NCBI RefSeq assembly: GCF_035189165.1
Contig: NZ_CP045246.1
Span: forward strand, 1 to 64,000
DNA from: Arthrobacter sp. JZ12
GTDB taxonomy: Bacteria > Actinomycetota > Actinomycetes > Actinomycetales > Micrococcaceae
Direction: 5' to 3'
DNA: 64,000 bases
The position numbers and the translations under genes were made by a program. Of the stretch, positions 1-64,000 are shown in pieces. The notes under the pieces were generated by a model. It worked only from the letters and a program-made list of their open reading frames with translations, searched no databases and was not told the DNA's origin. The stretch's first letter is position 1, and every line of letters starts with the position of its first letter.

Positions 1-1416
1 GTGAGCACCGACGAGATCAACGATGTAGGCAGTTCCTGGCGCAAGGTCATCCGTACCCTTGAGCAGGACGAGCGCATCTCTCCGCGCCAGCGGGGGTTTG
101 TGGTCCTCGCTCAGGCTCAGGGGCTGATCGGAACAACGCTCCTGGTTGCGGTGCCCAATGAACTCACTCGGGAAGTTCTCCAAAGTCAGCTCAAGAGCCC
201 GTTGGATGATGCGCTGCGGGATGTCTTCCGTGAGGACATTCAGTGCGCGTTTGTGATTGACCCCGAGCTGACGCCGATCATGGAGGAAGAACCGGAGGAA
301 GTTCCGCAGGACCTCGTGCAGCGTGAGCGGGAGCGGGATGCAGCGCCGTCCCCGACACCGCCGAGCAACTCGCACGAGTTTGGCCGACTGAATCCGAAGT
401 ACATCTTCGACACCTTTGTCATCGGTTCCTCCAACCGCTTCGCCCATGCAGCTGCCGTTGCAGTCGCGGAAGCACCCGCCAAGGCTTACAACCCACTGTT
501 CATCTACGGCGACTCGGGTCTCGGCAAAACTCACCTGCTGCACGCGATAGGTCACTACGCCCGCCATCTGTACACCGGGATCCGTGTTCGGTACGTCAAC
601 TCGGAAGAGTTCACCAACGACTTCATCAACTCCATCCGGGACGATGAAGGCACCAGTTTCAAGCAGACCTATCGGAACGTCGACATCCTCCTGATCGATG
701 ACATTCAGTTCCTATCCGGCAAGGACCGCACGCAGGAGGAGTTCTTCCATACCTTCAATGCCCTGCACAACCACAACAAGCAGGTCGTCATCACCTCGGA
801 TCTACCGCCAAAGCAGCTGTCGGGCTTTGAAGAGAGGATGCGTTCCCGGTTTGAGTGGGGCCTGCTGACTGACATCCAGCCGCCGGAGCTCGAAACACGC
901 ATTGCCATTCTTCGCAAGAAGGCAATAAGTGAGGGCCTGAGCGCACCGGATGAGGTGCTGGAGTACATCGCCTCGAAGATCTCGACCAATATTCGGGAGC
1001 TCGAAGGTGCCCTCATTCGAGTGACGGCGTTCGCAAGTCTGAACCGCCAGGCCGTCGACGAGAACCTTGCCGAGATTGTCCTCAAGGACCTCATTACCGA
1101 CGACGGTGCCCAGGAGATCACTTCGTCGCTGATCATGGCGCAGACAGCCGAGTACTTCAACATCACCCTCGAAGACCTCTGCAGCAAGTCGCGTACCCGG
1201 ACCCTGGTGACCGCGCGCCAGATCGCGATGTACCTGTGCCGGGAGCTCACTGACATGTCCCTTCCGAAAATCGGTCAGGAACTGGGCGGCCGCGACCACA
1301 CCACCGTGATCCACGCTGATCGCAAGATCCGCGAGCTCATGGCGGAACGTCGGGCCATCTACAACCAGGTAACTGAGCTGACGAACCGGATCAAGCATCA
1401 TCAGAAAGACGGCTAG
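1..1416 (+). CDS. dnaA: Chromosomal replication initiator protein DnaA
   Basis: DnaA is the AAA+ ATPase that binds DnaA boxes and melts oriC. The 471-residue product has an N-terminal helicase/DnaB-interaction domain, a variable acidic and proline-rich linker (about residues 95-125), a Walker A motif GDSGLGKTH at 170-178, a Walker B LLIDDIQFL near 230, and the C-terminal DNA-binding signature GGRDHTTVIHADRKI near 430. The GTG at base 1 is taken as the start because the N-terminus matches the expected family length. The gene is followed directly by the DnaA-box-bearing oriC gap and dnaN, the classical origin order. The upstream promoter lies outside the window. Confidence 0.98.
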   Translation: MSTDEINDVGSSWRKVIRTLEQDERISPRQRGFVVLAQAQGLIGTTLLVAVPNELTREVLQSQLKSPLDDALRDVFREDIQCAFVIDPELTPIMEEEPEEVPQDLVQRERERDAAPSPTPPSNSHEFGRLNPKYIFDTFVIGSSNRFAHAAAVAVAEAPAKAYNPLFIYGDSGLGKTHLLHAIGHYARHLYTGIRVRYVNSEEFTNDFINSIRDDEGTSFKQTYRNVDILLIDDIQFLSGKDRTQEEFFHTFNALHNHNKQVVITSDLPPKQLSGFEERMRSRFEWGLLTDIQPPELETRIAILRKKAISEGLSAPDEVLEYIASKISTNIRELEGALIRVTAFASLNRQAVDENLAEIVLKDLITDDGAQEITSSLIMAQTAEYFNITLEDLCSKSRTRTLVTARQIAMYLCRELTDMSLPKIGQELGGRDHTTVIHADRKIRELMAERRAIYNQVTELTNRIKHHQKDG

Positions 1417-1879
1417 GCAGCTCAACGACGGGCGCTTCGTTCGAGACAGCTGTCAGCGGCTAAGAAATTAACAACTGTGGAAAGAAGTGTGGATAACTCC
1501 CGCCTGCCAGTGGACGTTAATGAGGACAACCCACAGGGCACCTGTGGATGCGCCGAATCACAAGAATTTCGTGCACATCCCTGCTTCTGCTCACCGCACC
1601 TGAGCCCACATGGTTTCAACAACGGCGAAGGCCGGGATCACGCGGATCTCATGGGTTATCCACAGTTTCCACAGAAGTTATTAACACTACTGATCCTTAA
1701 TCCATCGATCCTTTCCAAATAACATTTCCCCTCCGTCCAGCCCGGGCAGCCCACCTGCTCGGTCGCGCTAAGCTGTCACTTACGTAGAGTTGACCTTTGC
1801 TCACGCGTCCTCCTTTCGCAGAGAAGGGTCGAGGATGGGTGGCTTCCCTGATGTACTTCGCGAAAGGCGGCACCCCTCA
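1417..1879. other. oriC: Replication origin oriC (dnaA-dnaN intergenic region)
   Basis: This 463-base gap holds no convincing gene. It contains two perfect DnaA boxes in opposite orientation: TGTGGATAA at 1488-1496 and TTATCCACA at 1656-1664. Degenerate copies lie around them (TGTGGAAAG at 1476, TGTGGATGC at 1543, TTTCCACA at 1666). AT-rich tracts around 1461-1472 and 1678-1690 are candidate unwinding sites. Location between dnaA and dnaN is the known position of actinobacterial oriC. The dnaN promoter should lie in its right part, but I cannot place it firmly. Confidence 0.9.
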
Positions 1880-3004
1880 GTGAAATTTCGAGTCGAGCGC
1901 GATGTCTTGGCCGAGGCCGTTACCTGGACAGCGCGTTCCCTGTCGCCACGTCCGCCGGTCCCGGTGCTTTCGGGACTGCTGATCAAGGCAGGAACCGGCA
2001 GCCTGAGCCTGGCCAGCTTCGACTATGAGATCTCGGCACGGCTTGAGATTCCGGCTGACGTTGCTGAAGAAGGAACGATCCTGGTTTCAGGTCGGCTCCT
2101 GGCGGATATCTGCCGCAGTTTGCCCTCCGCACCGGTGGAGGTTGAAACTGACGGCTCGAAAGTCACCCTCACCTGCCGCAACAGCCGGTTCAACCTGGCC
2201 ACAATGCCGGAGGCCGAGTATCCCGAGCTGCCAAGCCTGCCCGACGTCAGCGGCGTCGTCGACGGGGACGCGTTCGCAGAGGCGGTTTCACAGGTGATCA
2301 TCGCCGCCAGCCGTGATGACACTCTGCCCATCCTGACCGGCGTCCGCATGGAGATCGAAGAAGATCTCATCACTTTCCTTGCCACTGACAGGTACCGCCT
2401 CGCACTGCGCGAGCTCTCATGGAAGCCCGCGAATCCCGGCATCTCTACCAGTGCCTTGGTGAAGGCCAAGACGCTCAGCGAAGTTGCCAAGACCCTCGGT
2501 GGTGCCGGCGACCTCAAGATCGCGTTGGCTGACAACAGCGAACTCATCGGCTTCGAGAGTGGTGGCCGCAGGACGACGTCGTTGCTTGTTGACGGCGACT
2601 ACCCCAAGATCCGGTCCCTCTTCCCGGAAAACACCCCGATCCATGCCACGGTGGAGACCAGCCAGCTGGTCGAAGCAGTCCGGCGCGTGGCCCTCGTCGC
2701 GGAGCGCAATACTCCTGTTCGGCTTGCCTTCAGTGCGGGTCAGGTTGTTCTCGACGCCGGAACAGGCGAAGACGCCCAGGCATCCGAGGCGATCGAGGCA
2801 ACGCTTGAGGGCGACGACATCACAGTCGCCTTCAACCCGCACTACCTGAGCGAAGGCCTTGGGGCATTCAGCAGCAAGTTTGTCCGTTTTTCCTTCACCA
2901 CTCCGCCCAAGCCGGCAGTTATCTCCGCGCAGGAAGAGCCCACGGGTGAGGACCGGGAAGACTACCGTTACCTGCTGATGCCGGTGAGGCTGCCCAACCA
3001 GTAG
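1880..3004 (+). CDS. dnaN: DNA polymerase III beta sliding clamp
   Basis: DnaN is the ring-shaped processivity clamp of DNA polymerase III and a hub for repair polymerases, including those of the ImuB/DnaE2 cassette further along. The 374-residue product starts MKFRVERDVLAEAV and shows the three-domain clamp pattern, including VLSGLLIK in domain 1 and DTLPILTGVRME in domain 2. It ends YRYLLMPVRL, the conserved C-terminal stretch. The frame is open further upstream (to 1790), but GTG 1880 gives the family N-terminus and is preferred. The next gene (gnd) begins 38 bases downstream. Confidence 0.97.
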   Translation: MKFRVERDVLAEAVTWTARSLSPRPPVPVLSGLLIKAGTGSLSLASFDYEISARLEIPADVAEEGTILVSGRLLADICRSLPSAPVEVETDGSKVTLTCRNSRFNLATMPEAEYPELPSLPDVSGVVDGDAFAEAVSQVIIAASRDDTLPILTGVRMEIEEDLITFLATDRYRLALRELSWKPANPGISTSALVKAKTLSEVAKTLGGAGDLKIALADNSELIGFESGGRRTTSLLVDGDYPKIRSLFPENTPIHATVETSQLVEAVRRVALVAERNTPVRLAFSAGQVVLDAGTGEDAQASEAIEATLEGDDITVAFNPHYLSEGLGAFSSKFVRFSFTTPPKPAVISAQEEPTGEDREDYRYLLMPVRLPNQ

Positions 3005-3042
3005 CACCAGTACAACCCATCTACCGGAACCATGGAGGACAC

Positions 3043-3936
3043 ATGCATATTGGCCTGATCGGACTCGGCAAGATGGGTTACAACATGCGGGAACGGTTGC
3101 GTTCCAGGGGCGTCGAGGTGACCGGGTTCGACCGCAACCCCGACGTTTCGGATGTCGCGACCCTGGATGATCTGCTTGCAGCGCTTCCTACACCCCGGGT
3201 CGTCTGGGTCATGGTTCCCGCCGGTCCGATCACCGCTCAGGTGATTGAGGAGTTGCGTGCAAGACTCTCTGAAGGCGACCTGGTGATCGACGGCGGAAAC
3301 TCCAAGTTCAGCACTGACCAGGAACACAGCCGAGCCCTGGCCGAGAAAGGAATCGGCTTCCTGGACTGCGGTGTATCCGGCGGTGTCTGGGGCCTGCAGA
3401 ACGGTTACGGGCTCATGGTCGGTGGCCCGGACGACGCCGTCGAGCGGGTCATGCCGGTCTTCGACGCCCTCCGTCCGGATGGCGACCGCTCTGAAAGTTT
3501 CGTCCATGTGGGCGAGACGGGTGCGGGACACTACGCGAAGATGGTGCACAACGGCATCGAGTACGGGCTGATGCAGGCCTACGCCGAGGGCTACGAACTC
3601 CTTGAGGCGAAGGACATCATCAAGGACGTACACGGAACGTTCAAGGCATGGCAGAAGGGGACGGTGGTTCGTTCCTGGTTGCTTGACCTACTCGTCAAGG
3701 CGCTCGAGGAAGACCCCGAGCTGAGCAAGGTCGGTGCCTACATTGAAGATTCGGGCGAGGGCAGGTGGACCGTGGAGCAGGCGATCGAGAACGAGGTAGC
3801 CGCTCCCGTCATCACTGCCGCGCTTTTTGCACGCTTCAGCTCGCGGCAGGAGGAAGCACCCTCTTTGAAGATGGTCGCCGCCTTGCGGAACCAGTTCGGC
3901 GGGCATGCCGTGCGTCCTCCGCGCAACCCAGCCTGA
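3043..3936 (+). CDS. gnd: 6-phosphogluconate dehydrogenase, decarboxylating (YqeC/GndA type)
   Basis: It oxidatively decarboxylates 6-phosphogluconate to ribulose 5-phosphate in the pentose phosphate pathway. The N-terminal Rossmann motif GLIGLGKMG, the substrate-binding GGNSKF and the catalytic helix KMVHNGIEYGLMQAYAEGYELL are present. At 297 residues it is the short form (about 300 residues) rather than the 470-residue E. coli-type enzyme; short forms are commonly NAD-preferring, which is inferred here. ATG 3043 is preceded by GGAGGAC. The gene sits between dnaN and recF, as in several actinobacteria, and may be co-transcribed with recF 10 bases downstream. Confidence 0.93.
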   Translation: MHIGLIGLGKMGYNMRERLRSRGVEVTGFDRNPDVSDVATLDDLLAALPTPRVVWVMVPAGPITAQVIEELRARLSEGDLVIDGGNSKFSTDQEHSRALAEKGIGFLDCGVSGGVWGLQNGYGLMVGGPDDAVERVMPVFDALRPDGDRSESFVHVGETGAGHYAKMVHNGIEYGLMQAYAEGYELLEAKDIIKDVHGTFKAWQKGTVVRSWLLDLLVKALEEDPELSKVGAYIEDSGEGRWTVEQAIENEVAAPVITAALFARFSSRQEEAPSLKMVAALRNQFGGHAVRPPRNPA

Positions 3937-3946
3937 TAGAGCCCCG

Positions 3947-5125
3947 GTGTACGTCCAGCATCTTTCCCTGACCGATTTCCGCAGCTACTCGCAGCTCGAC
4001 GTCTCGTTCGAACCCGGGGTTACCGTCTTTGTGGGTCCCAACGGTGTGGGGAAGACCAACATCGTGGAGGCTGTCGGTTACCTGGCGTCGTTGTCCTCGC
4101 ATCGGGTGAGCTCGGACAAGCCCCTCATCGCCTTCGATGCCGAGCGTGCTCTGGTTCGCGGCCGGCTCGTGAGGGGAACGCAGGCAACCAGCGTCGAGCT
4201 GGAGATCAACGGCGAACGGGCAAACCGCGCCCGCATCAACAGGGCCAACCCTGTCCGGGCGAGGGAGGCGGCCGGCATTCTGCGCACGGTCCTGTTTGCT
4301 CCGGAGGATCTTGCGCTGGTCAAGGGTGACCCGTCCAATCGGCGCCGCTTCCTCGACGACCTGATGGTTCAGCTTGTACCGCACCACGCTGGTGTTCGTG
4401 CTGACTACGAGCGGGTACTCAAACAACGCAACGCGCTGCTCAAGTCACTGCGGGGAGGACGACTCACCTCGGCACACGAGGCAACCCTCGAGGTCTGGGA
4501 CCAGCACCTTGCAGCGGTGGGTTCGCAGTTGCTTCACGCGCGCATGGCTGTTCTGACTCGCCTGGTCCCGCATATGCAGAAGGCCTACAGCGAGCTGACG
4601 GATGGTTCGAAGGTGGCCAATGCCGCCTACCGCTCCTCCCTGGTCAGCCCGGTCGCGGATGACGACGACGGGGCATCGGCTCCGTTGGAAGACCTGAGCA
4701 CGCTGTCGGTGGAAGAACTGACTGACAAATTCCTAAGCGCAATCGCCTCGCAGCGGCGGCGCGAAACAGAGCGTGGAATCTCCCTGGTCGGCCCGCACCG
4801 CGATGAAGTAGAGCTGATGCTCGGCCGTGCATTCGTGAAAGGATACGCGTCGCACGGCGAAACCTGGTCCATGGCGTTGGCCTTGCGCCTCGGCTCGTTT
4901 TACCTGTTGTCCGACGACGACCACACGCCCGGGTCATCTCCCGTCCTTATTCTGGACGATGTCTTCGCTGAACTTGATGCCTACCGGCGTGACCGGCTGG
5001 CATCGGTGGTCGCCGGCGCGGAGCAGGTTTTGGTTACGGCGGCTGTGGGAGATGACGTCCCGGCCGGTCTCGATGGCCGGCACCTTTCCGTGGTGCCCGG
5101 AGGCTTGAGTGAAGTACCGGCCTGA
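3947..5125 (+). CDS. recF: DNA replication and repair protein RecF
   Basis: RecF is an SMC-like ATPase that helps load RecA at single-strand gaps. The 392-residue product has Walker A GPNGVGKTN near residue 28, the ABC-type signature SLVGPHRDEVEL near 280, and Walker B VLILDDVFAELD near 335. GTG 3947 is chosen because it gives the typical start VYVQHLSLTDFRSY. No good Shine-Dalgarno precedes it, but it lies 10 bases after gnd and could be translationally coupled. Its end overlaps the next gene by 17 bases. Confidence 0.96.
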   Translation: MYVQHLSLTDFRSYSQLDVSFEPGVTVFVGPNGVGKTNIVEAVGYLASLSSHRVSSDKPLIAFDAERALVRGRLVRGTQATSVELEINGERANRARINRANPVRAREAAGILRTVLFAPEDLALVKGDPSNRRRFLDDLMVQLVPHHAGVRADYERVLKQRNALLKSLRGGRLTSAHEATLEVWDQHLAAVGSQLLHARMAVLTRLVPHMQKAYSELTDGSKVANAAYRSSLVSPVADDDDGASAPLEDLSTLSVEELTDKFLSAIASQRRRETERGISLVGPHRDEVELMLGRAFVKGYASHGETWSMALALRLGSFYLLSDDDHTPGSSPVLILDDVFAELDAYRRDRLASVVAGAEQVLVTAAVGDDVPAGLDGRHLSVVPGGLSEVPA

Positions 5126-5696
5126 GCCACGCGAAGAGGAGAAGGACCAGAGCAACGACGACGGTAAAGCCGTCCGTGCCGCTCATCCGAATGAGACGCC
5201 CGCACAGGATGCACCGCAACTGCTGCTGAACCGCCTGCGCGAGGCGTCGGCAGCACGAGGTGAGATGCGGGCACCGGCCACGCGGCGCCGTCGTGCAGTC
5301 AGTGCGGGACGGAAGTCTTCGTCTGAGGAAGTGTATTCAGGAAGGGATCCGCAGGGTGTGGGCGCAGTCTTCGGTCGCCTACTCAGCGAGCGAGGCTGGA
5401 ACTCACCGGTCGCCGTCGGTTCGGTGATGGCCCGGTGGGAGGAACTGGTGGGACCGGAGATCGCAGCGCACTGCGTGCCGGAAAGCTTTCGGGAAACCAC
5501 CGTGCTGGTGCGCTGTGATTCCACTGCCTGGGCAACGCAGCTGCGGCTGATCAGCCCTGATCTGCTGCGACGGTTCGAACAGGAGCTCGGAGCAGGAGTG
5601 GTGACAGCCATGACGATCGTTGGACCGTCGGCTCCGTCATGGCGAAAGGGCGGGCGTGCGGTCCGGGGCCGCGGGCCACGTGACACCTATGGATAG
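5109..5696 (+). CDS. DUF721 / DciA-like helicase-associated protein
   Basis: The 195-residue protein carries a C-terminal DUF721 domain (about 85-175: FGRLLSERGWNSPVAVGSVMARWEELVGPEIAAHC), preceded by a basic, disordered N-terminus. DUF721 proteins include DciA, the ancestral loader of the replicative helicase DnaB, and the mycobacterial member (Rv0004) occupies the same place after recF. GTG 5109 overlaps the recF end, indicating translational coupling. A role in replicative helicase loading is an inference from family and position. Confidence 0.88.
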   Translation: MKYRPEPREEEKDQSNDDGKAVRAAHPNETPAQDAPQLLLNRLREASAARGEMRAPATRRRRAVSAGRKSSSEEVYSGRDPQGVGAVFGRLLSERGWNSPVAVGSVMARWEELVGPEIAAHCVPESFRETTVLVRCDSTAWATQLRLISPDLLRRFEQELGAGVVTAMTIVGPSAPSWRKGGRAVRGRGPRDTYG

Positions 5697-7999
<2,303 letters not shown>

Positions 8000-8081
8000 C
8001 CCCGCCTCGGACGCGTCGGCAGCACCACAACGGCTTCCCGGCTGCCGCCTCCAAAAGCATTCACGAAACGGAATGAACTAG

Positions 8082-10721
8082 ATGAGTGACGAAGTAACGC
8101 CTCCGGGCCCCGGCGCCGAGACCCCGATCGAGGGGACGGTCCTGACTGATCGGGTTGAGCAGGTGGACCTGCAGACCGAGATGCAGCGGTCCTACCTTGA
8201 CTACGCGATGGCGGTTATCGTTGGCCGCGCGCTGCCCGATGTGCGCGACGGGCTGAAGCCCGTTCACCGGCGGGTGCTGTACGCAATGTTCGACGGCGGC
8301 TACCGCCCCGACCGCTCGTTCAACAAGTGCGCGCGCGTGGTCGGCGAAGTCATGGGCCAGTACCACCCGCACGGTGACAGCGCCATTTACGATGCACTGG
8401 TCCGGCTCATCCAGGACTGGACCATGAGGTACCCACTCGCGCTGGGGCAGGGGAACTTCGGATCACCGGGTAACGACGGCGCGGCAGCTCCGCGATACAC
8501 CGAAACAAAGATGGCGCCTCTGGCCATGGAGATGGTCCGCGACATCGACGAGGAAACCGTCGATTTCCAGGACAACTATGACGGCAAGAACCAGGAACCC
8601 ACCATCCTGCCGTCCCGTTTTCCCAACCTGCTCGTCAACGGATCCTCCGGTATCGCCGTCGGCATGGCCACCAATATCCCGCCGCACAACCTGCGCGAGG
8701 TGGCCGACGGTGTCCAGTGGTATCTGAAGAATCCTGAGGCGTCCAAGGAGGAACTGCTTGAGGCGCTGATCCAGCGCATCAAGGGCCCGGACTTCCCGAC
8801 CGGTGCGCAGATTCTGGGCCACAAGGGCATTGAGGACGCGTACCGGACCGGTCGAGGTTCCATCACCATGCGCGCCGTGGTGAATGTGGAAGAGATCCAG
8901 GGACGCACCTGCCTGGTAGTGACCGAGCTCCCGTATCAGGCGAACCCGGACAACCTTGCGATCAAGATCGCCGACCTGGTGAAGGACGGCAAAATTTCAG
9001 GCATCGCCGACCTCAGGGATGAGACCTCGGGCCGCACCGGTCAGCGCCTGGTGATCGTGCTGAAGCGCGACGCGGTAGCCAAGGTGGTCCTCAACAACCT
9101 GTACAAGCACACGTCGCTGCAGGAAAACTTCAGCGCCAACATGTTGGCGATCGTTGACGACGTGCCGCGCACGCTAAGCCTCGACGCGTTCATCCGCCAT
9201 TGGGTGACGCATCAGCTCGAAGTGATTGTCCGCAGGACCCGGTACCGCCTGCGAAAGGCCGAGGAACAAGCCCACATCCTGCGGGGCTTGTTGAAGGCAC
9301 TGGATGCGCTGGACGAGGTCATCGCCCTGATCCGCCGCTCTCCGACGGTCGAGGATGCCCGCAACGGGCTCATGGGCCTTCTGGACATCGATGAGATCCA
9401 GGCCCAGGCGATCCTCGACATGCAGCTGCGCCGTCTGGCCGCCCTCGAGCGCCAGAAGATTCAGGATCAGCACGCGAAGCTGGAAGCGGAAATCGCCGAG
9501 TACAAGCAGATCCTGGCCTCGGAATCCCAGCAGCGGGAGATCGTCTCGACCGAACTGCAGGAAATCGTCGACAAGCACGGCGATGATCGCCGCACCGAGA
9601 TCCTCATGGGCTACGACGCCGATATGAGCATGGAAGACCTCATCCCCGAAGAGGAGATGGTGGTTACCATCACCCGGGGTGGATACGTCAAGCGCACGCG
9701 CAGCGACAACTACCGCCAGCAGGCCCGTGGCGGAAAGGGCATTCGTGGCGCCCAGCTGCGCGGCGACGACGTCGTCGAGCACTTCTTTGTGACCACCACC
9801 CACCATTGGCTGCTTTTCTTCACGAACCTCGGCAGGGTCTACCGCGCCAAAGCGTACGAGCTCATCGAAGCCGCACGGGATGCCAAGGGTCAGCATGTGG
9901 CAAACCTGCTGGCATTCCAGCCAGACGAGACGATCGCCCAGGTACTCGACCTTCGGGACTACGAGCAGTCGCCTTACCTGGTCCTTGCGACCAAACGGGG
10001 CCTGGTCAAGAAGACCCGGTTGGCAGATTACGACACCAACCGCTCGGCGGGTGTCATCGCCATCAACCTCCGCGACGGCGACGAACTGGTATCCGCCCAG
10101 CTGGTTTCCGAAAGCGACGACATGATGCTGGTGTCCCGCAAAGGCCAGTCGCTGCGCTTCAGCGCCACCGACGAGGCACTTCGACCCATGGGCCGCGCTA
10201 CCTCCGGCGTAACCGGCATGAAGTTCCGTGAGGACGACGAACTGTTGGCTGCGAACGTCGTCAGCGACGATTCGTATGTCTTCATCGTGACTGAGGGCGG
10301 CTTTGCCAAGCGGACCAAAGTGGATGAGTACCGTGTCCAGGGCCGTGGAGGCCTTGGCATCAAGGTGGCCAAGCTGGCTGAAGAGCGAGGTGACCTGGTT
10401 GGTGCGCTCATCGTGCAGGAGGAAGACGAGGTCCTGGTTGTCATGGGCGGAGGCAAGGTAGTGCGTTCCGCGGTAGCCGGCGTTCCCGCAAAGGGCCGTG
10501 ACACCATGGGCGTCATCTTCGCCAAGCCCGACAAATCTGACCGTATCATCGCTGTCGCCCGCAACACCGAACGCGGCTTGACCGCTGAAGAGGCGGCCGT
10601 TCCCACAGCCGTGATCATTGACGCTGAAACTGCGTCCGAAGGTGTGGATGAAGTACCGTTGTCGTCAGGAGAAACGGCTGAGCCTGAGGCTGAGCCAACC
10701 GATATGGGAGGTTCTGAGTGA
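8082..10721 (+). CDS. gyrA: DNA gyrase subunit A
   Basis: GyrA is the DNA cleavage and wrapping subunit of gyrase. The catalytic tyrosine is Tyr139 ([10 protein letters not shown]). The quinolone-determining region [14 protein letters not shown] has Ser100 and Asp104, the residues associated with wild-type susceptibility. The GyrA box reads QARGGKG near 546-552, one residue off the QRRGGKG consensus. The 879-residue length includes an acidic C-terminal tail. Its end overlaps the start of the DUF3566 gene by 4 bases, so the two are probably co-translated. Confidence 0.98.
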
Positions 10722-11248
10722 GTTCTGGCAACTCAAATCCGCGTTCGACCACGGGAAGCGCCGTGCGGTCGTCAGGCGGAGGACCTCGGATCAATGCGCC
10801 CGCGCGCCCTACCCAGCGGCCGGCGTCGTCGGCACCTCGCCCGGGCAACCGGCCGGGGCTGGTCAAGCCTGCGCCCAAGGCGAAGGCACGCAAGGCACGT
10901 CTCCTGATCAGCAAGATCGATCCCTGGTCGGTCCTGAAGATGGCCTTCCTTCTGTCCGTCGCACTCGGCATTGTCACTGTGGTGGCGGCCATTGTGATCT
11001 GGACGGTTCTCGACCTTACGGGCATCTTCGACCGCGTGAATCAGCTGCTCGGCGAGATCGCCGGCTCCGAGGGCGAAGGCTTCGACCTGCGCCAGTTCGC
11101 GTCGCTGGGGCAGGTGGTTTCCTTCGCGACCATCATCGCGGTGGTGAACGTTGTCCTGCTGACCGCTTTGGCCATGCTTGCGGCGGTTCTCTACAACATT
11201 TCGTCCACTCTGGTGGGCGGTATCGGGGTGACCCTCACGGACGACTGA
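10718..11248 (+). CDS. DUF3566 transmembrane protein
   Basis: The 176-residue protein has a disordered N-terminus rich in Ser, Pro, Arg and Lys (1-65). A C-terminal DUF3566 domain follows, with two membrane segments (about 75-98 and 130-160) ending [18 protein letters not shown]3566 gene directly after gyrA is conserved in actinobacteria (Rv0007 in M. tuberculosis). The start codon overlaps the gyrA stop. Function is unknown. Confidence 0.85.
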
Positions 11249-11268
11249 CGGCGGTTGGGCCGCTCAAT

Positions 11269-11298
11269 TTGTTGATTGCGGCGGCCCTACTGTAAAGT
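11269..11298 (+). promoter_or_regulatory. Candidate promoter of tRNA-Ile
   Basis: A -35-like TTGTTG (11269-11274) is separated by 18 bases from a -10-like TAAAGT (11293-11298), placing a start about 17 bases before the mature tRNA. The -35 lies inside an inverted repeat (GGGCCGC ... GCGGCCC, about 11257-11287) that could also act as the end of the DUF3566 transcript. Confidence 0.4.
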
Positions 11299-11322
11299 CG
11301 TATCTCGGCCCGATGAGGTTCG

Positions 11323-11396
11323 GGGCGTATAGCTCAGGCGGTTAGAGCGCTTCGCTGATAACGAAGAGGTCCCAGGTTCAAGTCCTGGTACGCCCA
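11323..11396 (+). tRNA. tRNA-Ile (GAT anticodon)
   Basis: A cloverleaf can be drawn by eye. The acceptor stem GGGCGTA pairs with TACGCCC, the D-arm is AGCTC...GAGC, and the anticodon loop CTGATAA carries GAT at 11357-11359. The T-arm contains GGTTCAAGTCC. CCA is not encoded. It lies between gyrA/DUF3566 and tRNA-Ala, the conserved position in actinobacteria. Confidence 0.96.
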
Positions 11397-11438
11397 CGGA
11401 TTCTGGCACCGGCAGGAAACTGCAAGGGAAGGAGCACT

Positions 11439-11555
11439 GTGAAGAAGTTGCTGGTAGTAGCAGCTGCGGTTGCAGGCGCTTTCGCTTACAAGCGGTGGCA
11501 GGAGTCCGAGAAGGAAAAGCAAGTGTGGAGCGAGGCGACCGATTCGGTCGATTAG
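11439..11555 (+). CDS. DLW-39 family small protein (38 residues)
   Basis: A GTG-initiated 38-residue frame preceded by AAGGGAAGGAGC. The product begins MKKLLVVAAAVAGAFAYKRW, a short hydrophobic helix followed by a charged, Glu/Lys-rich segment ending VWSEATDSVD. It matches my memory of the actinobacterial DLW-39 family, tiny proteins encoded between tRNA-Ile and tRNA-Ala near gyrA. It probably sits in or on the membrane through the N-terminal helix. Function is unknown. Confidence 0.82.
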   Translation: MKKLLVVAAAVAGAFAYKRWQESEKEKQVWSEATDSVD

Positions 11556-11596
11556 GGCTTCGCGGCTGATCAGGGTAGACTGGTCAGGTTCCTTTC

Positions 11597-11669
11597 GGGG
11601 GCATGGCGCAATTGGTAGCGCACCTGCTTTGCAAGCAGGGGGTTCGGGGTTCGAGTCCCCGTGCCTCCA
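11597..11669 (+). tRNA. tRNA-Ala (TGC anticodon)
   Basis: The acceptor stem GGGGGCA pairs with TGCCTCC (one G-T pair). The anticodon loop TTTGCAA carries TGC at 11630-11632, and the T-arm contains GGTTCGAGTCC. The full CCA is not encoded. A -10-like TAGACT at 11576-11581 may drive it. A strong terminator follows. Confidence 0.96.
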
Positions 11670-11676
11670 CCGAATG

Positions 11677-11712
11677 AAAGAGTCCCAGCCAAGCGGCTGG
11701 GACTCTTTCGCT
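11677..11712 (+). terminator. Rho-independent terminator after tRNA-Ala
   Basis: A perfect 14-bp stem (AAAGAGTCCCAGCC at 11677-11690 with GGCTGGGACTCTTT at 11695-11708) has a four-base loop and a short T-rich tail. It separates the + strand tRNA unit from the minus-strand glycosyltransferase. Confidence 0.85.
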
Positions 11713-11766
11713 TTTCCCGTGGTGTAATGGTCGGCCGCTGCCCGCCTCATGCAAGGGCCTGAGGGC

Positions 11767-12603
11767 TCAATGTCGGGGCATTACGGTTCGCGCTGTTCTC
11801 ACGGAATGCACAGCGCGCAGGACCTTCGCCGGGTAATAAATGGACATGAAGATCAGCATCGGGATCTTCAACACCCGCTTGTCGATCTGATGTGCCCGGT
11901 AAGTGCGATCGAAGCGCGTCACGTAGTAGCGGTAGTCCTTGGGCGAGTTTTCGAGTCGCCGGGCAGACATTCCGCTAACCATGGACGGTATGTAGCGGAT
12001 TACCAGGTCCTGCTCGGCGAGATGAAGCGAGATGTCAATGTCCTCGTGCATTTCATCCTTCTCGTCCCGACAGGTGCTGTCACGGATCTGCTCCCAGGCA
12101 GTCCTGCGCAGTGCCATGTTCGATCCGAAGAGGAAGTGGTACTGGTTTCGCGCCAGCTTGAGGACGAACTGACGCATCTTGTCGTCGGCCTTGAGTCCCC
12201 AGCGCCTCATCGGCATGTCGTAGTACACCACAGGTCCCGTCGCTGCGGCTACGGCGGGATCGGAAAACCCCGTCTGCACGGTCTCTACCCAGTCCGGCTC
12301 AAGAACGGAATCTGCGTCGATTCTGCCCAGGACGTCGCCTTCCGCATGGTCGAAACCATAGTTCCTGGTGGGGATCAGCCCCTGCTCCTCATTCTGCTCA
12401 AGCAGACGGATCCGGCTTTCGGGGTACTCAAGCTGTACTAGGCGCACAATCTCGGCTGTGCTGTCAGTAGAGCGATTGTTCACCACGATGATCTCGTGGG
12501 CCGGCATGGACTGGTAGATGGCGGCGATGAGGCACTGGCGAATGACGCCTTCCTCGTTGTAGGCCGGAATCACGATGGACACTGACGGCTTCGCGGGGTG
12601 CAC
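11767..12603 (-). CDS. Family 2 glycosyltransferase
   Basis: A GT-A fold enzyme predicted to transfer a sugar from a nucleotide sugar; the substrate is unknown. Visible motifs are VSIVIPAYNEEGVI at the N-terminus, VVNNRSTDST, and the metal-binding LGRIDADSVLEPDW. There is one weakly hydrophobic C-terminal segment and no multi-pass membrane domain. GTG 12603 gives 278 residues and has TAGATT seven bases upstream, suggesting a leaderless start. A start at 12648 (293 residues) is possible but abuts the T-tract of the upstream gene's terminator and lacks a ribosome binding site. Confidence 0.85.
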   Translation of the reverse strand: MHPAKPSVSIVIPAYNEEGVIRQCLIAAIYQSMPAHEIIVVNNRSTDSTAEIVRLVQLEYPESRIRLLEQNEEQGLIPTRNYGFDHAEGDVLGRIDADSVLEPDWVETVQTGFSDPAVAAATGPVVYYDMPMRRWGLKADDKMRQFVLKLARNQYHFLFGSNMALRRTAWEQIRDSTCRDEKDEMHEDIDISLHLAEQDLVIRYIPSMVSGMSARRLENSPKDYRYYVTRFDRTYRAHQIDKRVLKIPMLIFMSIYYPAKVLRAVHSVRTARTVMPRH

Positions 12604-12649
12604 GGCCGCAAATCTACCACCGGGCGCATTGAGCCCATCTCCGGACACG

Positions 12650-12692
12650 AAAAAAGCGGGAAAGATCCCTCTCCGAAAGGACCTTTCCCGCT
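12650..12692 (-). terminator. Terminator of the minus-strand hypothetical gene
   Basis: AGCGGGAAAG (12655-12664) pairs with CTTTCCCGCT (12683-12692). On the minus strand the stem is followed by six T residues (12655 down to 12650). It lies just downstream of the 260-residue hypothetical gene. Confidence 0.8.
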
Positions 12693-12713
12693 CTTCCGAG
12701 AATGAGCGGTGGG

Positions 12714-13496
12714 CTAGACGGCCGGACCCTTGGGAGCGCCGGCGTCGTCATCAGCCTTCTCTGCCGCCCGGTCAGCCGCCTCCTTGATGTCTGTCACCGC
12801 CTGCTTCGCCTCATCCGTGTGGGCGCCTTCGGAAACAGGACGGGGTTCGACGGGTGCCGGCGTCTTCCAAGGGTCCTCAACCGGCTGCGAAGCACGCCAG
12901 ACGGCGATCCCGCCGGTAATGGCCGCTGCGATGATGCCGATGATGAGCCAGCCCTTGCCGCCCTTGCGGGGCGGAGTGCGCTTCAGGTCCTTTGCCGCGC
13001 GCTGAGCCGCGAGAACCGCAGCCTTCTGGTACTTCTTGACGGCCTTCTTGTCACCGGTCACGCGGGTGACTACTCCCACGACACCCGGCGGGATGGTGGC
13101 TGCGGCTATAGAGCGCGACGCAGAGTCAGCAGCTTCGCTCAATCGGTTCGAAACGGCAGGGATGTACTCGACAACCACCCGGTCGCGCGCCTGGTTGTAG
13201 GCGGGCGTAGCCCGATCGATCGTCTGCTGGATACGAGGCCGGGTCCCTTCGACAACCCTGTCCAGCCCCTCCTGGATGCGCGGAGTCACCGTGGCAATGC
13301 CCGTCTGGAGGGACTGCGATGCGCGGTCCACGCCCTGCTGGATCCTGGGTGCCGTAACTTCGATGCCCCGCTCGATGCGTGGGGCAACCCAGACCCTTGC
13401 GGCATCCACTCGCGGAGCGGCCCAACCCCGTGCCGTGCCGACGCCCATCAAAACGTTGTTTTCGATGGTGCGGACAACGCGTTCGGATTTCTTCAC
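12714..13496 (-). CDS. Hypothetical membrane-associated protein with internal helical repeats
   Basis: I do not recognise the family with confidence. The N-terminal 120 residues are built from imperfect units of about 22 residues around a core of the form xPRIQxGxDRA (APRIQQGVDRA, TPRIQEGLDRV, RPRIQQTIDRA), likely amphipathic helices. A basic stretch (KKAVKKYQKAAVLAAQRAAK) precedes one membrane segment (about 186-206, GWLIIGIIAAAITGGIAVW). The C-terminal tail is charged, Ala/Glu/Asp-rich and probably disordered. It sits divergent from ppiA and has its own terminator. Confidence 0.75.
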   Translation of the reverse strand: MKKSERVVRTIENNVLMGVGTARGWAAPRVDAARVWVAPRIERGIEVTAPRIQQGVDRASQSLQTGIATVTPRIQEGLDRVVEGTRPRIQQTIDRATPAYNQARDRVVVEYIPAVSNRLSEAADSASRSIAAATIPPGVVGVVTRVTGDKKAVKKYQKAAVLAAQRAAKDLKRTPPRKGGKGWLIIGIIAAAITGGIAVWRASQPVEDPWKTPAPVEPRPVSEGAHTDEAKQAVTDIKEAADRAAEKADDDAGAPKGPAV

Positions 13497-13647
13497 AACT
13501 ACCTCCCAGGGATAGTGACGTTTCCTAGTCAGCCTACGTGCTATCGGTATCCCGTGCTATCTGCGGGAAAATTTCACAGGGTTTTCACTGTGCGCGGAAG
13601 CTCCTGGGCCCGGCATGCGAAAAGGCCGTCATGGAAGAATGGGACCC

Positions 13648-14190
13648 ATGACTGCAATCGCTACAGCACACGCAACCATCCACACCAGCCTCGGCGACAT
13701 CAAGGTTGAACTCTACGGAAACCATGCTCCCAAGACCGTGAAGAACTTCATCGGGCTGGCAACCGGAGAAATCACCTGGACGCACCCTCAAACAGGCGAG
13801 GAGACCAACGCTCCCCTCTATAACGGCACCATCTTCCACCGTGTCATTCAGGACTTCATGATCCAGGGCGGCGACCCCCTGGGACAGGGCATCGGTGGCC
13901 CGGGTTACCGGTTCGACGACGAAATCAACCCTGATCTCGACTTCACCACCCCCTACAAGCTGGCCATGGCGAATGCGGGTCTGCAGGGCGGGCGGGGCAC
14001 TAACGGGTCGCAATTCTTCATCACCTCCGTTCCCACCACCTGGCTTCAGGGCAAGCACACCATCTTCGGCGAGGTGAAGGATGAGGAGTCCCGTTCAGTC
14101 GTCGACAAGCTGAACGCCATCCCCACCGACGGCCGCGACCGTCCGCTCGAGGATGTCGTCATCAGCAGCATCACCGTTGAGCAGGTCTAA
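13648..14190 (+). CDS. ppiA: Cyclophilin-type peptidyl-prolyl isomerase
   Basis: It catalyses cis-trans isomerisation of proline bonds in the cytoplasm (no signal peptide). The 180-residue product shows cyclophilin motifs FHRVIQDFMIQGGDP, LAMANAG and GTNGSQFFITS. ATG 13648 matches family length. AAGAAT lies seven bases before it, so a leaderless transcript is possible. It corresponds to the ppiA (Rv0009) position in mycobacteria. The rhomboid gene follows after 6 bases, likely in one operon. Confidence 0.95.
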   Translation: MTAIATAHATIHTSLGDIKVELYGNHAPKTVKNFIGLATGEITWTHPQTGEETNAPLYNGTIFHRVIQDFMIQGGDPLGQGIGGPGYRFDDEINPDLDFTTPYKLAMANAGLQGGRGTNGSQFFITSVPTTWLQGKHTIFGEVKDEESRSVVDKLNAIPTDGRDRPLEDVVISSITVEQV

Positions 14191-14196
14191 CGTCTC

Positions 14197-15063
14197 ATGA
14201 CCTACGGAATTCCGGCGGGCCGGCCGGACCAGGACGTTCCCGTGTGCCCACGCCACTCCGATCGTGTGAGTTACGTGCGGTGCCAGCGCTGCGGCAGGCC
14301 TGCCTGCCCGGAATGCCAGCGTCCGGCCGCCGTCGGGGTTCAATGCGTGGATTGCGTGCGGGAGGCTCAGCGCAGCGCACCTGTGCAAAAGACCGTATTC
14401 GGAGGGGCTGTCCGTCAGGGGCGTCCCGTTGTCACTTTCTCGCTCATCGGTGCTTGCGTGGCGCTTTTCCTGGCCCAAATGACCATCCCCGGCATCACCG
14501 AAATGCTTGCCTATGCCGGGGTCTATACCTCAGGAGTCACAACCCCGGAGCCCTGGCGAATGATCACTGCCGCGTTCCTGCATTCCACGGGTTTCCTTTT
14601 ACACATCGGGTTTAACATGTACGCCCTGTGGATTATCGGGCAGGCTCTGGAGCCGCTTCTTGGCAGATCCCGTTTCCTGGCGCTCTACCTGATTGCGGCT
14701 TTCGCCGGGTCAGTTGCCGTCCTGCTGCTATCCAACCCCCTGCAGCCGGTGGTTGGCGCTTCCGGTGCGGTCTTCGGGCTGTTCGGAGCCATGCTGGTGG
14801 TGCAACGCAGACGAGGTGGAGATGTGCGCCAGCTCGTCGTCCTGATTGCCATCAATACGGTTCTCGGCTTTGTGGTTCCCGGCATTTCGTGGCAGGCGCA
14901 CCTCGGTGGCCTTCTGGCCGGCGGCGCAGCTGCAGCGATCATTGCCTACACCCCGCGGAGCCGGAACCGTTCACTGATTCAGTGGAGCGGCTTGTCGGTC
15001 CTTACTCTGGTCCTCGTGGCGCTGACGTTCGTTGGAGCCGCTCGCGTGACGCAGCTCTTCTAG
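14197..15063 (+). CDS. Rhomboid family intramembrane serine protease with N-terminal zinc-binding domain
   Basis: A multi-pass membrane protease. The N-terminus (about 10-60) is a cysteine-rich B-box-like zinc domain (CPRHSDRVSYVRCQRCGRPAC, then CPEC and CVDC). The rhomboid domain follows with about six membrane helices. It includes HIGFNMYALW, the catalytic serine in GASGAVFGLFGAM and the catalytic histidine in WQAHLGGLLAG. The 288-residue length is typical of the actinobacterial fused form. Substrates are unknown. Confidence 0.92.
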   Translation: MTYGIPAGRPDQDVPVCPRHSDRVSYVRCQRCGRPACPECQRPAAVGVQCVDCVREAQRSAPVQKTVFGGAVRQGRPVVTFSLIGACVALFLAQMTIPGITEMLAYAGVYTSGVTTPEPWRMITAAFLHSTGFLLHIGFNMYALWIIGQALEPLLGRSRFLALYLIAAFAGSVAVLLLSNPLQPVVGASGAVFGLFGAMLVVQRRRGGDVRQLVVLIAINTVLGFVVPGISWQAHLGGLLAGGAAAAIIAYTPRSRNRSLIQWSGLSVLTLVLVALTFVGAARVTQLF

Positions 15064-15236
15064 TTATCAACAGCCCTTATCCACAACGGGGAAAACTTAC
15101 ACACATGTAATTCCACAGGTGTGGAAAAGGAGTTCCGCATTCTTGCGGGAAATCTTGTCTTGCGAGTGGAAGAGTTACACACAGCTGTGGAAAACCCGGT
15201 GCACAACGTGTGTATTAAAAACTCGGGCCACTGGGA
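15064..15236. promoter_or_regulatory. Cluster of DnaA-box-like sites outside oriC
   Basis: This convergent gap between rhomboid and the MFS gene holds one perfect DnaA box, TTATCCACA at 15077-15085, and six sites with a single mismatch. These are TTATCAACA (15064), TTACACACA (15097 and 15175), TGTGGAAAA (15120 and 15186) and TGTGTATTA (15209). Some are paired as inverted repeats, such as TTCCACA-GG-TGTGGAA. No strong terminator hairpin is seen. It resembles a DnaA-binding cluster about 13.5 kb from oriC; its role is inferred. Confidence 0.55.
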
Positions 15237-16502
15237 CTACTGCCGCGGAGCGGGATCCCAGCTCGAAAGCTCGGCGACCTCCCGCACGCCGCGCAGGGAG
15301 AAGAACAGCGGCAGGCCGGATCCAGCGATGATGAATCCGGCAGCGAAGAGAGCGGCACGGGTGCCTGCCGCGTCTCCCAAGAGTCCTCCCAGGAGCGCGC
15401 CGAGCGGAAATGCCCCCATGATCAGGAACCGCATTGTTGCGTTCACTCGCCCAAGCAGATGGTCAGGGCAGAGTTGCTGCCTCAGGCTGACGTTCGAGAC
15501 TGCGTAGACAATCTGTCCGAGTTCGCCGACCGCCAGTCCGGCGAGGAGGAGCAGCACCCACCATCCGGGCTGGGCAAGGGGTGTTAGCAGTGCAAAGGGC
15601 CCGGTTGCCACGAGGGAGAGCCAAATGATGCGGGCAGAGCCGAAGATCCTCGAAAGAAGCGGCGTAAGGGCTGCGCCGCCAAGCGCAGCCAACGACCCGA
15701 GGGCGATCATTATGCCGATCGCAGCGGGTGTGAGTCCCAGCTCCCGTGACATGAAGATGAACGTCACTGCTGACGCAAGGGCGAACGCGAAGTTACCTGC
15801 GGCGCTTGCAATCGCTACTGAGCGGAGAATCCGGTTGTTGAGAACGAAGAACAAGCCATCGCGAATCTGCCGCCACAGGTTCGGCCGCTCCGGTGACCGC
15901 TCGATCTCCGGCTCCGGAGACCTGATGGCCATCAATGAGACAGCAGATACCACGAAAGTAAAAGCCTGAACCAGGAGAACAGCGGCTGCCCCGATGAGTC
16001 CAACCAGCCACCCGCCCAAGCCTGGGCCCACAACCTGCCCGGACGCGCGAATCGTCTCCATCGCGGAGTTGCCGGCAAGCACGCGGTTCTTGCCAATCAC
16101 CGACGGTATATAGCTCTGGTAGCCCACGTCGAAGAACACACGGGCGAACCCGGATAGCAGGGACACAATGACCAGCTGAAAAATAGACAGAACGCCAAGC
16201 ACAGCCGCCGCCGGGATGCTGAGCATCAGGATTGCCCGGATCCAATCACTGGCTATCAGAACCGGGCGCCGGTGCACGCGGTCCAACCATGCGCCCGCGG
16301 GCAGTCCAATCAGTGCGAAGGCCAGGGTGGACGATGCCGCCACTAGCCCAACCTCGAAAGCTGAAGCCTCAAGGGTGAGCACGGCGAGCAGCGGAATCGC
16401 CACTCCGCTCACCTGCGCACCGAGCTGGCTGGTTGTCTGCCCGATCAGGAGCAGGCGGAAGTTCCGTATTCCGAGGAGCGAGGGCTGGGCCATGGCGTCC
16501 AT
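15237..16502 (-). CDS. MFS transporter (EntS/enterobactin-exporter-like group)
   Basis: A 421-residue major facilitator superfamily protein with about 12 hydrophobic helices. The N-terminus (LLGIRNFRLLLIGQTTSQLGAQVSGVAIPLL) and the loop GAWLDRVHRRPVLIASD match the drug/siderophore exporter subgroup. The substrate cannot be told from sequence. Start ATG 16502 (MDAMAQPS) is preferred; the frame is open upstream to 16586. The gene converges on rhomboid and lies downstream of crgA on the same strand. Confidence 0.85.
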   Translation of the reverse strand: MDAMAQPSLLGIRNFRLLLIGQTTSQLGAQVSGVAIPLLAVLTLEASAFEVGLVAASSTLAFALIGLPAGAWLDRVHRRPVLIASDWIRAILMLSIPAAAVLGVLSIFQLVIVSLLSGFARVFFDVGYQSYIPSVIGKNRVLAGNSAMETIRASGQVVGPGLGGWLVGLIGAAAVLLVQAFTFVVSAVSLMAIRSPEPEIERSPERPNLWRQIRDGLFFVLNNRILRSVAIASAAGNFAFALASAVTFIFMSRELGLTPAAIGIMIALGSLAALGGAALTPLLSRIFGSARIIWLSLVATGPFALLTPLAQPGWWVLLLLAGLAVGELGQIVYAVSNVSLRQQLCPDHLLGRVNATMRFLIMGAFPLGALLGGLLGDAAGTRAALFAAGFIIAGSGLPLFFSLRGVREVAELSSWDPAPRQ

Positions 16503-16619
16503 CCTGCCAGCTGTACTTACAGGAAGGCCGCTCACTCGGAACAGTGCTGCTGGAACGCCAATGGGCGCCCTCGGAGAGAGCGCCACTGGCTTATCTTCAG
16601 TTCGGACCTGGCGGCCGGC

Positions 16620-16865
16620 TTACCTCCACCGGGTAGTCATCAGGAATCCGACAATTGCAATTCCGAATCCGATGAGGATGTTCCATGATGCGAGGTCGGG
16701 GATCGGGAACCGGCCCTCGGAGATGTAGTAGACGAGAATCCAGAGCAGTCCCAGGATCATGAGACCGAACATCACCGGCTTGTACCAGACCGGATTGGGT
16801 TTCGGCTCCGAACTGTTGCGCGTCCTCGACTCGACCTGCTTCCTGCGGGACTTCGACTCGGGCAC
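16620..16865 (-). CDS. crgA: Cell division protein CrgA
   Basis: CrgA is a small membrane protein of the actinobacterial divisome that interacts with FtsZ and peptidoglycan enzymes. The 81-residue product has a basic N-terminus (ESKSRRKQVESRTRN) and two membrane helices (about 33-50 and 59-76) separated by the SEGRFPIPDLASW loop typical of the family. GTG 16865 is chosen because an excellent AAGGAGG ribosome binding site stands four bases upstream; the ATG at 16913 would give 97 residues. It is divergent from the sortase gene. Confidence 0.92.
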   Translation of the reverse strand: MPESKSRRKQVESRTRNSSEPKPNPVWYKPVMFGLMILGLLWILVYYISEGRFPIPDLASWNILIGFGIAIVGFLMTTRWR

Positions 16866-17042
16866 GGATCCTCCTTGACGGGCTGGGCTCCCAGCCGCTG
16901 TGTTTGCGGTCATACGGGCTCGGAAAGCGGCGATGACACAGGTTATCCTGAGACAGGACTATCGGCACTGTTCCAGGTGCCAATTCTAGCCAAGAAACGG
17001 ACACGCGAAGCCCGGCAGCATACCGGCAGGCAGGGAGAACGT

Positions 17043-17846
17043 TTGAGCAACCTCGGCGGCAGTGTTGCGGTGGCTCGCCGTGAACGTCCTACTCGGGCTT
17101 CGAGCAGGCGACGTCGTCGTACTCCCCTCCAGATTGTTGCCCAGGTTTTCGGTGAGCTCCTTCTCACCGCGGGAGTAGTGGTTCTACTCTTTGTTGCCTG
17201 GCAGCTTTGGTGGACCAACGTTGAGTCCAACGCAAAGCAGGAAGAGGCTGTGGAGCAGTTTTTCTCAGGTCTGGACAGCGAGCCCGCCCCCGAGGTTGCT
17301 GCCGAAGAACCCCGCGGCTCGGAAGAGGTTCCCGTCCTGGCGTCGCGCGCGGCCGGGGAGACATTTGCCGTCGTCTACGTGCCCCGGTTCGGTGATGACT
17401 ACACGCGCCCTGTCACCAGCGGCGTGAGCACTGCGGTCCTGGACAATCTGGGTCTTGGACACTATCCCGAAACCGCAATGCCCGGTGCTGTTGGGAATTT
17501 CGCCGTTGCCGGGCATCGCCAGACCAACGGAGCGGTGCTGGATAACATCCACACCCTGGTTCCCGGAGACCGCATTTACGTCCAAACCGCTGACGGTTTC
17601 TACACCTACGTCTACCGGAATACGCAGATCGTCCTGCCTACCCAAGTGGACGTGCTAGCACCCGTACCCACGCAACCAGGCGTAGAACCGACCGAACGGA
17701 TACTGACCCTGACTAGCTGCAATCCAATGTTCGGTGACCAGGAGCGAATCATCGCCTACGCGGTGATGGATTCCTTCCAGCATTCGAGCGAAGGACCTCC
17801 GGAGGAGATAGCAGAGCAGGTTGCGCGAGCTGGAGGTACTGCCTGA
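17043..17846 (+). CDS. Class E sortase
   Basis: A membrane-anchored transpeptidase that joins surface proteins to the cell envelope. The 267-residue product has an Arg-rich cytoplasmic N-terminus, one membrane segment (about residues 38-57) and a catalytic domain. Catalytic residues are His in VAGHRQTNG, Cys in LTLTSCNPMFG and Arg in DQERIIAYAV. TTG 17043 is chosen because AGGGAG stands five bases upstream; no ATG lies nearby. No sortase substrate is evident in this window. Its stop overlaps the next small gene (TGATG). Confidence 0.9.
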   Translation: MSNLGGSVAVARRERPTRASSRRRRRTPLQIVAQVFGELLLTAGVVVLLFVAWQLWWTNVESNAKQEEAVEQFFSGLDSEPAPEVAAEEPRGSEEVPVLASRAAGETFAVVYVPRFGDDYTRPVTSGVSTAVLDNLGLGHYPETAMPGAVGNFAVAGHRQTNGAVLDNIHTLVPGDRIYVQTADGFYTYVYRNTQIVLPTQVDVLAPVPTQPGVEPTERILTLTSCNPMFGDQERIIAYAVMDSFQHSSEGPPEEIAEQVARAGGTA

Positions 17847-18007
17847 TGTACGGGCTCATCTTCCGCCTGCTGCCGGGCCCGCTCTGGCTCAGGATCATCT
17901 GGGCCATCCTGCTGGTTTGTGCGGCCCTGGTAGCCCTCGTCACGTGGGTATTTCCCTGGATGGCGCAATTCAGCCCCCTCACCGATTCAACGATTGGCAC
18001 TGAGTAA
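17846..18007 (+). CDS. Small single-pass membrane protein (53 residues)
   Basis: A 53-residue frame whose ATG overlaps the sortase stop. The product has a central hydrophobic helix (about residues 15-38, LRIIWAILLVCAALVALVTWVF) flanked by short polar ends. It lies between the sortase and pabA genes, with its stop one base before the pabA ATG. The tight spacing supports expression as part of the operon. Function is unknown. Confidence 0.75.
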   Translation: MYGLIFRLLPGPLWLRIIWAILLVCAALVALVTWVFPWMAQFSPLTDSTIGTE

Positions 18008-18008
18008 C

Positions 18009-18662
18009 ATGAGCAATCCCACACGCATTCTGGTTGTCGATAACTACGACAGCTTCGTCTACACGCTGGTCGGCTACCTTCAGGAGCTGGGCGCCGAGAC
18101 CACAGTGGTAAGGAACGACGACGTCACGCTGGCCGACGCGATTGCCCTCGCCGAGGCGCGTGACGGCGTTCTCATCTCCCCCGGTCCCGGTGCCCCCGCC
18201 GAAGCAGGCGTGTGCATCGACCTCATCAAGTGGTGTGGCGAGAACGCCAAGCCGATGCTCGGCGTATGCCTTGGACATCAGGCCCTGGCGGAAGCCTACG
18301 GCGGCTCGGTCACCCACGCTCCCGAACTGATGCACGGGAAGACTTCCCTGGTGGAGCATGATTCGACCAACGTTTTCGAGGGCCTGCACTCTCCCCTGAC
18401 CGCCACGCGCTACCACTCCCTTGCTGCCGTCGGGGACGTCCCGGCAGAGCTCCGCGTCACTGCCAGGACGGCCAGCGGCGTGATCATGGGTCTGGAGCAC
18501 CGCACGGCACCGCTCTGCGGCGTGCAGTTCCATCCGGAGTCTGTGCTCACCGAAGGCGGCTACCGGATGCTGGGCAACTGGCTGGAGAAGCTGGGCCTGT
18601 CCGGCGCAGCGGAACGCTCAGCAACGCTTAGCCCGCTGATCCGCCAGCAGTCAGCCTCCTAG
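18009..18662 (+). CDS. pabA: Glutamine amidotransferase, aminodeoxychorismate/anthranilate synthase component II
   Basis: It supplies ammonia from glutamine for p-aminobenzoate (folate) or anthranilate (tryptophan) synthesis. The 217-residue class I amidotransferase has ILVVDNYDSFVYTLV at the N-terminus, the nucleophile Cys in GVCLGHQALAEAYGG, and the His-Glu pair in VQFHPESVLTEGG. No trpE/pabB partner is nearby, so pabA versus trpG cannot be settled; pabA is favoured by the conserved locus. Its end overlaps the convergent pknB gene by 12 bases. Confidence 0.9.
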   Translation: MSNPTRILVVDNYDSFVYTLVGYLQELGAETTVVRNDDVTLADAIALAEARDGVLISPGPGAPAEAGVCIDLIKWCGENAKPMLGVCLGHQALAEAYGGSVTHAPELMHGKTSLVEHDSTNVFEGLHSPLTATRYHSLAAVGDVPAELRVTARTASGVIMGLEHRTAPLCGVQFHPESVLTEGGYRMLGNWLEKLGLSGAAERSATLSPLIRQQSAS

Positions 18663-20618
18663 GCCTTCCACCAGGTCTCCTACAAGGCTTCCGCCGCCCT
18701 GCCCGCCCTGCCCGCCCTGTCCCCTGCCGCGCCCGCGGTTGCCGGGCTCTTCGTCAGCTTCGGGTTCTGGTTCGGGGGAAGCCTCAGGGCTGGGTGACTC
18801 CTGCGGCTCTTCCGCCGGCGCTGCAGCGATGTAGATTACTACTTCGCTGCCCGGCGGAATGTCCGTCTCCGGCTCCGGTTCCTGCCTGACAATGAGACCG
18901 GGTTCGACGACAGTGTTTTCCTCCTCGACAACCCGCACGACCAGCGCGCGCGCAGGGTCCTCGAGGATGGCCCTGGCCTCGTCCTGTGTCAGGGCAATTA
19001 CCCGGGGAACCGTCACCAGGCCTGTTGACAGCACCAGGTTCACCTCGGAGTCGGCCGGTACTTCCGAACCGATTGCCGGCTCGGTTGCCACAACGCGCCC
19101 GGCCGGCACCGTTGCACTGTTGGTTTCGGACACCGTGCCACCACGCAGTCCGACGGATTCGAGCGCATCCCGGGCCGAGGACTCAGTCATCTGGAAGATC
19201 TCCTCAGGGATGACGCGGTTCGCCGGGCCCACTGAAATCCGCAGGGTGACGAGGGATTCAGGTTCGACCTCACTGCCGGCACCGGGATCGGTTCCGATGG
19301 CCAACCCTGATTCCACCTCGTCGTGGAAGCTGCGCTCCACCTGCGGCCGCAGGCCCACTGCTGTGAGTGCGTTGGTGGCCTCCGTTTCCGTCATCGATTC
19401 CACAGCCGGCACCGCCGTCAGTACGGGCTCCTGCGGCTGTGAGTTGAGCATGGCGAAAAGCGCGACGGCCCCACCCGTAAGGATCAGCCCCAGCAGCACC
19501 AGGAAGGCAGCGATCCAGCCCCGCCTGCGCGTCCGGCGTCGGTCCTCTGCGTCGGCGCGCCGTATCTCTGCTTCGGCACGAGCATCTGCCGCGCTGGGAG
19601 GAAAGCCGTCGTCGTCGTAATCCGTGTCAGTGTGCGGCACTGCGGCAATGCTTCCGCCGGCCAGGACCTTGGCCATCGCCCGGGTCTGGGGAGCGTCCGT
19701 GTCAGCATCGGATGCAGTACGGTGCACAGCCGTCAGTGCTTCGGTGGGCGCTGCAGGAGCTACGGGACGTATTCCTCTACGGGCATCGATAAGTGCAGAC
19801 CGGAAGTCCGCTGCGCTTTGGAAGCGCTGCGCCCGGTCCTTCTCAAGCGCGATGTGGACCACGGACTCAATCGCAGGGGGAATGGTGTCGTCCAGTTCGC
19901 GGGCAGGTGTCGGCGCTTCCCTGACGTGTTGGTACGCAACCGATACCGGGCTGTCTCCGACGAACGGCGGGCGGCCGGTGAGAAGCTCATAGAGTAGGCA
20001 GCCGGCGGAGTAGAGGTCGCTGCGGGCATCGACCGACTCCCCGCGCGCCTGCTCCGGGGAAAGGTACTGGGCGGTGCCGATGACCGCCTGCGTCTGCGTC
20101 ATGGTGGCGGCAGAGTCGGCGACGGCCCGGGCAATCCCGAAGTCCATGACCTTCACTTGCCCTTCGGGCGTGATCATGACATTCGCCGGCTTGATGTCGC
20201 GATGGACAATCCCGGCGCGGTGGCTGTATTCCAGGGCAGACAGGACACCCAGTATGTAGTCCACCGATGTCTCGAGGGTGAGCTCACCGGACTTCAACAG
20301 CTCGCGGAGGGTGCGACCCGCCACGTACTCCATGACGATGAACGGGACCCGTATATCGTGGTGGGCTTGCCCTTCGAGCTCCTCCTCACCGGTGTCGTAG
20401 ACGGATACGATCGTCGGATGGTTAAGCGCGGCCACGGCCTGGGCTTCGCGGCGGAAGCGGGACTGGAACAGCGGATCCCGTGCCAGGTCCTGACGCAGCA
20501 CCTTGATGGCCACGGTGCGGCCCAGACGGATGTCACGACCGAGGTGTACGTCTGCCATACCGCCGCGGCCGATCAGTTCACCCACTTCGTAACGCCCGTT
20601 AAGGATCTTCTGGCTCAC
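18651..20618 (-). CDS. pknB: Membrane Ser/Thr protein kinase PknB with PASTA domains
   Basis: This kinase senses peptidoglycan fragments and phosphorylates growth and division proteins. The cytoplasmic kinase domain (about 1-275) has GRGGMADV, the ATP-binding Lys in VAIKVL, HRDIKPANVM and DFGIARA. Its activation loop TMTQTQAVIGTAQYL is typical of PknB. A membrane helix (about 367-390) is followed by three extracellular PASTA repeats (about 400-600), then an acidic and Gly/Gln-repeat tail. GTG 20618 has GGAGG upstream. It is the last gene of the minus-strand operon beginning at fhaA. Confidence 0.95.
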   Translation of the reverse strand: MSQKILNGRYEVGELIGRGGMADVHLGRDIRLGRTVAIKVLRQDLARDPLFQSRFRREAQAVAALNHPTIVSVYDTGEEELEGQAHHDIRVPFIVMEYVAGRTLRELLKSGELTLETSVDYILGVLSALEYSHRAGIVHRDIKPANVMITPEGQVKVMDFGIARAVADSAATMTQTQAVIGTAQYLSPEQARGESVDARSDLYSAGCLLYELLTGRPPFVGDSPVSVAYQHVREAPTPARELDDTIPPAIESVVHIALEKDRAQRFQSAADFRSALIDARRGIRPVAPAAPTEALTAVHRTASDADTDAPQTRAMAKVLAGGSIAAVPHTDTDYDDDGFPPSAADARAEAEIRRADAEDRRRTRRRGWIAAFLVLLGLILTGGAVALFAMLNSQPQEPVLTAVPAVESMTETEATNALTAVGLRPQVERSFHDEVESGLAIGTDPGAGSEVEPESLVTLRISVGPANRVIPEEIFQMTESSARDALESVGLRGGTVSETNSATVPAGRVVATEPAIGSEVPADSEVNLVLSTGLVTVPRVIALTQDEARAILEDPARALVVRVVEEENTVVEPGLIVRQEPEPETDIPPGSEVVIYIAAAPAEEPQESPSPEASPEPEPEADEEPGNRGRGRGQGGQGGQGGGSLVGDLVEGLGG

Positions 20619-20639
20619 CTGGTGTTCCTCCGCCCTTGC

Positions 20640-22421
20640 CTACGGCTGGTCCTGGCCAGGAGGCGTCTCCTGGCCGGGAGGCGTTTCCTGGCCGGGACCG
20701 ACTGCCGGCGGTGCTTCTGTTTCGTCAGGACCGGACGAAACGACGTACCGGACCGCACTTCCCGGTTCGACCTCAGTACCCCCGGCCGGTTCAACCGAGA
20801 GCACCGTTCCAGCTTCCTCGTTCGAGGGCTCCGTCCCCGTCCGCTCGGCACGCAGTCCGGCATCGGCCAGGGCCCGCTGCAGTTCTTCTTCCGTGCCGCC
20901 TTCCAGGTTGGAGGGAACCTCCACCAGTTCGGGTCCTTCGATAAATGTGACGTCGATGGTGCTGCCGGGCGGGACGGTGCCTACCGGATTCACGTCGAGC
21001 ACGATGCCCACGCCGGCCTCATTCGAGCGCACGGGTACCCGGTTTACCGCGAGCCCAAGGTTGGAAAGCTCCGCGACAACCTGGTCGACCGGACGGCCGG
21101 CGAACTGTGCGGCGTCGATCTCGATCCCCTGCGGGGCTTCAGGCTCCTCGGTAGTGGGCGCAACGGTAGTGGGCTCGGCGCTAGGGCTCTCACTCTCCGA
21201 CGGCGAGGGCGAAGCAGAACGGGTGGTCGTGGCCGGAGCCGTTGGCTCGTCATCACCGCCCGTGAGCAGCGGGGCAAGCAGGAAGCCGGCCGCTGCCAGT
21301 GCTGCCAGCACCAGCAGGATGATCAGCGGAATCAGCCAGGGGCTGCGGCGCCGTTCTTCCTCCTCCTCACGCGGCGGCTGCTCGTCAATGTCCTCTTCGG
21401 TCCACTCCCTTGAAGCTGCGACTGCACCTGCGCCGGCCGCAGCACCGGCGCCTGCACCCGCCACGGTGGGCAGGGCCGACGTCGTGGGAGCGGCAGGAAC
21501 AGCGCGCGTGGCGCTGGTCGGCGCCGGAACCGGAGCAGTCAGGGGTCCCGTGGGATCGGAGAAGAGAAGCATTCCCGGTACGGCTGCCTCGGCTGCACGG
21601 ATGTCGTTGCGTCGAATGGCGGCAACGGCCTGGGCAAGCTGTTCCGCACTTGCGGGACGGTCTGCGGGATCTTTGGCCAACATAGAGGCGATGAGGGCAC
21701 GCACCGGATGCGGGATGCTCTGGGGAAGGTCCGGCGGAGCGTCATTGACCTGTGCCAGGGCGATCGCAATCTGGGACTCGCCGGAGAACGGGCGACGGCC
21801 CGCAAGAAGCTCATAGCCGATCACACCGAGGGCATAAATGTCACTCGCACCGGTTGCCGGCTGACCCGTTGCCTGCTCCGGAGCAAGGTACTGTGCAGTA
21901 CCCATGACCTGACCCGTTGCGGTCAGCGGAACCTGGTCGGCCAAGCGGGCGATGCCGAAGTCGGTGATCTTCACCCGGCCGTCCGGCATGATCAGAAGGT
22001 TGCCGGGCTTCACATCCCGGTGCACCAACCCCTGTTGGTGAGCTGCGCCCAGCGCGACAGCCGTCTGTCCGATGATGGAAAGAGTGCGGTCCGGCGAGAG
22101 GATGTGCTCGCGCTCGATGATGCTGGACAGGGGCTGCCCGGGCACCAGTTCCATGACCAGGTAGGCGGATCCGCCTTCCTCGCCATAATCGAAGACATTG
22201 GCGATTCCCTCGTGGTTCAGCAGGGCGGTATGACGTGCTTCCGCCCGGAACCGGTTGAGGAATCCTGGGTCGCCGGTGTACTCCTCTTTAAGGATCTTGA
22301 TGGCGACGATCCTGCCGAGCACCTGGTCGCGGGCCTTCCAGACCTCGCCCATGCCTCCAATGGCGATGCGATCAGTGAGCTGGAACCTGCCGCCTAACGT
22401 GATACCTGAAGTAGGCCTCAC
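20640..22421 (-). CDS. pknA: Ser/Thr protein kinase PknA-like, with two PASTA domains
   Basis: A 593-residue kinase with GGMGEVWKA, catalytic [10 protein letters not shown] and DFGIARL, a membrane helix near 372-390 and two C-terminal PASTA-like repeats (about 440-570). Mycobacterial PknA lacks PASTA domains, so the name rests mainly on position between pknB and pbpA. The extreme C-terminus is a tandem PPGQE repeat. Its GTG start overlaps the pbpA stop by four bases. Confidence 0.9.
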
Positions 22422-23860
22422 CTATTCAACACCGCCTCTATAAGTCTCTTAGCGTTTGGACTGGTTAGCTGGGCACCGGTTGCGATGTCCACGTCCTGCA
22501 TGACGATGGAGACCACGACCTCGGGATTGTCGGCCGGAGCGAAGCCGGTGAACCACGCGTTGTCGCCCTGCTCAGGTACCTCTGCCGTGCCCGTCTTTCC
22601 CGCGACCTCAACGCCCGGTACGGCTGCGTTTCGCGCGGTACCGTTGTTCACCACATTGACCATCCAGTCTGTGAGCTGGTTGGCGTTCTCAGGGCTGAGT
22701 GGCTCACGGAAGACTTCAGGCTCAGGTTCTTCGATGATTGAAAGGTCCGCCCCCCGGACGGCCTTGACGAGATTCGGCTTCATGAGCACACCGTCGTTGG
22801 CGATAGCGGCGCTGACCATGGCGATCTGCAGTGGAGTAACCGCCACGCTGAACTGACCGATCGCTGACTGGGCGAGCTGCGCTTCACTCAATCCGGTTGG
22901 GAACTGGCTTGCGGCCACATCGACGGGGATACTGCTGGTCTCACCAAACCCGAATTCCTGGGCCTGTTCCAGCACGGTCTCCTCCCCGAGATCCCAGGCG
23001 ATCTGGGCGAAGGGCGTGTTGCAGGACTGCTCAAGCGCAAATTCCAGGTCAGCCTCGCTCCTGGCGGCGCAGCCGCCGGTGGTGAAGTTGGGAAGGCCGA
23101 CGTCGGTTCCCGGCAGATCGAGGACGGGGGGATTCGGGATGGTGGACTGGGCGTCGAAATTCCCGGACTCCAAGGCTGCGGCCGCTACAACGAGCTTGAA
23201 TACCGAACCGGGTGCCACCAGTGACTGGGTGGCCGGGTTGAAGTAGATGGAGAGACCGGGCACCTGGGACAGCTGCTCAATGTTGCCAACCACCGCACCG
23301 GTGTCATGAGCCGCAAGAAGGTTGGGGTCGTACGACGGCTTCGAAACCATTGCAAGGATATTGCCCGTATCCGGTTCCATAACCACGATCGAGCCCTGCT
23401 GGCCTTCAGGGATCATGTCCCAGGCCAATTGCTGGATCTGGGGATCAATGGTCAATTCCACTGACGCGCCCTGGGACTGGGCGCCCTGGAAAAGCCGCAC
23501 CATCTGGTCGATGAAGAGATCGTCGCTGGTCCCGGCCAACTCCTCATTCATCGCATTCTCCAGCTGGGTGGAGCCGTTGACCAGCGAGAAGAACCCGGTC
23601 AGGTGGGCGTACACCTCCGGCTGGTTGTACACGCGCTGATAGTTGAACTGGTCATCCGAGGCCACCGACTCAGCGATGGGGTTGCCGTCCACGAGGATTG
23701 CACCGCGGTTCCTGCCGTAATCCTGCAGTATCTGACGGGTGTTCCAGTCATTATTTTCAAGCGCGCTTGCCTCGAAGAACTGCACGTAGGTCAGAGAACC
23801 AAGCACCAGCGCGAACATGCTGATCGCCACTATCCAAGAGCGTCGGATGGCCTGGTTCAT
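22418..23860 (-). CDS. pbpA: Class B penicillin-binding protein (PbpA/PBP2-like)
   Basis: A membrane-anchored D,D-transpeptidase for peptidoglycan cross-linking, partner of RodA. The 480-residue protein has an N-terminal membrane helix, a dimerisation domain and a transpeptidase domain with the three motifs: SVFK (APGSVFKLV), SCN ([10 protein letters not shown]) and KTG (AGKTGTAEV). It overlaps rodA and pknA by four bases on each side, pointing to translational coupling. Confidence 0.94.
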
Positions 23861-25269
23861 GCGCTGACCTCCCTGGTGTTGTCTATTGCCGGCGAATTCC
23901 GGCTCTTCTTGTCCTCCGGGAACGTCTCGTGGACCGGTCCGCGCACGGCCGGCCTACGCGCTGTTTCCGAAATGAGCAGCAGGACCGCGACGATGATCCA
24001 GTTGGCCAGCAGCGAGGATCCGCCGGCGGACATGAAGGGCGTGGTGAGACCGGTAAGGGGAATCAACCGGGTCACTCCGCCGATCACCACGAAGCACTGC
24101 AGGGCGATCGTGAAAGACAGTCCGCAGGCAAGCAGCTTGCCGAAACCGTCACGCGTGCCCAGCGCCGCCCTGAAGCCTCGCGAAATCAGGAGGACGTAGA
24201 GCAGGATGATGGCAAAGAGTCCGATCAGCCCAAGTTCCTCCCCCAAGGCTGCGATGATCATGTCGCTGTTGGCGTATGTAACGAGGTCCGGCCGGCCCTG
24301 TCCGAGGCCGGTTCCTGCCAGCCCGCCGTTGGCAAGGCCAAACAGCCCCTGCACAACCTGCCCACTACCGCCCGGGTTGCGGTTGAACACTTCGGGTTCG
24401 AAGGCGTTGATCCAGCTATCTATGCGTAGGGCAACGTGGCTGAAGAGCTGCAGCGCCACAAAACCGCCGACGGCGATCATCGCCAGACCGATCAGCACCC
24501 AGCTGACGCGGGAGGTGGCCACATAGATCATCGCCATGAAGAGGCCGAAAAAGAGAATCGAAGAACCAAGATCACGCTGGAAGATGAGAACCCCGATGCT
24601 CACCAGCCAGGCGGCGACCATCGGTGCCAAATCCCGGAAGCGCGGGAGCTGAAGAGGGCCCAGCTTCTTGCCGGCGAGCAGGATCAGATCGCGGTTAGTT
24701 GAAAGATAGCCGGCGAAGAATATAGCGAGGGTAATCTTGGCGACCTCGCCCGGCTGGAAAGTGCCTACACCAACATTGATCCAGATGCGTGCGCCGTTGA
24801 TCTCCACACCGAGCGGTGTCAGGGGCAGCAGGAGCAAGACCGCGCTGACGATGAGCGAGATATAGGTGAATCGCCGAAGGATGCGGTGGTCGCGGATCAC
24901 CAGGAGGGTAGCAATGGAGGCAGCAATTCCCACGCTGGTCCAGAGGAACTGGCTCGGTGCGATGGGCTGTCCCTGTTCGGGGAGCGCGAGGTCCAGACGA
25001 TAGATCATCGCAAGGCCTATGCCGTTCAGGGCAATAACGATTGGAAGCATGACTGGATCGGCATACTTTGCCCGGAAGCGCAGGACTATATGGAACACGA
25101 GTGCCAGGGCCGCGAGTGTGCCGCCCTGCGACCAGAACGCAGAGTCAAAGGGGTTGTCCTTGTCCAGCCCCACCAACCAGTTGGCGCCGATGGCCACCGC
25201 GAGGGCAACAAGGAGCAGTAGGGCCTCAACGTTCCGTCGAGACCGTGGGACCGTTAGTACGTCGCTCAT
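23857..25269 (-). CDS. rodA: FtsW/RodA/SpoVE family peptidoglycan glycosyltransferase
   Basis: A SEDS-family polymerase that extends glycan strands from lipid II during growth. The 470-residue protein has about 12 membrane helices, with family stretches FQPGEVAKITLAIFFAGYL, FQRDLGSSILFFGLF and the C-terminal LIPLTGLTTPFMSAGGSSLLANW. It forms a unit with the adjacent transpeptidase gene. Starts and stops overlap its neighbours by four bases. Confidence 0.95.
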   Translation of the reverse strand: MSDVLTVPRSRRNVEALLLLVALAVAIGANWLVGLDKDNPFDSAFWSQGGTLAALALVFHIVLRFRAKYADPVMLPIVIALNGIGLAMIYRLDLALPEQGQPIAPSQFLWTSVGIAASIATLLVIRDHRILRRFTYISLIVSAVLLLLPLTPLGVEINGARIWINVGVGTFQPGEVAKITLAIFFAGYLSTNRDLILLAGKKLGPLQLPRFRDLAPMVAAWLVSIGVLIFQRDLGSSILFFGLFMAMIYVATSRVSWVLIGLAMIAVGGFVALQLFSHVALRIDSWINAFEPEVFNRNPGGSGQVVQGLFGLANGGLAGTGLGQGRPDLVTYANSDMIIAALGEELGLIGLFAIILLYVLLISRGFRAALGTRDGFGKLLACGLSFTIALQCFVVIGGVTRLIPLTGLTTPFMSAGGSSLLANWIIVAVLLLISETARRPAVRGPVHETFPEDKKSRNSPAIDNTREVSA

Positions 25270-26807
25270 TGGACTCTCCCTCCACAGACGGCCGGGTCGC
25301 CCGGATCAGCTTCTGCGCCCGCCGATGGGCTCTCATCTGCCTCAGGCGAAGGACTCGGGGAGGCGGAGGCGTTCGGGGACGGCTCCGACGATTCTTCTGC
25401 CGACGCCGTGGCAGTTGGCGACGGGCTTGCCGACGGTTCCGGGTCACTGGCCGGTGGACAGGGAATGGCACGCAGCGCGCGCCGGAGATCCTCCACGATC
25501 TCCTGCGCGTGCTCAAGATCCCTTGCCGCCAGGGTGTTCTCCAGGCGGGTCCGCTGGAATTGCGGGAGGCTGGACACGGGGATGTCGGTGGTCTGGTCGA
25601 TATGGCTGAGCGAGATCGGTCCCAGCGTCTGCGCGACTCCGTTGTAGATGGCAACGCGATTGTCGAACGTCCCAACGTAGTAGCGCGTTTGCGTCCAGGC
25701 GTAGCCGAGGCCGAGCACTGCTACGAGTATGAGCGCCAACAGGCCGAGAGCCGCCGGGAGCAACCACCGACGACGCCGGGGCTCCTGGTCATCTTCCTGG
25801 TCTCCCTCACTGGAAGCAGCCGGCGCAGCCTTGTGTGTGAGCATCATCGCGGCACGGCGCTCCGTGGACCGCTGGGTAACGATCGGTATCTGGCCTGTCT
25901 CCGTGGCCAATGCGGCCGACCCGACCAGAGCGTGCGGGCGGGAGGACAGGTCCTCACGAATGACATCTGCCCGAATGGCTGCGCCTAGGACCTCATCGGC
26001 TTCGGTGCCGGCGTCCTTCTCTCCCGCGGCCTCGCGGGCGGGCGGCAGGGCAGTGAGGGCACCAGTGCGCAGGTCTTCAGGAGTGGCGGTATCGACGTCG
26101 ACCACCACGATGGTCACGTTGTCCGGAGACCCGCCTGCGAGCGTGAGCTCCACGAGCGTGTCCACGCAGGCTGTACGGTCCTTGGTGTTCCTCAGCACGT
26201 CCTCGATGGCAGCATCGCCAAGGACAGCGTTAAGCCCATCGGAGCAGAGTAGCCATCGTTCACCAGGCGCAGCGTCGAGTGTTGTGAGATCCAGCTCCGG
26301 GCTCGCGTCGACGTCGCCCAGCACACGCATCAGCACGTTCTTGTGCGGATGGATGTCTGCTTCCTCGGGCCTGAGTCGACCTTCTTCGATCAGCCGCTGT
26401 ACAAAGGTGTGGTCGACGCTGATCTGCTCGAAGACACCGTCCTTCAGCCGGTAGGCGCGTGAATCGCCGATGTGGGCGAAGAAGATCTTCTCGTCATGCA
26501 GGAGCATGGCAGTAACAGTGGTGCCCATGCCGGCGAGCTGCGGATTGGTACTCACCAACTCCGACAGGAGCGAATTGGCGGTTTGTATCTCATCCGCAAG
26601 GTGGGTGCCGGCGTCGTCCGTGTAGTCCTTGCGGTCAAGGTGCACCAGATCGAGCACGGTGGAAGCAGAGGCGATGTTGCCGCCGGCGTGCCCGCCCATT
26701 CCATCGGCAACCACAGCAAGATAGCGGCCCGCGTACGCCGAGTCATCGTTCTTGGATCGGACCTTGCCCACATCGGACCGGGCCGCGAACCTGAAGACCA
26801 GGGTCAT
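25266..26807 (-). CDS. pstP: PP2C-family Ser/Thr phosphatase PstP
   Basis: It dephosphorylates the kinases and their substrates. The PP2C domain (about 1-240) has the metal-binding motifs RSKNDDSAY, VADGMGGHAGG, HIGDSRAYRL and GGSPDNVTIVVVD. A long linker, one membrane helix (about 348-370) and an extracellular Ser/Pro/Glu-rich tail follow. At 513 residues it is membrane-anchored like mycobacterial PstP. It overlaps rodA by four bases. Confidence 0.94.
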   Translation of the reverse strand: MTLVFRFAARSDVGKVRSKNDDSAYAGRYLAVVADGMGGHAGGNIASASTVLDLVHLDRKDYTDDAGTHLADEIQTANSLLSELVSTNPQLAGMGTTVTAMLLHDEKIFFAHIGDSRAYRLKDGVFEQISVDHTFVQRLIEEGRLRPEEADIHPHKNVLMRVLGDVDASPELDLTTLDAAPGERWLLCSDGLNAVLGDAAIEDVLRNTKDRTACVDTLVELTLAGGSPDNVTIVVVDVDTATPEDLRTGALTALPPAREAAGEKDAGTEADEVLGAAIRADVIREDLSSRPHALVGSAALATETGQIPIVTQRSTERRAAMMLTHKAAPAASSEGDQEDDQEPRRRRWLLPAALGLLALILVAVLGLGYAWTQTRYYVGTFDNRVAIYNGVAQTLGPISLSHIDQTTDIPVSSLPQFQRTRLENTLAARDLEHAQEIVEDLRRALRAIPCPPASDPEPSASPSPTATASAEESSEPSPNASASPSPSPEADESPSAGAEADPGDPAVCGGRVQ

Positions 26808-26810
26808 GGA

Positions 26811-27287
26811 CTACGGCCTCAATTCGATGACCGTCTTACCGATCCGAATTGGTACTCCGGGCTCCACGGGAAGAGCGCGCGTGAGCTGATTGCCACCGAG
26901 ATAGGTCCCGTTGGTGGAGCCGAGATCTTCAAGGAACCAACGGCTTCCCTGGGGGAAGAGCCGGGCGTGGCGTCCCGAAGCGTAGTCGTCCTCCAGGACG
27001 AGTGTGGCTTCCTGCGCCCTGCCGAGCAGGATCGGGCTGGAAGCGAGGTCAAGGGTAGTGCCCTTGAGCGGCCCCTCGGTTACCACCAGTCGGCGGGCGT
27101 GAGCGCGCGCCGGCGGCTCCTCCACGAGTTCAGGGTTCTTCCGCGCCTGCCGGGGAGACGGCACGCCGGTACGGTTGCGGCGGCCCACCACGAGATCACG
27201 CCGAAGGGCACTGACAACGCTCAGCACCATGATCCAGATGAGGAGGAGGAAGCCGTATCTCAACAGCGTTACGGTCAGATCGCTCAT
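26811..27287 (-). CDS. fhaB: FHA domain protein FhaB
   Basis: The 158-residue protein has one N-terminal membrane helix (about 9-28) and a C-terminal forkhead-associated domain (about 80-150). The phosphothreonine-binding motifs are LLGR, SGRHARL and LGSTNGTYLGG. In mycobacteria the equivalent (FhaB/FipA) links kinases to the divisome. It lies two bases after fhaA and three before pstP. Confidence 0.92.
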   Translation of the reverse strand: MSDLTVTLLRYGFLLLIWIMVLSVVSALRRDLVVGRRNRTGVPSPRQARKNPELVEEPPARAHARRLVVTEGPLKGTTLDLASSPILLGRAQEATLVLEDDYASGRHARLFPQGSRWFLEDLGSTNGTYLGGNQLTRALPVEPGVPIRIGKTVIELRP

Positions 27288-27289
27288 GC

Positions 27290-28015
27290 TTAGCGGCCAC
27301 CGTTCTGCACGGGTACAAGTCGGAAGGTCATGCGGGTACGGCCCATAGTGATCACCGAACCATCTGTTAGCTCTGCCTCGCCCTGCACTCGCTGGCCGTT
27401 CACGTAACTCCCATTCGTGGACCCCAGGTCCACGGCGCGTGCCGAGCCCTCGTCGGTACGAATCTCGAGGTGACGGCGGGACACTCCGGTGTCGTCAATG
27501 AGGATGTCGGCCTCGGATGACCGGCCGAGCAGGACGGATCCGGGATTGAGCGAGTACCGCTGGCCGTTCAGGTCCAGGATGGCCTGGTAGCGGGTGGGCT
27601 GGCGGCTGGGCGCGCTGGGCGCAGGTCGACGTGCGGCGGCAGGCTGCTTCTCCGTAGCCGAATCAATCTCGAAATTGCCGGCCTTGAGGTTCGAGTCCCG
27701 GGTGAAAGAAACCCTCACGGGACCCTGGAGGGTGTAGTTCTGGCTGTTCACGTGTCTGATGACGACGTCGCAAAGCTCTTCCGCGAGCGGTGCGCCCCAT
27801 TCCTGGGCGAGCGTGAAATCGGAGTCCGAAAGACGGGTGGTGAAAACGTTGGGAGCAAGCGTGCGGCCCTGGGACACAGTCAGCGACCTGTTGTCGAGCT
27901 CGCGCCGCAGGGCGCTGGCAATCTCCACGGGCTGTACCTGCGATCGGGAACCAGTGGAAAAGGCGCCACGGACCATCTTCTCGAGCCCGCGCTCGACGTT
28001 ATCCAAAATGCCCAT
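27290..28015 (-). CDS. fhaA: FHA domain protein FhaA (DUF3662 plus FHA)
   Basis: First gene of the kinase/cell-wall operon. The 241-residue product has an N-terminal DUF3662 domain (about 1-120, starting MGILDNVERGLEKMVRGAF) and a C-terminal FHA domain (about 150-235) with LLGRSSEADILI, SRRHLEI and LGSTNGSYVNG. ATG 28015 is preceded on the minus strand by GAGGAGG, which decides the start over the upstream ATG at 28036. FhaA binds phosphorylated MviN in mycobacteria; the same role here is inferred. Confidence 0.94.
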   Translation of the reverse strand: MGILDNVERGLEKMVRGAFSTGSRSQVQPVEIASALRRELDNRSLTVSQGRTLAPNVFTTRLSDSDFTLAQEWGAPLAEELCDVVIRHVNSQNYTLQGPVRVSFTRDSNLKAGNFEIDSATEKQPAAARRPAPSAPSRQPTRYQAILDLNGQRYSLNPGSVLLGRSSEADILIDDTGVSRRHLEIRTDEGSARAVDLGSTNGSYVNGQRVQGEAELTDGSVITMGRTRMTFRLVPVQNGGR

Positions 28016-28271
28016 GTTCAACCTCCTCACCTGCATCTTTGGACTTCCGCACCGACCGGCACGAAAGCGCGCGAGAGCACGCCTGGTCGTTACTGTCTCT
28101 TCTCGATACTACTTGTGTGTCCCGGATAACCGGGCATCTTCATGCCGAATACTCATAACGCTTACGGCCTCCTCCAAGTTGCAGGACGTGGTGCGCATCA
28201 CCCGTTTAGGTGTTTTCGGCATGGCTCCGTTATGCTTGTTTCTGCTGTTCTAAAGGAACTATTCCAAACAC

Positions 28272-28354
28272 GCGCGAGTGGCGGAACGGCAGACGCGCTG
28301 GCTTCAGGTGCCAGTATCCGAAAGGGTGTGGGGGTTCAAATCCCCCCTCGCGCA
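28272..28354 (+). tRNA. tRNA-Leu (CAG anticodon)
   Basis: A class II tRNA with a long variable arm. The acceptor stem GCGCGAG pairs with CTCGCGC, and the anticodon loop TTCAGGT carries CAG at 28305-28307. The variable arm lies at about 28315-28327 and the T-arm contains GGTTCAAATCC. The roughly 255-base gap before it (from 28016) holds no gene I can support and should contain the tRNA and fhaA promoters. Confidence 0.95.
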
Positions 28355-28363
28355 CAATAAAGG

Positions 28364-28400
28364 GAAGTGCTCCGGTTTTCGCCGGAGCACTTCTGCTTTT
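28364..28400 (+). terminator. Rho-independent terminator after tRNA-Leu
   Basis: GAAGTGCTCCGG (28364-28375) pairs perfectly with CCGGAGCACTTC (28382-28393), with a TTTTCG loop and a trailing TGCTTTT. Confidence 0.88.
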
Positions 28401-28420
28401 AACCGGCGGTTGCGGCGATT

Positions 28421-28471
28421 CGGTTTCCAGCCCGGGTCGGCTTCCAACCCTGGTCAGCTTCCAGCACATGT
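28421..28471. repeat. Three imperfect 17-bp tandem repeats
   Basis: Three units at 28421-28437, 28438-28454 and 28455-28471 share the core GNTTCCANCC. They fill the gap between the tRNA-Leu terminator and the end of dnaE2. No function is evident. Confidence 0.5.
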
Positions 28472-31400
28472 CAGCGGAAGTCCCTCGATCTGGTGGTCGC
28501 CTTGAGTCGGAGCAGCTCGAACTTGTCGGCCACCAGATTGACCACTCCTTCATTTGACCGCTCCAGCACCCCGCGGACCAGGACACTGCTTGCCTCCCGG
28601 GCTATGCGTCGATACCGCTGCCACACTCCGACAGAGCAGATGACGTTCACCAGTCCTGTTTCGTCCTCGAGGTTCATGAAGGTTATTCCGCTGGCCGTGG
28701 CCGGGCGCTGCCGGTGGGTGACAACTCCGCCCACCTCCACCCTCCGCCCCGATTCGGCAGAGAGGAGGTCAGCAGCAGATAGTGCGCCCCGGCGTCGCAG
28801 GCGTTCCCGGACATGCCGTACCGGATGGTCATCGGTAGTGATTCCGGTGGACCAAAGGTCGGCAGCCACGCGGTCGACGTCGGAAAGGTCCGGAAACAGG
28901 GGCGGCTGGATGTAGGCGGTGGTCCCTTTGATCTGGCCATCCCGCTCGGTTGAGGCGGGACCGGCATGCCACAGGGCTTCCCGCTGGGACAGTCCTATGG
29001 AATCGAATGCCCCGGCAGCAGCCAGCGCCTCGAGCTGGTTGGAGTTGAGCCCGGTTCTGCGTGCGAGGTCACCCATGCTCTCGAATGGACCGTTTGCCTC
29101 ACGCTCTTCCACTATGACCTTTGCGAGTTTCTTGCCGACCGATTGCACGCTGTCCAGGCCCAGGCGGACTGCGAAGTTCCCATCCCTGCGATGGGCGGTG
29201 GAATCAAACGGCACGCTCCGGTCGAACGGACCCACTGGGGGCTGCTGGAAATTCAGGCAGTCGCTGGAACCGGTGGGGCCGGTGCCTGCACCGGAGATAA
29301 GTTCAAGGTCGGCGTGGATTCCGGAGAGAAGGATGTCGGGACGAAGCACCTGCACGCCGTGTCGGCGGGCATCGGCTACCAGCGTCTGCGGTGAGTAGAA
29401 GCCCATGGGCTGTGCACGCAGGAGCGATGCAAGAAATGCTCCCGGGTAGTGGAGCCGCAGCCATGCGCTGGCATACACCAACAGGGCAAAGCTGATTGAG
29501 TGGCTTTCGGCAAAGCCGAAGTTGGCGAACGCCTGAATCTTCCGGTAGACGGAATCGGCGACCTCTCCGGTGATCCCGTTTTCTTTCATGCCCTGGTACA
29601 GCTTTTCCTTCAGGGTGTCGATCCTTTCCAAGCCGCGCTTTGAGCCCATTGCCCTGCGCAGTTGGTCGGCGTCGGCTCCCGAGCAGTTTCCGACCACCAT
29701 GGCCATCTGCATGAGCTGTTCCTGGAAGAGCGGGACGCCGAGGGTACGTTTGAGCACCGGCACGAGTTTGGGATGCAGGTAGCTTTCTTCCTCCTCGCCC
29801 AGTTTCCGCTTGATATAGGGGTGCACTGCGCCGCCCTGGATGGGGCCGGGACGCACCAGGGCAACCTCGATAACGAGGTCGTAGAACCGGCGTGGCTGCA
29901 GCCTTGGCAACATGCCCATCTGGGCACGGCTTTCCACCTGGAACACGCCGATGGAATCGGCAAAACACAGTTGGTCGTAGACGCCCTGCTCCTCGCGCGG
30001 CATGGTGTGCAGGGTCCACTCCTCGCCGAAGTGCTTTGCCACCAGGTCGAAGTTGTACTGGATGGCAGCCATGATGCCGAGCCCCAGGAGGTCGAACTTC
30101 ACCAGGCCCATCCAGGCGCAATCGTCCTTGTCCCACTGCAGGACGGTTCGCCCCTCCATGCGCCCGTGCTCAATGGGACAGACCTCCCCGACGGGCCGGT
30201 CGGTGAGGACCATGCCCCCGGAATGGATTCCCATGTGTCGAGGGAACTTGAGCACGCTCTGTGCCAGTTCCACCACCGGGTCGGGGATGTCGTGGTCATC
30301 GCTGGAAAGCAGGGCCCCCCAGCGCTCCACCTGCCGGGACCACGCATCCTGTTGGCCGGGGCTGTGTCCGAGGGCCTTGGCCATGTCACGCACAGCGAAC
30401 TTGGGACGGTAGGTGATGACGTTGGCGACTTGCGCCGCGTTGAAACGGCCGTATTTTTCGTAAACGTACTGGATGACTTCCTCACGGCGGTCGGAATCGA
30501 AGTCGACGTCAATATCGGGCTCCTCATCCCGCAGGCTGGAGAGGAACCGTTCGAAGGGGAGGTCGTAGAGGATGGAGTCGACGGCGGTGATCTCCAGCAG
30601 GTAGCACACTGCGGAGTTGGCTGCGGATCCACGGCCCTGGCAGAGGATGCCCCTGCTTCGGGCAAACTGGACCAGGTCATGGACGATCAGGAAGTAGCCC
30701 GGGAAGTCCTTCTCCTCAATGACCTTCAGTTCCTTCTCGATCCGCTCAACCACATCTTCGCGCCCGGGGTAGAACTTGGCGGCGCCTTCCCACACCAGTT
30801 TCCGCAGCCAGCTCATCTGGGTGTGGCCCTCGGGCAGGCTGAGTTTCGGCAAGCCAGGCTTGACGCTGCTGAGTGTGAAGGCCAGGTCGTCGGCCAGTTC
30901 CACCGTGCGTTCCACTGCTCCCGGGTACGCTGCGAAGCGCGCAGCCATTTCCGCCCCGCTCCGTAGATGCGCCGAGCCCGACGCCGGCAGCCACCCGTTC
31001 ATGTCATCGAGCGACCTGCGCGCTCGGACTGCGGCCACCGCAGTGGCCACCCGGTGCTGCCCGGGTACGGCGTAATGCACATTATTGGTGGCCACGACGG
31101 GAAGTCCAAGACGGGTGGCGATCTCCCATAGGGCGTCATTGTGCGCACTGTCCAAGGGGTTGCCGTGGTCATAGAGCTCGACGGCGACATTACCTGCACC
31201 GAACAGCTCCACCAGGTGCCGCGTTTCCCGTTCCGCTTCCCCAATGCCTCCGTTGAGGAGTGCGTGCCGGACTGATCCCTTCCTGCATCCGGTCAGGATC
31301 ATCCAGTTGTTGTTGGCCCTGCCGGCGAGCTCGGTGAGGTTGTACCGGGGCTTGCCCTTCTCGGCGTCCTGCTTGAGATGCGCCTCGGTTATTGCCGCGG

Positions 31401-31878
31401 CAAGCCGGTGGTAGCCCTCCGCACCGCGGGCAAGAACAAGCAGGTGGCGGCCCTCAGGGTCCGGTTCCCCGTTCTGGGGTCTGCTCAGTTCAAGGGAGAG
31501 CTCGGTGCCGTACACGGTGGATAACCCGGGGTGCTTTTCGGCTGCTTCGGCCATGTGGACCACGCCGTAGAGGCCGTCATGGTCGGTCAACGCCAGTCCA
31601 TGGAGCCGGAGCCGGTGTGCTTCCTCAACCAGCTGCTCAGGGCTGGCTGCACCATCGAGGAAACTGAAGTTCGAATGTACGTGCAGTTCCGCGTACGGCA
31701 CCACGGGACCGTCCGGAGCTGGCTCTGTTTCCTCGGGGGCAAGATACGGATGGCGCTTCAGCGACCAGGCCGGACTGTCACCGCCATCTGCGCCCAGGGG
31801 AGGTGCACCGGGTCTACGCCTGTCAGAGAGTGTCCGCTCGAATTCTGACCAGGGGATAGGAGGGTTGTTGAATCCCAT
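28471..31878 (-). CDS. dnaE2: Error-prone DNA polymerase DnaE2
   Basis: A C-family polymerase for damage-induced translesion synthesis. The 1135-residue product has an N-terminal PHP domain (YAELHVHSNFSFLDGAAS), the polymerase active-site motif PDIDVDFDSDRREEV, and a C-terminal OB-fold (RVEVGGVVTHRQRP, ITFMNLEDETGLVNVI). DnaE2 proteins are typically about 1050-1150 residues. It lies 32 bases after imuB and forms the SOS mutasome with ImuA' and ImuB. Expression should follow the LexA box ahead of imuA'. Confidence 0.95.
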   Translation of the reverse strand: MGFNNPPIPWSEFERTLSDRRRPGAPPLGADGGDSPAWSLKRHPYLAPEETEPAPDGPVVPYAELHVHSNFSFLDGAASPEQLVEEAHRLRLHGLALTDHDGLYGVVHMAEAAEKHPGLSTVYGTELSLELSRPQNGEPDPEGRHLLVLARGAEGYHRLAAAITEAHLKQDAEKGKPRYNLTELAGRANNNWMILTGCRKGSVRHALLNGGIGEAERETRHLVELFGAGNVAVELYDHGNPLDSAHNDALWEIATRLGLPVVATNNVHYAVPGQHRVATAVAAVRARRSLDDMNGWLPASGSAHLRSGAEMAARFAAYPGAVERTVELADDLAFTLSSVKPGLPKLSLPEGHTQMSWLRKLVWEGAAKFYPGREDVVERIEKELKVIEEKDFPGYFLIVHDLVQFARSRGILCQGRGSAANSAVCYLLEITAVDSILYDLPFERFLSSLRDEEPDIDVDFDSDRREEVIQYVYEKYGRFNAAQVANVITYRPKFAVRDMAKALGHSPGQQDAWSRQVERWGALLSSDDHDIPDPVVELAQSVLKFPRHMGIHSGGMVLTDRPVGEVCPIEHGRMEGRTVLQWDKDDCAWMGLVKFDLLGLGIMAAIQYNFDLVAKHFGEEWTLHTMPREEQGVYDQLCFADSIGVFQVESRAQMGMLPRLQPRRFYDLVIEVALVRPGPIQGGAVHPYIKRKLGEEEESYLHPKLVPVLKRTLGVPLFQEQLMQMAMVVGNCSGADADQLRRAMGSKRGLERIDTLKEKLYQGMKENGITGEVADSVYRKIQAFANFGFAESHSISFALLVYASAWLRLHYPGAFLASLLRAQPMGFYSPQTLVADARRHGVQVLRPDILLSGIHADLELISGAGTGPTGSSDCLNFQQPPVGPFDRSVPFDSTAHRRDGNFAVRLGLDSVQSVGKKLAKVIVEEREANGPFESMGDLARRTGLNSNQLEALAAAGAFDSIGLSQREALWHAGPASTERDGQIKGTTAYIQPPLFPDLSDVDRVAADLWSTGITTDDHPVRHVRERLRRRGALSAADLLSAESGRRVEVGGVVTHRQRPATASGITFMNLEDETGLVNVICSVGVWQRYRRIAREASSVLVRGVLERSNEGVVNLVADKFELLRLKATTRSRDFR

Positions 31879-31910
31879 GTCAGGCCACCCCGCCCGCGGG
31901 GAGGTAATGC

Positions 31911-33521
31911 CTAGTCATAGCTGGCCTCCGCCCACCAGCGGTGATTCTCCAGGAGCAGCAACCAGGCAGCACCGGACTCATCCACAACCTGGAACCGGTT
32001 GAGCGTACGCCCGTTCGAATCCCACCAGCGCTCGGTGATTGGCCAGGGACCTGCCCAGGAAGCGATGGTTGACCGGGTGGAAGCGGTACCCGGCATGGCA
32101 GCGAAGACAGCCGGAGTTGAGGTGAGGAGACCACGATTGTCGACGTCCACGCTGTTCCCGGCACTATCCAAAACCTGGACGGGAAGCGGCTCATCAAAGA
32201 CGGTTGCCGGCACCGGACCCGGAACCTGGCCTGGCCAGGGAAGTTCGCGGCTTTTTGCTGCGGCTTCAGACGGTGGATCTCCCCAGGGAATGAAAACCCG
32301 CCTGTCTGTGAGCATTCGGCCACCGGCCACCATGGCCGTAAGCACCGCCCCATGTCCGAGCATGCTCTGGACCCTGGCAAGACCGTGGTGGATGTTCTCG
32401 TCTGGTCCGGTTCCCCACAGGCCGTCCGCGTGATCACTAAGATCTTCCACGATTTCCGGCAGGAGTTGCACACGGCTTATTCCTGAACTGAGCCCGTGCT
32501 CAACGTTTCCGCTTCCCTGCAGCTGCCACCGCACCCTATCCAGCACGTCATCGGCATCAAACCAGCGGGGATGTCTCCACAGACGTTCCGATTCTTCACC
32601 TGACTCTGACTGCAGCCTTATCACCAGGACCGTGCACACCAGGCCCGTATCCCGCAGCCGGTCCACAAACTTCTCCGCGGACAGCCGCAGGGTAAAGGTG
32701 AGTTCATCAATTCGGACCAGCGGGGGCTCGCAATGCACGACGACGTCGAGTTCCGCAGGCGGTTTTCTCTCCACCACACTGCGGTGGTCTTGACCGCTTG
32801 CCTTGAGGTGGGCCAGGGCGCCCTCCGCGCCGAAACGGTTTCTGACGTCGGTGGAGGCAAGCGCTGCAAAATCACCCAGTGTGCGGATACCCAACCGGCG
32901 GAGGATGACCGCGAGTTCCGGTTCCTCCAGGACTTCCAGTGGAAAACTGCCCAGGAATGAAGCGGACTCTCCGGGCGGAACGACCCAGACAGCATCAGTT
33001 GCCGGGTCATCCAGATGTTCAGTTGACCGGGCAGCGTGTTCCGCCGCAAAAGGACTGTCAGCGATTCCCACCCTTGCCGCGGTAAGTCCCATTGTTGCCA
33101 GGGCTTTCAGCAGGACCGTCGCGGCACGATCTTCACTTCCGTAGTATCGAGCCGGGCCCTGGGCGTGGAGGGCACAGAGCCCGGGCCGAACCAGCTGAAC
33201 CCCGGGCATGATCTTCTCCACCGCAGCAATAACGGGTTCGAAGGTTCTGGCGTCCAGCGCAGGATCATAGGGAAGAACGGTGAGGCTGGTGCACCGTGCC
33301 TGGGCTTCGCGGAGGCGAAGCCCGCGCTTGACTCCCTGCTCCCGGGCCGAGGGTGAGCAGGCGAAAACCTCGCCTTTTTCGATAAGCGCCACGGCGTGCT
33401 CCGGTGACAGTCCATGCTCCCGGAGAGCTGCGGTGATGGGCCAGTCAGGGCACCAGAGAACCATGGTGCGGGTAGCGGTGGGGGATGCCGGTACGCTCCG
33501 GCTTTGCGTCCGGGGCTTCAT
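31911..33521 (-). CDS. imuB: ImuB, catalytically inactive Y-family polymerase homologue
   Basis: ImuB is the adaptor of the mutasome, bridging DnaE2, ImuA' and the beta clamp. The 536-residue protein has the Y-family fold (VLWCPDWPITAALREHG at the N-terminus). At the second catalytic motif it reads LVRPGLCALHAQGPARYYG, without the Asp-Glu pair needed for catalysis, as is known for ImuB. A DGLWG motif near residue 370 may be a degenerate clamp-binding motif. It overlaps imuA' by four bases. Confidence 0.9.
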   Translation of the reverse strand: MKPRTQSRSVPASPTATRTMVLWCPDWPITAALREHGLSPEHAVALIEKGEVFACSPSAREQGVKRGLRLREAQARCTSLTVLPYDPALDARTFEPVIAAVEKIMPGVQLVRPGLCALHAQGPARYYGSEDRAATVLLKALATMGLTAARVGIADSPFAAEHAARSTEHLDDPATDAVWVVPPGESASFLGSFPLEVLEEPELAVILRRLGIRTLGDFAALASTDVRNRFGAEGALAHLKASGQDHRSVVERKPPAELDVVVHCEPPLVRIDELTFTLRLSAEKFVDRLRDTGLVCTVLVIRLQSESGEESERLWRHPRWFDADDVLDRVRWQLQGSGNVEHGLSSGISRVQLLPEIVEDLSDHADGLWGTGPDENIHHGLARVQSMLGHGAVLTAMVAGGRMLTDRRVFIPWGDPPSEAAAKSRELPWPGQVPGPVPATVFDEPLPVQVLDSAGNSVDVDNRGLLTSTPAVFAAMPGTASTRSTIASWAGPWPITERWWDSNGRTLNRFQVVDESGAAWLLLLENHRWWAEASYD

Positions 33522-34276
33522 GACGCGCGGGATGCTTCAGGGAAGTATTCCTGCCGGCCTGTCCGGGCAGGAGTTTCAGCACGGGGTCCGTGCTGGAAAT
33601 CCGGCAACCATAGATCAGCAGTGCGGGAACGGCCGCCCGCGCTCGCCGTGATCCTCATTCGGCGGCTTCGAAGATGCCCGGTGCCAGCGCCAAGGCCTTG
33701 CCAGTTGCTTCCGGTCACGCTGAGGCTTGCATCGCTCTGCGGCCAGTGCCCCATGGTTACCAGGGCGGCGCCCCGCTGGCGCACGCGGGCCATGAGGCGT
33801 GAAGCATCGGCCGGGGCTACATGCTTTGGCGCACAGGTGAGGACTACTGAAACCACGTCAATCATTGCTGCAGTGACCGAAAGCCACTGATCTCCGGGAT
33901 GGGGCACCAGGACCAGCTTGTCCAGCGCTATGCCGAGGCTTGCAGCCGCTTCCACGCTGAAGGTCGGCATGCCTATGACGCTGCACCAGGCTCCTGCGCC
34001 TGAGGGGCCTGCAAGCATTGCCATGGCGAGCGTGGTGGAGTTGCTGACCGAGTAGGCAGCCCCTGCCTGCAACCCGCCTCCCGGAAGAATTCCCGCAAGA
34101 ACCGGAACAGTGGGCAACAGCCGCGACGAAGGCCGGCTCTTTTGCATGGAGTTGATCCGGGACTGCAACTCGGCTTTGAGTTGGGCCTTGCGTTCAAGGG
34201 CAGACAGCGGCTTCCGTGCGCCCTGCGGAGAGTGCTCCGGAGGTGCCGCGAGGGAGACGGCTGCTGCTGAATTCAC
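33518..34276 (-). CDS. imuA': ImuA', SOS mutagenesis cassette protein
   Basis: First gene of the imuA'-imuB-dnaE2 cassette. The 252-residue protein is a distant RecA-like family member. It has a basic helix (LERKAQLKAELQSRINSMQKS, 27-47), a glycine-rich GGGLQAGAAYSV region, and LVLVPHPGDQWLSVTAAMIDVVSVVL in the core. In mycobacteria it is needed for DnaE2-dependent mutagenesis. GTG 34276 has no Shine-Dalgarno. A -35/-10 pair (TTGACT, 17 bases, GAATAT) ends five bases upstream, so the message is probably leaderless. Confidence 0.88.
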   Translation of the reverse strand: MNSAAAVSLAAPPEHSPQGARKPLSALERKAQLKAELQSRINSMQKSRPSSRLLPTVPVLAGILPGGGLQAGAAYSVSNSTTLAMAMLAGPSGAGAWCSVIGMPTFSVEAAASLGIALDKLVLVPHPGDQWLSVTAAMIDVVSVVLTCAPKHVAPADASRLMARVRQRGAALVTMGHWPQSDASLSVTGSNWQGLGAGTGHLRSRRMRITASAGGRSRTADLWLPDFQHGPRAETPARTGRQEYFPEASRAS

Positions 34277-34281
34277 ACTTA

Positions 34282-34310
34282 ATATTCGAACGCGTGTTCG
34301 ATTAAGTCAA
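34282..34310 (-). promoter_or_regulatory. LexA-controlled promoter of imuA'-imuB-dnaE2
   Basis: A perfect actinobacterial SOS box, TCGAAC-GCGT-GTTCGA, lies at 34286-34301. On the minus strand it sits between a -35 TTGACT (34310-34305) and a -10 GAATAT (34287-34282), so LexA binding would block polymerase. The consensus TCGAAC-N4-GTTCGA is established for Gram-positive LexA. Confidence 0.9.
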
Positions 34311-34357
34311 TCGGGATGCCAGCTTGGGGAGGAGCGATATTCCAGTAGCCTGTCACC

Positions 34358-35059
34358 ATGTGCGGACGCTTTGTAGTGGCAGGCTCCAACAAGGATCTGG
34401 TGGATCTTTTCGACGTGGATACGGTGGGCGAGAACCTTCCCGAACCGTCCTGGAACATCAGCCCCACGGACCCTATCCGGGTGGTGCTCGAATCACTGAA
34501 GGAGAACCACGTCACCCGCCGCATGGAGGCGGCACGGTGGTGGCTGACGCCGTCGTTTTCAAAGGAATTGAAGACAAAGGCGCCCACCTTCAATGCCCGC
34601 GCCGAAACGGTGGGCAGCAAGCCCACGTTCAAGCCGTCACTGGAGAGTCGACGGGCGCTCATCCCCGCCAGCGGTTACTACGAGTGGCGCACCGAAGGGA
34701 AAACCAAGACTCCGTTCTATATCCACTTGCCCGGCGAGCCGGTGGTTTTCGCCGGCCTGTATGCGTGGTGGCGGAACCCCGAACTACCGGACGACCATCC
34801 CCAGCGGTGGGTCCTTTCCTCGACCATCCTGACCCGGGAAGCAGTGGGGCCGGTGGCGGAAATCCATGACCGCACCCCGGTGACCCTGCCGCGCAAATTC
34901 TGGAACGAGTGGCTCAACCCCCGCACCAAGGGAACCCAGGAACTGGCCGACGAAGCGGTAGCTGCCGCCACACCAGTGGGAGAGCGGCTGCAGTTCCACG
35001 AGGTCCGACCGGTCCGCGACGACAGCCCCCTGCTGATCGAGCCGCTGAACCCCGCCTGA
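34358..35059 (+). CDS. SOS response-associated peptidase (SRAP / YedK / HMCES family)
   Basis: SRAP proteins form a protective DNA-protein crosslink with abasic sites in single-stranded DNA. After Met removal the catalytic Cys2 (MCGRF) would be N-terminal. The conserved Asn (FNARAET), Glu (ASGYYEWR) and His (IHDRTPVTLP) are present. Length 233 is typical. It is divergent from imuA' and shares its 81-base control region. The promoter looks leaderless, with TTGGGG (34324), 16 bases, TAGCCT (34346) and then six bases to ATG. Whether the LexA box also controls it is uncertain because the box lies upstream of this -35. Confidence 0.94.
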   Translation: MCGRFVVAGSNKDLVDLFDVDTVGENLPEPSWNISPTDPIRVVLESLKENHVTRRMEAARWWLTPSFSKELKTKAPTFNARAETVGSKPTFKPSLESRRALIPASGYYEWRTEGKTKTPFYIHLPGEPVVFAGLYAWWRNPELPDDHPQRWVLSSTILTREAVGPVAEIHDRTPVTLPRKFWNEWLNPRTKGTQELADEAVAAATPVGERLQFHEVRPVRDDSPLLIEPLNPA

Positions 35060-35063
35060 GGAG

Positions 35064-35444
35064 TCAGCCCTTGGCGCGCCGCGCTTCCTTGACGCGCTTT
35101 TCCTCCGCACGTACCTGCGCCATGGTGGACCGCTCCGCAACCAGCCACTCTGGGGGCGACTGCAGCAGCTCGGTGATCTCCGCCGTCGTCAGCGGTTCAG
35201 TTACCCCGCCGCGGGCGAGGCCGCTGATGGAGACGCCCAGTTTCTGCGCCACCACAGGGCGCGGGTGGGGGCCGGTACGGCGCAGCTCGGCGAGCCACTC
35301 GGGCGGGTTTTCCTGAAGGGCATTGAAGTCTTCGCGGGTGATGTCGTTGTCCTGGAAATCCCGGGGCGCCGCCGGAAGGTAAATGCCAAGCTTCTTTGCC
35401 GCCGTAGCGGGCTTCATGGTTTGCGGGGATTTCGCGGGAGTCAT
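35064..35444 (-). CDS. DUF5997 family protein
   Basis: A 126-residue soluble protein. It contains two short similar units, ENPPEWLAELRRTGPHPRPVVAQKLGVSISGLARGG and QSPPEWLVAERSTM, and a basic C-terminus (EEKRVKEARRAKG). DUF5997 genes are usually found beside a LysR-type effector-domain gene in actinobacteria, as here (divergent, 52 bases apart). Function is unknown; the internal helix-turn-helix-like segment and the pairing suggest a regulatory role, which is inference. Confidence 0.8.
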   Translation of the reverse strand: MTPAKSPQTMKPATAAKKLGIYLPAAPRDFQDNDITREDFNALQENPPEWLAELRRTGPHPRPVVAQKLGVSISGLARGGVTEPLTTAEITELLQSPPEWLVAERSTMAQVRAEEKRVKEARRAKG

Positions 35445-35496
35445 GGCTTAAGGGTACTGGGGCGCAAAGCGTACCGGGCTGGGATACTGTGAGCAC

Positions 35497-36228
35497 GTGT
35501 CCCAGCCCCAGCCTCCCGTTCTCCGCATCGGCTTTGTGCCGGGCGTGACGCCGGGCAAATGGTTGGGGCGCTGGCGCGAGCGGCATCCGCTCCTGCCGCT
35601 GGAGGCAGCAGAGTACGACGACGACGCGCTGGCTATAGCGCTGCGAAATGGTTCGGTGGATATCGCCTTTGTCCGGCTGCCGATCGACCGGGACGCGCTC
35701 AGCGTCATCCCGCTCTATGAAGAACTCGCGGTAGTGGCGGTTTCGAAAGAACACGAGCTTTCCCTGCTCGACGAGGTGCCCCTCGCGGACCTTGCAGCGG
35801 AGAACGTGCTCAACGTCGATGAATGCGGGGGAGCGCGGATGGCGTTGGAGGTGGCCGCGTCGGGGGCCGGCGTGGTTGTCCTGCCGATGGCCGTTGCCCG
35901 GCACTACAACCGGCGGGACGTGGTGGCCCGGGTTGTGCCGGAGGCTCCCGTCACCACGGTTGCCGTTGCCTGGGTTGCGGACAACACCACCGACGATATT
36001 GAGGAGTTCATCGGGATTGTGCGGGGCAGGACCGCCCGCAGTTCCCGGCAGCCGTCAGCCCAACAAAGCACTGCTCAGAAAGGCACTGCTCAGAAAGGCG
36101 TCGGCCAAAAAAGCACCGGCCAGAAAAACGCGCGCCAGAAAGATGGTGCGAAGAAGGCACGCGAAGCGGGGCGCAACCCAAGCCGCTCAAAAGGATCGGG
36201 CAGGAGCAACCGGGGCCGCCGTCGTTAG
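35497..36228 (+). CDS. LysR-type substrate-binding domain protein lacking an HTH, with basic repeat tail
   Basis: Residues 8-180 resemble the periplasmic-binding-like effector domain of LysR regulators (IGFVPGVTPGKWLGRWRERHP, VDIAFVRLPID, GAGVVVLPMAVARHY). There is no N-terminal helix-turn-helix. The C-terminal 55 residues are disordered, with a tandem pattern of about five residues around a QK core and many Lys/Arg. It may act with the neighbouring DUF5997 protein. GATACT lies eight bases before GTG 35497, suggesting a leaderless or very short leader. Confidence 0.8.
   Translation: MSQPQPPVLRIGFVPGVTPGKWLGRWRERHPLLPLEAAEYDDDALAIALRNGSVDIAFVRLPIDRDALSVIPLYEELAVVAVSKEHELSLLDEVPLADLAAENVLNVDECGGARMALEVAASGAGVVVLPMAVARHYNRRDVVARVVPEAPVTTVAVAWVADNTTDDIEEFIGIVRGRTARSSRQPSAQQSTAQKGTAQKGVGQKSTGQKNARQKDGAKKAREAGRNPSRSKGSGRSNRGRRR
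36058..36141 (+). repeat. In-frame 15-bp tandem repeats in the LysR-like gene
   Basis: About five imperfect copies of a 15-base unit (for example ACTGCTCAGAAAGGC twice in a row) encode the TAQKG-type units of the basic tail. They lie inside the coding region and keep the frame. Such tracts can vary in copy number between strains. Confidence 0.7.
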
Positions 36229-36230
36229 CG

Positions 36231-37607
36231 TCAGGACGCTTCGGCAGCCAGCGGTGGCTCACCGGCCAGGGCGGCTGGGACCCGGTGATCGGCGATGATC
36301 CGGGCATAGTGATGGAACGACGCCCGTGGCACACGGTCGAGGGTGGCCGGTTCCATGCGGATCAGCCCGAACTTCTTGGTGTAGCCCTCCTGCCATTCCC
36401 AGTTGTCAACGAGCGTCCAATGGAAGTAACCGCGCACATCCACTCCCTGCGCAATCGCGTTGCCCAGGGCAGTGAGGTGCTTCTCTAGGAATTCAATCCT
36501 GGCGGTGTCCTCCACGTTCCCGCCCGGGCCGTCGTCGTAGGCGCAGCCATTCTCGGTGATGTAGATCGGGGGGATGTTCGGGTACTGCTCCTTGAGTTGC
36601 GTGAGGATCGTGGTGAGGCCGCTGGGAATGACCGGCCAGTCGAAATCGGTTTTCGGCACGTCCGAATAGTCCTTCGGCATGAAGGGAACCGGGAAGAGCG
36701 GCGGTGCGGCACCGATCTTCGTTGGGAAGTAGTAGTTGATCCCGTAGAAATCCAGTGGTGTGGAGATAATTTCCATGTCGCCGTCCTGGATCACCTCAAA
36801 GGACATTCCCTCTATTTCCGCCAGATCGGGCGGGTATTCGCCGGTGAGCAGGGGGGCCGCGAACTGGCCGTTGTGGTAGTGGTCGTAAAGCAACGCCAGA
36901 TTCCTGTCCTTATCGGAATCACTGGCGGGTTCCACCGGCGAGTGGTTGTTGACCACGCCGATGGGAGTGTCCAGGGTTTCCCTCAGCACCCGCACGGCCC
37001 GGCCGTGGGCAAGCAGCAGGTGATGCCCAACAGAGAAGGCACTACCCAGCAGCATGAGTCCCGGTGCGGCCCTGCCGATGGCATGTCCGATGCCGGTGTG
37101 CACCACCGGCTCATTGACCGTCATCCACGCAGCCACCTTGCCGCCGAACTCGTCGCGAAGGATGCGGGTGTAGTCCGCGAACGCATCGATCGTGTCCCGG
37201 TTCTGCCAGCCGCCGGCGTCCTGCAGCGCCAGCGGAAGGTCCCAGTGGTACACCGTGACCCAGGGTTCGATGCCCCGTTCAAGCAGTGCGTCCAGTACCC
37301 GGTGATAGAACGCGACTCCCTCAGGATTTGCCGGACCCCGGCCGGTGGGCTGGATACGTGGCCAGGCGATGGACATGCGGTATGCCTTGCCGCCCAGCTG
37401 CTGCAGCAGGTCGAAATCCTCCTCAAACCGGTTGTAGTGGTCGCACGCGATGGCGGGGCTCGAAGCGTCGAGGATATTGCCGTGCTGGCTGGCGTATTCG
37501 TCCCAGATGCTCGGTCCGCGCCCGCCGTCATTCACGGCACCCTCGATCTGCGCCGCCGCCGTCGACGTTCCGAAAACGAACCCTTCCGGCAATCCGAACC
37601 TGCTCAT
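36231..37607 (-). CDS. Glycoside hydrolase family 1 beta-glucosidase
   Basis: It hydrolyses beta-glucosides, probably cytoplasmic (no signal peptide). The 458-residue protein has FGTSTAAAQIEGA at the N-terminus, the acid/base Glu in TVNEPVVH and the nucleophile Glu in YITENGCAYDD. ATG 37607 (MSRFGLPEGFVFG) is preceded by GAGGAG and is the family start, although the frame is open to 37889. There is no neighbouring sugar transporter, so the substrate is unknown. Confidence 0.94.
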   Translation of the reverse strand: MSRFGLPEGFVFGTSTAAAQIEGAVNDGGRGPSIWDEYASQHGNILDASSPAIACDHYNRFEEDFDLLQQLGGKAYRMSIAWPRIQPTGRGPANPEGVAFYHRVLDALLERGIEPWVTVYHWDLPLALQDAGGWQNRDTIDAFADYTRILRDEFGGKVAAWMTVNEPVVHTGIGHAIGRAAPGLMLLGSAFSVGHHLLLAHGRAVRVLRETLDTPIGVVNNHSPVEPASDSDKDRNLALLYDHYHNGQFAAPLLTGEYPPDLAEIEGMSFEVIQDGDMEIISTPLDFYGINYYFPTKIGAAPPLFPVPFMPKDYSDVPKTDFDWPVIPSGLTTILTQLKEQYPNIPPIYITENGCAYDDGPGGNVEDTARIEFLEKHLTALGNAIAQGVDVRGYFHWTLVDNWEWQEGYTKKFGLIRMEPATLDRVPRASFHHYARIIADHRVPAALAGEPPLAAEAS

Positions 37608-37710
37608 TGCGCTCCTCGACTCAGTGATCCCTTCACTAAAGAACTCCAGGACCACGGGAGTCAATGGCCGGTCCCAGTTTCTTCCCTGACAGGGCGGATA
37701 AAGTGCTTGC

Positions 37711-38577
37711 ATGTCCCAATCCCCGTCCCTGAATACCGTTGGCAACAGCCGCATGCGCCTGGCCAATCCCGCGCAACTGACGCCTTCGGGTCTGGTGGCA
37801 CCGCGCTGGGGTGTGGGGCTGGCTTTCCTGGGGCTTCTTCTGGTGGTGCTGCTGCCGTTGCTTGGAACTTTGGCGCTGGTGGAGGTCATTGACTTTGGCC
37901 CGCCGTTGGTATTCGCCTCACTGCTGTTGACCTGGACGGCAATGCTCGGCGTCGCGCTGTACGCGTCCCGGCGGCAGGGGTTCGGTTCGTTCGTGCGGGA
38001 CTACGGCCTGCGTTTTCGATGGATAGACCTGGCAGTGGGACTGGCGGTAGGAATAGCAGCGCGCATTGTGCTGGCGATTGTCCTGGCGATCCTCACGCTC
38101 CTATGGCCCCTGGAAGAAGGGGAGGTACTGAGCGGGAACGCGGAACTGTTCCTCACCGGCGATACCGTTTGGCTGATCATCAACGGAATTATGGGCGGGG
38201 TACTCATTGCGCCTTTCCTTGAGGAGTTGTTCAACCGCGGCGTAGTTCTGCGCGGCATACAGAACGCCATGTGGCTGCGCAGAACCGGCTCCCGGAAGGA
38301 GAAAGTCTCGCCCGCGGTCCAGCGCAGGTCGATTACGACGGCGACGGTGTTCGCGCTGCTGGTGAGCTCCCTTGCCTTCGGGCTGCTGCACACCGGTGCG
38401 GTGGCCGACCTGCGCTCTTCGGTCTACCTGTTGCTGGGTACCTTCACGGTGGGCCTGATGTGCGGTGTGCTGACGGTGCTCACAGGCCGGCTTGGACCCG
38501 CCATCATCACCCACGTGGTCTTCAACGGCACCGGCGTGGCGCTGGTGCTCCTGATCCCGCCGGAACTGCTGCCCTAA
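37711..38577 (+). CDS. CPBP family intramembrane metalloprotease
   Basis: A 288-residue membrane protein of the CAAX prenyl protease 2 / bacteriocin-processing (Abi) family. Motif 1 EELFNRGVVLRG, motif 2 SSLAFGLLHTG and motif 3 HVVFNGTG supply the conserved Glu-Glu, His and His/Asn residues. It has about seven to eight hydrophobic helices. TAAAGT six bases before ATG 37711 suggests a leaderless transcript. Substrate and role are unknown. Confidence 0.9.
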   Translation: MSQSPSLNTVGNSRMRLANPAQLTPSGLVAPRWGVGLAFLGLLLVVLLPLLGTLALVEVIDFGPPLVFASLLLTWTAMLGVALYASRRQGFGSFVRDYGLRFRWIDLAVGLAVGIAARIVLAIVLAILTLLWPLEEGEVLSGNAELFLTGDTVWLIINGIMGGVLIAPFLEELFNRGVVLRGIQNAMWLRRTGSRKEKVSPAVQRRSITTATVFALLVSSLAFGLLHTGAVADLRSSVYLLLGTFTVGLMCGVLTVLTGRLGPAIITHVVFNGTGVALVLLIPPELLP

Positions 38578-39092
38578 CTCTTCCTGCTGCGGGCAAGGTC
38601 TCCCAGTGTTCCGTCTCCCAGGAACGGCTGTGCGGCGAGGAACCGAATCTCCCACTGCTGGGGCAGGTGGTTGTCGGAGCCGACCGTCCAGTAAACCTGA
38701 AGAGCTTTGAACCCGGATGGCCCGTACAGCCGGTATGCCGCCTGCAGCCTCCCCAGGGACTCCCTGCGGACGCTGACGGTCTGCCCGTCGAACTGTCCCT
38801 GCAGGACGCGCATGCCTGGACTTCCCATCTGATCCAGTACCGGTTCGATCAGCGACCACGCGTGGCGTACATGCCCCGGGCTCCGTCCGTACAGGATCAG
38901 CTCAGGCACGCCCATGTCTGTGAGACCTACCGTGTAGGCGGACGGCAATTCCCGGGTGTCGGCGCTGAAGTACACCGTGTAGCCGCCCCGCGCGACCTGC
39001 TCATCAGGTTGGTCAGGCGTGCCGGACGCGGGCCGGCGCAGGGTGCGGATTTCTATAGCTGAGCATGGCGGATGAAAGACGAGATCGGTCAT
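38574..39092 (-). CDS. DUF4262-like protein
   Basis: The 172-residue protein contains the stretch SAYTVGLTDMGVPELILYGRSPGHV typical of DUF4262, a small actinobacterial domain of unknown function. ATG 39092 (MTDLVFHPP) is chosen because AAAGGAG precedes it on the minus strand; the frame is open to 39140. Its stop overlaps that of the convergent CPBP gene. Confidence 0.72.
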   Translation of the reverse strand: MTDLVFHPPCSAIEIRTLRRPASGTPDQPDEQVARGGYTVYFSADTRELPSAYTVGLTDMGVPELILYGRSPGHVRHAWSLIEPVLDQMGSPGMRVLQGQFDGQTVSVRRESLGRLQAAYRLYGPSGFKALQVYWTVGSDNHLPQQWEIRFLAAQPFLGDGTLGDLARSRKS

Positions 39093-39170
39093 GGGTGCGC
39101 TCCTTTGATTACCGCACACAGTGCCATTCCGCTCCGACATTTTTCACGGCCACCGCCTAGGCTTGGGCGC

Positions 39171-39983
39171 ATGCAGCTTCCCGCCTATGCAACGCTCCTG
39201 ACAGACATCCGGAACAGGGTTCTCACCATCACTGTCAACAGGCCGGACGCGCTGAATGCGCTGTCGTCGCGGACGGTCGAGGACCTGGAGCACTGCATTA
39301 CTGCGGTGGCTGAGGTACTGCACAACGACGACGGCGCGTGGCCCGTCCGCGGACTCATCATCACCGGTGCCGGTAAGGCCTTCGTCGCCGGTGCTGATAT
39401 CCGCGAAATGGCGGCGATGTCTCCGGACGACGCCCACGACCACAGCTCCCGGATGCATAAGGTGACGCTAGCGCTTGAGGAGCTGCCTGTACCGGTGATC
39501 GCGGCGGTCAACGGGTACGCGCTAGGTGGAGGCTGTGAACTGGCAATGGCCTGCGACCTCATCTACGCGGCATCGAATGCGTCCTTCGGTCAGCCCGAGG
39601 TTGGATTGGGGCTCGTGCCGGGCTTCGGCGGATCAGTGCGGCTTCCACGCCGTGTTGGGCCCGGCCTTGCCCGCGAACTTCTCTTCACCGGTCGACGCCT
39701 CACCGCCGCAGAGGCGCGTGAAGCAGGACTGGTGACCGCCGTGTTCAATTCCGTCGATGAACTGCTCGAGGGCGCCCGCAGCACCTTGGACCTCGCGGCC
39801 AGGCAGTCGCCAGCGGCGATCGCCCTCGTGAAGCGAACGCTCGCGGAGACCGAGGGGAGGCGCGTGCCCGAAGCGCTGGTGACCGAGGCGGACGCCTTTC
39901 GTGCTGCGTTCGCTACTGAAGACAAGGCTGAAGGAACCCGGGCCTTCCTCGCGAAGGAGCCGCCCAACTTTCCCGGTCGCTAG
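39171..39983 (+). CDS. Enoyl-CoA hydratase/isomerase family protein
   Basis: A crotonase-fold enzyme, probably hydrating enoyl-CoA in fatty-acid breakdown. The oxyanion-hole motifs GKAFVAGADIREM and GYALGGGCELAMACD are present. The catalytic Glu positions (CELA and QPEVGLGLVPGFGG) match active hydratases. Length 270 is typical. TAGGCT seven bases before ATG 39171, with no Shine-Dalgarno, suggests a leaderless message. No other beta-oxidation gene is adjacent, so the substrate is open. Confidence 0.9.
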   Translation: MQLPAYATLLTDIRNRVLTITVNRPDALNALSSRTVEDLEHCITAVAEVLHNDDGAWPVRGLIITGAGKAFVAGADIREMAAMSPDDAHDHSSRMHKVTLALEELPVPVIAAVNGYALGGGCELAMACDLIYAASNASFGQPEVGLGLVPGFGGSVRLPRRVGPGLARELLFTGRRLTAAEAREAGLVTAVFNSVDELLEGARSTLDLAARQSPAAIALVKRTLAETEGRRVPEALVTEADAFRAAFATEDKAEGTRAFLAKEPPNFPGR

Positions 39984-40015
39984 GAGCCTGCTGCAGACTG
40001 TGTCAACAGACGGGT

Positions 40016-40507
40016 ATGTTACTAAGCATGCTGAATATTCGCGTGGTGTTGACGGGGCTGTTGCTTTTGCTCGGTTCGACGTCCTGCGGTGTTTCGATTC
40101 CGCAGGATCCGGACGGAACGCTTGAAAGGGTTTCCGGTGGAATCCTCCGGGTCGGAGTGGTTGAGAACGAAGAGTGGGTTGAGCTGCCGCCCACCGGCGA
40201 TCCGCGCGGAATCGAACCAGCACTGGTGGAGGAGTTCGCCGATTCCCTGAATGCCGATATTGAATGGGTTCCCGGCGCGGAGCACAAACTCGTGGACGAT
40301 ATTTTCCACGGCCAGCTTGACCTGATCATCGGCGGCTTCAGTGCCGATACCCCCTGGATCAAGGAAGCCGGCATCACACGGCCCTACGTGGAGACGATCG
40401 ACGAACGCGGCAAGACCCTGAAGCATGTCATGTTGGTCCCAATGGGGGAGAACGCGTTCCTGTTGAAGCTGGACCAGTTCCTGCAGGCACAGGAGGTGAA
40501 GGTATGA
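40016..40507 (+). CDS. Short lipoprotein with half-length solute-binding domain
   Basis: The product begins with a lipoprotein signal (LLLLGSTSC, Cys near residue 24). It then shows the N-terminal lobe pattern of family 3 solute-binding proteins (LRVGVVENEEW, GIEPALVEEFADSL, LDLIIGGFSADTPWI). It stops at 163 residues against the usual 250 or so, so the second lobe is truncated. No ABC transporter genes are nearby; instead its TGA overlaps the ATG of a cation-efflux gene. It may be a metal-binding accessory of that transporter. That is inference. Confidence 0.72.
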   Translation: MLLSMLNIRVVLTGLLLLLGSTSCGVSIPQDPDGTLERVSGGILRVGVVENEEWVELPPTGDPRGIEPALVEEFADSLNADIEWVPGAEHKLVDDIFHGQLDLIIGGFSADTPWIKEAGITRPYVETIDERGKTLKHVMLVPMGENAFLLKLDQFLQAQEVKV

Positions 40508-41520
40508 GCACCGCGCAGAAGCAGCAAGCAGCACGATTCGGCCATACGGAGCTCCCAGAGGAACAGAAGGCGGCGCTCCGGAAGGCGGTGAGACTGGAGT
40601 GGGCGACGATCGGTTTCCTGGCGGTCTCCACCTTCTTGGTCTTTCTGGTGCTGGGGAACTCGCAGGCCATGAAAGCGGCCTGGATCGAAGACCTGCTCTC
40701 CTTCCTGCCACCGATCTCCTTCCTGGTGGCAACACGAGTCATACGCCGTCGGCCTTCAGAGTCGCATCCTTATGGCTACCACCGGGCAGTCGGCGTTGCA
40801 CATCTGGTGGCAGCGGTCGCACTCCTGGTGATGGGCGGTTACCTCCTCGTCGACTCGGCGATCAAGCTCATCACCACGGAGCATCCCACTATCGGGGGCA
40901 TCACCCTGTTTGACAGCACCTTCTGGCTGGGTTGGCTGATGGTTCTGGCGATGCTGTTGACCGCGGGACCGCCGGTTGTCCTCGGCATCATGAAGATGAA
41001 ACTCGCCAAGACCCTTCACGACAAGGTTCTGTACGCCGACGCGGACATGAACAAGGCGGACTGGATGACAGCGCTCGCCGCTGCCGTGGGTGTCCTTGGC
41101 ATTGGCCTTGGCCTGTGGTGGGCGGATTCCGCCGCCGCAATCCTGATTTCCTCAAGTATTGTGCATGACGGGATCAAGAACGTGCGCGGCGCAATCGGCG
41201 GACTCACTGATACCACTGCGCGTACCTATGACGACTCCGAACCACATCCTATCGGCGGTCGCATAGACGCTTATCTGAGATCACTGCACTGGGTGAAGGA
41301 TGCGCGGTCGCGGGTGAGGGACGAGGGGCACGTGTTCCATGTCGAGGCGTTTGTGGTCCCGCGAGCGATGTCGCGGGCAACACTCAGCCGGATCGAGAAG
41401 GCAAGGGACGCCTGCGTCGAAATGGATTGGAAGGTCCAGGACATGGTCATTGTTCCGGTGGCTGAGCTTCCGGAGGAATTCCTTCCGGGGCTTACCCGGG
41501 GCGGCGCGGAGCGCGAATAG
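40504..41520 (+). CDS. Cation diffusion facilitator family transporter
   Basis: A 338-residue inner-membrane efflux transporter of the CDF family (Zn, Co, Fe or Mn by proton antiport). About six membrane helices, HPYGYHRAVG after helix 2 and DADMNKADWMTA in helix 5 carry the metal-site pattern. A C-terminal cytoplasmic domain (about 235-320) follows. Metal specificity cannot be told. It overlaps the preceding lipoprotein gene by four bases (ATGA). Confidence 0.88.
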   Translation: MSTAQKQQAARFGHTELPEEQKAALRKAVRLEWATIGFLAVSTFLVFLVLGNSQAMKAAWIEDLLSFLPPISFLVATRVIRRRPSESHPYGYHRAVGVAHLVAAVALLVMGGYLLVDSAIKLITTEHPTIGGITLFDSTFWLGWLMVLAMLLTAGPPVVLGIMKMKLAKTLHDKVLYADADMNKADWMTALAAAVGVLGIGLGLWWADSAAAILISSSIVHDGIKNVRGAIGGLTDTTARTYDDSEPHPIGGRIDAYLRSLHWVKDARSRVRDEGHVFHVEAFVVPRAMSRATLSRIEKARDACVEMDWKVQDMVIVPVAELPEEFLPGLTRGGAERE

Positions 41521-41535
41521 GTTGGCAGAGAAGAA

Positions 41536-41562
41536 CCCCGGAAACCTCACCGGGATCTTTTG
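41536..41562 (+). terminator. Weak terminator after the cation transporter
   Basis: CCCGG (41537-41541) pairs with CCGGG (41550-41554), followed by ATCTTTTG. The stem is short, so this is tentative. Confidence 0.45.
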
Positions 41563-41693
41563 CTGGGAGAACCCTAAGTAACCTTACCAATTTGTTGAAA
41601 TCGTGAATCCGGCTGGGTTAGCGTGGCGGACAAGCGGTCAGAACCGCGAAGTTGTTCCACAGGAAAGTTCCAGCACACAAGGAGGAACAGACA

Positions 41694-42266
41694 ATGGCAA
41701 CAGTTCAGGAATCCATCGACGTATCGGTTCCGGTGTCCACGGCGTATAACCAGTGGACGCAGTTCGAGACTTTCCCTGAGTTCATGGGCGGAGTCGAGTC
41801 CATCACGCAGATCTCGGACACCCACAACCACTGGGTCACCAAGGTCGGCGGTGTTGAGCGCGAGTTCGATACCGAGATCACCGAACAGCATCCGGACGAG
41901 CGCGTTGCCTGGAAGAGCACCGACGGAAAGTCCCATGCCGGCGTCGTAACCTTCCACCGCCTGGACGACACGACCACCCGGGTTACGGTCCAGCTCGACT
42001 GGGATCCGGAAACCTTCACCGAGAAGGTGGGCGCGGCGGTCGGTGTCGATGACCGGCAGGTGAAGTCTGACCTCAAGCGCTTCAAGGAGTTCATCGAGAG
42101 CAAGGGCGGCGAGACCGGCGCCTGGCGCGGCAACGTGGATGCTCCCGGATCGGGTTCGGCTACGGCCGGCCAGCCGGCAGACCCGCTGGCCGGCGGTGTC
42201 GGACTGACTGATCCGTCCCTGGATGACCCGGAGTCGGGCGGCCCCCGCGCCACGAACCCGGCTTAG
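41694..42266 (+). CDS. SRPBCC (polyketide cyclase/START-like) family protein
   Basis: A 190-residue protein. The first 145 residues form an SRPBCC hydrophobic-pocket domain (MATVQESIDVSVPVSTAYNQWTQFETFPEF, VKSDLKRFKEFIESKG). A disordered Gly/Pro/Ala tail follows. ATG 41694 is preceded by AAGGAGGA. It is single-gene by spacing and ends in a strong terminator. Related proteins are often stress-linked in actinobacteria, but the ligand is unknown. Confidence 0.85.
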   Translation: MATVQESIDVSVPVSTAYNQWTQFETFPEFMGGVESITQISDTHNHWVTKVGGVEREFDTEITEQHPDERVAWKSTDGKSHAGVVTFHRLDDTTTRVTVQLDWDPETFTEKVGAAVGVDDRQVKSDLKRFKEFIESKGGETGAWRGNVDAPGSGSATAGQPADPLAGGVGLTDPSLDDPESGGPRATNPA

Positions 42267-42277
42267 CTCGTCCTGTC

Positions 42278-42316
42278 AGCGGAGGAAACGCCCCAGGGGC
42301 GTTTCCTCCGCTTTCC
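42278..42316. terminator. Strong hairpin terminator between convergent genes
   Basis: AGCGGAGGAAACGCC pairs with GGCGTTTCCTCCGCT around a small C/G-rich loop (42278-42312), followed by TTCC. It separates the SRPBCC gene from convergent pstS. Confidence 0.85.
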
Positions 42317-42342
42317 TTTGCACCCCTTATTTCGCACGCACC

Positions 42343-43452
42343 CTAACGCTGGCGAATTGCTTCGATGGCTGCCGTAGCTCGCTCCGACAGACCCTGTGAG
42401 ATTGGTGCGCTTCCGGCAGCTTCGGCCGAAGCCTCCTGGCCCTCGCTGCTCACCACGAACGATTCGAATGCCTTGACCAGCTCAAGCGTCTCCTCGTTCT
42501 CATAGGTGGAGCACAGTACGTGGTAAGAGACGAGAACAAGCGGATAGGCTCCGGTCGCCGTTGTCCGCCGGTCCAGATCAAGTGCAATGTCGAATTCCGA
42601 CCGTCCCTCAACGCGCTGGGCTGCGTCGACGGCGGCGGCAGCAGCTTCGGCGCTTACTGCGACGTACTCCTCACCGACGCGTAGTTTCGCACGCCCCAGC
42701 GGCGGGCCGACTGCGGAATCATCCGCATAGGTCACCGCTCCCTCAGTGCCGGTCACCGTGCTCACCACACCGGCATTGCCCTTGGCGTTTTCTCCTGCCA
42801 GGTCGGCCGGGAAGGTCCCGTCAGCCTCTTCAGGCCAGACCTCGGGCACGACGGCGTGCAGGTAATCAGTGAAGTTCTCGGTGGTCCCTGAGTCATCGGA
42901 CCTGCTCACAGGCGCAACAGGGGTCGACGGCAGGTCCAGCTCCGGGTTCTGCTCAACGATTGCAGGGTCGTCCCAGGTTCTGATCTCGCCCCGGAAAATC
43001 CGGGCGATCGTCTCCGCATCCAGGTTCAGTTCCTCTATGCCGGGAAGATTGAACGCGATGCTGATGGGAGCGACATACGCCGGAATGTTGACGGCCCCGT
43101 CCGGTCCGCACGCCTCCCGTGACTCCTCGAGTTCCTCATCGCTCAGGTAGGCATCCGAGCCGGCGAAATCCACTGCGCCGGCGAGCAGTGCGCCGCGCCC
43201 GGCACCGGATCCGTCCGGTGAGTATTGGACCCGTACGCCGGGGTGGATAGTGGCAAACTCCGCCTGCCAGGCGTTCATTGCGGGACCCTGAGCGGAAGAT
43301 CCGGCACCGGTGATGGTTCCACTGAGTGTCGAGGTGGCGTTTCGAGCCGCTGCTTCCTGCTCGGGCCCAAGCGGATAATCAGATCCGCAGGACGTAACGG
43401 CCAGAATTGCAGCAAGCCCGGCTGCGATGGAAGCAACACGGTGATAATTCAC
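42343..43452 (-). CDS. pstS: Phosphate-binding lipoprotein PstS
   Basis: It captures phosphate for the Pst ABC transporter. The 369-residue protein has a lipoprotein signal (ILAVTSCGSDYPLG, Cys near 22) and PBP domain motifs GAGSSAQGPAMNAW, YSPDGSGAGRGALL, FAGSDAYLSDEE and SRSDDSGTTENFTDYL. The start is GTG 43452. No pstC, pstA or pstB follows, so this is a detached copy or the transporter lies elsewhere. A PHO box directly upstream indicates phosphate-starvation induction. Confidence 0.92.
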   Translation of the reverse strand: MNYHRVASIAAGLAAILAVTSCGSDYPLGPEQEAAARNATSTLSGTITGAGSSAQGPAMNAWQAEFATIHPGVRVQYSPDGSGAGRGALLAGAVDFAGSDAYLSDEELEESREACGPDGAVNIPAYVAPISIAFNLPGIEELNLDAETIARIFRGEIRTWDDPAIVEQNPELDLPSTPVAPVSRSDDSGTTENFTDYLHAVVPEVWPEEADGTFPADLAGENAKGNAGVVSTVTGTEGAVTYADDSAVGPPLGRAKLRVGEEYVAVSAEAAAAAVDAAQRVEGRSEFDIALDLDRRTTATGAYPLVLVSYHVLCSTYENEETLELVKAFESFVVSSEGQEASAEAAGSAPISQGLSERATAAIEAIRQR

Positions 43453-43466
43453 ACGCCCACGATACA

Positions 43467-43506
43467 GGTGAACAGCCGGTGAACAAGCGGTGAACGGCGG
43501 GGGAAC
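43467..43506 (-). promoter_or_regulatory. PHO box (PhoP-binding direct repeats) of pstS
   Basis: On the minus strand three perfect GTTCACC units lie at exact 11-bp intervals (forward 43467-43473, 43478-43484, 43489-43495). A fourth unit with one mismatch (GTTCCCC, 43500-43506) keeps the phase. This matches the 11-bp direct-repeat PHO box known from Streptomyces PhoP promoters, including pstS. It stands 15 bases upstream of the start codon. Confidence 0.85.
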
Positions 43507-43509
43507 GAG

Positions 43510-44994
43510 TCAGGGTGCCTGTAGATCCCGCGTGGCCGGCCCCTCCAGTCGCGCCCCATCATGGCTGAATCGTGACCCATGCAGCGGGCAGTCCCAGGAC
43601 TGCTCGGCGTCGTTCCAGCTGAGTACTCCTCCCATGTGCGGGCACACAGCGGAGACACGGTGAGTGACGCCACCGATCTGGCAGATCCCTACTGGCCGGG
43701 CACCTTCGCGCACAATCACACCCTGCCCCTCGGGCGGCTGTGCGTGGGAGGGGCGGCCGAGACCGCTGAGCCAGCCGCTCACCATTTCCAGTCCGACGCC
43801 GGCGTTCGTCTTCGCGGTAGCCAACGCGTCCTGCTTTCCCAACCGCGTCTTGTACAACTCGTTGGCCCAGGGCATATGCCCACCGAGAATCTCGGCAGAC
43901 AGTGCCAGTGCTGCCGCCACTCCGTTGGTGAAGCCCCATTTATTGAAGCCGGTCGCGGTGTAGATTGAGTGCCCGGCGATGGGCATTTTCCCTACATACG
44001 GCACGGACGACGCCGGCCGGTAGTCCTGCGCCGACCAGCTGAACGCTGCCTGTGCCGTGGGAAAATGCTCCTGCGTCCAGCGGATGATGTCGTCCACCAG
44101 CGACTGGGTGTGCGCCTGGCGCCCGACGATATGGCCGTTGCCGCCCACAATGAGGTAAGGGCGCCCCTCCACCTCCGCTGTGCGCAGCGTTCGGTTGGGT
44201 GCATCCACCGAAAGGTACATGCCGCTGGGAACCTGGTCCTGCACCGTGAAGGCGACGGCATAGGACCGGTGTGGCTGGAGGACGGAGAAATGGCCGCCGC
44301 GGTCGAGGATGGGCGTACCGGTCGCCAGGATCACGTTGGAGGCGGCAACGTTGCCTTGGGTCGTCTGGAGCGTGGAGCGTTCCCCCTTGGTGCTGCCGGC
44401 CTTGACTCCGGTGACGCGGACGTCCTCGATCAGTTTGCCGCCGTGCTTCCGCAGGTCGGCCGCGAGGACGGCAAGTACTTCCATGGGATGGATTTGAGCC
44501 TGGCCGCTCACCTTGAGGGCACCCGTTACCGGAAACGGCAGCTCGGAAGAATCCTCGAGCACCGCATTCAAACCGGAGTTGGCACATGCGTCCCGCTCCT
44601 CGCGAAGCAGGCGGGCGCCGTCGTCGGTCACTGCGTAGTTGAAGGCGTCCCGTCGCTCGTAGGCGACGCCGTGTTCATCACAGAGCCGGAGCAGCCAGCT
44701 CTGGCCCTCGCGGTTGCCGGTCACGTAGTGGCGGGCGAGGTCGGGGCCGTGATGGTGCGTGATCGAGGACAGCTGCGTGCCCTGCAGCAGCGAGACCTTC
44801 GCGGTGCTGTTTCCCGTGGTGACCGCACCTGCCCTCCGCGCCTCCAAAATGGCTACCCGCTGGCCCGAGCGGGCGAGCAGTGTGGCCGCGGTCAGGCCGG
44901 TGATGCCCGCGCCGACCACCACGGAGTCATAGGGGCCGGCGTCAAAGGGGTCGGTGGGGATGTTCGGTGATGATTCAAGCCAAAGGGACTTCAC
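43510..44994 (-). CDS. FAD-dependent oxidoreductase with C-terminal Rieske domain
   Basis: A 494-residue fusion. The N-terminal DAO-type domain has the FAD-binding motif VVVGAGITGLTAATLLARSGQ followed by an acidic residue (ILEAR). The C-terminal 90 residues form a Rieske [2Fe-2S] domain, with CPHMGG and CPLHGSRF supplying Cys-His and Cys-His ligands. GTG 44994 follows AGGAGGAG on the minus strand and is preferred to the start at 45045. Related proteins are annotated as FAD-dependent oxidoreductases of unknown substrate. It is divergent from the isochorismatase gene. Confidence 0.88.
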   Translation of the reverse strand: MKSLWLESSPNIPTDPFDAGPYDSVVVGAGITGLTAATLLARSGQRVAILEARRAGAVTTGNSTAKVSLLQGTQLSSITHHHGPDLARHYVTGNREGQSWLLRLCDEHGVAYERRDAFNYAVTDDGARLLREERDACANSGLNAVLEDSSELPFPVTGALKVSGQAQIHPMEVLAVLAADLRKHGGKLIEDVRVTGVKAGSTKGERSTLQTTQGNVAASNVILATGTPILDRGGHFSVLQPHRSYAVAFTVQDQVPSGMYLSVDAPNRTLRTAEVEGRPYLIVGGNGHIVGRQAHTQSLVDDIIRWTQEHFPTAQAAFSWSAQDYRPASSVPYVGKMPIAGHSIYTATGFNKWGFTNGVAAALALSAEILGGHMPWANELYKTRLGKQDALATAKTNAGVGLEMVSGWLSGLGRPSHAQPPEGQGVIVREGARPVGICQIGGVTHRVSAVCPHMGGVLSWNDAEQSWDCPLHGSRFSHDGARLEGPATRDLQAP

Positions 44995-45198
44995 AGCGGA
45001 TTCTCCTCCTGCGTTGAGCAACGACGACGGCGGCGGCACCGACACTCGCAGCTGACGCTCCCGCTCCGGTCACCGCTTCCGTGTGACCAACGCTAGACCG
45101 CGCTCCCAAGCACCTCAAGCAGAAGCCGGCGCACTGCGGGACTCGGAAGCGCGCAATCCTCAGTAAGCTTGCCGATACGCAAGGGAGAGGAGACACCT

Positions 45199-45768
45199 AT
45201 GGTTGTCGCACTGCTGATCATTGACATGCAGAAGGCCTTTTTCGAGGACGAGGTTCTCGGGAAGCAGCAGGATCGAGTGGTTCAGGCATGTAACACTGCC
45301 ATAGCGGATGCTAGGGAGGCGGGTGCACCCGTCTACGTGATCCGCACCGAACATCAGCGCGACAAGTCCACCTGGACTGTCAGCATGCTCGATGATGACC
45401 AGGGGTTCCTTTTCACCGGCACCGAGCAGGCCGAGCCGGTCGATGGTCTGGAGATTGATGGGTTCCCCCAGTTGGTGAAAACCCGGGACAGCGCATTCTT
45501 CGGTACCGACCTTCTGCAGCGGCTACGCAACCTCGGCGTCGATACCGTAGTGCTTGCCGGTGTTGCCACACACAACTGCGTCGCCCAGACGGCAGCCGAC
45601 GCCTATGCCAACAATCTGCGCGTGGTTTACGCGGAGGACGCGATCGCGTCCACCAACGAGGAGTATGCGAGGGATGTGCTTCGTGTGCTCATGGACGAGT
45701 ATCGCCAGAAGGCGCTATCGCGTAGCGACGTCAGACAGCTCTTCTCCTCGCAATCCGTGAACGCGTAG
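45199..45768 (+). CDS. Isochorismatase-like cysteine hydrolase
   Basis: A 189-residue member of the isochorismatase/nicotinamidase superfamily. The catalytic triad is visible: Asp in LIIDMQKAFF, Lys in LVKTRDSAFFGTD, and Cys in AGVATHNCVAQTAADA. The substrate cannot be assigned. ATG 45199 is preceded by GGGAGAGG. It ends directly against the convergent 67-residue gene. Confidence 0.9.
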   Translation: MVVALLIIDMQKAFFEDEVLGKQQDRVVQACNTAIADAREAGAPVYVIRTEHQRDKSTWTVSMLDDDQGFLFTGTEQAEPVDGLEIDGFPQLVKTRDSAFFGTDLLQRLRNLGVDTVVLAGVATHNCVAQTAADAYANNLRVVYAEDAIASTNEEYARDVLRVLMDEYRQKALSRSDVRQLFSSQSVNA

Positions 45769-45972
45769 CTATGCTCCGATGCTGAAGCCGTCTTCCCTAT
45801 GAAAGAGCCGGCGCCCTGCTCCGTTGTTGAGGCGCACCCATACAACTGAGGCATCGTCGGAGCGGTCCTCCAGCACGCCCGAGAATTCAGCGCCGGAGTA
45901 GTGACGAAGGGTGATTTCCTGCCCGCGTTCAAAGGCCGAAAAATCGGTCGCGGAGGAAGAAGAGGTCGTCAT
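45769..45972 (-). CDS. Hypothetical small protein (67 residues)
   Basis: I do not recognise a family. After a Ser/Thr-rich N-terminus (MTTSSSSATD) the sequence GQEITLRHYSGAEFSGVLEDRSDDASVVWVRLNNGAGRRLFHREDGFSI has alternating hydrophobic residues that suggest a small beta barrel (SH3-like). ATG 45972 is preceded by AAAGG. It could start upstream at 46065, but this start fits the ribosome binding site. Confidence 0.65.
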   Translation of the reverse strand: MTTSSSSATDFSAFERGQEITLRHYSGAEFSGVLEDRSDDASVVWVRLNNGAGRRLFHREDGFSIGA

Positions 45973-46036
45973 GGCAGGCCTTTCGGTATGTGACTGCAAA
46001 CACACTAGACACCCTTTCTGAATGACCGGTGAATGC

Positions 46037-46057
46037 TGCTCAACCGTGGCTTGAGCA
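46037..46057. promoter_or_regulatory. Perfect 7-7-7 palindrome in a divergent promoter region
   Basis: TGCTCAA and TTGAGCA form 7-bp arms around a 7-base spacer. The element lies in the AT-richer 257-base gap between the 67-residue gene and the DUF4383 gene, where no other coding sequence is seen. The geometry is that of a dimeric repressor operator; the regulator is unknown. Confidence 0.5.
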
Positions 46058-46229
46058 AAGACCAAGATTTATCAAACAGATAACTAAGCAAGCTGTCTAT
46101 TCGCCGAAGATTGTGGCAGTCTAAGCATTGTCAGGGTGGAAAGTTGCAACTGACTAGTTCGCAGACCACAACGCCGGCGGATCCGCCACACCGGCGATTC
46201 GTCTCTTTTCGAGGATGGGGCACAGCGCA

Positions 46230-46682
46230 ATGACAACGCATTCACCGGGTGTCGGCACCCGAACCAATATCCAAAAAGCAGCCCTCGCCGTCGGGGTAGT
46301 TTTTCTGCTCGTCGGTGTGCTGGGTTTCATTCCCGGCATAACTTCCGGCTTCGATCAGCTGCAGTTCGCCGGCCACGAGTCGGAAGCCATGCTTCTGGGT
46401 ATTTTCCAGGTATCGATTCTGCACAACATCGTGCATCTGCTGTTCGGGGCGGCCGGGATCGCCATGGCTAAAACCGCGTCCGGCGCCTACAACTACCTGC
46501 TGTGGGGTGGCGTTATATACGCCGTCCTGTTCATCTACGGGTTGGTGATTCCCGCCGAGTCGGCTGCCAACTTTGTCCCCGTGAATGCGGCGGACAACGT
46601 GCTGCACCTCGTGCTGGCCATCGGGATGATCGCCTTGGCCCTTGCATTGCGGGACCGGCACCGGAGTGTACGAGATAGGTGA
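46230..46682 (+). CDS. DUF4383 domain-containing membrane protein
   Basis: A 150-residue protein with four hydrophobic helices (about 14-35, 58-80, 88-108 and 118-140). Stretches AVGVVFLLVGVLGFIPG, ILHNIVHLLFGAAGI and NAADNVLHLVLAIGM are characteristic of DUF4383. Function is unknown. The start could be ATG 46215 or 46230; the latter is chosen for its spacing to GAGGATGGGG, though neither is decisive. A bidirectional terminator follows. Confidence 0.82.
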   Translation: MTTHSPGVGTRTNIQKAALAVGVVFLLVGVLGFIPGITSGFDQLQFAGHESEAMLLGIFQVSILHNIVHLLFGAAGIAMAKTASGAYNYLLWGGVIYAVLFIYGLVIPAESAANFVPVNAADNVLHLVLAIGMIALALALRDRHRSVRDR

Positions 46683-46715
46683 GAACCCACCGCTCAATCC
46701 CTTAATTCAACACGG

Positions 46716-46760
46716 ACAAAGAACGACGACGGCGGGTTGCGGCCCGCCGTCGTCCTTTGT
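46716..46760. terminator. Bidirectional terminator between DUF4383 and hsp20 genes
   Basis: GACGACGGCGGG (46725-46736) pairs with CCCGCCGTCGTC (46743-46754). Flanking ACAAAG and CTTTGT extend the stem and give T-rich tails on both strands. Confidence 0.85.
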
Positions 46761-46783
46761 GTAGTTCGGTTTTGCCGAGAGGA

Positions 46784-47224
46784 TCAGGCCTCTACAGCCT
46801 TGTCACCGCGTACCGGCTGTGCATCCTGGCCGGAGACCACCTCGATCTTCCGCGGCTTTGCGCGCTCGCTGACCGGGATGGTCACGCTCAGCACGCCGTT
46901 CTCGTAGCGGGCGGAGATTGCCTCAATGTCGATGCCCTGGCCCAGGTTGAGCTGGCGGAGGAATGATCCGCTCTCACGCTCACGGGTGAGCCACTTGACG
47001 CCTTCGACATTGCGCAGCGTCCGCTCGGCGCGGATGGTGAGCAGCTGTCCGTCAACATCGATGTCTACGGAGCCTGGATCGATGCCCGGCAGGTCGGCGC
47101 TCAGGATGTAGTGGTCACCCTCGCGGTACAGGTCCATGGGCATCAGCCGCAGGCCCTGGCGGTTGTCCAGAAGGGCGCCTGCCACGCGGTCGAGTTCACG
47201 AAATGGATCGAATTTCATTGCCAT
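46784..47224 (-). CDS. Hsp20/alpha-crystallin small heat-shock protein
   Basis: An ATP-independent holdase chaperone. The 146-residue protein has an N-terminal arm (FDPFRELDRVAGALL), an alpha-crystallin domain with DLPGIDPGSVDIDVDGQLLTIRAER, and the ARYENGVLSVTIPV strand. It ends in a short variable tail. ATG 47224 has AGGGAG upstream. A HAIR-like repeat and a perfect CIRCE element lie upstream, pointing to dual heat-shock repression. Confidence 0.95.
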   Translation of the reverse strand: MAMKFDPFRELDRVAGALLDNRQGLRLMPMDLYREGDHYILSADLPGIDPGSVDIDVDGQLLTIRAERTLRNVEGVKWLTRERESGSFLRQLNLGQGIDIEAISARYENGVLSVTIPVSERAKPRKIEVVSGQDAQPVRGDKAVEA

Positions 47225-47260
47225 GATGGTTCACTCCCTGCGGTTAGTAGCTCTTCAGAA

Positions 47261-47281
47261 GTTGAGTGGGGTTCACTCAAC
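47261..47281 (-). promoter_or_regulatory. HAIR-like operator (HspR) upstream of hsp20
   Basis: GTTGAGT (47261-47267) and ACTCAAC (47275-47281) flank a 7-base spacer. The known HAIR consensus is CTTGAGT-N7-ACTCAAG, so six of seven bases per arm match and symmetry is kept at the outer base. Confidence 0.75.
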
Positions 47282-47293
47282 CCCGAGAAAAGA

Positions 47294-47320
47294 TTAGCAC
47301 TCGTCCAAGGGGAGTGCTAA
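47294..47320 (-). promoter_or_regulatory. CIRCE operator (HrcA) upstream of hsp20
   Basis: TTAGCACTC, nine bases, GAGTGCTAA: an exact match to the CIRCE consensus bound by HrcA. It lies about 70 bases upstream of the hsp20 start, 12 bases from the HAIR-like repeat. Confidence 0.93.
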
Positions 47321-47357
47321 TAGTCTCCGTTCGCCCATAGTGAACAAAACCTGCACG

Positions 47358-47390
47358 AAAAAGCCCGCCCCGCGAAGGCGGGACGGGCTG
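47358..47390 (-). terminator. Rho-independent terminator after tRNA-Val
   Basis: On the minus strand AGCCCGTCCCGC pairs with GCGGGGCGGGCT (one mismatch) around a CTTC loop and is followed by five T residues. It is just downstream of the tRNA. Confidence 0.85.
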
Positions 47391-47398
47391 TCGAACGG

Positions 47399-47472
47399 TG
47401 CCTGCGCGGGGCCTCGATCCCCGGGCCTTCCGCGTGTGAAGCGGATGCTCTACCAGACTGAGCTACACAGGC
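47399..47472 (-). tRNA. tRNA-Val (CAC anticodon)
   Basis: Read on the minus strand, the acceptor GCCTGTG pairs with CGCAGGC (one G-T pair). The D-arm begins TAGCTCAGT, the anticodon stem TCCGC/GCGGA encloses TTCACAC with anticodon CAC, and the T-arm contains GGATCGAGGCC. CCA is not encoded. Confidence 0.95.
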
Positions 47473-47613
47473 GAATTTGTTCCTCGCCAGTTTAGGCCAT
47501 GGCCGGCTCCGGGGTGCAATCGGGGCATGTGGGTAGATAATTACCCGAATGCTAAGTAGCCTGATCATTGAGTCAGGCAGCACTTCTCGAAGAACAGTGA
47601 AGGAGCTTCGGCC

Positions 47614-47865
47614 ATGAACGATCAGGACATCCTCGCGCGGATCCAGTCCCTGGTGGAGGAAGAGCACGAGCTCAGAGGTTCCTCGTCGGACGATCCTGCA
47701 GGTTCCTCCAATGAAGACCGGCAGAACCGGTTGCGCAGGGTGGAGGAGGAACTTGACCAGTGCTGGGATCTGCTCCGGCAGCGCCGAGCCAAGCACGACG
47801 CAGGCGAAAGCCCGCAGGACGCTGAACCCCGCCCCATTGACCAGGTTGAGGGTTACCGCCAATAG
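47614..47865 (+). CDS. DUF2630 family protein
   Basis: An 83-residue, highly charged protein predicted to form a helical coiled coil (ILARIQSLVEEEHELR and RLRRVEEELDQCWDLLRQRRA), with a disordered tail ending IDQVEGYRQ. These segments are typical of DUF2630, whose function is unknown. ATG 47614 follows GAAGGAGC. It may be co-transcribed with the flavodoxin-like gene 39 bases on. Confidence 0.87.
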   Translation: MNDQDILARIQSLVEEEHELRGSSSDDPAGSSNEDRQNRLRRVEEELDQCWDLLRQRRAKHDAGESPQDAEPRPIDQVEGYRQ

Positions 47866-47904
47866 CGCCGAGTCCCCGGCAAGGAGCCGGTGAAAGGACA
47901 CTGC

Positions 47905-48513
47905 ATGGAGAACCTGAAGGCGTTCGCACTGATCTGCACGCTGACTCCCTCCCCGGAGGAGTCCAGCAGCGACCTTATTGCCGACCACATCCTCGGCAAG
48001 CTGCGCGAGCAGGGGGTGTCGACGTCGTCCGCCCGCGTGGTTGACCACAACGTCGCCCCCGGCGTTCAAAAGGACATGGGAAATGGGGACCAGTGGCCGG
48101 AACTGCGACAAAAGATTCTCGATGCGGACATCTTCCTGCTCAGTGCCCCCATCTGGGTGGGGCATATGAGCAGTCTGGCTCAGCGCGTGTTTGAGCGGCT
48201 CGACGCTGACCTCTCCTCCACCGATGACGAGGGCAGGCCGATCATGTACAACAGGGTTGCGCTGACCGCGGTTGTCGGCAATGAGGATGGGGCCCACCAC
48301 GTCACTGCTGAAATGCACCAGGGGCTGAACGACATCGGCTTCACCCTGCCCGCGCAGGGCGGCGTGTACTGGGTGGGCGAAGCAATGCAGACGGTCGACT
48401 TCAAGGATCTGGACGAGGTACCCGATCCGGTGGCTTCGACCATTTCCTCCATGACGGCAAACGCCGTGCACCTAGCGAAGGCGCTGAAGGTGGCGCCCTA
48501 CCCGGCTCCGTAG
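47905..48513 (+). CDS. Flavodoxin-like NAD(P)H-dependent FMN oxidoreductase family protein
   Basis: A 202-residue flavodoxin-fold protein. The N-terminal strand KAFALICTLTPSPEESSSD forms the phosphate loop position, and ILDADIFLLSAPIWVGHMSSLAQRVFERLD matches the NADPH-dependent FMN reductase family. A redox role is likely; the partner is unknown. ATG 47905 is chosen because AAAGGA lies six bases upstream; GTG 47890 is an alternative. Confidence 0.83.
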   Translation: MENLKAFALICTLTPSPEESSSDLIADHILGKLREQGVSTSSARVVDHNVAPGVQKDMGNGDQWPELRQKILDADIFLLSAPIWVGHMSSLAQRVFERLDADLSSTDDEGRPIMYNRVALTAVVGNEDGAHHVTAEMHQGLNDIGFTLPAQGGVYWVGEAMQTVDFKDLDEVPDPVASTISSMTANAVHLAKALKVAPYPAP

Positions 48514-48552
48514 GGGAACGCGGCCGGCGAGGCCCTAACGCCCGGTATGGCG

Positions 48553-49395
48553 TCAGGCGCCCTTCTTGGAGGCCTTCGAGGTCTTCTTTCCGGCGCCCTC
48601 GCCTGTCTTCTTCTCCCGGTTCTTCTCCACACTCCGGCGCAGGGCCTCCATGAGGTCGAGGACGTTGCCGCCTTCACCTTCCTCGGTCTCGCCGAATGTC
48701 TCATCGGTATCCAGGGCCTCGCCCTTCTCGAGCTTCGCCTCAATCAGGGTGCGCAATTGCTCCTGGTAATCGTCCTTGAAGTTCTCCGGATCGAAGTCCG
48801 AGGAGAATGACTCCACCAGAGCGGCGGACATTTCCTTCTCCTTCGCGGAGATACGAACCTTCTCGTCAAGGGCCGGGAAGTTGGCTTCCCGCACCTCGTC
48901 CTGCCACAGCAGGGTCTGGACCATGAGCACGTCGCCGCGCACCCGCAGCGCGGCCAGCCGGGACTTCTGTCGCAGCGAGAACTTCACGATGGCCGTTCGG
49001 TCGGTCTCCTCGAGGGTGCGGCGCAGCAGCACGTACGCCTTGGTGGATTTCGAATCCGGCTCCAGGTAGTAGGCGCGGTCAAACATGATGGGATCGATCT
49101 GCTCGCTGGGTACGAACTCGACAACCTCGATCTCCCGGCTCTTTTCCACCGGAAGCGACGCAAGGTCCTCGCTTGTCAGCACCACGGTGCGCTCGCCGTC
49201 GTCGTAGGCCTTGTCAATGTTCTTGTACTCGACCACCTCGCCGCAGATCTCGCACCGGCGCTGATAGCGGATGCGCCCGCCGTCCTTGTCGTGCACCTGG
49301 TGGAGGCTGATGTCGTGGTCCTCGGTGGCGCTGTAGACCTTCACCGGCACGTTGACCAGCCCGAACGCCACTGCGCCCTTCCAGATCGCTCTCAT
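48553..49395 (-). CDS. ku: Non-homologous end joining protein Ku
   Basis: A homodimeric ring that binds double-strand DNA ends and recruits LigD. The 280-residue protein starts MRAIWKGAVAFGLVNVPVKVYSA, the family N-terminus, and has a Ku core (YYLEPDSKSTKAYVLLRRTLEET, TLLWQDEVR). The C-terminus is Lys-rich, probably DNA-binding. The frame is open upstream to 49647, but ATG 49395 is preferred. ligD lies about 570 bases away on the other strand with one gene between. Confidence 0.95.
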   Translation of the reverse strand: MRAIWKGAVAFGLVNVPVKVYSATEDHDISLHQVHDKDGGRIRYQRRCEICGEVVEYKNIDKAYDDGERTVVLTSEDLASLPVEKSREIEVVEFVPSEQIDPIMFDRAYYLEPDSKSTKAYVLLRRTLEETDRTAIVKFSLRQKSRLAALRVRGDVLMVQTLLWQDEVREANFPALDEKVRISAKEKEMSAALVESFSSDFDPENFKDDYQEQLRTLIEAKLEKGEALDTDETFGETEEGEGGNVLDLMEALRRSVEKNREKKTGEGAGKKTSKASKKGA

Positions 49396-49441
49396 GTTCC
49401 TAGTGAACCAGTGTTGCCGGTGCCGGTCTACGATTGCTTGG

Positions 49442-49921
49442 GTGAACTCAGAACCGATGGTTACCAAGACGCTTGCCGACGGAGAGCCCGCCCTCTGGTT
49501 CGAGATGCGGTTCAATGTGCCGGCAAGGGTGCTCTGGAAGCACCTTACCGATCCCGAGAAGCTCAAGTACTGGTTCCCCTGCGAGCTGGATATCCTGCCG
49601 CGAAAGGGAGCGGTGGTCACCTTCAAGTTCCCAGGCGAGAAAGCCACGGAGGGTACTGTCCTCGAGGCCGAGAAGCCCCGGCTCCTCGCCTACACGTGGG
49701 AGGAGGAGGTCCTGCGGTGGGAAATCGAGGACGACGACGACGGCAGCCTCCTCACGCTGACCAACACCATCCAGGAGGGGCAGGAGATCGCCCGCTCGGC
49801 TGCAGGCTGGCACCTGACCCTGATGGGCCTGGACGACTACCTGAACAAGCGGCCCCTGGGGCAGGACCCGGCGCTGTGGGACGAGTACGTCCGCCGGTAT
49901 GAGGAGCAGTTCGGCGAATGA
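49442..49921 (+). CDS. SRPBCC (AHSA1-like) family protein
   Basis: A 159-residue protein with an activator-of-Hsp90-ATPase-1-like domain: WFEMRFNVPARVLWKHLTDPEKLKYWFPCEL at the N-terminus and a C-terminal helix (AAGWHLTLMGLDDYL). Ligand and role are unknown. GTG 49442 is preferred because TACGAT stands seven bases upstream, a leaderless arrangement; ATG 49457 is the alternative. It lies between ku and ligD. Confidence 0.83.
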   Translation: MNSEPMVTKTLADGEPALWFEMRFNVPARVLWKHLTDPEKLKYWFPCELDILPRKGAVVTFKFPGEKATEGTVLEAEKPRLLAYTWEEEVLRWEIEDDDDGSLLTLTNTIQEGQEIARSAAGWHLTLMGLDDYLNKRPLGQDPALWDEYVRRYEEQFGE

Positions 49922-49962
49922 GTCCACTGGCATAAAACGCCCATCCCTACAAGACTGGGGCA

Positions 49963-52440
49963 ATGGCCCCCAGCAGTGCGCAGCAGACGGTTACCGTCGA
50001 CGGCAAGCGCCTGAAGCTCACGAGCCTGGACCGCGTCATGTACCCGGAAACGGGTACAACCAAGGCTGATGTGCTGGCCTACTACGCGGCCGTAGCCGAC
50101 GTCCTTATTCCGCATGCCCGGAACCGGCCGGTCACCCGCAAGCGGTGGGTAAACGGCGTCGGAACCGAGGAGAAGCCGGGCGAGGTGTTCTTCCAGAAGA
50201 ACCTCGACAAGTCAGCGCCGTCGTGGATCGAGCGCCACGGCATCGAGCACAGCGACCATACCAACGTGTACCCGCTCCTCAACGATCTGGCGACGCTGAC
50301 CTGGCTGGGGCAGATATCGGCTCTGGAGATTCACGTCCCGCAGTGGCAGTTCGGGCCGAACGGGGAGGTGGGCAATCCTGACCGGATGGTCCTGGACCTG
50401 GACCCCGGCCCGGGAGCGACCCTGCTGGAGTGCGCAGAAGTGGCGCGCCTGGCGCGGGAAATCCTGAACGACATGGGACTGGATCCGCGCCCGGTCACCA
50501 GCGGGTCGAAGGGGATCCACCTCTATGCCGCCCTGGATGGCAGGCAGACTTCGGACGAGGTGTCCGCCGTCGCCAAGGAACTGGCGCGGGCGCTCGAAGC
50601 CGACCACCCGGATCTGGTGGTCAGCGACATGAAGAAGTCCCTGCGCGGCGGGAAGGTCCTCCTCGACTGGAGCCAGAACCACCGTAACAAGACGACCATC
50701 ACCCCGTACTCACTCCGCGGCCGGGCACACCCGATGGTGGCGGCGCCCCGCACCTGGGAGGAACTGGACAGCCCGGATCTAGACCATCTGGACTACGAGC
50801 AGGTGATCGAGCGGGTCCAGGAGCATGGCGATCTTCTTGGGGACATGGACCAGGGGAACGCGGGCAGCGCGGCCGGTGTGCCGCACACAGGCAGCAACAA
50901 CGACGCCGGCCCTCGGGACCGCCTCTCCACTTACCGATCGATGCGTGACGCCTCGAAAACCCCGGAGCCGGTGCCGGACCGGGTGGGTGAGCCGGGCGGA
51001 AACAGCTTCGTCATCCAGGAGCACCATGCACGCCGCCTGCACTACGACTTCAGGCTGGAACGCGACGGCGTGCTGGTTTCCTGGGCGATCCCCAAGGGCC
51101 CGCCAACCTCGACCGGTGAGAACCATCTCGCGGTTCAGACTGAGGACCACCCGCTGGACTACGGATCTTTCGAAGGCACCATTCCTAAGGGTGAGTACGG
51201 CGCGGGTGAAGTTTACATCTGGGACTCAGGCACCTACGAGGCCGAGAAGTGGCGACCGGGGAAAGAGGTTATCTGCACCCTCCAGGGCCGCCCGGACGGC
51301 GGGCTTGCCAAGGGAGGCAGCGCTGTACGCAGGTTCGCCCTGATCCACACGGGCGGATCGTCGGATTCCGCAGAGAAGAACTGGCTCATTCACCTCATGA
51401 AGGAACAGCCGGGACAGGCGATGCCGTCTGCTGAGGGAACCCGGGCGACGGCGTCGCGGGCTCACCAGGAACTGCCCTCCAACCTGAAGCCCATGCTAGC
51501 CACCCAGGGAACGCCGGGGATCATTCGCTCCGATGGGAACTGGGCGTTCGAGATGAAGTGGGACGGCATCCGTGCTCTTGCCACCGTTACTCCAGAAGGC
51601 ACCCGGCTGATGAGCAGGAACGGAAACGACCTGACGAAGGCGTATCCGGAACTCGCGGACCTCGGCGCCTACGTCAACGGGGAGCAGGCAGTGCTTGACG
51701 GGGAAATTGTCGCCATCAACATGGCCGGCCGTCCTGACTTCGGTTTGCTGCAGCGCCGGATGAACCTGACCCGTGCCTCCGACATAGAGGCAGCGCGCAA
51801 ACGCACGCCCGTTCATTTCCTGCTCTTCGATCTCCTGCACCTGGACGGCAACTCCCTGCTGGAACTGGGCTACAGCCAGCGCCGTGAGGTGCTTGAGCAG
51901 GCGGTGGACGCTCCGGATGACGGCCACATCCAGGTTCCGCCGGCACTAGAAGCCACCCTCGATGAGGCGATGGAAGCAAGCCGGGAGCTTGGCCTGGAGG
52001 GAGTGATGGCCAAACGGGTGAACAGCGCGTACTACCCGGGGCGCCGGTCCGAGTCCTGGGTGAAACTCAAGCATTCACTCACCCAGGAAGTGGTGGTGGT
52101 GGGCTGGCGGCCGGGCAAGGGCAACCGGGCCCACAAGGTGGGCTCGTTGCTGGTCGCGGTACCGGACGGCGTCGACCTCAAGTACATCGGCAGGGTGGGT
52201 TCCGGTTTGACCGAACGCGAGCTTGCGGAAATCGGCTCCCGTCTGAAGAAGATGGGTCGCAAGACTGCCCCGCTGGCTGATGTACCGACGGCGGATGCGT
52301 CCGATGCCCGGTGGGTACGGCCGGCCCTGGTGGGCGAAGTGCAATTCACTGAACGAACCAGTGGAGGCAAACTCCGCCACCCGGTGTGGCGCGGATGGCG
52401 ACCGGACAAGAGACCGTCGGACGTCGTGGTCGAAATCTGA
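49963..52440 (+). CDS. ligD: Multifunctional ATP-dependent DNA ligase LigD
   Basis: It processes and seals double-strand breaks held by Ku. The 825-residue protein has three domains in the mycobacterial order. First is an N-terminal primase-polymerase domain (about 10-290, with DLDPGPGA and GSKGIHLYA). Next is a 3'-phosphoesterase domain (about 320-480, [33 protein letters not shown]). Last is a ligase domain (about 505-825) with active-site Lys in [10 protein letters not shown] and the C-terminal EVQFTERT. Start MAPSSAQQT at 49963 lacks a clear Shine-Dalgarno. Confidence 0.96.
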
Positions 52441-52510
52441 GGCCGTTGTCACGACGGGCCAAGCACCACAGATTAAGCACAACAGGTCAGGCACTACAGA
52501 GGGGAAGCAG

Positions 52511-54904
52511 ATGCAGTTCGAGCAGCTTGACGCCTGGTGGAGGGCAGCCAACTACCTTTCGGTGGGCCAGATCTACCTGAGGGACAATGCGCTGCTGCGT
52601 CGGCCGCTTCGGCGGGAGGATGTGAAGGAGCGGCTGCTCGGCCACTGGGGTACCACGCCGGGCCTGAACTTCATCTACGCCCATCTCAATCGGGTGATCG
52701 TCGAACGGCAGCAGCAGATGCTCTTCATCACCGGCCCGGGCCATGGAGGCCCCGCCAATGTTGCCAATGCCTGGCTCGAAGGAACGTACTCCGAGATCTA
52801 TAGCCACATCGGACGGGATGAGGCCGGCGTGGAGGAGCTGTTCCGGCAGTTCAGCTACCCGGGAGGCATCCCCTCGCACGCTGCACCGGAGACGCCGGGC
52901 TCCATCAGTGAGGGCGGCGAGTTGGGCTACTCCCTGGCCCACGCTTACGGTGCGGTCTTCGACAATCCGGACCTCATCGCGGCCTGTGTCATCGGCGACG
53001 GTGAGGCCGAGACGGGTCCGCTGGCCGCCAGCTGGCACTCCAACAGCTTCCTGGATCCCGTGAACGACGGCGCTGTGCTGCCCATCCTGCACCTGAACGG
53101 CTACAAGATCGCCAACCCCACGGTGCTCTCGCGGATGCCTGAGCAGCAGCTCGAGTACCTGATGCGTGGCTACGGCTACCACCCGCATTTCGTCACCGTC
53201 ACCGACCCGAAAGCCACTGAGCAGGCACACCGGGACTTTGCCGCGGCCCTCGAGGCCTGCCTCGAGGGGATCGCGGCGATCCAGCAGGCAGCCCGCTCGG
53301 GGCAGGAAAACGCAGGGCAGGAAAACACTGACAATCCCATGGCGTGGCCCATGATCGTGCTGCGCTCGCCGAAGGGTTGGACCGGACCCGCCGCCGTCGA
53401 CGGGAAGCCGGTTGAGGGAACCTGGAGGGCGCATCAGGTGCCGCTGTCGGGGATGCATGACGACGACGACCACCTCCGCCAACTCGAGGAATGGATGCGC
53501 TCCTATCGGCCGGAGGACCTTTTCTCCGAGGACGGCGCACCTGTCAGCGACGTCACCGGGCAGGCACCGGCCGGTGACCTGAGGATGAGTGCCACGCCCT
53601 ATGCAAACGGTGGCCGGCTGCTGCGGGACCTCCGGCTACCCGCCTACACGGACCACGCCATCGACGTCGAACGGCCGGGCGGGCAGAAGGCGAGCCCGAT
53701 GCTCGCCGTGGGCGGCTACCTGCGGGAGGTTATCCGCCTCAACCCCGAAAACTTCCGCTTGTTCGGACCGGATGAGACCGCGTCCAATCGGCTGCAGGAT
53801 GTTTATGACGCCACGGACAAGGCCTGGCAGCAACGAATTGACGACGTCGACGAACACCTCGCGCGGTCCGGCCGCGTCCTTGAGGTGCTGAGCGAACATC
53901 TCTGCCAGGGCTGGCTGGAAGGCTATCTTCTGACCGGACGGCACGGCGTTTTCAACTGTTACGAGGCATTCGTGCACATCGTGGATTCGATGTTCAACCA
54001 GCACGCGAAGTGGCTCAAGGTGCATCAGGAGCTGCCATGGCGGCAGCCGGTGGCTTCACTTAACTACATGCTCTCGAGCCACGTCTGGCAGCAGGACCAC
54101 AACGGCTTTTCGCATCAGGATCCTGGCTTCATCGACCACGTGGTGAACAAGAAGGCGGACGTCATCCGGGTCTACCTGCCGCCCGATGCCAACACCATGC
54201 TCGCCGTCACCGGGCGCTGCCTGCAAACACGGGACCGGGTGAACGTCATTGTTACCGGGAAGCAGCCGACAATGACGTGGCTGCCGCCCGAGGAAGCCCG
54301 CCTCCACGTCGAACGGGGAATCGGTGTCTGGGCTTTCGCTGGAAGCGAGGACCCACGCGGTGGAGCGGATCCTGACGTCGTGCTCGGCTGCGCAGGCGAT
54401 GTGCCCACCGTCGAGGTGGTTGCGGCCGCGCAACTGCTGCGGCGTGCACTGCCGTCCCTGAAAATCCGGGTGGTCAATGTGGTGGACCTGATGCGGCTCC
54501 AGGACAGCTCGGAGCACCCGCATGGGCTGAGCGCACGCGATTTTGACACTCTCTTCACCCGCGACCGGCCGGTTGTCTTCGCCTACCACGGCTACCCATG
54601 GCTCATTCACCGCCTGACGTACCGCCGAACCAACCACGACAACATCCACGTGCGCGGCTACAAGGAAGAGGGCACCACGACTACGCCTTTCGACATGGCT
54701 ATGCTGAACCAGATCGACCGGTACCAGCTTGCGATGGACGTGATCGACCGGGTGCCCTCGCTGCAGTCCACTCAGGCCGGGCTGCGACAGCATTTTCAGG
54801 ATGAGCGGCAGAAAGCCTGGCAATTCACGCGGGACGCAGGCAAAGACATTGAGACAGTGACGGGGTGGCTGCTCGAGGAAGCGGGACCCGACGACGCGGA
54901 CTGA
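52511..54904 (+). CDS. xfp: Xylulose-5-phosphate/fructose-6-phosphate phosphoketolase
   Basis: A thiamine-diphosphate enzyme cleaving xylulose 5-phosphate or fructose 6-phosphate with phosphate to acetyl phosphate plus an aldose phosphate. The 797-residue length is standard. Motifs include [15 protein letters not shown] at the start, [31 protein letters not shown], the ThDP-binding [15 protein letters not shown] and [16 protein letters not shown] 52511 follows GGGGAAGC. Acetate kinase is not nearby, so acetyl phosphate use must be encoded elsewhere. Confidence 0.96.
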
Positions 54905-54934
54905 CGACGCGAACTGAAAGGGGAGAACTGCGGC

Positions 54935-55549
54935 TTAGGCGTTCTCGTCAGGTTCCGGATCCCGTACGGAGAATTCGGGAACCCAGGTGATGTCCCCGTG
55001 CTCCACGTTGGCGTTGCGCGCAAGCACAAACAGCAGGGAAGAGAGCCTGTTGAGGTAGATGCCAACCTGTGGGTTGACCGTATCCGGGTACTCCTCCACG
55101 GCAGCCCACACCGCCCGCTCCGCACGGCGCACAACCCCCCGCGCCTGGTACAGAAGGGCCGCAGACAGCGTTCCTCCCGGGAGGACCATGCCGCTGAGGT
55201 CGTCGGCTTCCGCGGCGAAGTGCTCATACGCTCGTTCGAGACGCTCGACGTGCGCGGGTACGACCCGCGCCGACGCGGGCTCGAGATGATTCAGGGGAGT
55301 GAGCAGATCCGCTTCTGCGTCGAACAAATCGTTCTGCACGCTTACGAGCATGGCGGTCACGTCGGTGGGAAGACCGCCGGTGGCGATAGCGACGCTGACA
55401 GCGGCATTGGCCTCATCGCATTCGGCATGGGCCACAACCCGCACGTCGTGCTTGGAGCACAAGCCGTGCCCGCCGAAAACCGTGGTGCCGGTGTCTCCCT
55501 CTCCGGTATAGCTGGACGTACGGTTTCCGGTCTCAGGGCTCTCCGTCAT
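54935..55549 (-). CDS. PduO-type cob(I)alamin adenosyltransferase
   Basis: It transfers the adenosyl group of ATP to cob(I)alamin, making the coenzyme B12 form. The 204-residue protein has the ATP-binding N-terminus TSSYTGEGDTGTTVFGG, CDEANAAVSVA, NDLFDAEADLLTP and the signature LPGGTLSAALLYQARGVVRRAER. ATG 55549 has TATACT seven bases upstream and no ribosome binding site, so it is probably leaderless. It is divergent from the BCCT gene. Confidence 0.92.
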   Translation of the reverse strand: MTESPETGNRTSSYTGEGDTGTTVFGGHGLCSKHDVRVVAHAECDEANAAVSVAIATGGLPTDVTAMLVSVQNDLFDAEADLLTPLNHLEPASARVVPAHVERLERAYEHFAAEADDLSGMVLPGGTLSAALLYQARGVVRRAERAVWAAVEEYPDTVNPQVGIYLNRLSSLLFVLARNANVEHGDITWVPEFSVRDPEPDENA

Positions 55550-55556
55550 GGCCCTC

Positions 55557-55564
55557 AGTATACT
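55557..55564. promoter_or_regulatory. Palindromic -10 element shared by divergent genes
   Basis: AGTATACT is its own reverse complement and gives a -10 hexamer TATACT on both strands. On the minus strand it ends seven bases before the adenosyltransferase ATG. On the plus strand it lies 39 bases before the BCCT ATG. No convincing -35 is seen on either side. Confidence 0.6.
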
Positions 55565-55602
55565 GATCGTCGTGTTCAGAGCCCGCTGTGTGAGGAGTCG
55601 AC

Positions 55603-57300
55603 ATGTCCGCTGAGTCCAAAGGCGATTCGATCGAGGAGAGAATCGGCGACACTGCTGACAGCTCAGCCGCCGGCTGGGCATCGGTTGATAAGGTTGTATT
55701 TTTCGTCGCGTTCGGCATCATCCTTACGGTGTGCATCCTCGGTGTTGTCTTCACCGAGGCGGTGAGCGCGGCTGCAGGAGCAGCCCTGGGTTGGGTCACA
55801 GGAAACTTCGGCTGGCTCTTCATCCTGGGCGCCAGCGGATTTGTGGTGTTCTCTCTGGTCCTGGCTTTCGGCAGGTATGGAAACATCCCGCTGTCACAGG
55901 AGGGCGAAGGCACCGAGTTCTCCACCCTGTCCTGGGTTGCCATGATGTTCAGCGCCGGCATGGGCATCGGCCTCATGTTCTTCGGCGTCTACGAGCCGGT
56001 TACCCACCTGGCTTCTCCGCCCCCGTATGTGGAGGCAGAGCCCGGAAGCCCCGACGCAGCACGACAGGCGATGGCCTACACATTCTTCCACTGGGGCCTG
56101 CACCCGTGGGCCATTTACGCCGTCGTCGGTCTGGCGCTGGCGTATTCCACCTACCGCATGGGCCGCGGAAACCTCATGAGCTCGCCCTTCGAGTCACTCT
56201 TCGGGGCAGAGCGCATCCGGGACCGCGGCTGGGGCAAGCCGATCGACATTCTCGCCATCATCTGCACCAAGTTTGGCTCGGCGACCTCCCTCGGCCTAGG
56301 CGCATTGCAGATCGCGGCCGGATACGCTCTGCTGACTACCGGCGAGTTCGACGACGATCCGGGCGCCGCGCTGCCGATCATCATCATCTGCGTCCTCACG
56401 GTGGGCGTGCTGTTCTCAGCCGCGAGCGGTGTCTCCAAGGGCATCAAATGGCTGAGCAACACGAACATGGTTCTTGCCGCCGTACTGCTGCTGTTTGTCT
56501 TCATCGTCGGCCCCACCGTCTTCATGCTCGATCTCATCCCGTCGGGAATCGGCTCCTACCTGTCGAACCTGGTTCCGATGAGCTTCCACTCCGCCGTGTT
56601 CGGCGGTACAGAGTGGCTGGCCAGCTGGACGATTTTCTACTGGGCCTGGTGGATCTCCTGGACGCCCTTCGTCGGGACGTTCATTGCCAAGATCTCCCGC
56701 GGCCGGACCGTGCGCGAGTTCGTGCTCGGCGTGCTGCTGGTTCCTACCGGCGTCAGCGTGCTGTGGTTCTCTGTCTTCGGCGGAGCCGGCCTCAACCTGC
56801 AGCTTGGCGGTGTGGACATCGCCGGAACCGGCAACGAAGCGGCCGGGTTCTTCGCCACCCTGCAGGAGTACCCGTTCTTCATCGGGGCTGCGCTGGTGGT
56901 CATGGTGCTCACCGCGGTGTTCTTCATCAGCGGCGCGGACGCGGGTGCGCTGGTCCTTGGCACGCTGTCCAGCTACGGGCGCAAGGAACCCTGGAAGCCT
57001 CTGGTCCTGTTGTGGGCAGTGCTGACGGGAGCGGTGGCCGCGGTCCTGCTGTTCGTGGGCGGCCTAGAGGCGCTGCAGACCTTCACCATCCTCGCGTCCA
57101 GCCCGTTCGTGCTGATCATCATCGGCCTATGCGTCGCACTGTATGCGGACCTCCGAAGGGATCCGCTGCGGCTGCGCAGCCTGGGCCCCGTGCGCGGAGC
57201 TGCGACCGTTCCCGCCACGGTGCCCTTCAAGGAGACCGACACCGGCTCCATTGAACGCATCAGCCCGGAGGGAACCACCGGAGACGACGCCGGCAAATAG
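55603..57300 (+). CDS. BCCT family betaine/carnitine/choline transporter
   Basis: A secondary transporter for quaternary-ammonium osmoprotectants. The 565-residue protein has 12 membrane helices. The BCCT core includes MFSAGMGIGLMFFGVYEPVTHL and the tryptophan-rich WTIFYWAWWISWTPFVGTFIAKISRGRT signature of substrate-binding helix 8. The C-terminal tail is cytoplasmic. ATG 55603 follows GAGGAG. Glycine betaine is the likeliest substrate, not proven. Confidence 0.94.
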   Translation: MSAESKGDSIEERIGDTADSSAAGWASVDKVVFFVAFGIILTVCILGVVFTEAVSAAAGAALGWVTGNFGWLFILGASGFVVFSLVLAFGRYGNIPLSQEGEGTEFSTLSWVAMMFSAGMGIGLMFFGVYEPVTHLASPPPYVEAEPGSPDAARQAMAYTFFHWGLHPWAIYAVVGLALAYSTYRMGRGNLMSSPFESLFGAERIRDRGWGKPIDILAIICTKFGSATSLGLGALQIAAGYALLTTGEFDDDPGAALPIIIICVLTVGVLFSAASGVSKGIKWLSNTNMVLAAVLLLFVFIVGPTVFMLDLIPSGIGSYLSNLVPMSFHSAVFGGTEWLASWTIFYWAWWISWTPFVGTFIAKISRGRTVREFVLGVLLVPTGVSVLWFSVFGGAGLNLQLGGVDIAGTGNEAAGFFATLQEYPFFIGAALVVMVLTAVFFISGADAGALVLGTLSSYGRKEPWKPLVLLWAVLTGAVAAVLLFVGGLEALQTFTILASSPFVLIIIGLCVALYADLRRDPLRLRSLGPVRGAATVPATVPFKETDTGSIERISPEGTTGDDAGK

Positions 57301-57339
57301 CTCCCATCGGGTGCAACTCTTCTGATCTCGTGTAGCGTC

Positions 57340-57370
57340 GGTGATTGGCGGCCAATTGCCGCCAATCACC
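57340..57370. repeat. Perfect 13-bp inverted repeat between BCCT and flotillin genes
   Basis: GGTGATTGGCGGC and GCCGCCAATCACC flank CAATT. It lies 39 bases after the BCCT stop and 32 before the flotillin start. It could be a terminator, though no strong T-run follows, or an operator for the flotillin gene. Confidence 0.7.
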
Positions 57371-57402
57371 AGTCTCATTTGAGTCTTAGCTATGGGGGAA
57401 AT

Positions 57403-58890
57403 GTGGATATCGGTCTGCTGATCACGCTCGGGGTGGTCGCCGGCGTCGTCGTAATTCTGGCTCTGGTCGCAGCGATAGCGGCGAGGATGGCACTGCGCAT
57501 CGCCAGCCCGTCCGAAGCGCTCATCATCACGGGAAAGAGCAATCAGGAAAGCCAGCGCGTAGTCTTCGGGCGCACGTTCATCAATCCGATCAGCCAGCGC
57601 GCGTTCTCGATCTCCCTGGCGTCCAGGCAGGTCACGCTGCAGATCGAGGGCATCTCCAAGAACGGCATCAAGCTGCACCTGACGGGCGTTGCGCAGATCA
57701 AGGTCGGCGGTGATGAAGAGGCGGTCCGCCGGGCAGCCCAGCGATTCCTGAATCAGCAGGACCAGATCGACCACTACACACAGGAAACCCTGTCCGGCTC
57801 GCTGCGCTCGATCGTGGGAACGCTGACCGTGGACTCGATCATCAAGGACCGGGCATCCTTCGCCAAGAGCGTGAAGGAAGAGGCCGAGCACTCGATGCAC
57901 AACCAGGGCCTGGTGATCGACACCTTCCAGATCCAGTCCGTGAACGATGACTCCAGCTACCTGCACAACCTTGGGCGTCCTGAAGCCGCACTTGCCGAGA
58001 AGCTTGCGAAGATCGCCGAAGCCAATGCCGCCCAGGAAGCTGCCGAAGCGGCTGCGCTCGCCGATGAGCAGGTGGCTCTCGCCGAACAGCGCCTGGCCAT
58101 CCGCCGCGCTGAATTGAAGGAAGTCGCCGACGCCCGCCAGGCGCAGGCCGACGCCGCCGGCCCGCTCGCAGCAGCCGAGCAGCAGCAGGCCATCCTCCTC
58201 AAGGAACAGGAAGTCACCGCACGCCGTGCCGAACTGCGCGAGCGGGAACTGGACATCGAAATCCGCAAGCCCGCCGACGCGGACAAGTACCGGGTGGAGC
58301 AGGAAGCGGCCGCACTGCTGGAGCAGCGCAAGCGCCAGTCCGAGGCTGACCAGGTCGAAGCGGAAGTGGCTCTCTCAAAGCGAAAGCTGACGGCTGAAGG
58401 TGATCGGGTAGCTGCTGAAGCTGAAGCAGCAGCGAGCACCGCACGCGGTAACGCGGCGGCGGCGGTCACTCGCGCCAACGGTGCCGCCGATGCCGAGGTC
58501 ATCAAGGTCCGGGGTGAGGCGGAGGCCGACGTCGTGCGCCAGAAGGGTATTGCCGAGGCGCAGGGCATCGAGGCCCAGGCACGTGCCTACGAGCAGTTCA
58601 ACGACGCAGCCGTCCTGAACAAGGTGATGGAGATGCTCCCGCTCGTAGCGCGCGAAGTCGCAGCGCCCATGTCCGCCATCGACAACATGACCGTGATTTC
58701 CTCCGACGGAGCTAGCCAGCTGAGCCGGAACGTCACCGGCGGACTGCAGCAGACCTTCCAGCTGCTCAAGGACACCACCGGCCTGGACGCGGTGGCCATG
58801 CTGCGTAACTGGGGCTCAACAGACAAGGGCGGCAACGGAACCGCCGCCAAGGCTGACACCGGCAACGGGACCGCAGCGGCTGAAGTGTAG
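57403..58890 (+). CDS. Flotillin-like SPFH/band 7 protein
   Basis: A membrane scaffold of the flotillin type (bacterial FloT/YuaG). The 495-residue protein has one N-terminal membrane helix (about 5-28) and an SPFH domain (about 30-200). A long Ala/Glu/Arg-rich coiled coil follows (about 205-420, with AEANAAQEAAEAAALADEQV-type repeats), then a Gly/Asn/Thr tail. GTG 57403 follows GGGGGA and gives a short N-terminus; TTG 57379 is an alternative. It may organise membrane domains; partners are unknown. Confidence 0.92.
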   Translation: MDIGLLITLGVVAGVVVILALVAAIAARMALRIASPSEALIITGKSNQESQRVVFGRTFINPISQRAFSISLASRQVTLQIEGISKNGIKLHLTGVAQIKVGGDEEAVRRAAQRFLNQQDQIDHYTQETLSGSLRSIVGTLTVDSIIKDRASFAKSVKEEAEHSMHNQGLVIDTFQIQSVNDDSSYLHNLGRPEAALAEKLAKIAEANAAQEAAEAAALADEQVALAEQRLAIRRAELKEVADARQAQADAAGPLAAAEQQQAILLKEQEVTARRAELRERELDIEIRKPADADKYRVEQEAAALLEQRKRQSEADQVEAEVALSKRKLTAEGDRVAAEAEAAASTARGNAAAAVTRANGAADAEVIKVRGEAEADVVRQKGIAEAQGIEAQARAYEQFNDAAVLNKVMEMLPLVAREVAAPMSAIDNMTVISSDGASQLSRNVTGGLQQTFQLLKDTTGLDAVAMLRNWGSTDKGGNGTAAKADTGNGTAAAEV

Positions 58891-58903
58891 ACCGCTGCTC
58901 AGG

Positions 58904-59995
58904 TCACGACTGGGCCCGCGACCTGTACGTCCGGATTTGACGGAACCTTCGCAGCAGGCTGTCCCGGCGGGAGGCACCTGCCTCCGACGCCGGGTCAGCC
59001 GTCAACTCGATGTGACGTTCGCCGAAGTTCCACAGCAGCACATCGTCCAGCAGCCGGTCGGGACCGGGCGAGTACCGGTGGACCAGCGCGCGCCGCACTG
59101 AGGTAATGGTGTCGGCCTGCAGCAGGGAGACCAGTTCGGTTGTGGTGGTTAATCCGTGTGCGGCGAGGAGTTCGGCTGCCCAGCGCCAGTCGTCGTCGGA
59201 CTTACGGTCCACGTGCGGCAGAAGTGTTTGCCACACCTCGCGGATCCGGTCGGGTGAGAGTTCCACCGCACCCTCTCCGGCCGGGTCCCAGAACCCCGTG
59301 ACTTTCTGGTACCGGGTATGCAGGTCAGCGAAGGTGGACTCCACGCTTTCAAGCATCGCGGCCGTGGCAGTGAACTGCCGGTCGAAGTAGGGGCTCCAGG
59401 CTTTCGGGTTGAACGACTTGAAGCGGATGTCGTGCTCGATCTCCGACCATGCGTGGGCGAGCACAGTCCGTACCTGGGTTTCGAAGAGGTAGCTGCCCGA
59501 ATCCGAGCCGAGCAGCTGCTGGTAGTTGCGCACGGCGTCGTTCTGGATGGTCCGCAGAATCAGGTGACGGCTGGAGTAGCCGTAGGTGCCCGATTCGATC
59601 GAGCCGATGTCCTTTTCACGGTCGCCGCGACAGTCGAACTCCTGCCGCTGCCGCTTGATCAGGTTGGCTGCGATATCCACTTCGTGTGGGAGGGTTGTGA
59701 TCACCCGGACGCCGACAAGGTCCGTGAGGTTGCGCAGGGGGTCGGGGAAAACCAGGCTGGGCGGTGTATCTCCTTCCACCAGCATGCGCGAGGCTTTGTC
59801 CCGGAATGACTGGACCGACTTGGTGCGCGCCGTGACAAACAGCGGCCGCAGTTCCGTTCCGTCAAAAATGTCCTGGATTCTCTGGCGGGCATCCTCGGTA
59901 ACGGCTTCCAGGGCAGGGCGCACCCGCTCATACTCCTGGACGCTTGCCTCGACAGACGGTCTCAGGCGGTCATCCAACTCATCCCATGCACTCAC
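58904..59995 (-). CDS. RelA/SpoT domain (p)ppGpp synthetase-like protein
   Basis: The 363-residue protein has a nucleotidyltransferase domain of the RelA/SpoT family (about 45-225): ARTKSVQSFRDKASR, NLTDLVGVRVITTLP, GTYGYSSRHLIL and FETQVRTVLAHAWSEIEHDIRF. It lacks an HD hydrolase domain before it and a TGS domain after it. The C-terminal 130 residues form a helical segment I cannot name. GTG 59995 lacks a ribosome binding site but has TTAGAT six bases upstream. It converges on the flotillin gene and may make alarmones; activity is inferred. Confidence 0.87.
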   Translation of the reverse strand: MSAWDELDDRLRPSVEASVQEYERVRPALEAVTEDARQRIQDIFDGTELRPLFVTARTKSVQSFRDKASRMLVEGDTPPSLVFPDPLRNLTDLVGVRVITTLPHEVDIAANLIKRQRQEFDCRGDREKDIGSIESGTYGYSSRHLILRTIQNDAVRNYQQLLGSDSGSYLFETQVRTVLAHAWSEIEHDIRFKSFNPKAWSPYFDRQFTATAAMLESVESTFADLHTRYQKVTGFWDPAGEGAVELSPDRIREVWQTLLPHVDRKSDDDWRWAAELLAAHGLTTTTELVSLLQADTITSVRRALVHRYSPGPDRLLDDVLLWNFGERHIELTADPASEAGASRRDSLLRRFRQIRTYRSRAQS

Positions 59996-60064
59996 GGTCT
60001 TATCTAAACACCAGCCACCCACACCGGCTACGCTGTCAGAAATCCGCACCAGAACAAGGACTCC

Positions 60065-60820
60065 ATGGCATCTCAGCGATACACCTACGGCGAGGATCCC
60101 AGCCAGTTCGCCGATCTCTACCTGCCGGAAGGAGACCGTCGCGCCGGCGCAGTAATCACCATCCATGGCGGGTTCTGGCGGAGCCGATACACCTGCGAGC
60201 TTGGCGTTCCGCTCGCCGAGGATCTTGCTGCCCGCGGCTTCACCTGCTGGAACCTCGAATACCGCCGGGTGGGAAACGGCGGTGGTTGGCCGGAGACATT
60301 CGAAGACATCGCCGCCGGGATCGACCTTCTTTCCGTCGCGGCCGGCGAACACAGCCTGAATCTGACGACGACGACGGCGCTCGGCCACTCTGCCGGCGGC
60401 CACCTGGCCGTGTGGGCAGCGGGGCGGACGTCCCTACCGGGAAGCGCGCCGGGTGCCGGTTCCGTCGCGGTGCCGCTCACCGGCGTCGTAAGCCAGTCAG
60501 GAGTACTCAATCTGCGCCGGGCGCGCGAGGAGCGCCTGGGCGACGGAGCAGTGGCGGACTTCCTGGGGGAGCCCCGCGAAGACAACTACCGGCTCGCCGA
60601 CCCGATGACCGCGATACCGCTTCCCGTACCCGTCCTCGCGCTGCACGGCGCTGAAGACGACACAGTGCCGCTCAGCCAATCGAAGTCCTATGTGAACGCT
60701 GCCTTGACAGCCGGCGCGACTGCGGAGCTGGTGATCATTCCGGGGGATCACTTCGCGATGATTACTCCCGGCACGTCCGCCTGGCAGCTGGTGGTTGACG
60801 CAGTGGTACGTCTTGCATGA
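60065..60820 (+). CDS. Alpha/beta hydrolase (kynurenine formamidase/esterase-like)
   Basis: A 251-residue alpha/beta hydrolase. The oxyanion motif HGGFWR, the nucleophile elbow GHSAGGHLA, and late Asp (GAEDDTVPLSQS) and His (GDHFAMI) residues complete the triad. The HGGFW motif resembles bacterial kynurenine formamidases and esterases, but no kynurenine gene lies nearby. ATG 60065 follows AAGGA. The PGPGW protein gene starts 43 bases downstream. Confidence 0.87.
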   Translation: MASQRYTYGEDPSQFADLYLPEGDRRAGAVITIHGGFWRSRYTCELGVPLAEDLAARGFTCWNLEYRRVGNGGGWPETFEDIAAGIDLLSVAAGEHSLNLTTTTALGHSAGGHLAVWAAGRTSLPGSAPGAGSVAVPLTGVVSQSGVLNLRRAREERLGDGAVADFLGEPREDNYRLADPMTAIPLPVPVLALHGAEDDTVPLSQSKSYVNAALTAGATAELVIIPGDHFAMITPGTSAWQLVVDAVVRLA

Positions 60821-60863
60821 AGCGATTAACGGAGTGTTCAGCCAAGTGTGGGATCCTGCTCCA

Positions 60864-61298
60864 ATGAGCGCGCGTTCCCGGTTACATCGGGCTGCCCACC
60901 GTACCGGCCTTGAAATACTCGGTTGGACCCTTGTTGTGCTTGGCATCGCTGCGCTAGTTCTCCCCGGACCCGGACTGTTGATGCTGGTCGGGGGACTGGC
61001 GGTGTTGTCCCAGCAGTACACCTGGGCCGAGAAGCGGCTGCACCCGATCAAAAAGCAGGCCTATCGTGCAGCCCGCATCGGAGTGAAGACCTGGCTCCGC
61101 ATCGCGGTGAGCGCCCTGGGCGCACTGTGCTTCATGGCAGTCGGCATTTTCTGGATGGTGCAGCCGCCCGTCCCAGGGTGGTGGCCCCTGGGTGACGAGT
61201 GGTGGCTGCCCGGAGGATGGGGCACGGGGCTGAGCCTGGTGCTGTCCTCGATCATCGCGTTGACCCTGCTTGTCTACAGCATCCGGCGCTTCCGGTAG
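60864..61298 (+). CDS. PGPGW (TIGR02611) family membrane protein
   Basis: The 144-residue protein has three or four hydrophobic helices (about 18-40, 73-95 and 118-140). The motif AALVLPGPGLLMLVGGLAVLSQQYTWAEKRL is characteristic of the actinobacterial TIGR02611 / PGPGW transmembrane family of unknown function. ATG 60864 is chosen to give the family N-terminus; the frame is open upstream to 60795, inside the hydrolase gene. Confidence 0.85.
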   Translation: MSARSRLHRAAHRTGLEILGWTLVVLGIAALVLPGPGLLMLVGGLAVLSQQYTWAEKRLHPIKKQAYRAARIGVKTWLRIAVSALGALCFMAVGIFWMVQPPVPGWWPLGDEWWLPGGWGTGLSLVLSSIIALTLLVYSIRRFR

Positions 61299-61334
61299 GG
61301 CCGCGCGGGTACTGTTCGATGCTAGGTTGAGACG

Positions 61335-62264
61335 GTGCTCACGATAATTGGGGAAGCCCTCATCGACGAGGTCATCAGCGACACGGCACCGCTACGCGCA
61401 CACGTGGGTGGAAGTCCGCTGAATGTAGCAGTCGGTCTGGCAAGGCTTGGGCACCCGACCCAGTTCCTCGGTCGGTTCGGGGACGATGAATACGGCCGCC
61501 GCATCCACCAGCACCTCGCTGACAACGCCGTCCTTTCGCCGCTGCCGCCCGACGCCGGCCCCACCAGTGTGGCGTCGGCCAGGCTCGACCCGGTGGGCGG
61601 AGCACAGTACACCTTCCAGCTCCGTTGGGAACTTCCCGAACTGGCCTCCCGCGACAGTCTGCTCAACGGCACCAGCCTGGTGCACACCGGCTCCATTGCG
61701 TCGATGCTCGCCCCTGGCGCCGCAGAAGTGCTCGCCCTGGTCAGGCAGGCCAGGCCGTTCGCGACCATCAGCTACGACCCGAACTGCCGTCCGACGATCA
61801 TCAAGGACGTCGACTACGCGCGGGAGCAAGCCGAGAAGTTCGTGGCTCTGGCGGATGTGGTGAAGGCATCGGACGAGGACCTCGAGTGGCTCTACCCGGG
61901 TCAGGACCACCGCGAGAGCGCGCGCCGCTGGCTGTCGATGGGTCCCGCCGTCGTAGTTGTGACGCGGGGTTCGCGCGGTTCATGGGCCGTCGTCGAACGC
62001 GGTGAATGTGAGGCTCCGGCAGCTGCTGCGTCCGTCGTCGATACAGTCGGCGCCGGTGACTCCTTCATGGCCGCCCTGCTGGGTGCGCTGGTGGACCGCG
62101 AGCTGGACGGAGGGCAGCGGCGCAGTGAGCTTCACGGGTTGTCTGTTGAGCAAGTGCAGGCTGTGTTGGCGTTCGCTGCAGCAGCAGCTGCCGTGACCGT
62201 GTCCCGGGCGGGTGCCAACCCGCCCACCAGAGATGAACTGAGAGCAAGAGGAGTGTACGCATGA
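61335..62264 (+). CDS. PfkB family carbohydrate kinase (fructokinase-like)
   Basis: A 309-residue ribokinase-fold sugar kinase. Signature 1 is [15 protein letters not shown] and signature 2 [17 protein letters not shown], with the catalytic Asp in GAGD. The N-terminus [11 protein letters not shown] is typical of fructokinases. GTG 61335 has TAGGTT six bases upstream, suggesting a leaderless message. Its TGA overlaps the next ATG (ATGA), so the PEBP gene is coupled. Confidence 0.92.
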
Positions 62265-62788
62265 CCCGCGATCCCTACGCAGATCTTCCTGAAGTTCCTT
62301 CCTTCAACGTCACCAGCACCGACATCAGCAATAACCAGCCGCTCGATATCCGGCATGCGTCAGGCCGAATGGGAGCAGGCGGCGAGGACCTCTCGCCGCA
62401 ACTTAGCTGGACCGGCTTCCCCGAGGAGACAAAGAGTTTCGCCGTCACCGTCTACGATCCTGACGCTCCCACCGCCAGCGGCTTCTGGCACTGGGCCGTT
62501 TTCAACATCCCGGCCGGGACCACCTCCCTGCCGTCCGGTGCCGGTGCGGAAGACGGTTCCGCGCTTCCGGACGGTGCAGTGCAGCTTAGGAACGACGCCG
62601 GCTTCCTCGGCTTTGTTGGAGCGGCACCGCCACCCGGTCACGGCCCGCACCACTACCACGTGGTGGTCCACGCGGTTGATGTGGAGAAGCTGGACATCCC
62701 GGAAGACGCCTCCAACGCCTACCTCGGGTTCAATCTCTTCTCCCACTCCATTGGCCGGGCGCGCATCATCGGCACCTACGAGCAGTAG
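62261..62788 (+). CDS. YbhB/YbcL family (PEBP / Raf kinase inhibitor-like) protein
   Basis: A 175-residue phosphatidylethanolamine-binding-like protein. Motifs [41 protein letters not shown] and [18 protein letters not shown] form the conserved ligand pocket (DPDAP, GxHxY). It is cytoplasmic with no signal. The bacterial role is unknown. Confidence 0.93.
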
Positions 62789-62806
62789 CCTGGAAGGACG
62801 TTAATC

Positions 62807-63034
62807 ATGCTGATTCTGTTCGGATTCAACACCCGGGTCAAGGAACTGTTCCGTCGTCAGGCAGTGTGTTCCAACTGCGGTCAGCACGCCTCGCAGCGTG
62901 TCGATGAGCGGTCAACCCGCTTCACCGTCTTCTTCATACCGCTCTTCACCACACGCCGGCGCTACTCGCGAACCTGCGCCTGGTGCGGCATCACCGCCGA
63001 GCTATCGAAGAGCGAGAAGAACGCATTGGCCTGA
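62807..63034 (+). CDS. Zinc-ribbon domain protein (75 residues)
   Basis: A small basic protein with two Cys pairs, CSNCGQ (21-24) and CAWCG (57-60), forming a zinc ribbon around a hydrophobic strand region (RFTVFFIPLFTTRRRY). It follows the PEBP gene by 18 bases, with AAGGACGTTA upstream. Function is unknown. Confidence 0.83.
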   Translation: MLILFGFNTRVKELFRRQAVCSNCGQHASQRVDERSTRFTVFFIPLFTTRRRYSRTCAWCGITAELSKSEKNALA

Positions 63035-63099
63035 TCCCGGGAGGCACTGTACCGGTTCGCTTGGGTAGGCTGGATACCTACCCGGGTGAGGAGTTTGGG

Positions 63100-63906
63100 A
63101 TGCGTTTGGTCGCCAGCGATATGGACGGCACGGTCGTCGGTCACGACGGGAAGATGTCGAAACGGACAATCCGGGCCTTTGAGTCCTGCCTCGAGGCAGG
63201 CATTGAGGTTGTGTTCGTGACCGGACGGCCCCCCCGCTGGCTGCAGCCGCTGCGCGACCTTGGCTTCACGGGAACCGTGATCTGCTCCAATGGTGCGCTC
63301 ACCTATGACCTCGGTCGCGAGGAAGTCCTCGACTCACACCTGCTGGACGGCGAGAGCATCTTCCAGGCGCAGGAGATTATTCGGGGGCTGTACCCGGCGG
63401 TTACCTTCGCTGCGGAAACGGTGGACAGCTTCCTGATTGAACCCGGATTTGCGGATCCGGCCTCGGTTGAGCTGCTCGGGGCTGCGGAACCCCGTCCGCT
63501 TCGTGAATCGCTGGACGGGACCGGAGTCATCAAGTTCCTCGCGCGGGAGCAGGACATCTCGCCCGACGCTTTCCTGCATGGGGTGGCTCCCGCCGTCGGG
63601 CATTTGGTCGCCACGACGCACTCTGCACCCCGCGTGCCGCTCCTCGAGATGAGTGTGCCCGGCATCAACAAATCGGTCACGCTAGCCAAATACGCAGCCG
63701 GACTGGGTATCGACCGTGAGGATGTGTTCGCCTTCGGGGACATGCCCAATGACATCCAGATGCTGGATTGGGCGGGGCACGGGTACGCCATGTCATCGGG
63801 CCACCCCGATGCGCTTGCTGCAGCGAACCTCCGAGCGCCGGCTTTCGACGACGACGGCGTGGCGCAGGTGCTGGAACAGCAGCTCGCCGCGCTCCGGTCA
63901 GCCTGA
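63100..63906 (+). CDS. Cof-type HAD-superfamily hydrolase
   Basis: A 268-residue phosphatase of the HAD IIB (Cof) group. Motif I ASDMDGTVV carries the nucleophile Asp, motif II is VTGRPPRW, and motif IV FAFGDMPNDIQML. The cap domain lies between. The substrate is probably a sugar phosphate or a flavin/pyridoxal phosphate, unassigned. ATG 63100 follows GAGGAG with six-base spacing. Confidence 0.92.
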   Translation: MRLVASDMDGTVVGHDGKMSKRTIRAFESCLEAGIEVVFVTGRPPRWLQPLRDLGFTGTVICSNGALTYDLGREEVLDSHLLDGESIFQAQEIIRGLYPAVTFAAETVDSFLIEPGFADPASVELLGAAEPRPLRESLDGTGVIKFLAREQDISPDAFLHGVAPAVGHLVATTHSAPRVPLLEMSVPGINKSVTLAKYAAGLGIDREDVFAFGDMPNDIQMLDWAGHGYAMSSGHPDALAAANLRAPAFDDDGVAQVLEQQLAALRSA

Positions 63907-63921
63907 CGCCCTGGCCCGGCG

Positions 63922-64000
63922 ATGGGTAAGCCCTACTTCGATGTCCCTGCGGGCGGTGGGGGCGGGGTTGCGCTAGCACTGTCGCACCGGGGGTTCGCGC
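63922..64000 (+). CDS. Start of a probable glycerophosphodiester phosphodiesterase (truncated by window end)
   Basis: Only 26 codons are visible, reading MGKPYFDVP, a glycine run, then VALALSHRGFA. The SHRG element resembles the catalytic His-Arg-Gly of the GDPD family N-terminus (AHRG). The ATG lies 15 bases after the HAD gene stop, in the same frame. The call rests on a few residues and needs the sequence beyond the window. Confidence 0.5.
   Translation, partial: MGKPYFDVPAGGGGGVALALSHRGFA

Follow-up and report, generated by a model that had tools for sequence, protein, structure and literature searches.

The gap between a rhomboid-family protease gene and an MFS transporter gene of Arthrobacter sp. 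JZ12 (positions 15064-15236 of the window, i.e. the whole 64,000-nucleotide stretch analysed) raises the question of whether its DnaA boxes constitute an element with a role outside oriC. Searching this gap for TTWTNCACA revealed 7 sites with at most one mismatch, 3 of them exact (TTATCCACA at 15077, and TTTTCCACA at both 15120 and 15186) and 4 with a single mismatch; the count of seven in the preliminary description was thus right in substance, although under this consensus three boxes rather than one are exact. With TTRTCCACA as the query, 1 exact and 3 single-mismatch sites were found in the same gap. Its box density, 7 per 173 bp, was the highest in the window, followed by oriC with 3, and no non-overlapping 173-bp stretch exceeded 3 boxes. 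In the 3.31-Mb genome, TTNTCCACA was present in 58 copies, 3 of which were located within 118 bp at the gap, and a genome-wide pattern search found three such sites inside 500 bp nowhere else, answering in the affirmative the earlier question of whether the gap is an outlier. The Poisson probability of 3 TTNTCCACA sites is about 5e-9 per 173 bp and about 9e-5 after correction over all such windows; the non-coding gap thus holds more DnaA boxes than chance would account for, as a cluster outside oriC should. Two of the 7 boxes, at 15097 and 15175 (TTACACACA), are doubtful, and TTACACACA at 15097 was rejected as a DnaA box, since it sits in a separate palindrome whose four middle bases vary freely among relatives. 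It also counts against reading the gap as an element that the boxes of JZ12 itself are partly degenerate (TTATCAACA, TTTTCCACA).

Table 1. Features of the rhomboid/MFS gap of strain JZ12 and of its surroundings; identities are column means for 15 congeneric sequences.
Feature	Position	Strand	Remarks
oriC (dnaA-dnaN gap)	1417..1789		Comparison site
Rhomboid-family protease gene	14197..15063	+	PF01694, E 1.8e-33; synteny anchor in 97 relatives
DnaA box 1, TTATCAACA (TTGTCCACA, TTATCCACA or TTTTCCACA in congeners)	15064..15072	+	93% identity
DnaA box 2, TTATCCACA	15077..15085	+	96% identity; tandem with box 1
Central core AACTTACACACATGTAATTC with palindrome TTACA-N4-TGTAA	15094..15113	+	20/20 columns invariant in the 15 congeners (partly by selection, see text)
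DnaA box 3, TTTTCCACA (congeners mostly TTATCCACA)	15120..15128	-	99% identity; faces box 2 across the palindrome
Unconserved spacer	15130..15174		45 bp, 61% identity, 0 invariant columns
DnaA box 4, TTTTCCACA (congeners mostly TTATCCACA)	15186..15194	-	98% identity
Tail with weak boxes (within CCCGGTGCACAACGTGTGTAT)	15195..15215		85% identity
MFS transporter gene	15237..16586	-	PF07690; right-hand neighbour of the gap
crgA	16620..16913	-	Orthologues border the element in congeners and in further families; convergent neighbour in congeners

The boxes are arranged as two tandem forward boxes, a palindrome and two reverse boxes (Table 1), and this order was kept across relatives together with place and sequence. 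The element directly follows the stop codon of the rhomboid gene and lies about 13.5-14 kb from oriC beside the cell-division gene crgA. In the tail, single-mismatch boxes were located at 15198 (TTGTGCACC) and 15209 (TAATACACA). Across genera the core takes the form AACTTACA-N4-TGTAATTC with a variable N4, which indicates a palindrome rather than a DnaA box; it is the probable site of a putative dimeric factor. Across the family, the spacing between the core and the following TGTGGATAA falls into clusters at about 72, 93, 104 and 115 bp, suggesting phasing along the helix (mean resultant 0.62 at 11 bp, with genomes that are related and hence not independent). Tandem double modules occur in many genomes, two copies 250-350 bp apart being common, and the core is inverted in two genomes (G061 and G119).

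Relatives share the gene order dnaA ... ppi - rhomboid, so comparison within the family could draw on the stretch from dnaA to the rhomboid gene in 97 of them, sampled from 31 genera. The 800 bp that follow the rhomboid gene held at least one strict box in 97 of the 98 genomes and at least two in 89, G014 being the sole genome with none; box loss in close relatives, named in the preliminary description as decisive against a role, was thus looked for, and the boxes proved to be kept. The mean was 3.9 strict boxes per 800 bp, compared with 0.023 elsewhere between dnaN and the rhomboid gene (1.38 Mb), an excess of about 168-fold that is explained in part by the comparison stretch being mostly coding; the 500 bp before dnaN had a mean of 2.0. 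Alignment of 15 congeneric sequences gave 93-99% identity for the boxes as against 61% for the spacer, so that within the genus the boxes and the palindrome are near-invariant while the spacer drifts. Since these 15 sequences had been picked via the 20-bp core itself, the invariance of the core is partly due to selection; an exact core copy was, however, found in 12 of 12 congeners searched independently of this set. In congeners, the element is situated directly between the rhomboid gene and crgA. The convergent orientation described previously holds for JZ12, but the right-hand neighbour in relatives is often crgA and in none of the 97 compared is it the MFS gene, which is apparently an insertion between the element and crgA in the JZ12 genome. 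The arrival of this gene (15237-16586) left the DnaA-box element intact.

To follow the element beyond the family, a 50-bp sequence profile (R1) was searched by order and by class. In the JZ12 genome, the single R1 match at E<=0.01 was this site; at the same threshold 117 of the 149 genomes searched in the order had a match, the weak ones including oriC, as did 64 of 196 genomes of the class at 1e-5. The strong matches examined were mostly located between ppi-rhomboid and crgA. A strict pattern was matched in, among other named genera, Arthrobacter, Glutamicibacter, Zhihengliuella, Kocuria, Brevibacterium and Gordonia. The crgA-adjacent gap of nine genomes from a family taken to be Streptomyces-like (f29) contained TTGTCCACA, then TTATCCACA, then TTATCCACA inverted, an order that matches the element, and Pseudonocardia-like genomes retained a box pair in this gap; the palindrome was missing from the crgA-adjacent gap in the Streptomyces-like and Pseudonocardia-like genomes examined. 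It was also noticed that GTCACACCGGCGTCAAC or near variants are conserved between the boxes of the crgA-adjacent gap in Streptomyces-like genomes (L315-L323). An actinobacterial rhomboid-crgA-sortase-pabA-pknB region with the element was found on a contig labelled Vibrio cholerae 35D (WNZI01000003.1), which for this reason is probably a contamination. The preliminary description knew of no equivalent at this place in actinobacteria, yet a counterpart does exist class-wide, in the order ppi, rhomboid, element, crgA. Its view of the gap as a DnaA-box cluster outside oriC gained strong backing from the comparison. The element consists of more than DnaA boxes, however, its best conserved part being the palindrome, which also marks the whiB2 promoter. 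Taken together, the congeneric alignment, the box excess and the class-wide synteny indicate that the boxes are under selection, and because it keeps the same position across much of the actinobacteria, the element probably serves in the control of chromosome replication.

The palindrome recurs elsewhere in these genomes. TTACANNNNTGTAA was found in 2-4 copies per genome in 14 congeners, once in the element in each, whereas the reversed pattern, used as a control, mostly gave 0 per genome. The second site to recur was a divergent promoter between TIGR03089 and a WhiB-family gene that we take to be whiB2; there the palindrome adjoins a TTGACN hexamer. Upstream of whiB2-like genes in the order, the best match had at most 2 mismatches in 29 of 30 cases and at most 1 in 23 of 30, as compared with 10% and 5%, respectively, of random 800-bp windows; the narrower TKACACNNGTGTAA, searched in 23 genomes, matched 0-2 sites in each, most of them at the whiB2 promoter or in the element. 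The same palindrome (TTACACACGTGTAA) was present at a divergent whiB2-like/TIGR03089 promoter in L335 (site 1912, genome position 910911). We infer that one factor may bind both the element and the whiB2 palindromes; judging from the Streptomyces-like and Pseudonocardia-like gaps that lack the palindrome, such a coupling to whiB2 is not universal. BldD, which has half-sites similar to those of the element palindrome, was considered as the binder and not adopted, having a 1-nt centre compared with 2 nt here. Some palindromes elsewhere, such as a LacI-type operator in L370 and a site of an ABC transporter in L369, seemed to belong to different factors and were set aside. Palindrome-like sites were also seen near ribonucleotide reductase genes (nrd region; L340 at about 1499, L416 at about 1501), and another such site, GAATGACA-N4-TGTAATTC, was present between ung and a gene upstream of LytR_C in three congeners (L341 at 1574, L342 at 1605 and L408 at 1501), that of L342 being near groEL.

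On balance, we favour reading the rhomboid/MFS gap as a cis-acting, non-coding DnaA-binding element that may restrain initiation and that carries a candidate site for a second factor shared with whiB2. According to this proposal, DnaA would bind the boxes and a putative dimeric protein the palindrome, the two forming one complex. Lying only about 13.5 kb from oriC, the element would be copied soon after initiation, which would at once double a high-affinity DnaA sink, or a DnaA-inactivating site, so that less free active DnaA would remain and re-initiation would be hindered. The palindrome factor would tune this restraint and, through its site at the whiB2 promoter, might tie replication control to the cell-division programme. 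A negative role is proposed after the precedent of B. subtilis and S. coelicolor, in which, according to reviews, DnaA-box clusters close to oriC keep initiation from occurring at the wrong time (PMC5742627, PMC4585315). The sign of the effect, based on analogy and on position, is the least certain part of the proposal. More tentatively, this may be a class-wide element co-bound by DnaA and a putative dimeric transcription factor which otherwise would have nearly only the whiB2 promoter as its target, giving a two-site regulon that couples initiation to septation.

Several known systems resemble the element in part. The datA locus of E. coli requires an IHF site and works through ATP hydrolysis. 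Like the element, it is a non-coding DnaA-box cluster in an intergenic gap, and its position relative to oriC is conserved among strains (PMC4585315); the locus is not homologous, however, and the extra site of the element is a different palindrome. In B. subtilis, the DnaA-box clusters (DBC) restrain initiation from outside oriC, according to the account of Okumura et al. 2012 given in PMC5742627. They occupy other loci than the element. To our knowledge, no palindrome for a second factor is embedded in a DBC. The clusters of S. coelicolor, reportedly named H69, H24 and D78 by Smulczyk-Krawczyszyn et al. in 2006, are likewise actinobacterial and near but outside oriC. Cosmid H69 reportedly carries crgA, so that cluster H69 may be the same rhomboid-crgA locus, whereas D78, for which a phenotype is reported, may be a different locus. 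The Streptomyces-like genomes analysed here keep boxes in the rhomboid-crgA gap but, unlike the element, have no central palindrome there.

A site of the DARS type, in which paired boxes make ADP-DnaA release its ADP and the element would promote initiation, is an unlikely alternative on geometric grounds. The right half in many relatives consists of an inverted pair followed by a weak box (TTATCCCCA-N2-TGTGGATAA-N3-TGTGCACAA), the order of the E. coli DARS1 and DARS2 cores, and a head-to-head box pair is the hallmark of DARS (PMC10380432). Both E. coli cores, read directly, have the inverted boxes N5 apart rather than N2 as in the usual form here, and the assignment was rejected on this spacing, the N3 to the third box being the only part of the core geometry that agrees. 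In addition, the element is oriC-proximal, unlike the E. coli DARS loci, and DARS2 depends on IHF and Fis.

We give little credence to the idea that the gap is a secondary, backup or former origin or an outlying part of a divided oriC, with the box pair and GTTAATAAC as the unwinding unit. In some congeners, the left half of the element has a likeness at the end of oriC next to dnaA, where the same palindrome-like site is present; in G030 this end has a box pair, TGTTAAT and TTACA-N4-TGTGATTC and is matched by R1 (G030:C1:3333543-3333588, E 8.6e-6). The box pair is followed by GTTATTAACAC in oriC and by GTTAATAACTT in the element of many relatives, GTTAAT after a box pair being common to the element and actinobacterial oriC. 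However, the element seems to lack an AT-rich unwinding region comparable to that of oriC (AT-rich peak over 30 bp, 63% in the gap versus 70% in oriC), the dnaA-dnaN gap of most genomes inspected has its own box pair and AT-rich repeat intact, and a separate intact oriC is present. The cumulative GC-skew curve reaches its minimum at 3.0 kb, although this dip is shallow and is equalled near 20 kb. The likeness of the left half to the dnaA-proximal end of oriC makes descent of the element from an oriC sequence possible, an active second origin being less likely, and no similar sequence was found in phage and plasmid collections, leaving a recent mobile origin unsupported. Two other box arrangements were observed: a strict pair within 142 bp near rpsF-ssb (L354, 822-963; genome 3237321-3237462), about 70 kb away on the opposite side of oriC, and TTATCCACA and TCATCCACA 3 bp apart at 6124-6144 of the window, within a long reading frame (5945-7999) that by position is gyrB.

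It is similarly improbable that the gap serves chiefly as promoter or operator for a transcript so far unrecognised, with DnaA acting like any other transcription factor. Such a role is favoured by the presence of the palindrome at the whiB2 promoter as well, beside the hexamer; against it are the convergent neighbours in congeners and the frequent double copies of the element. Moreover, a promoter scan of 14900-15400 detected no sigma-70-like promoter, an Rfam search no RNA family, and RNA folding no unusual fold (z -1.7 and -1.0). A bidirectional transcription terminator with small inverted repeats that mimic DnaA boxes is most improbable. Two terminator-like matches at 15133-15150 speak for it, but they sit in the spacer, which is not conserved. 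In several congeners a GC-rich hairpin distinct from the element precedes it, and what is conserved are asymmetric boxes that no T-run accompanies.

For the proposed DnaA-binding element restraining initiation, DnaA-box clusters outside oriC are already known as a kind; what seems new here is the crgA-adjacent place kept class-wide, the fixed architecture and the palindrome common to whiB2. A literature search retrieved no description of the rhomboid-crgA gap, the original S. coelicolor cluster paper being outside its reach. Little is known of the sites and proteins that limit DnaA in actinobacteria, the class to which both Mycobacterium and Streptomyces belong. A small conserved element near oriC is simple to delete, move or multiply, which makes control of initiation by DnaA titration or inactivation directly testable in these bacteria, and the palindrome in common with the whiB2 promoter offers a bait for a factor that might connect replication and division.
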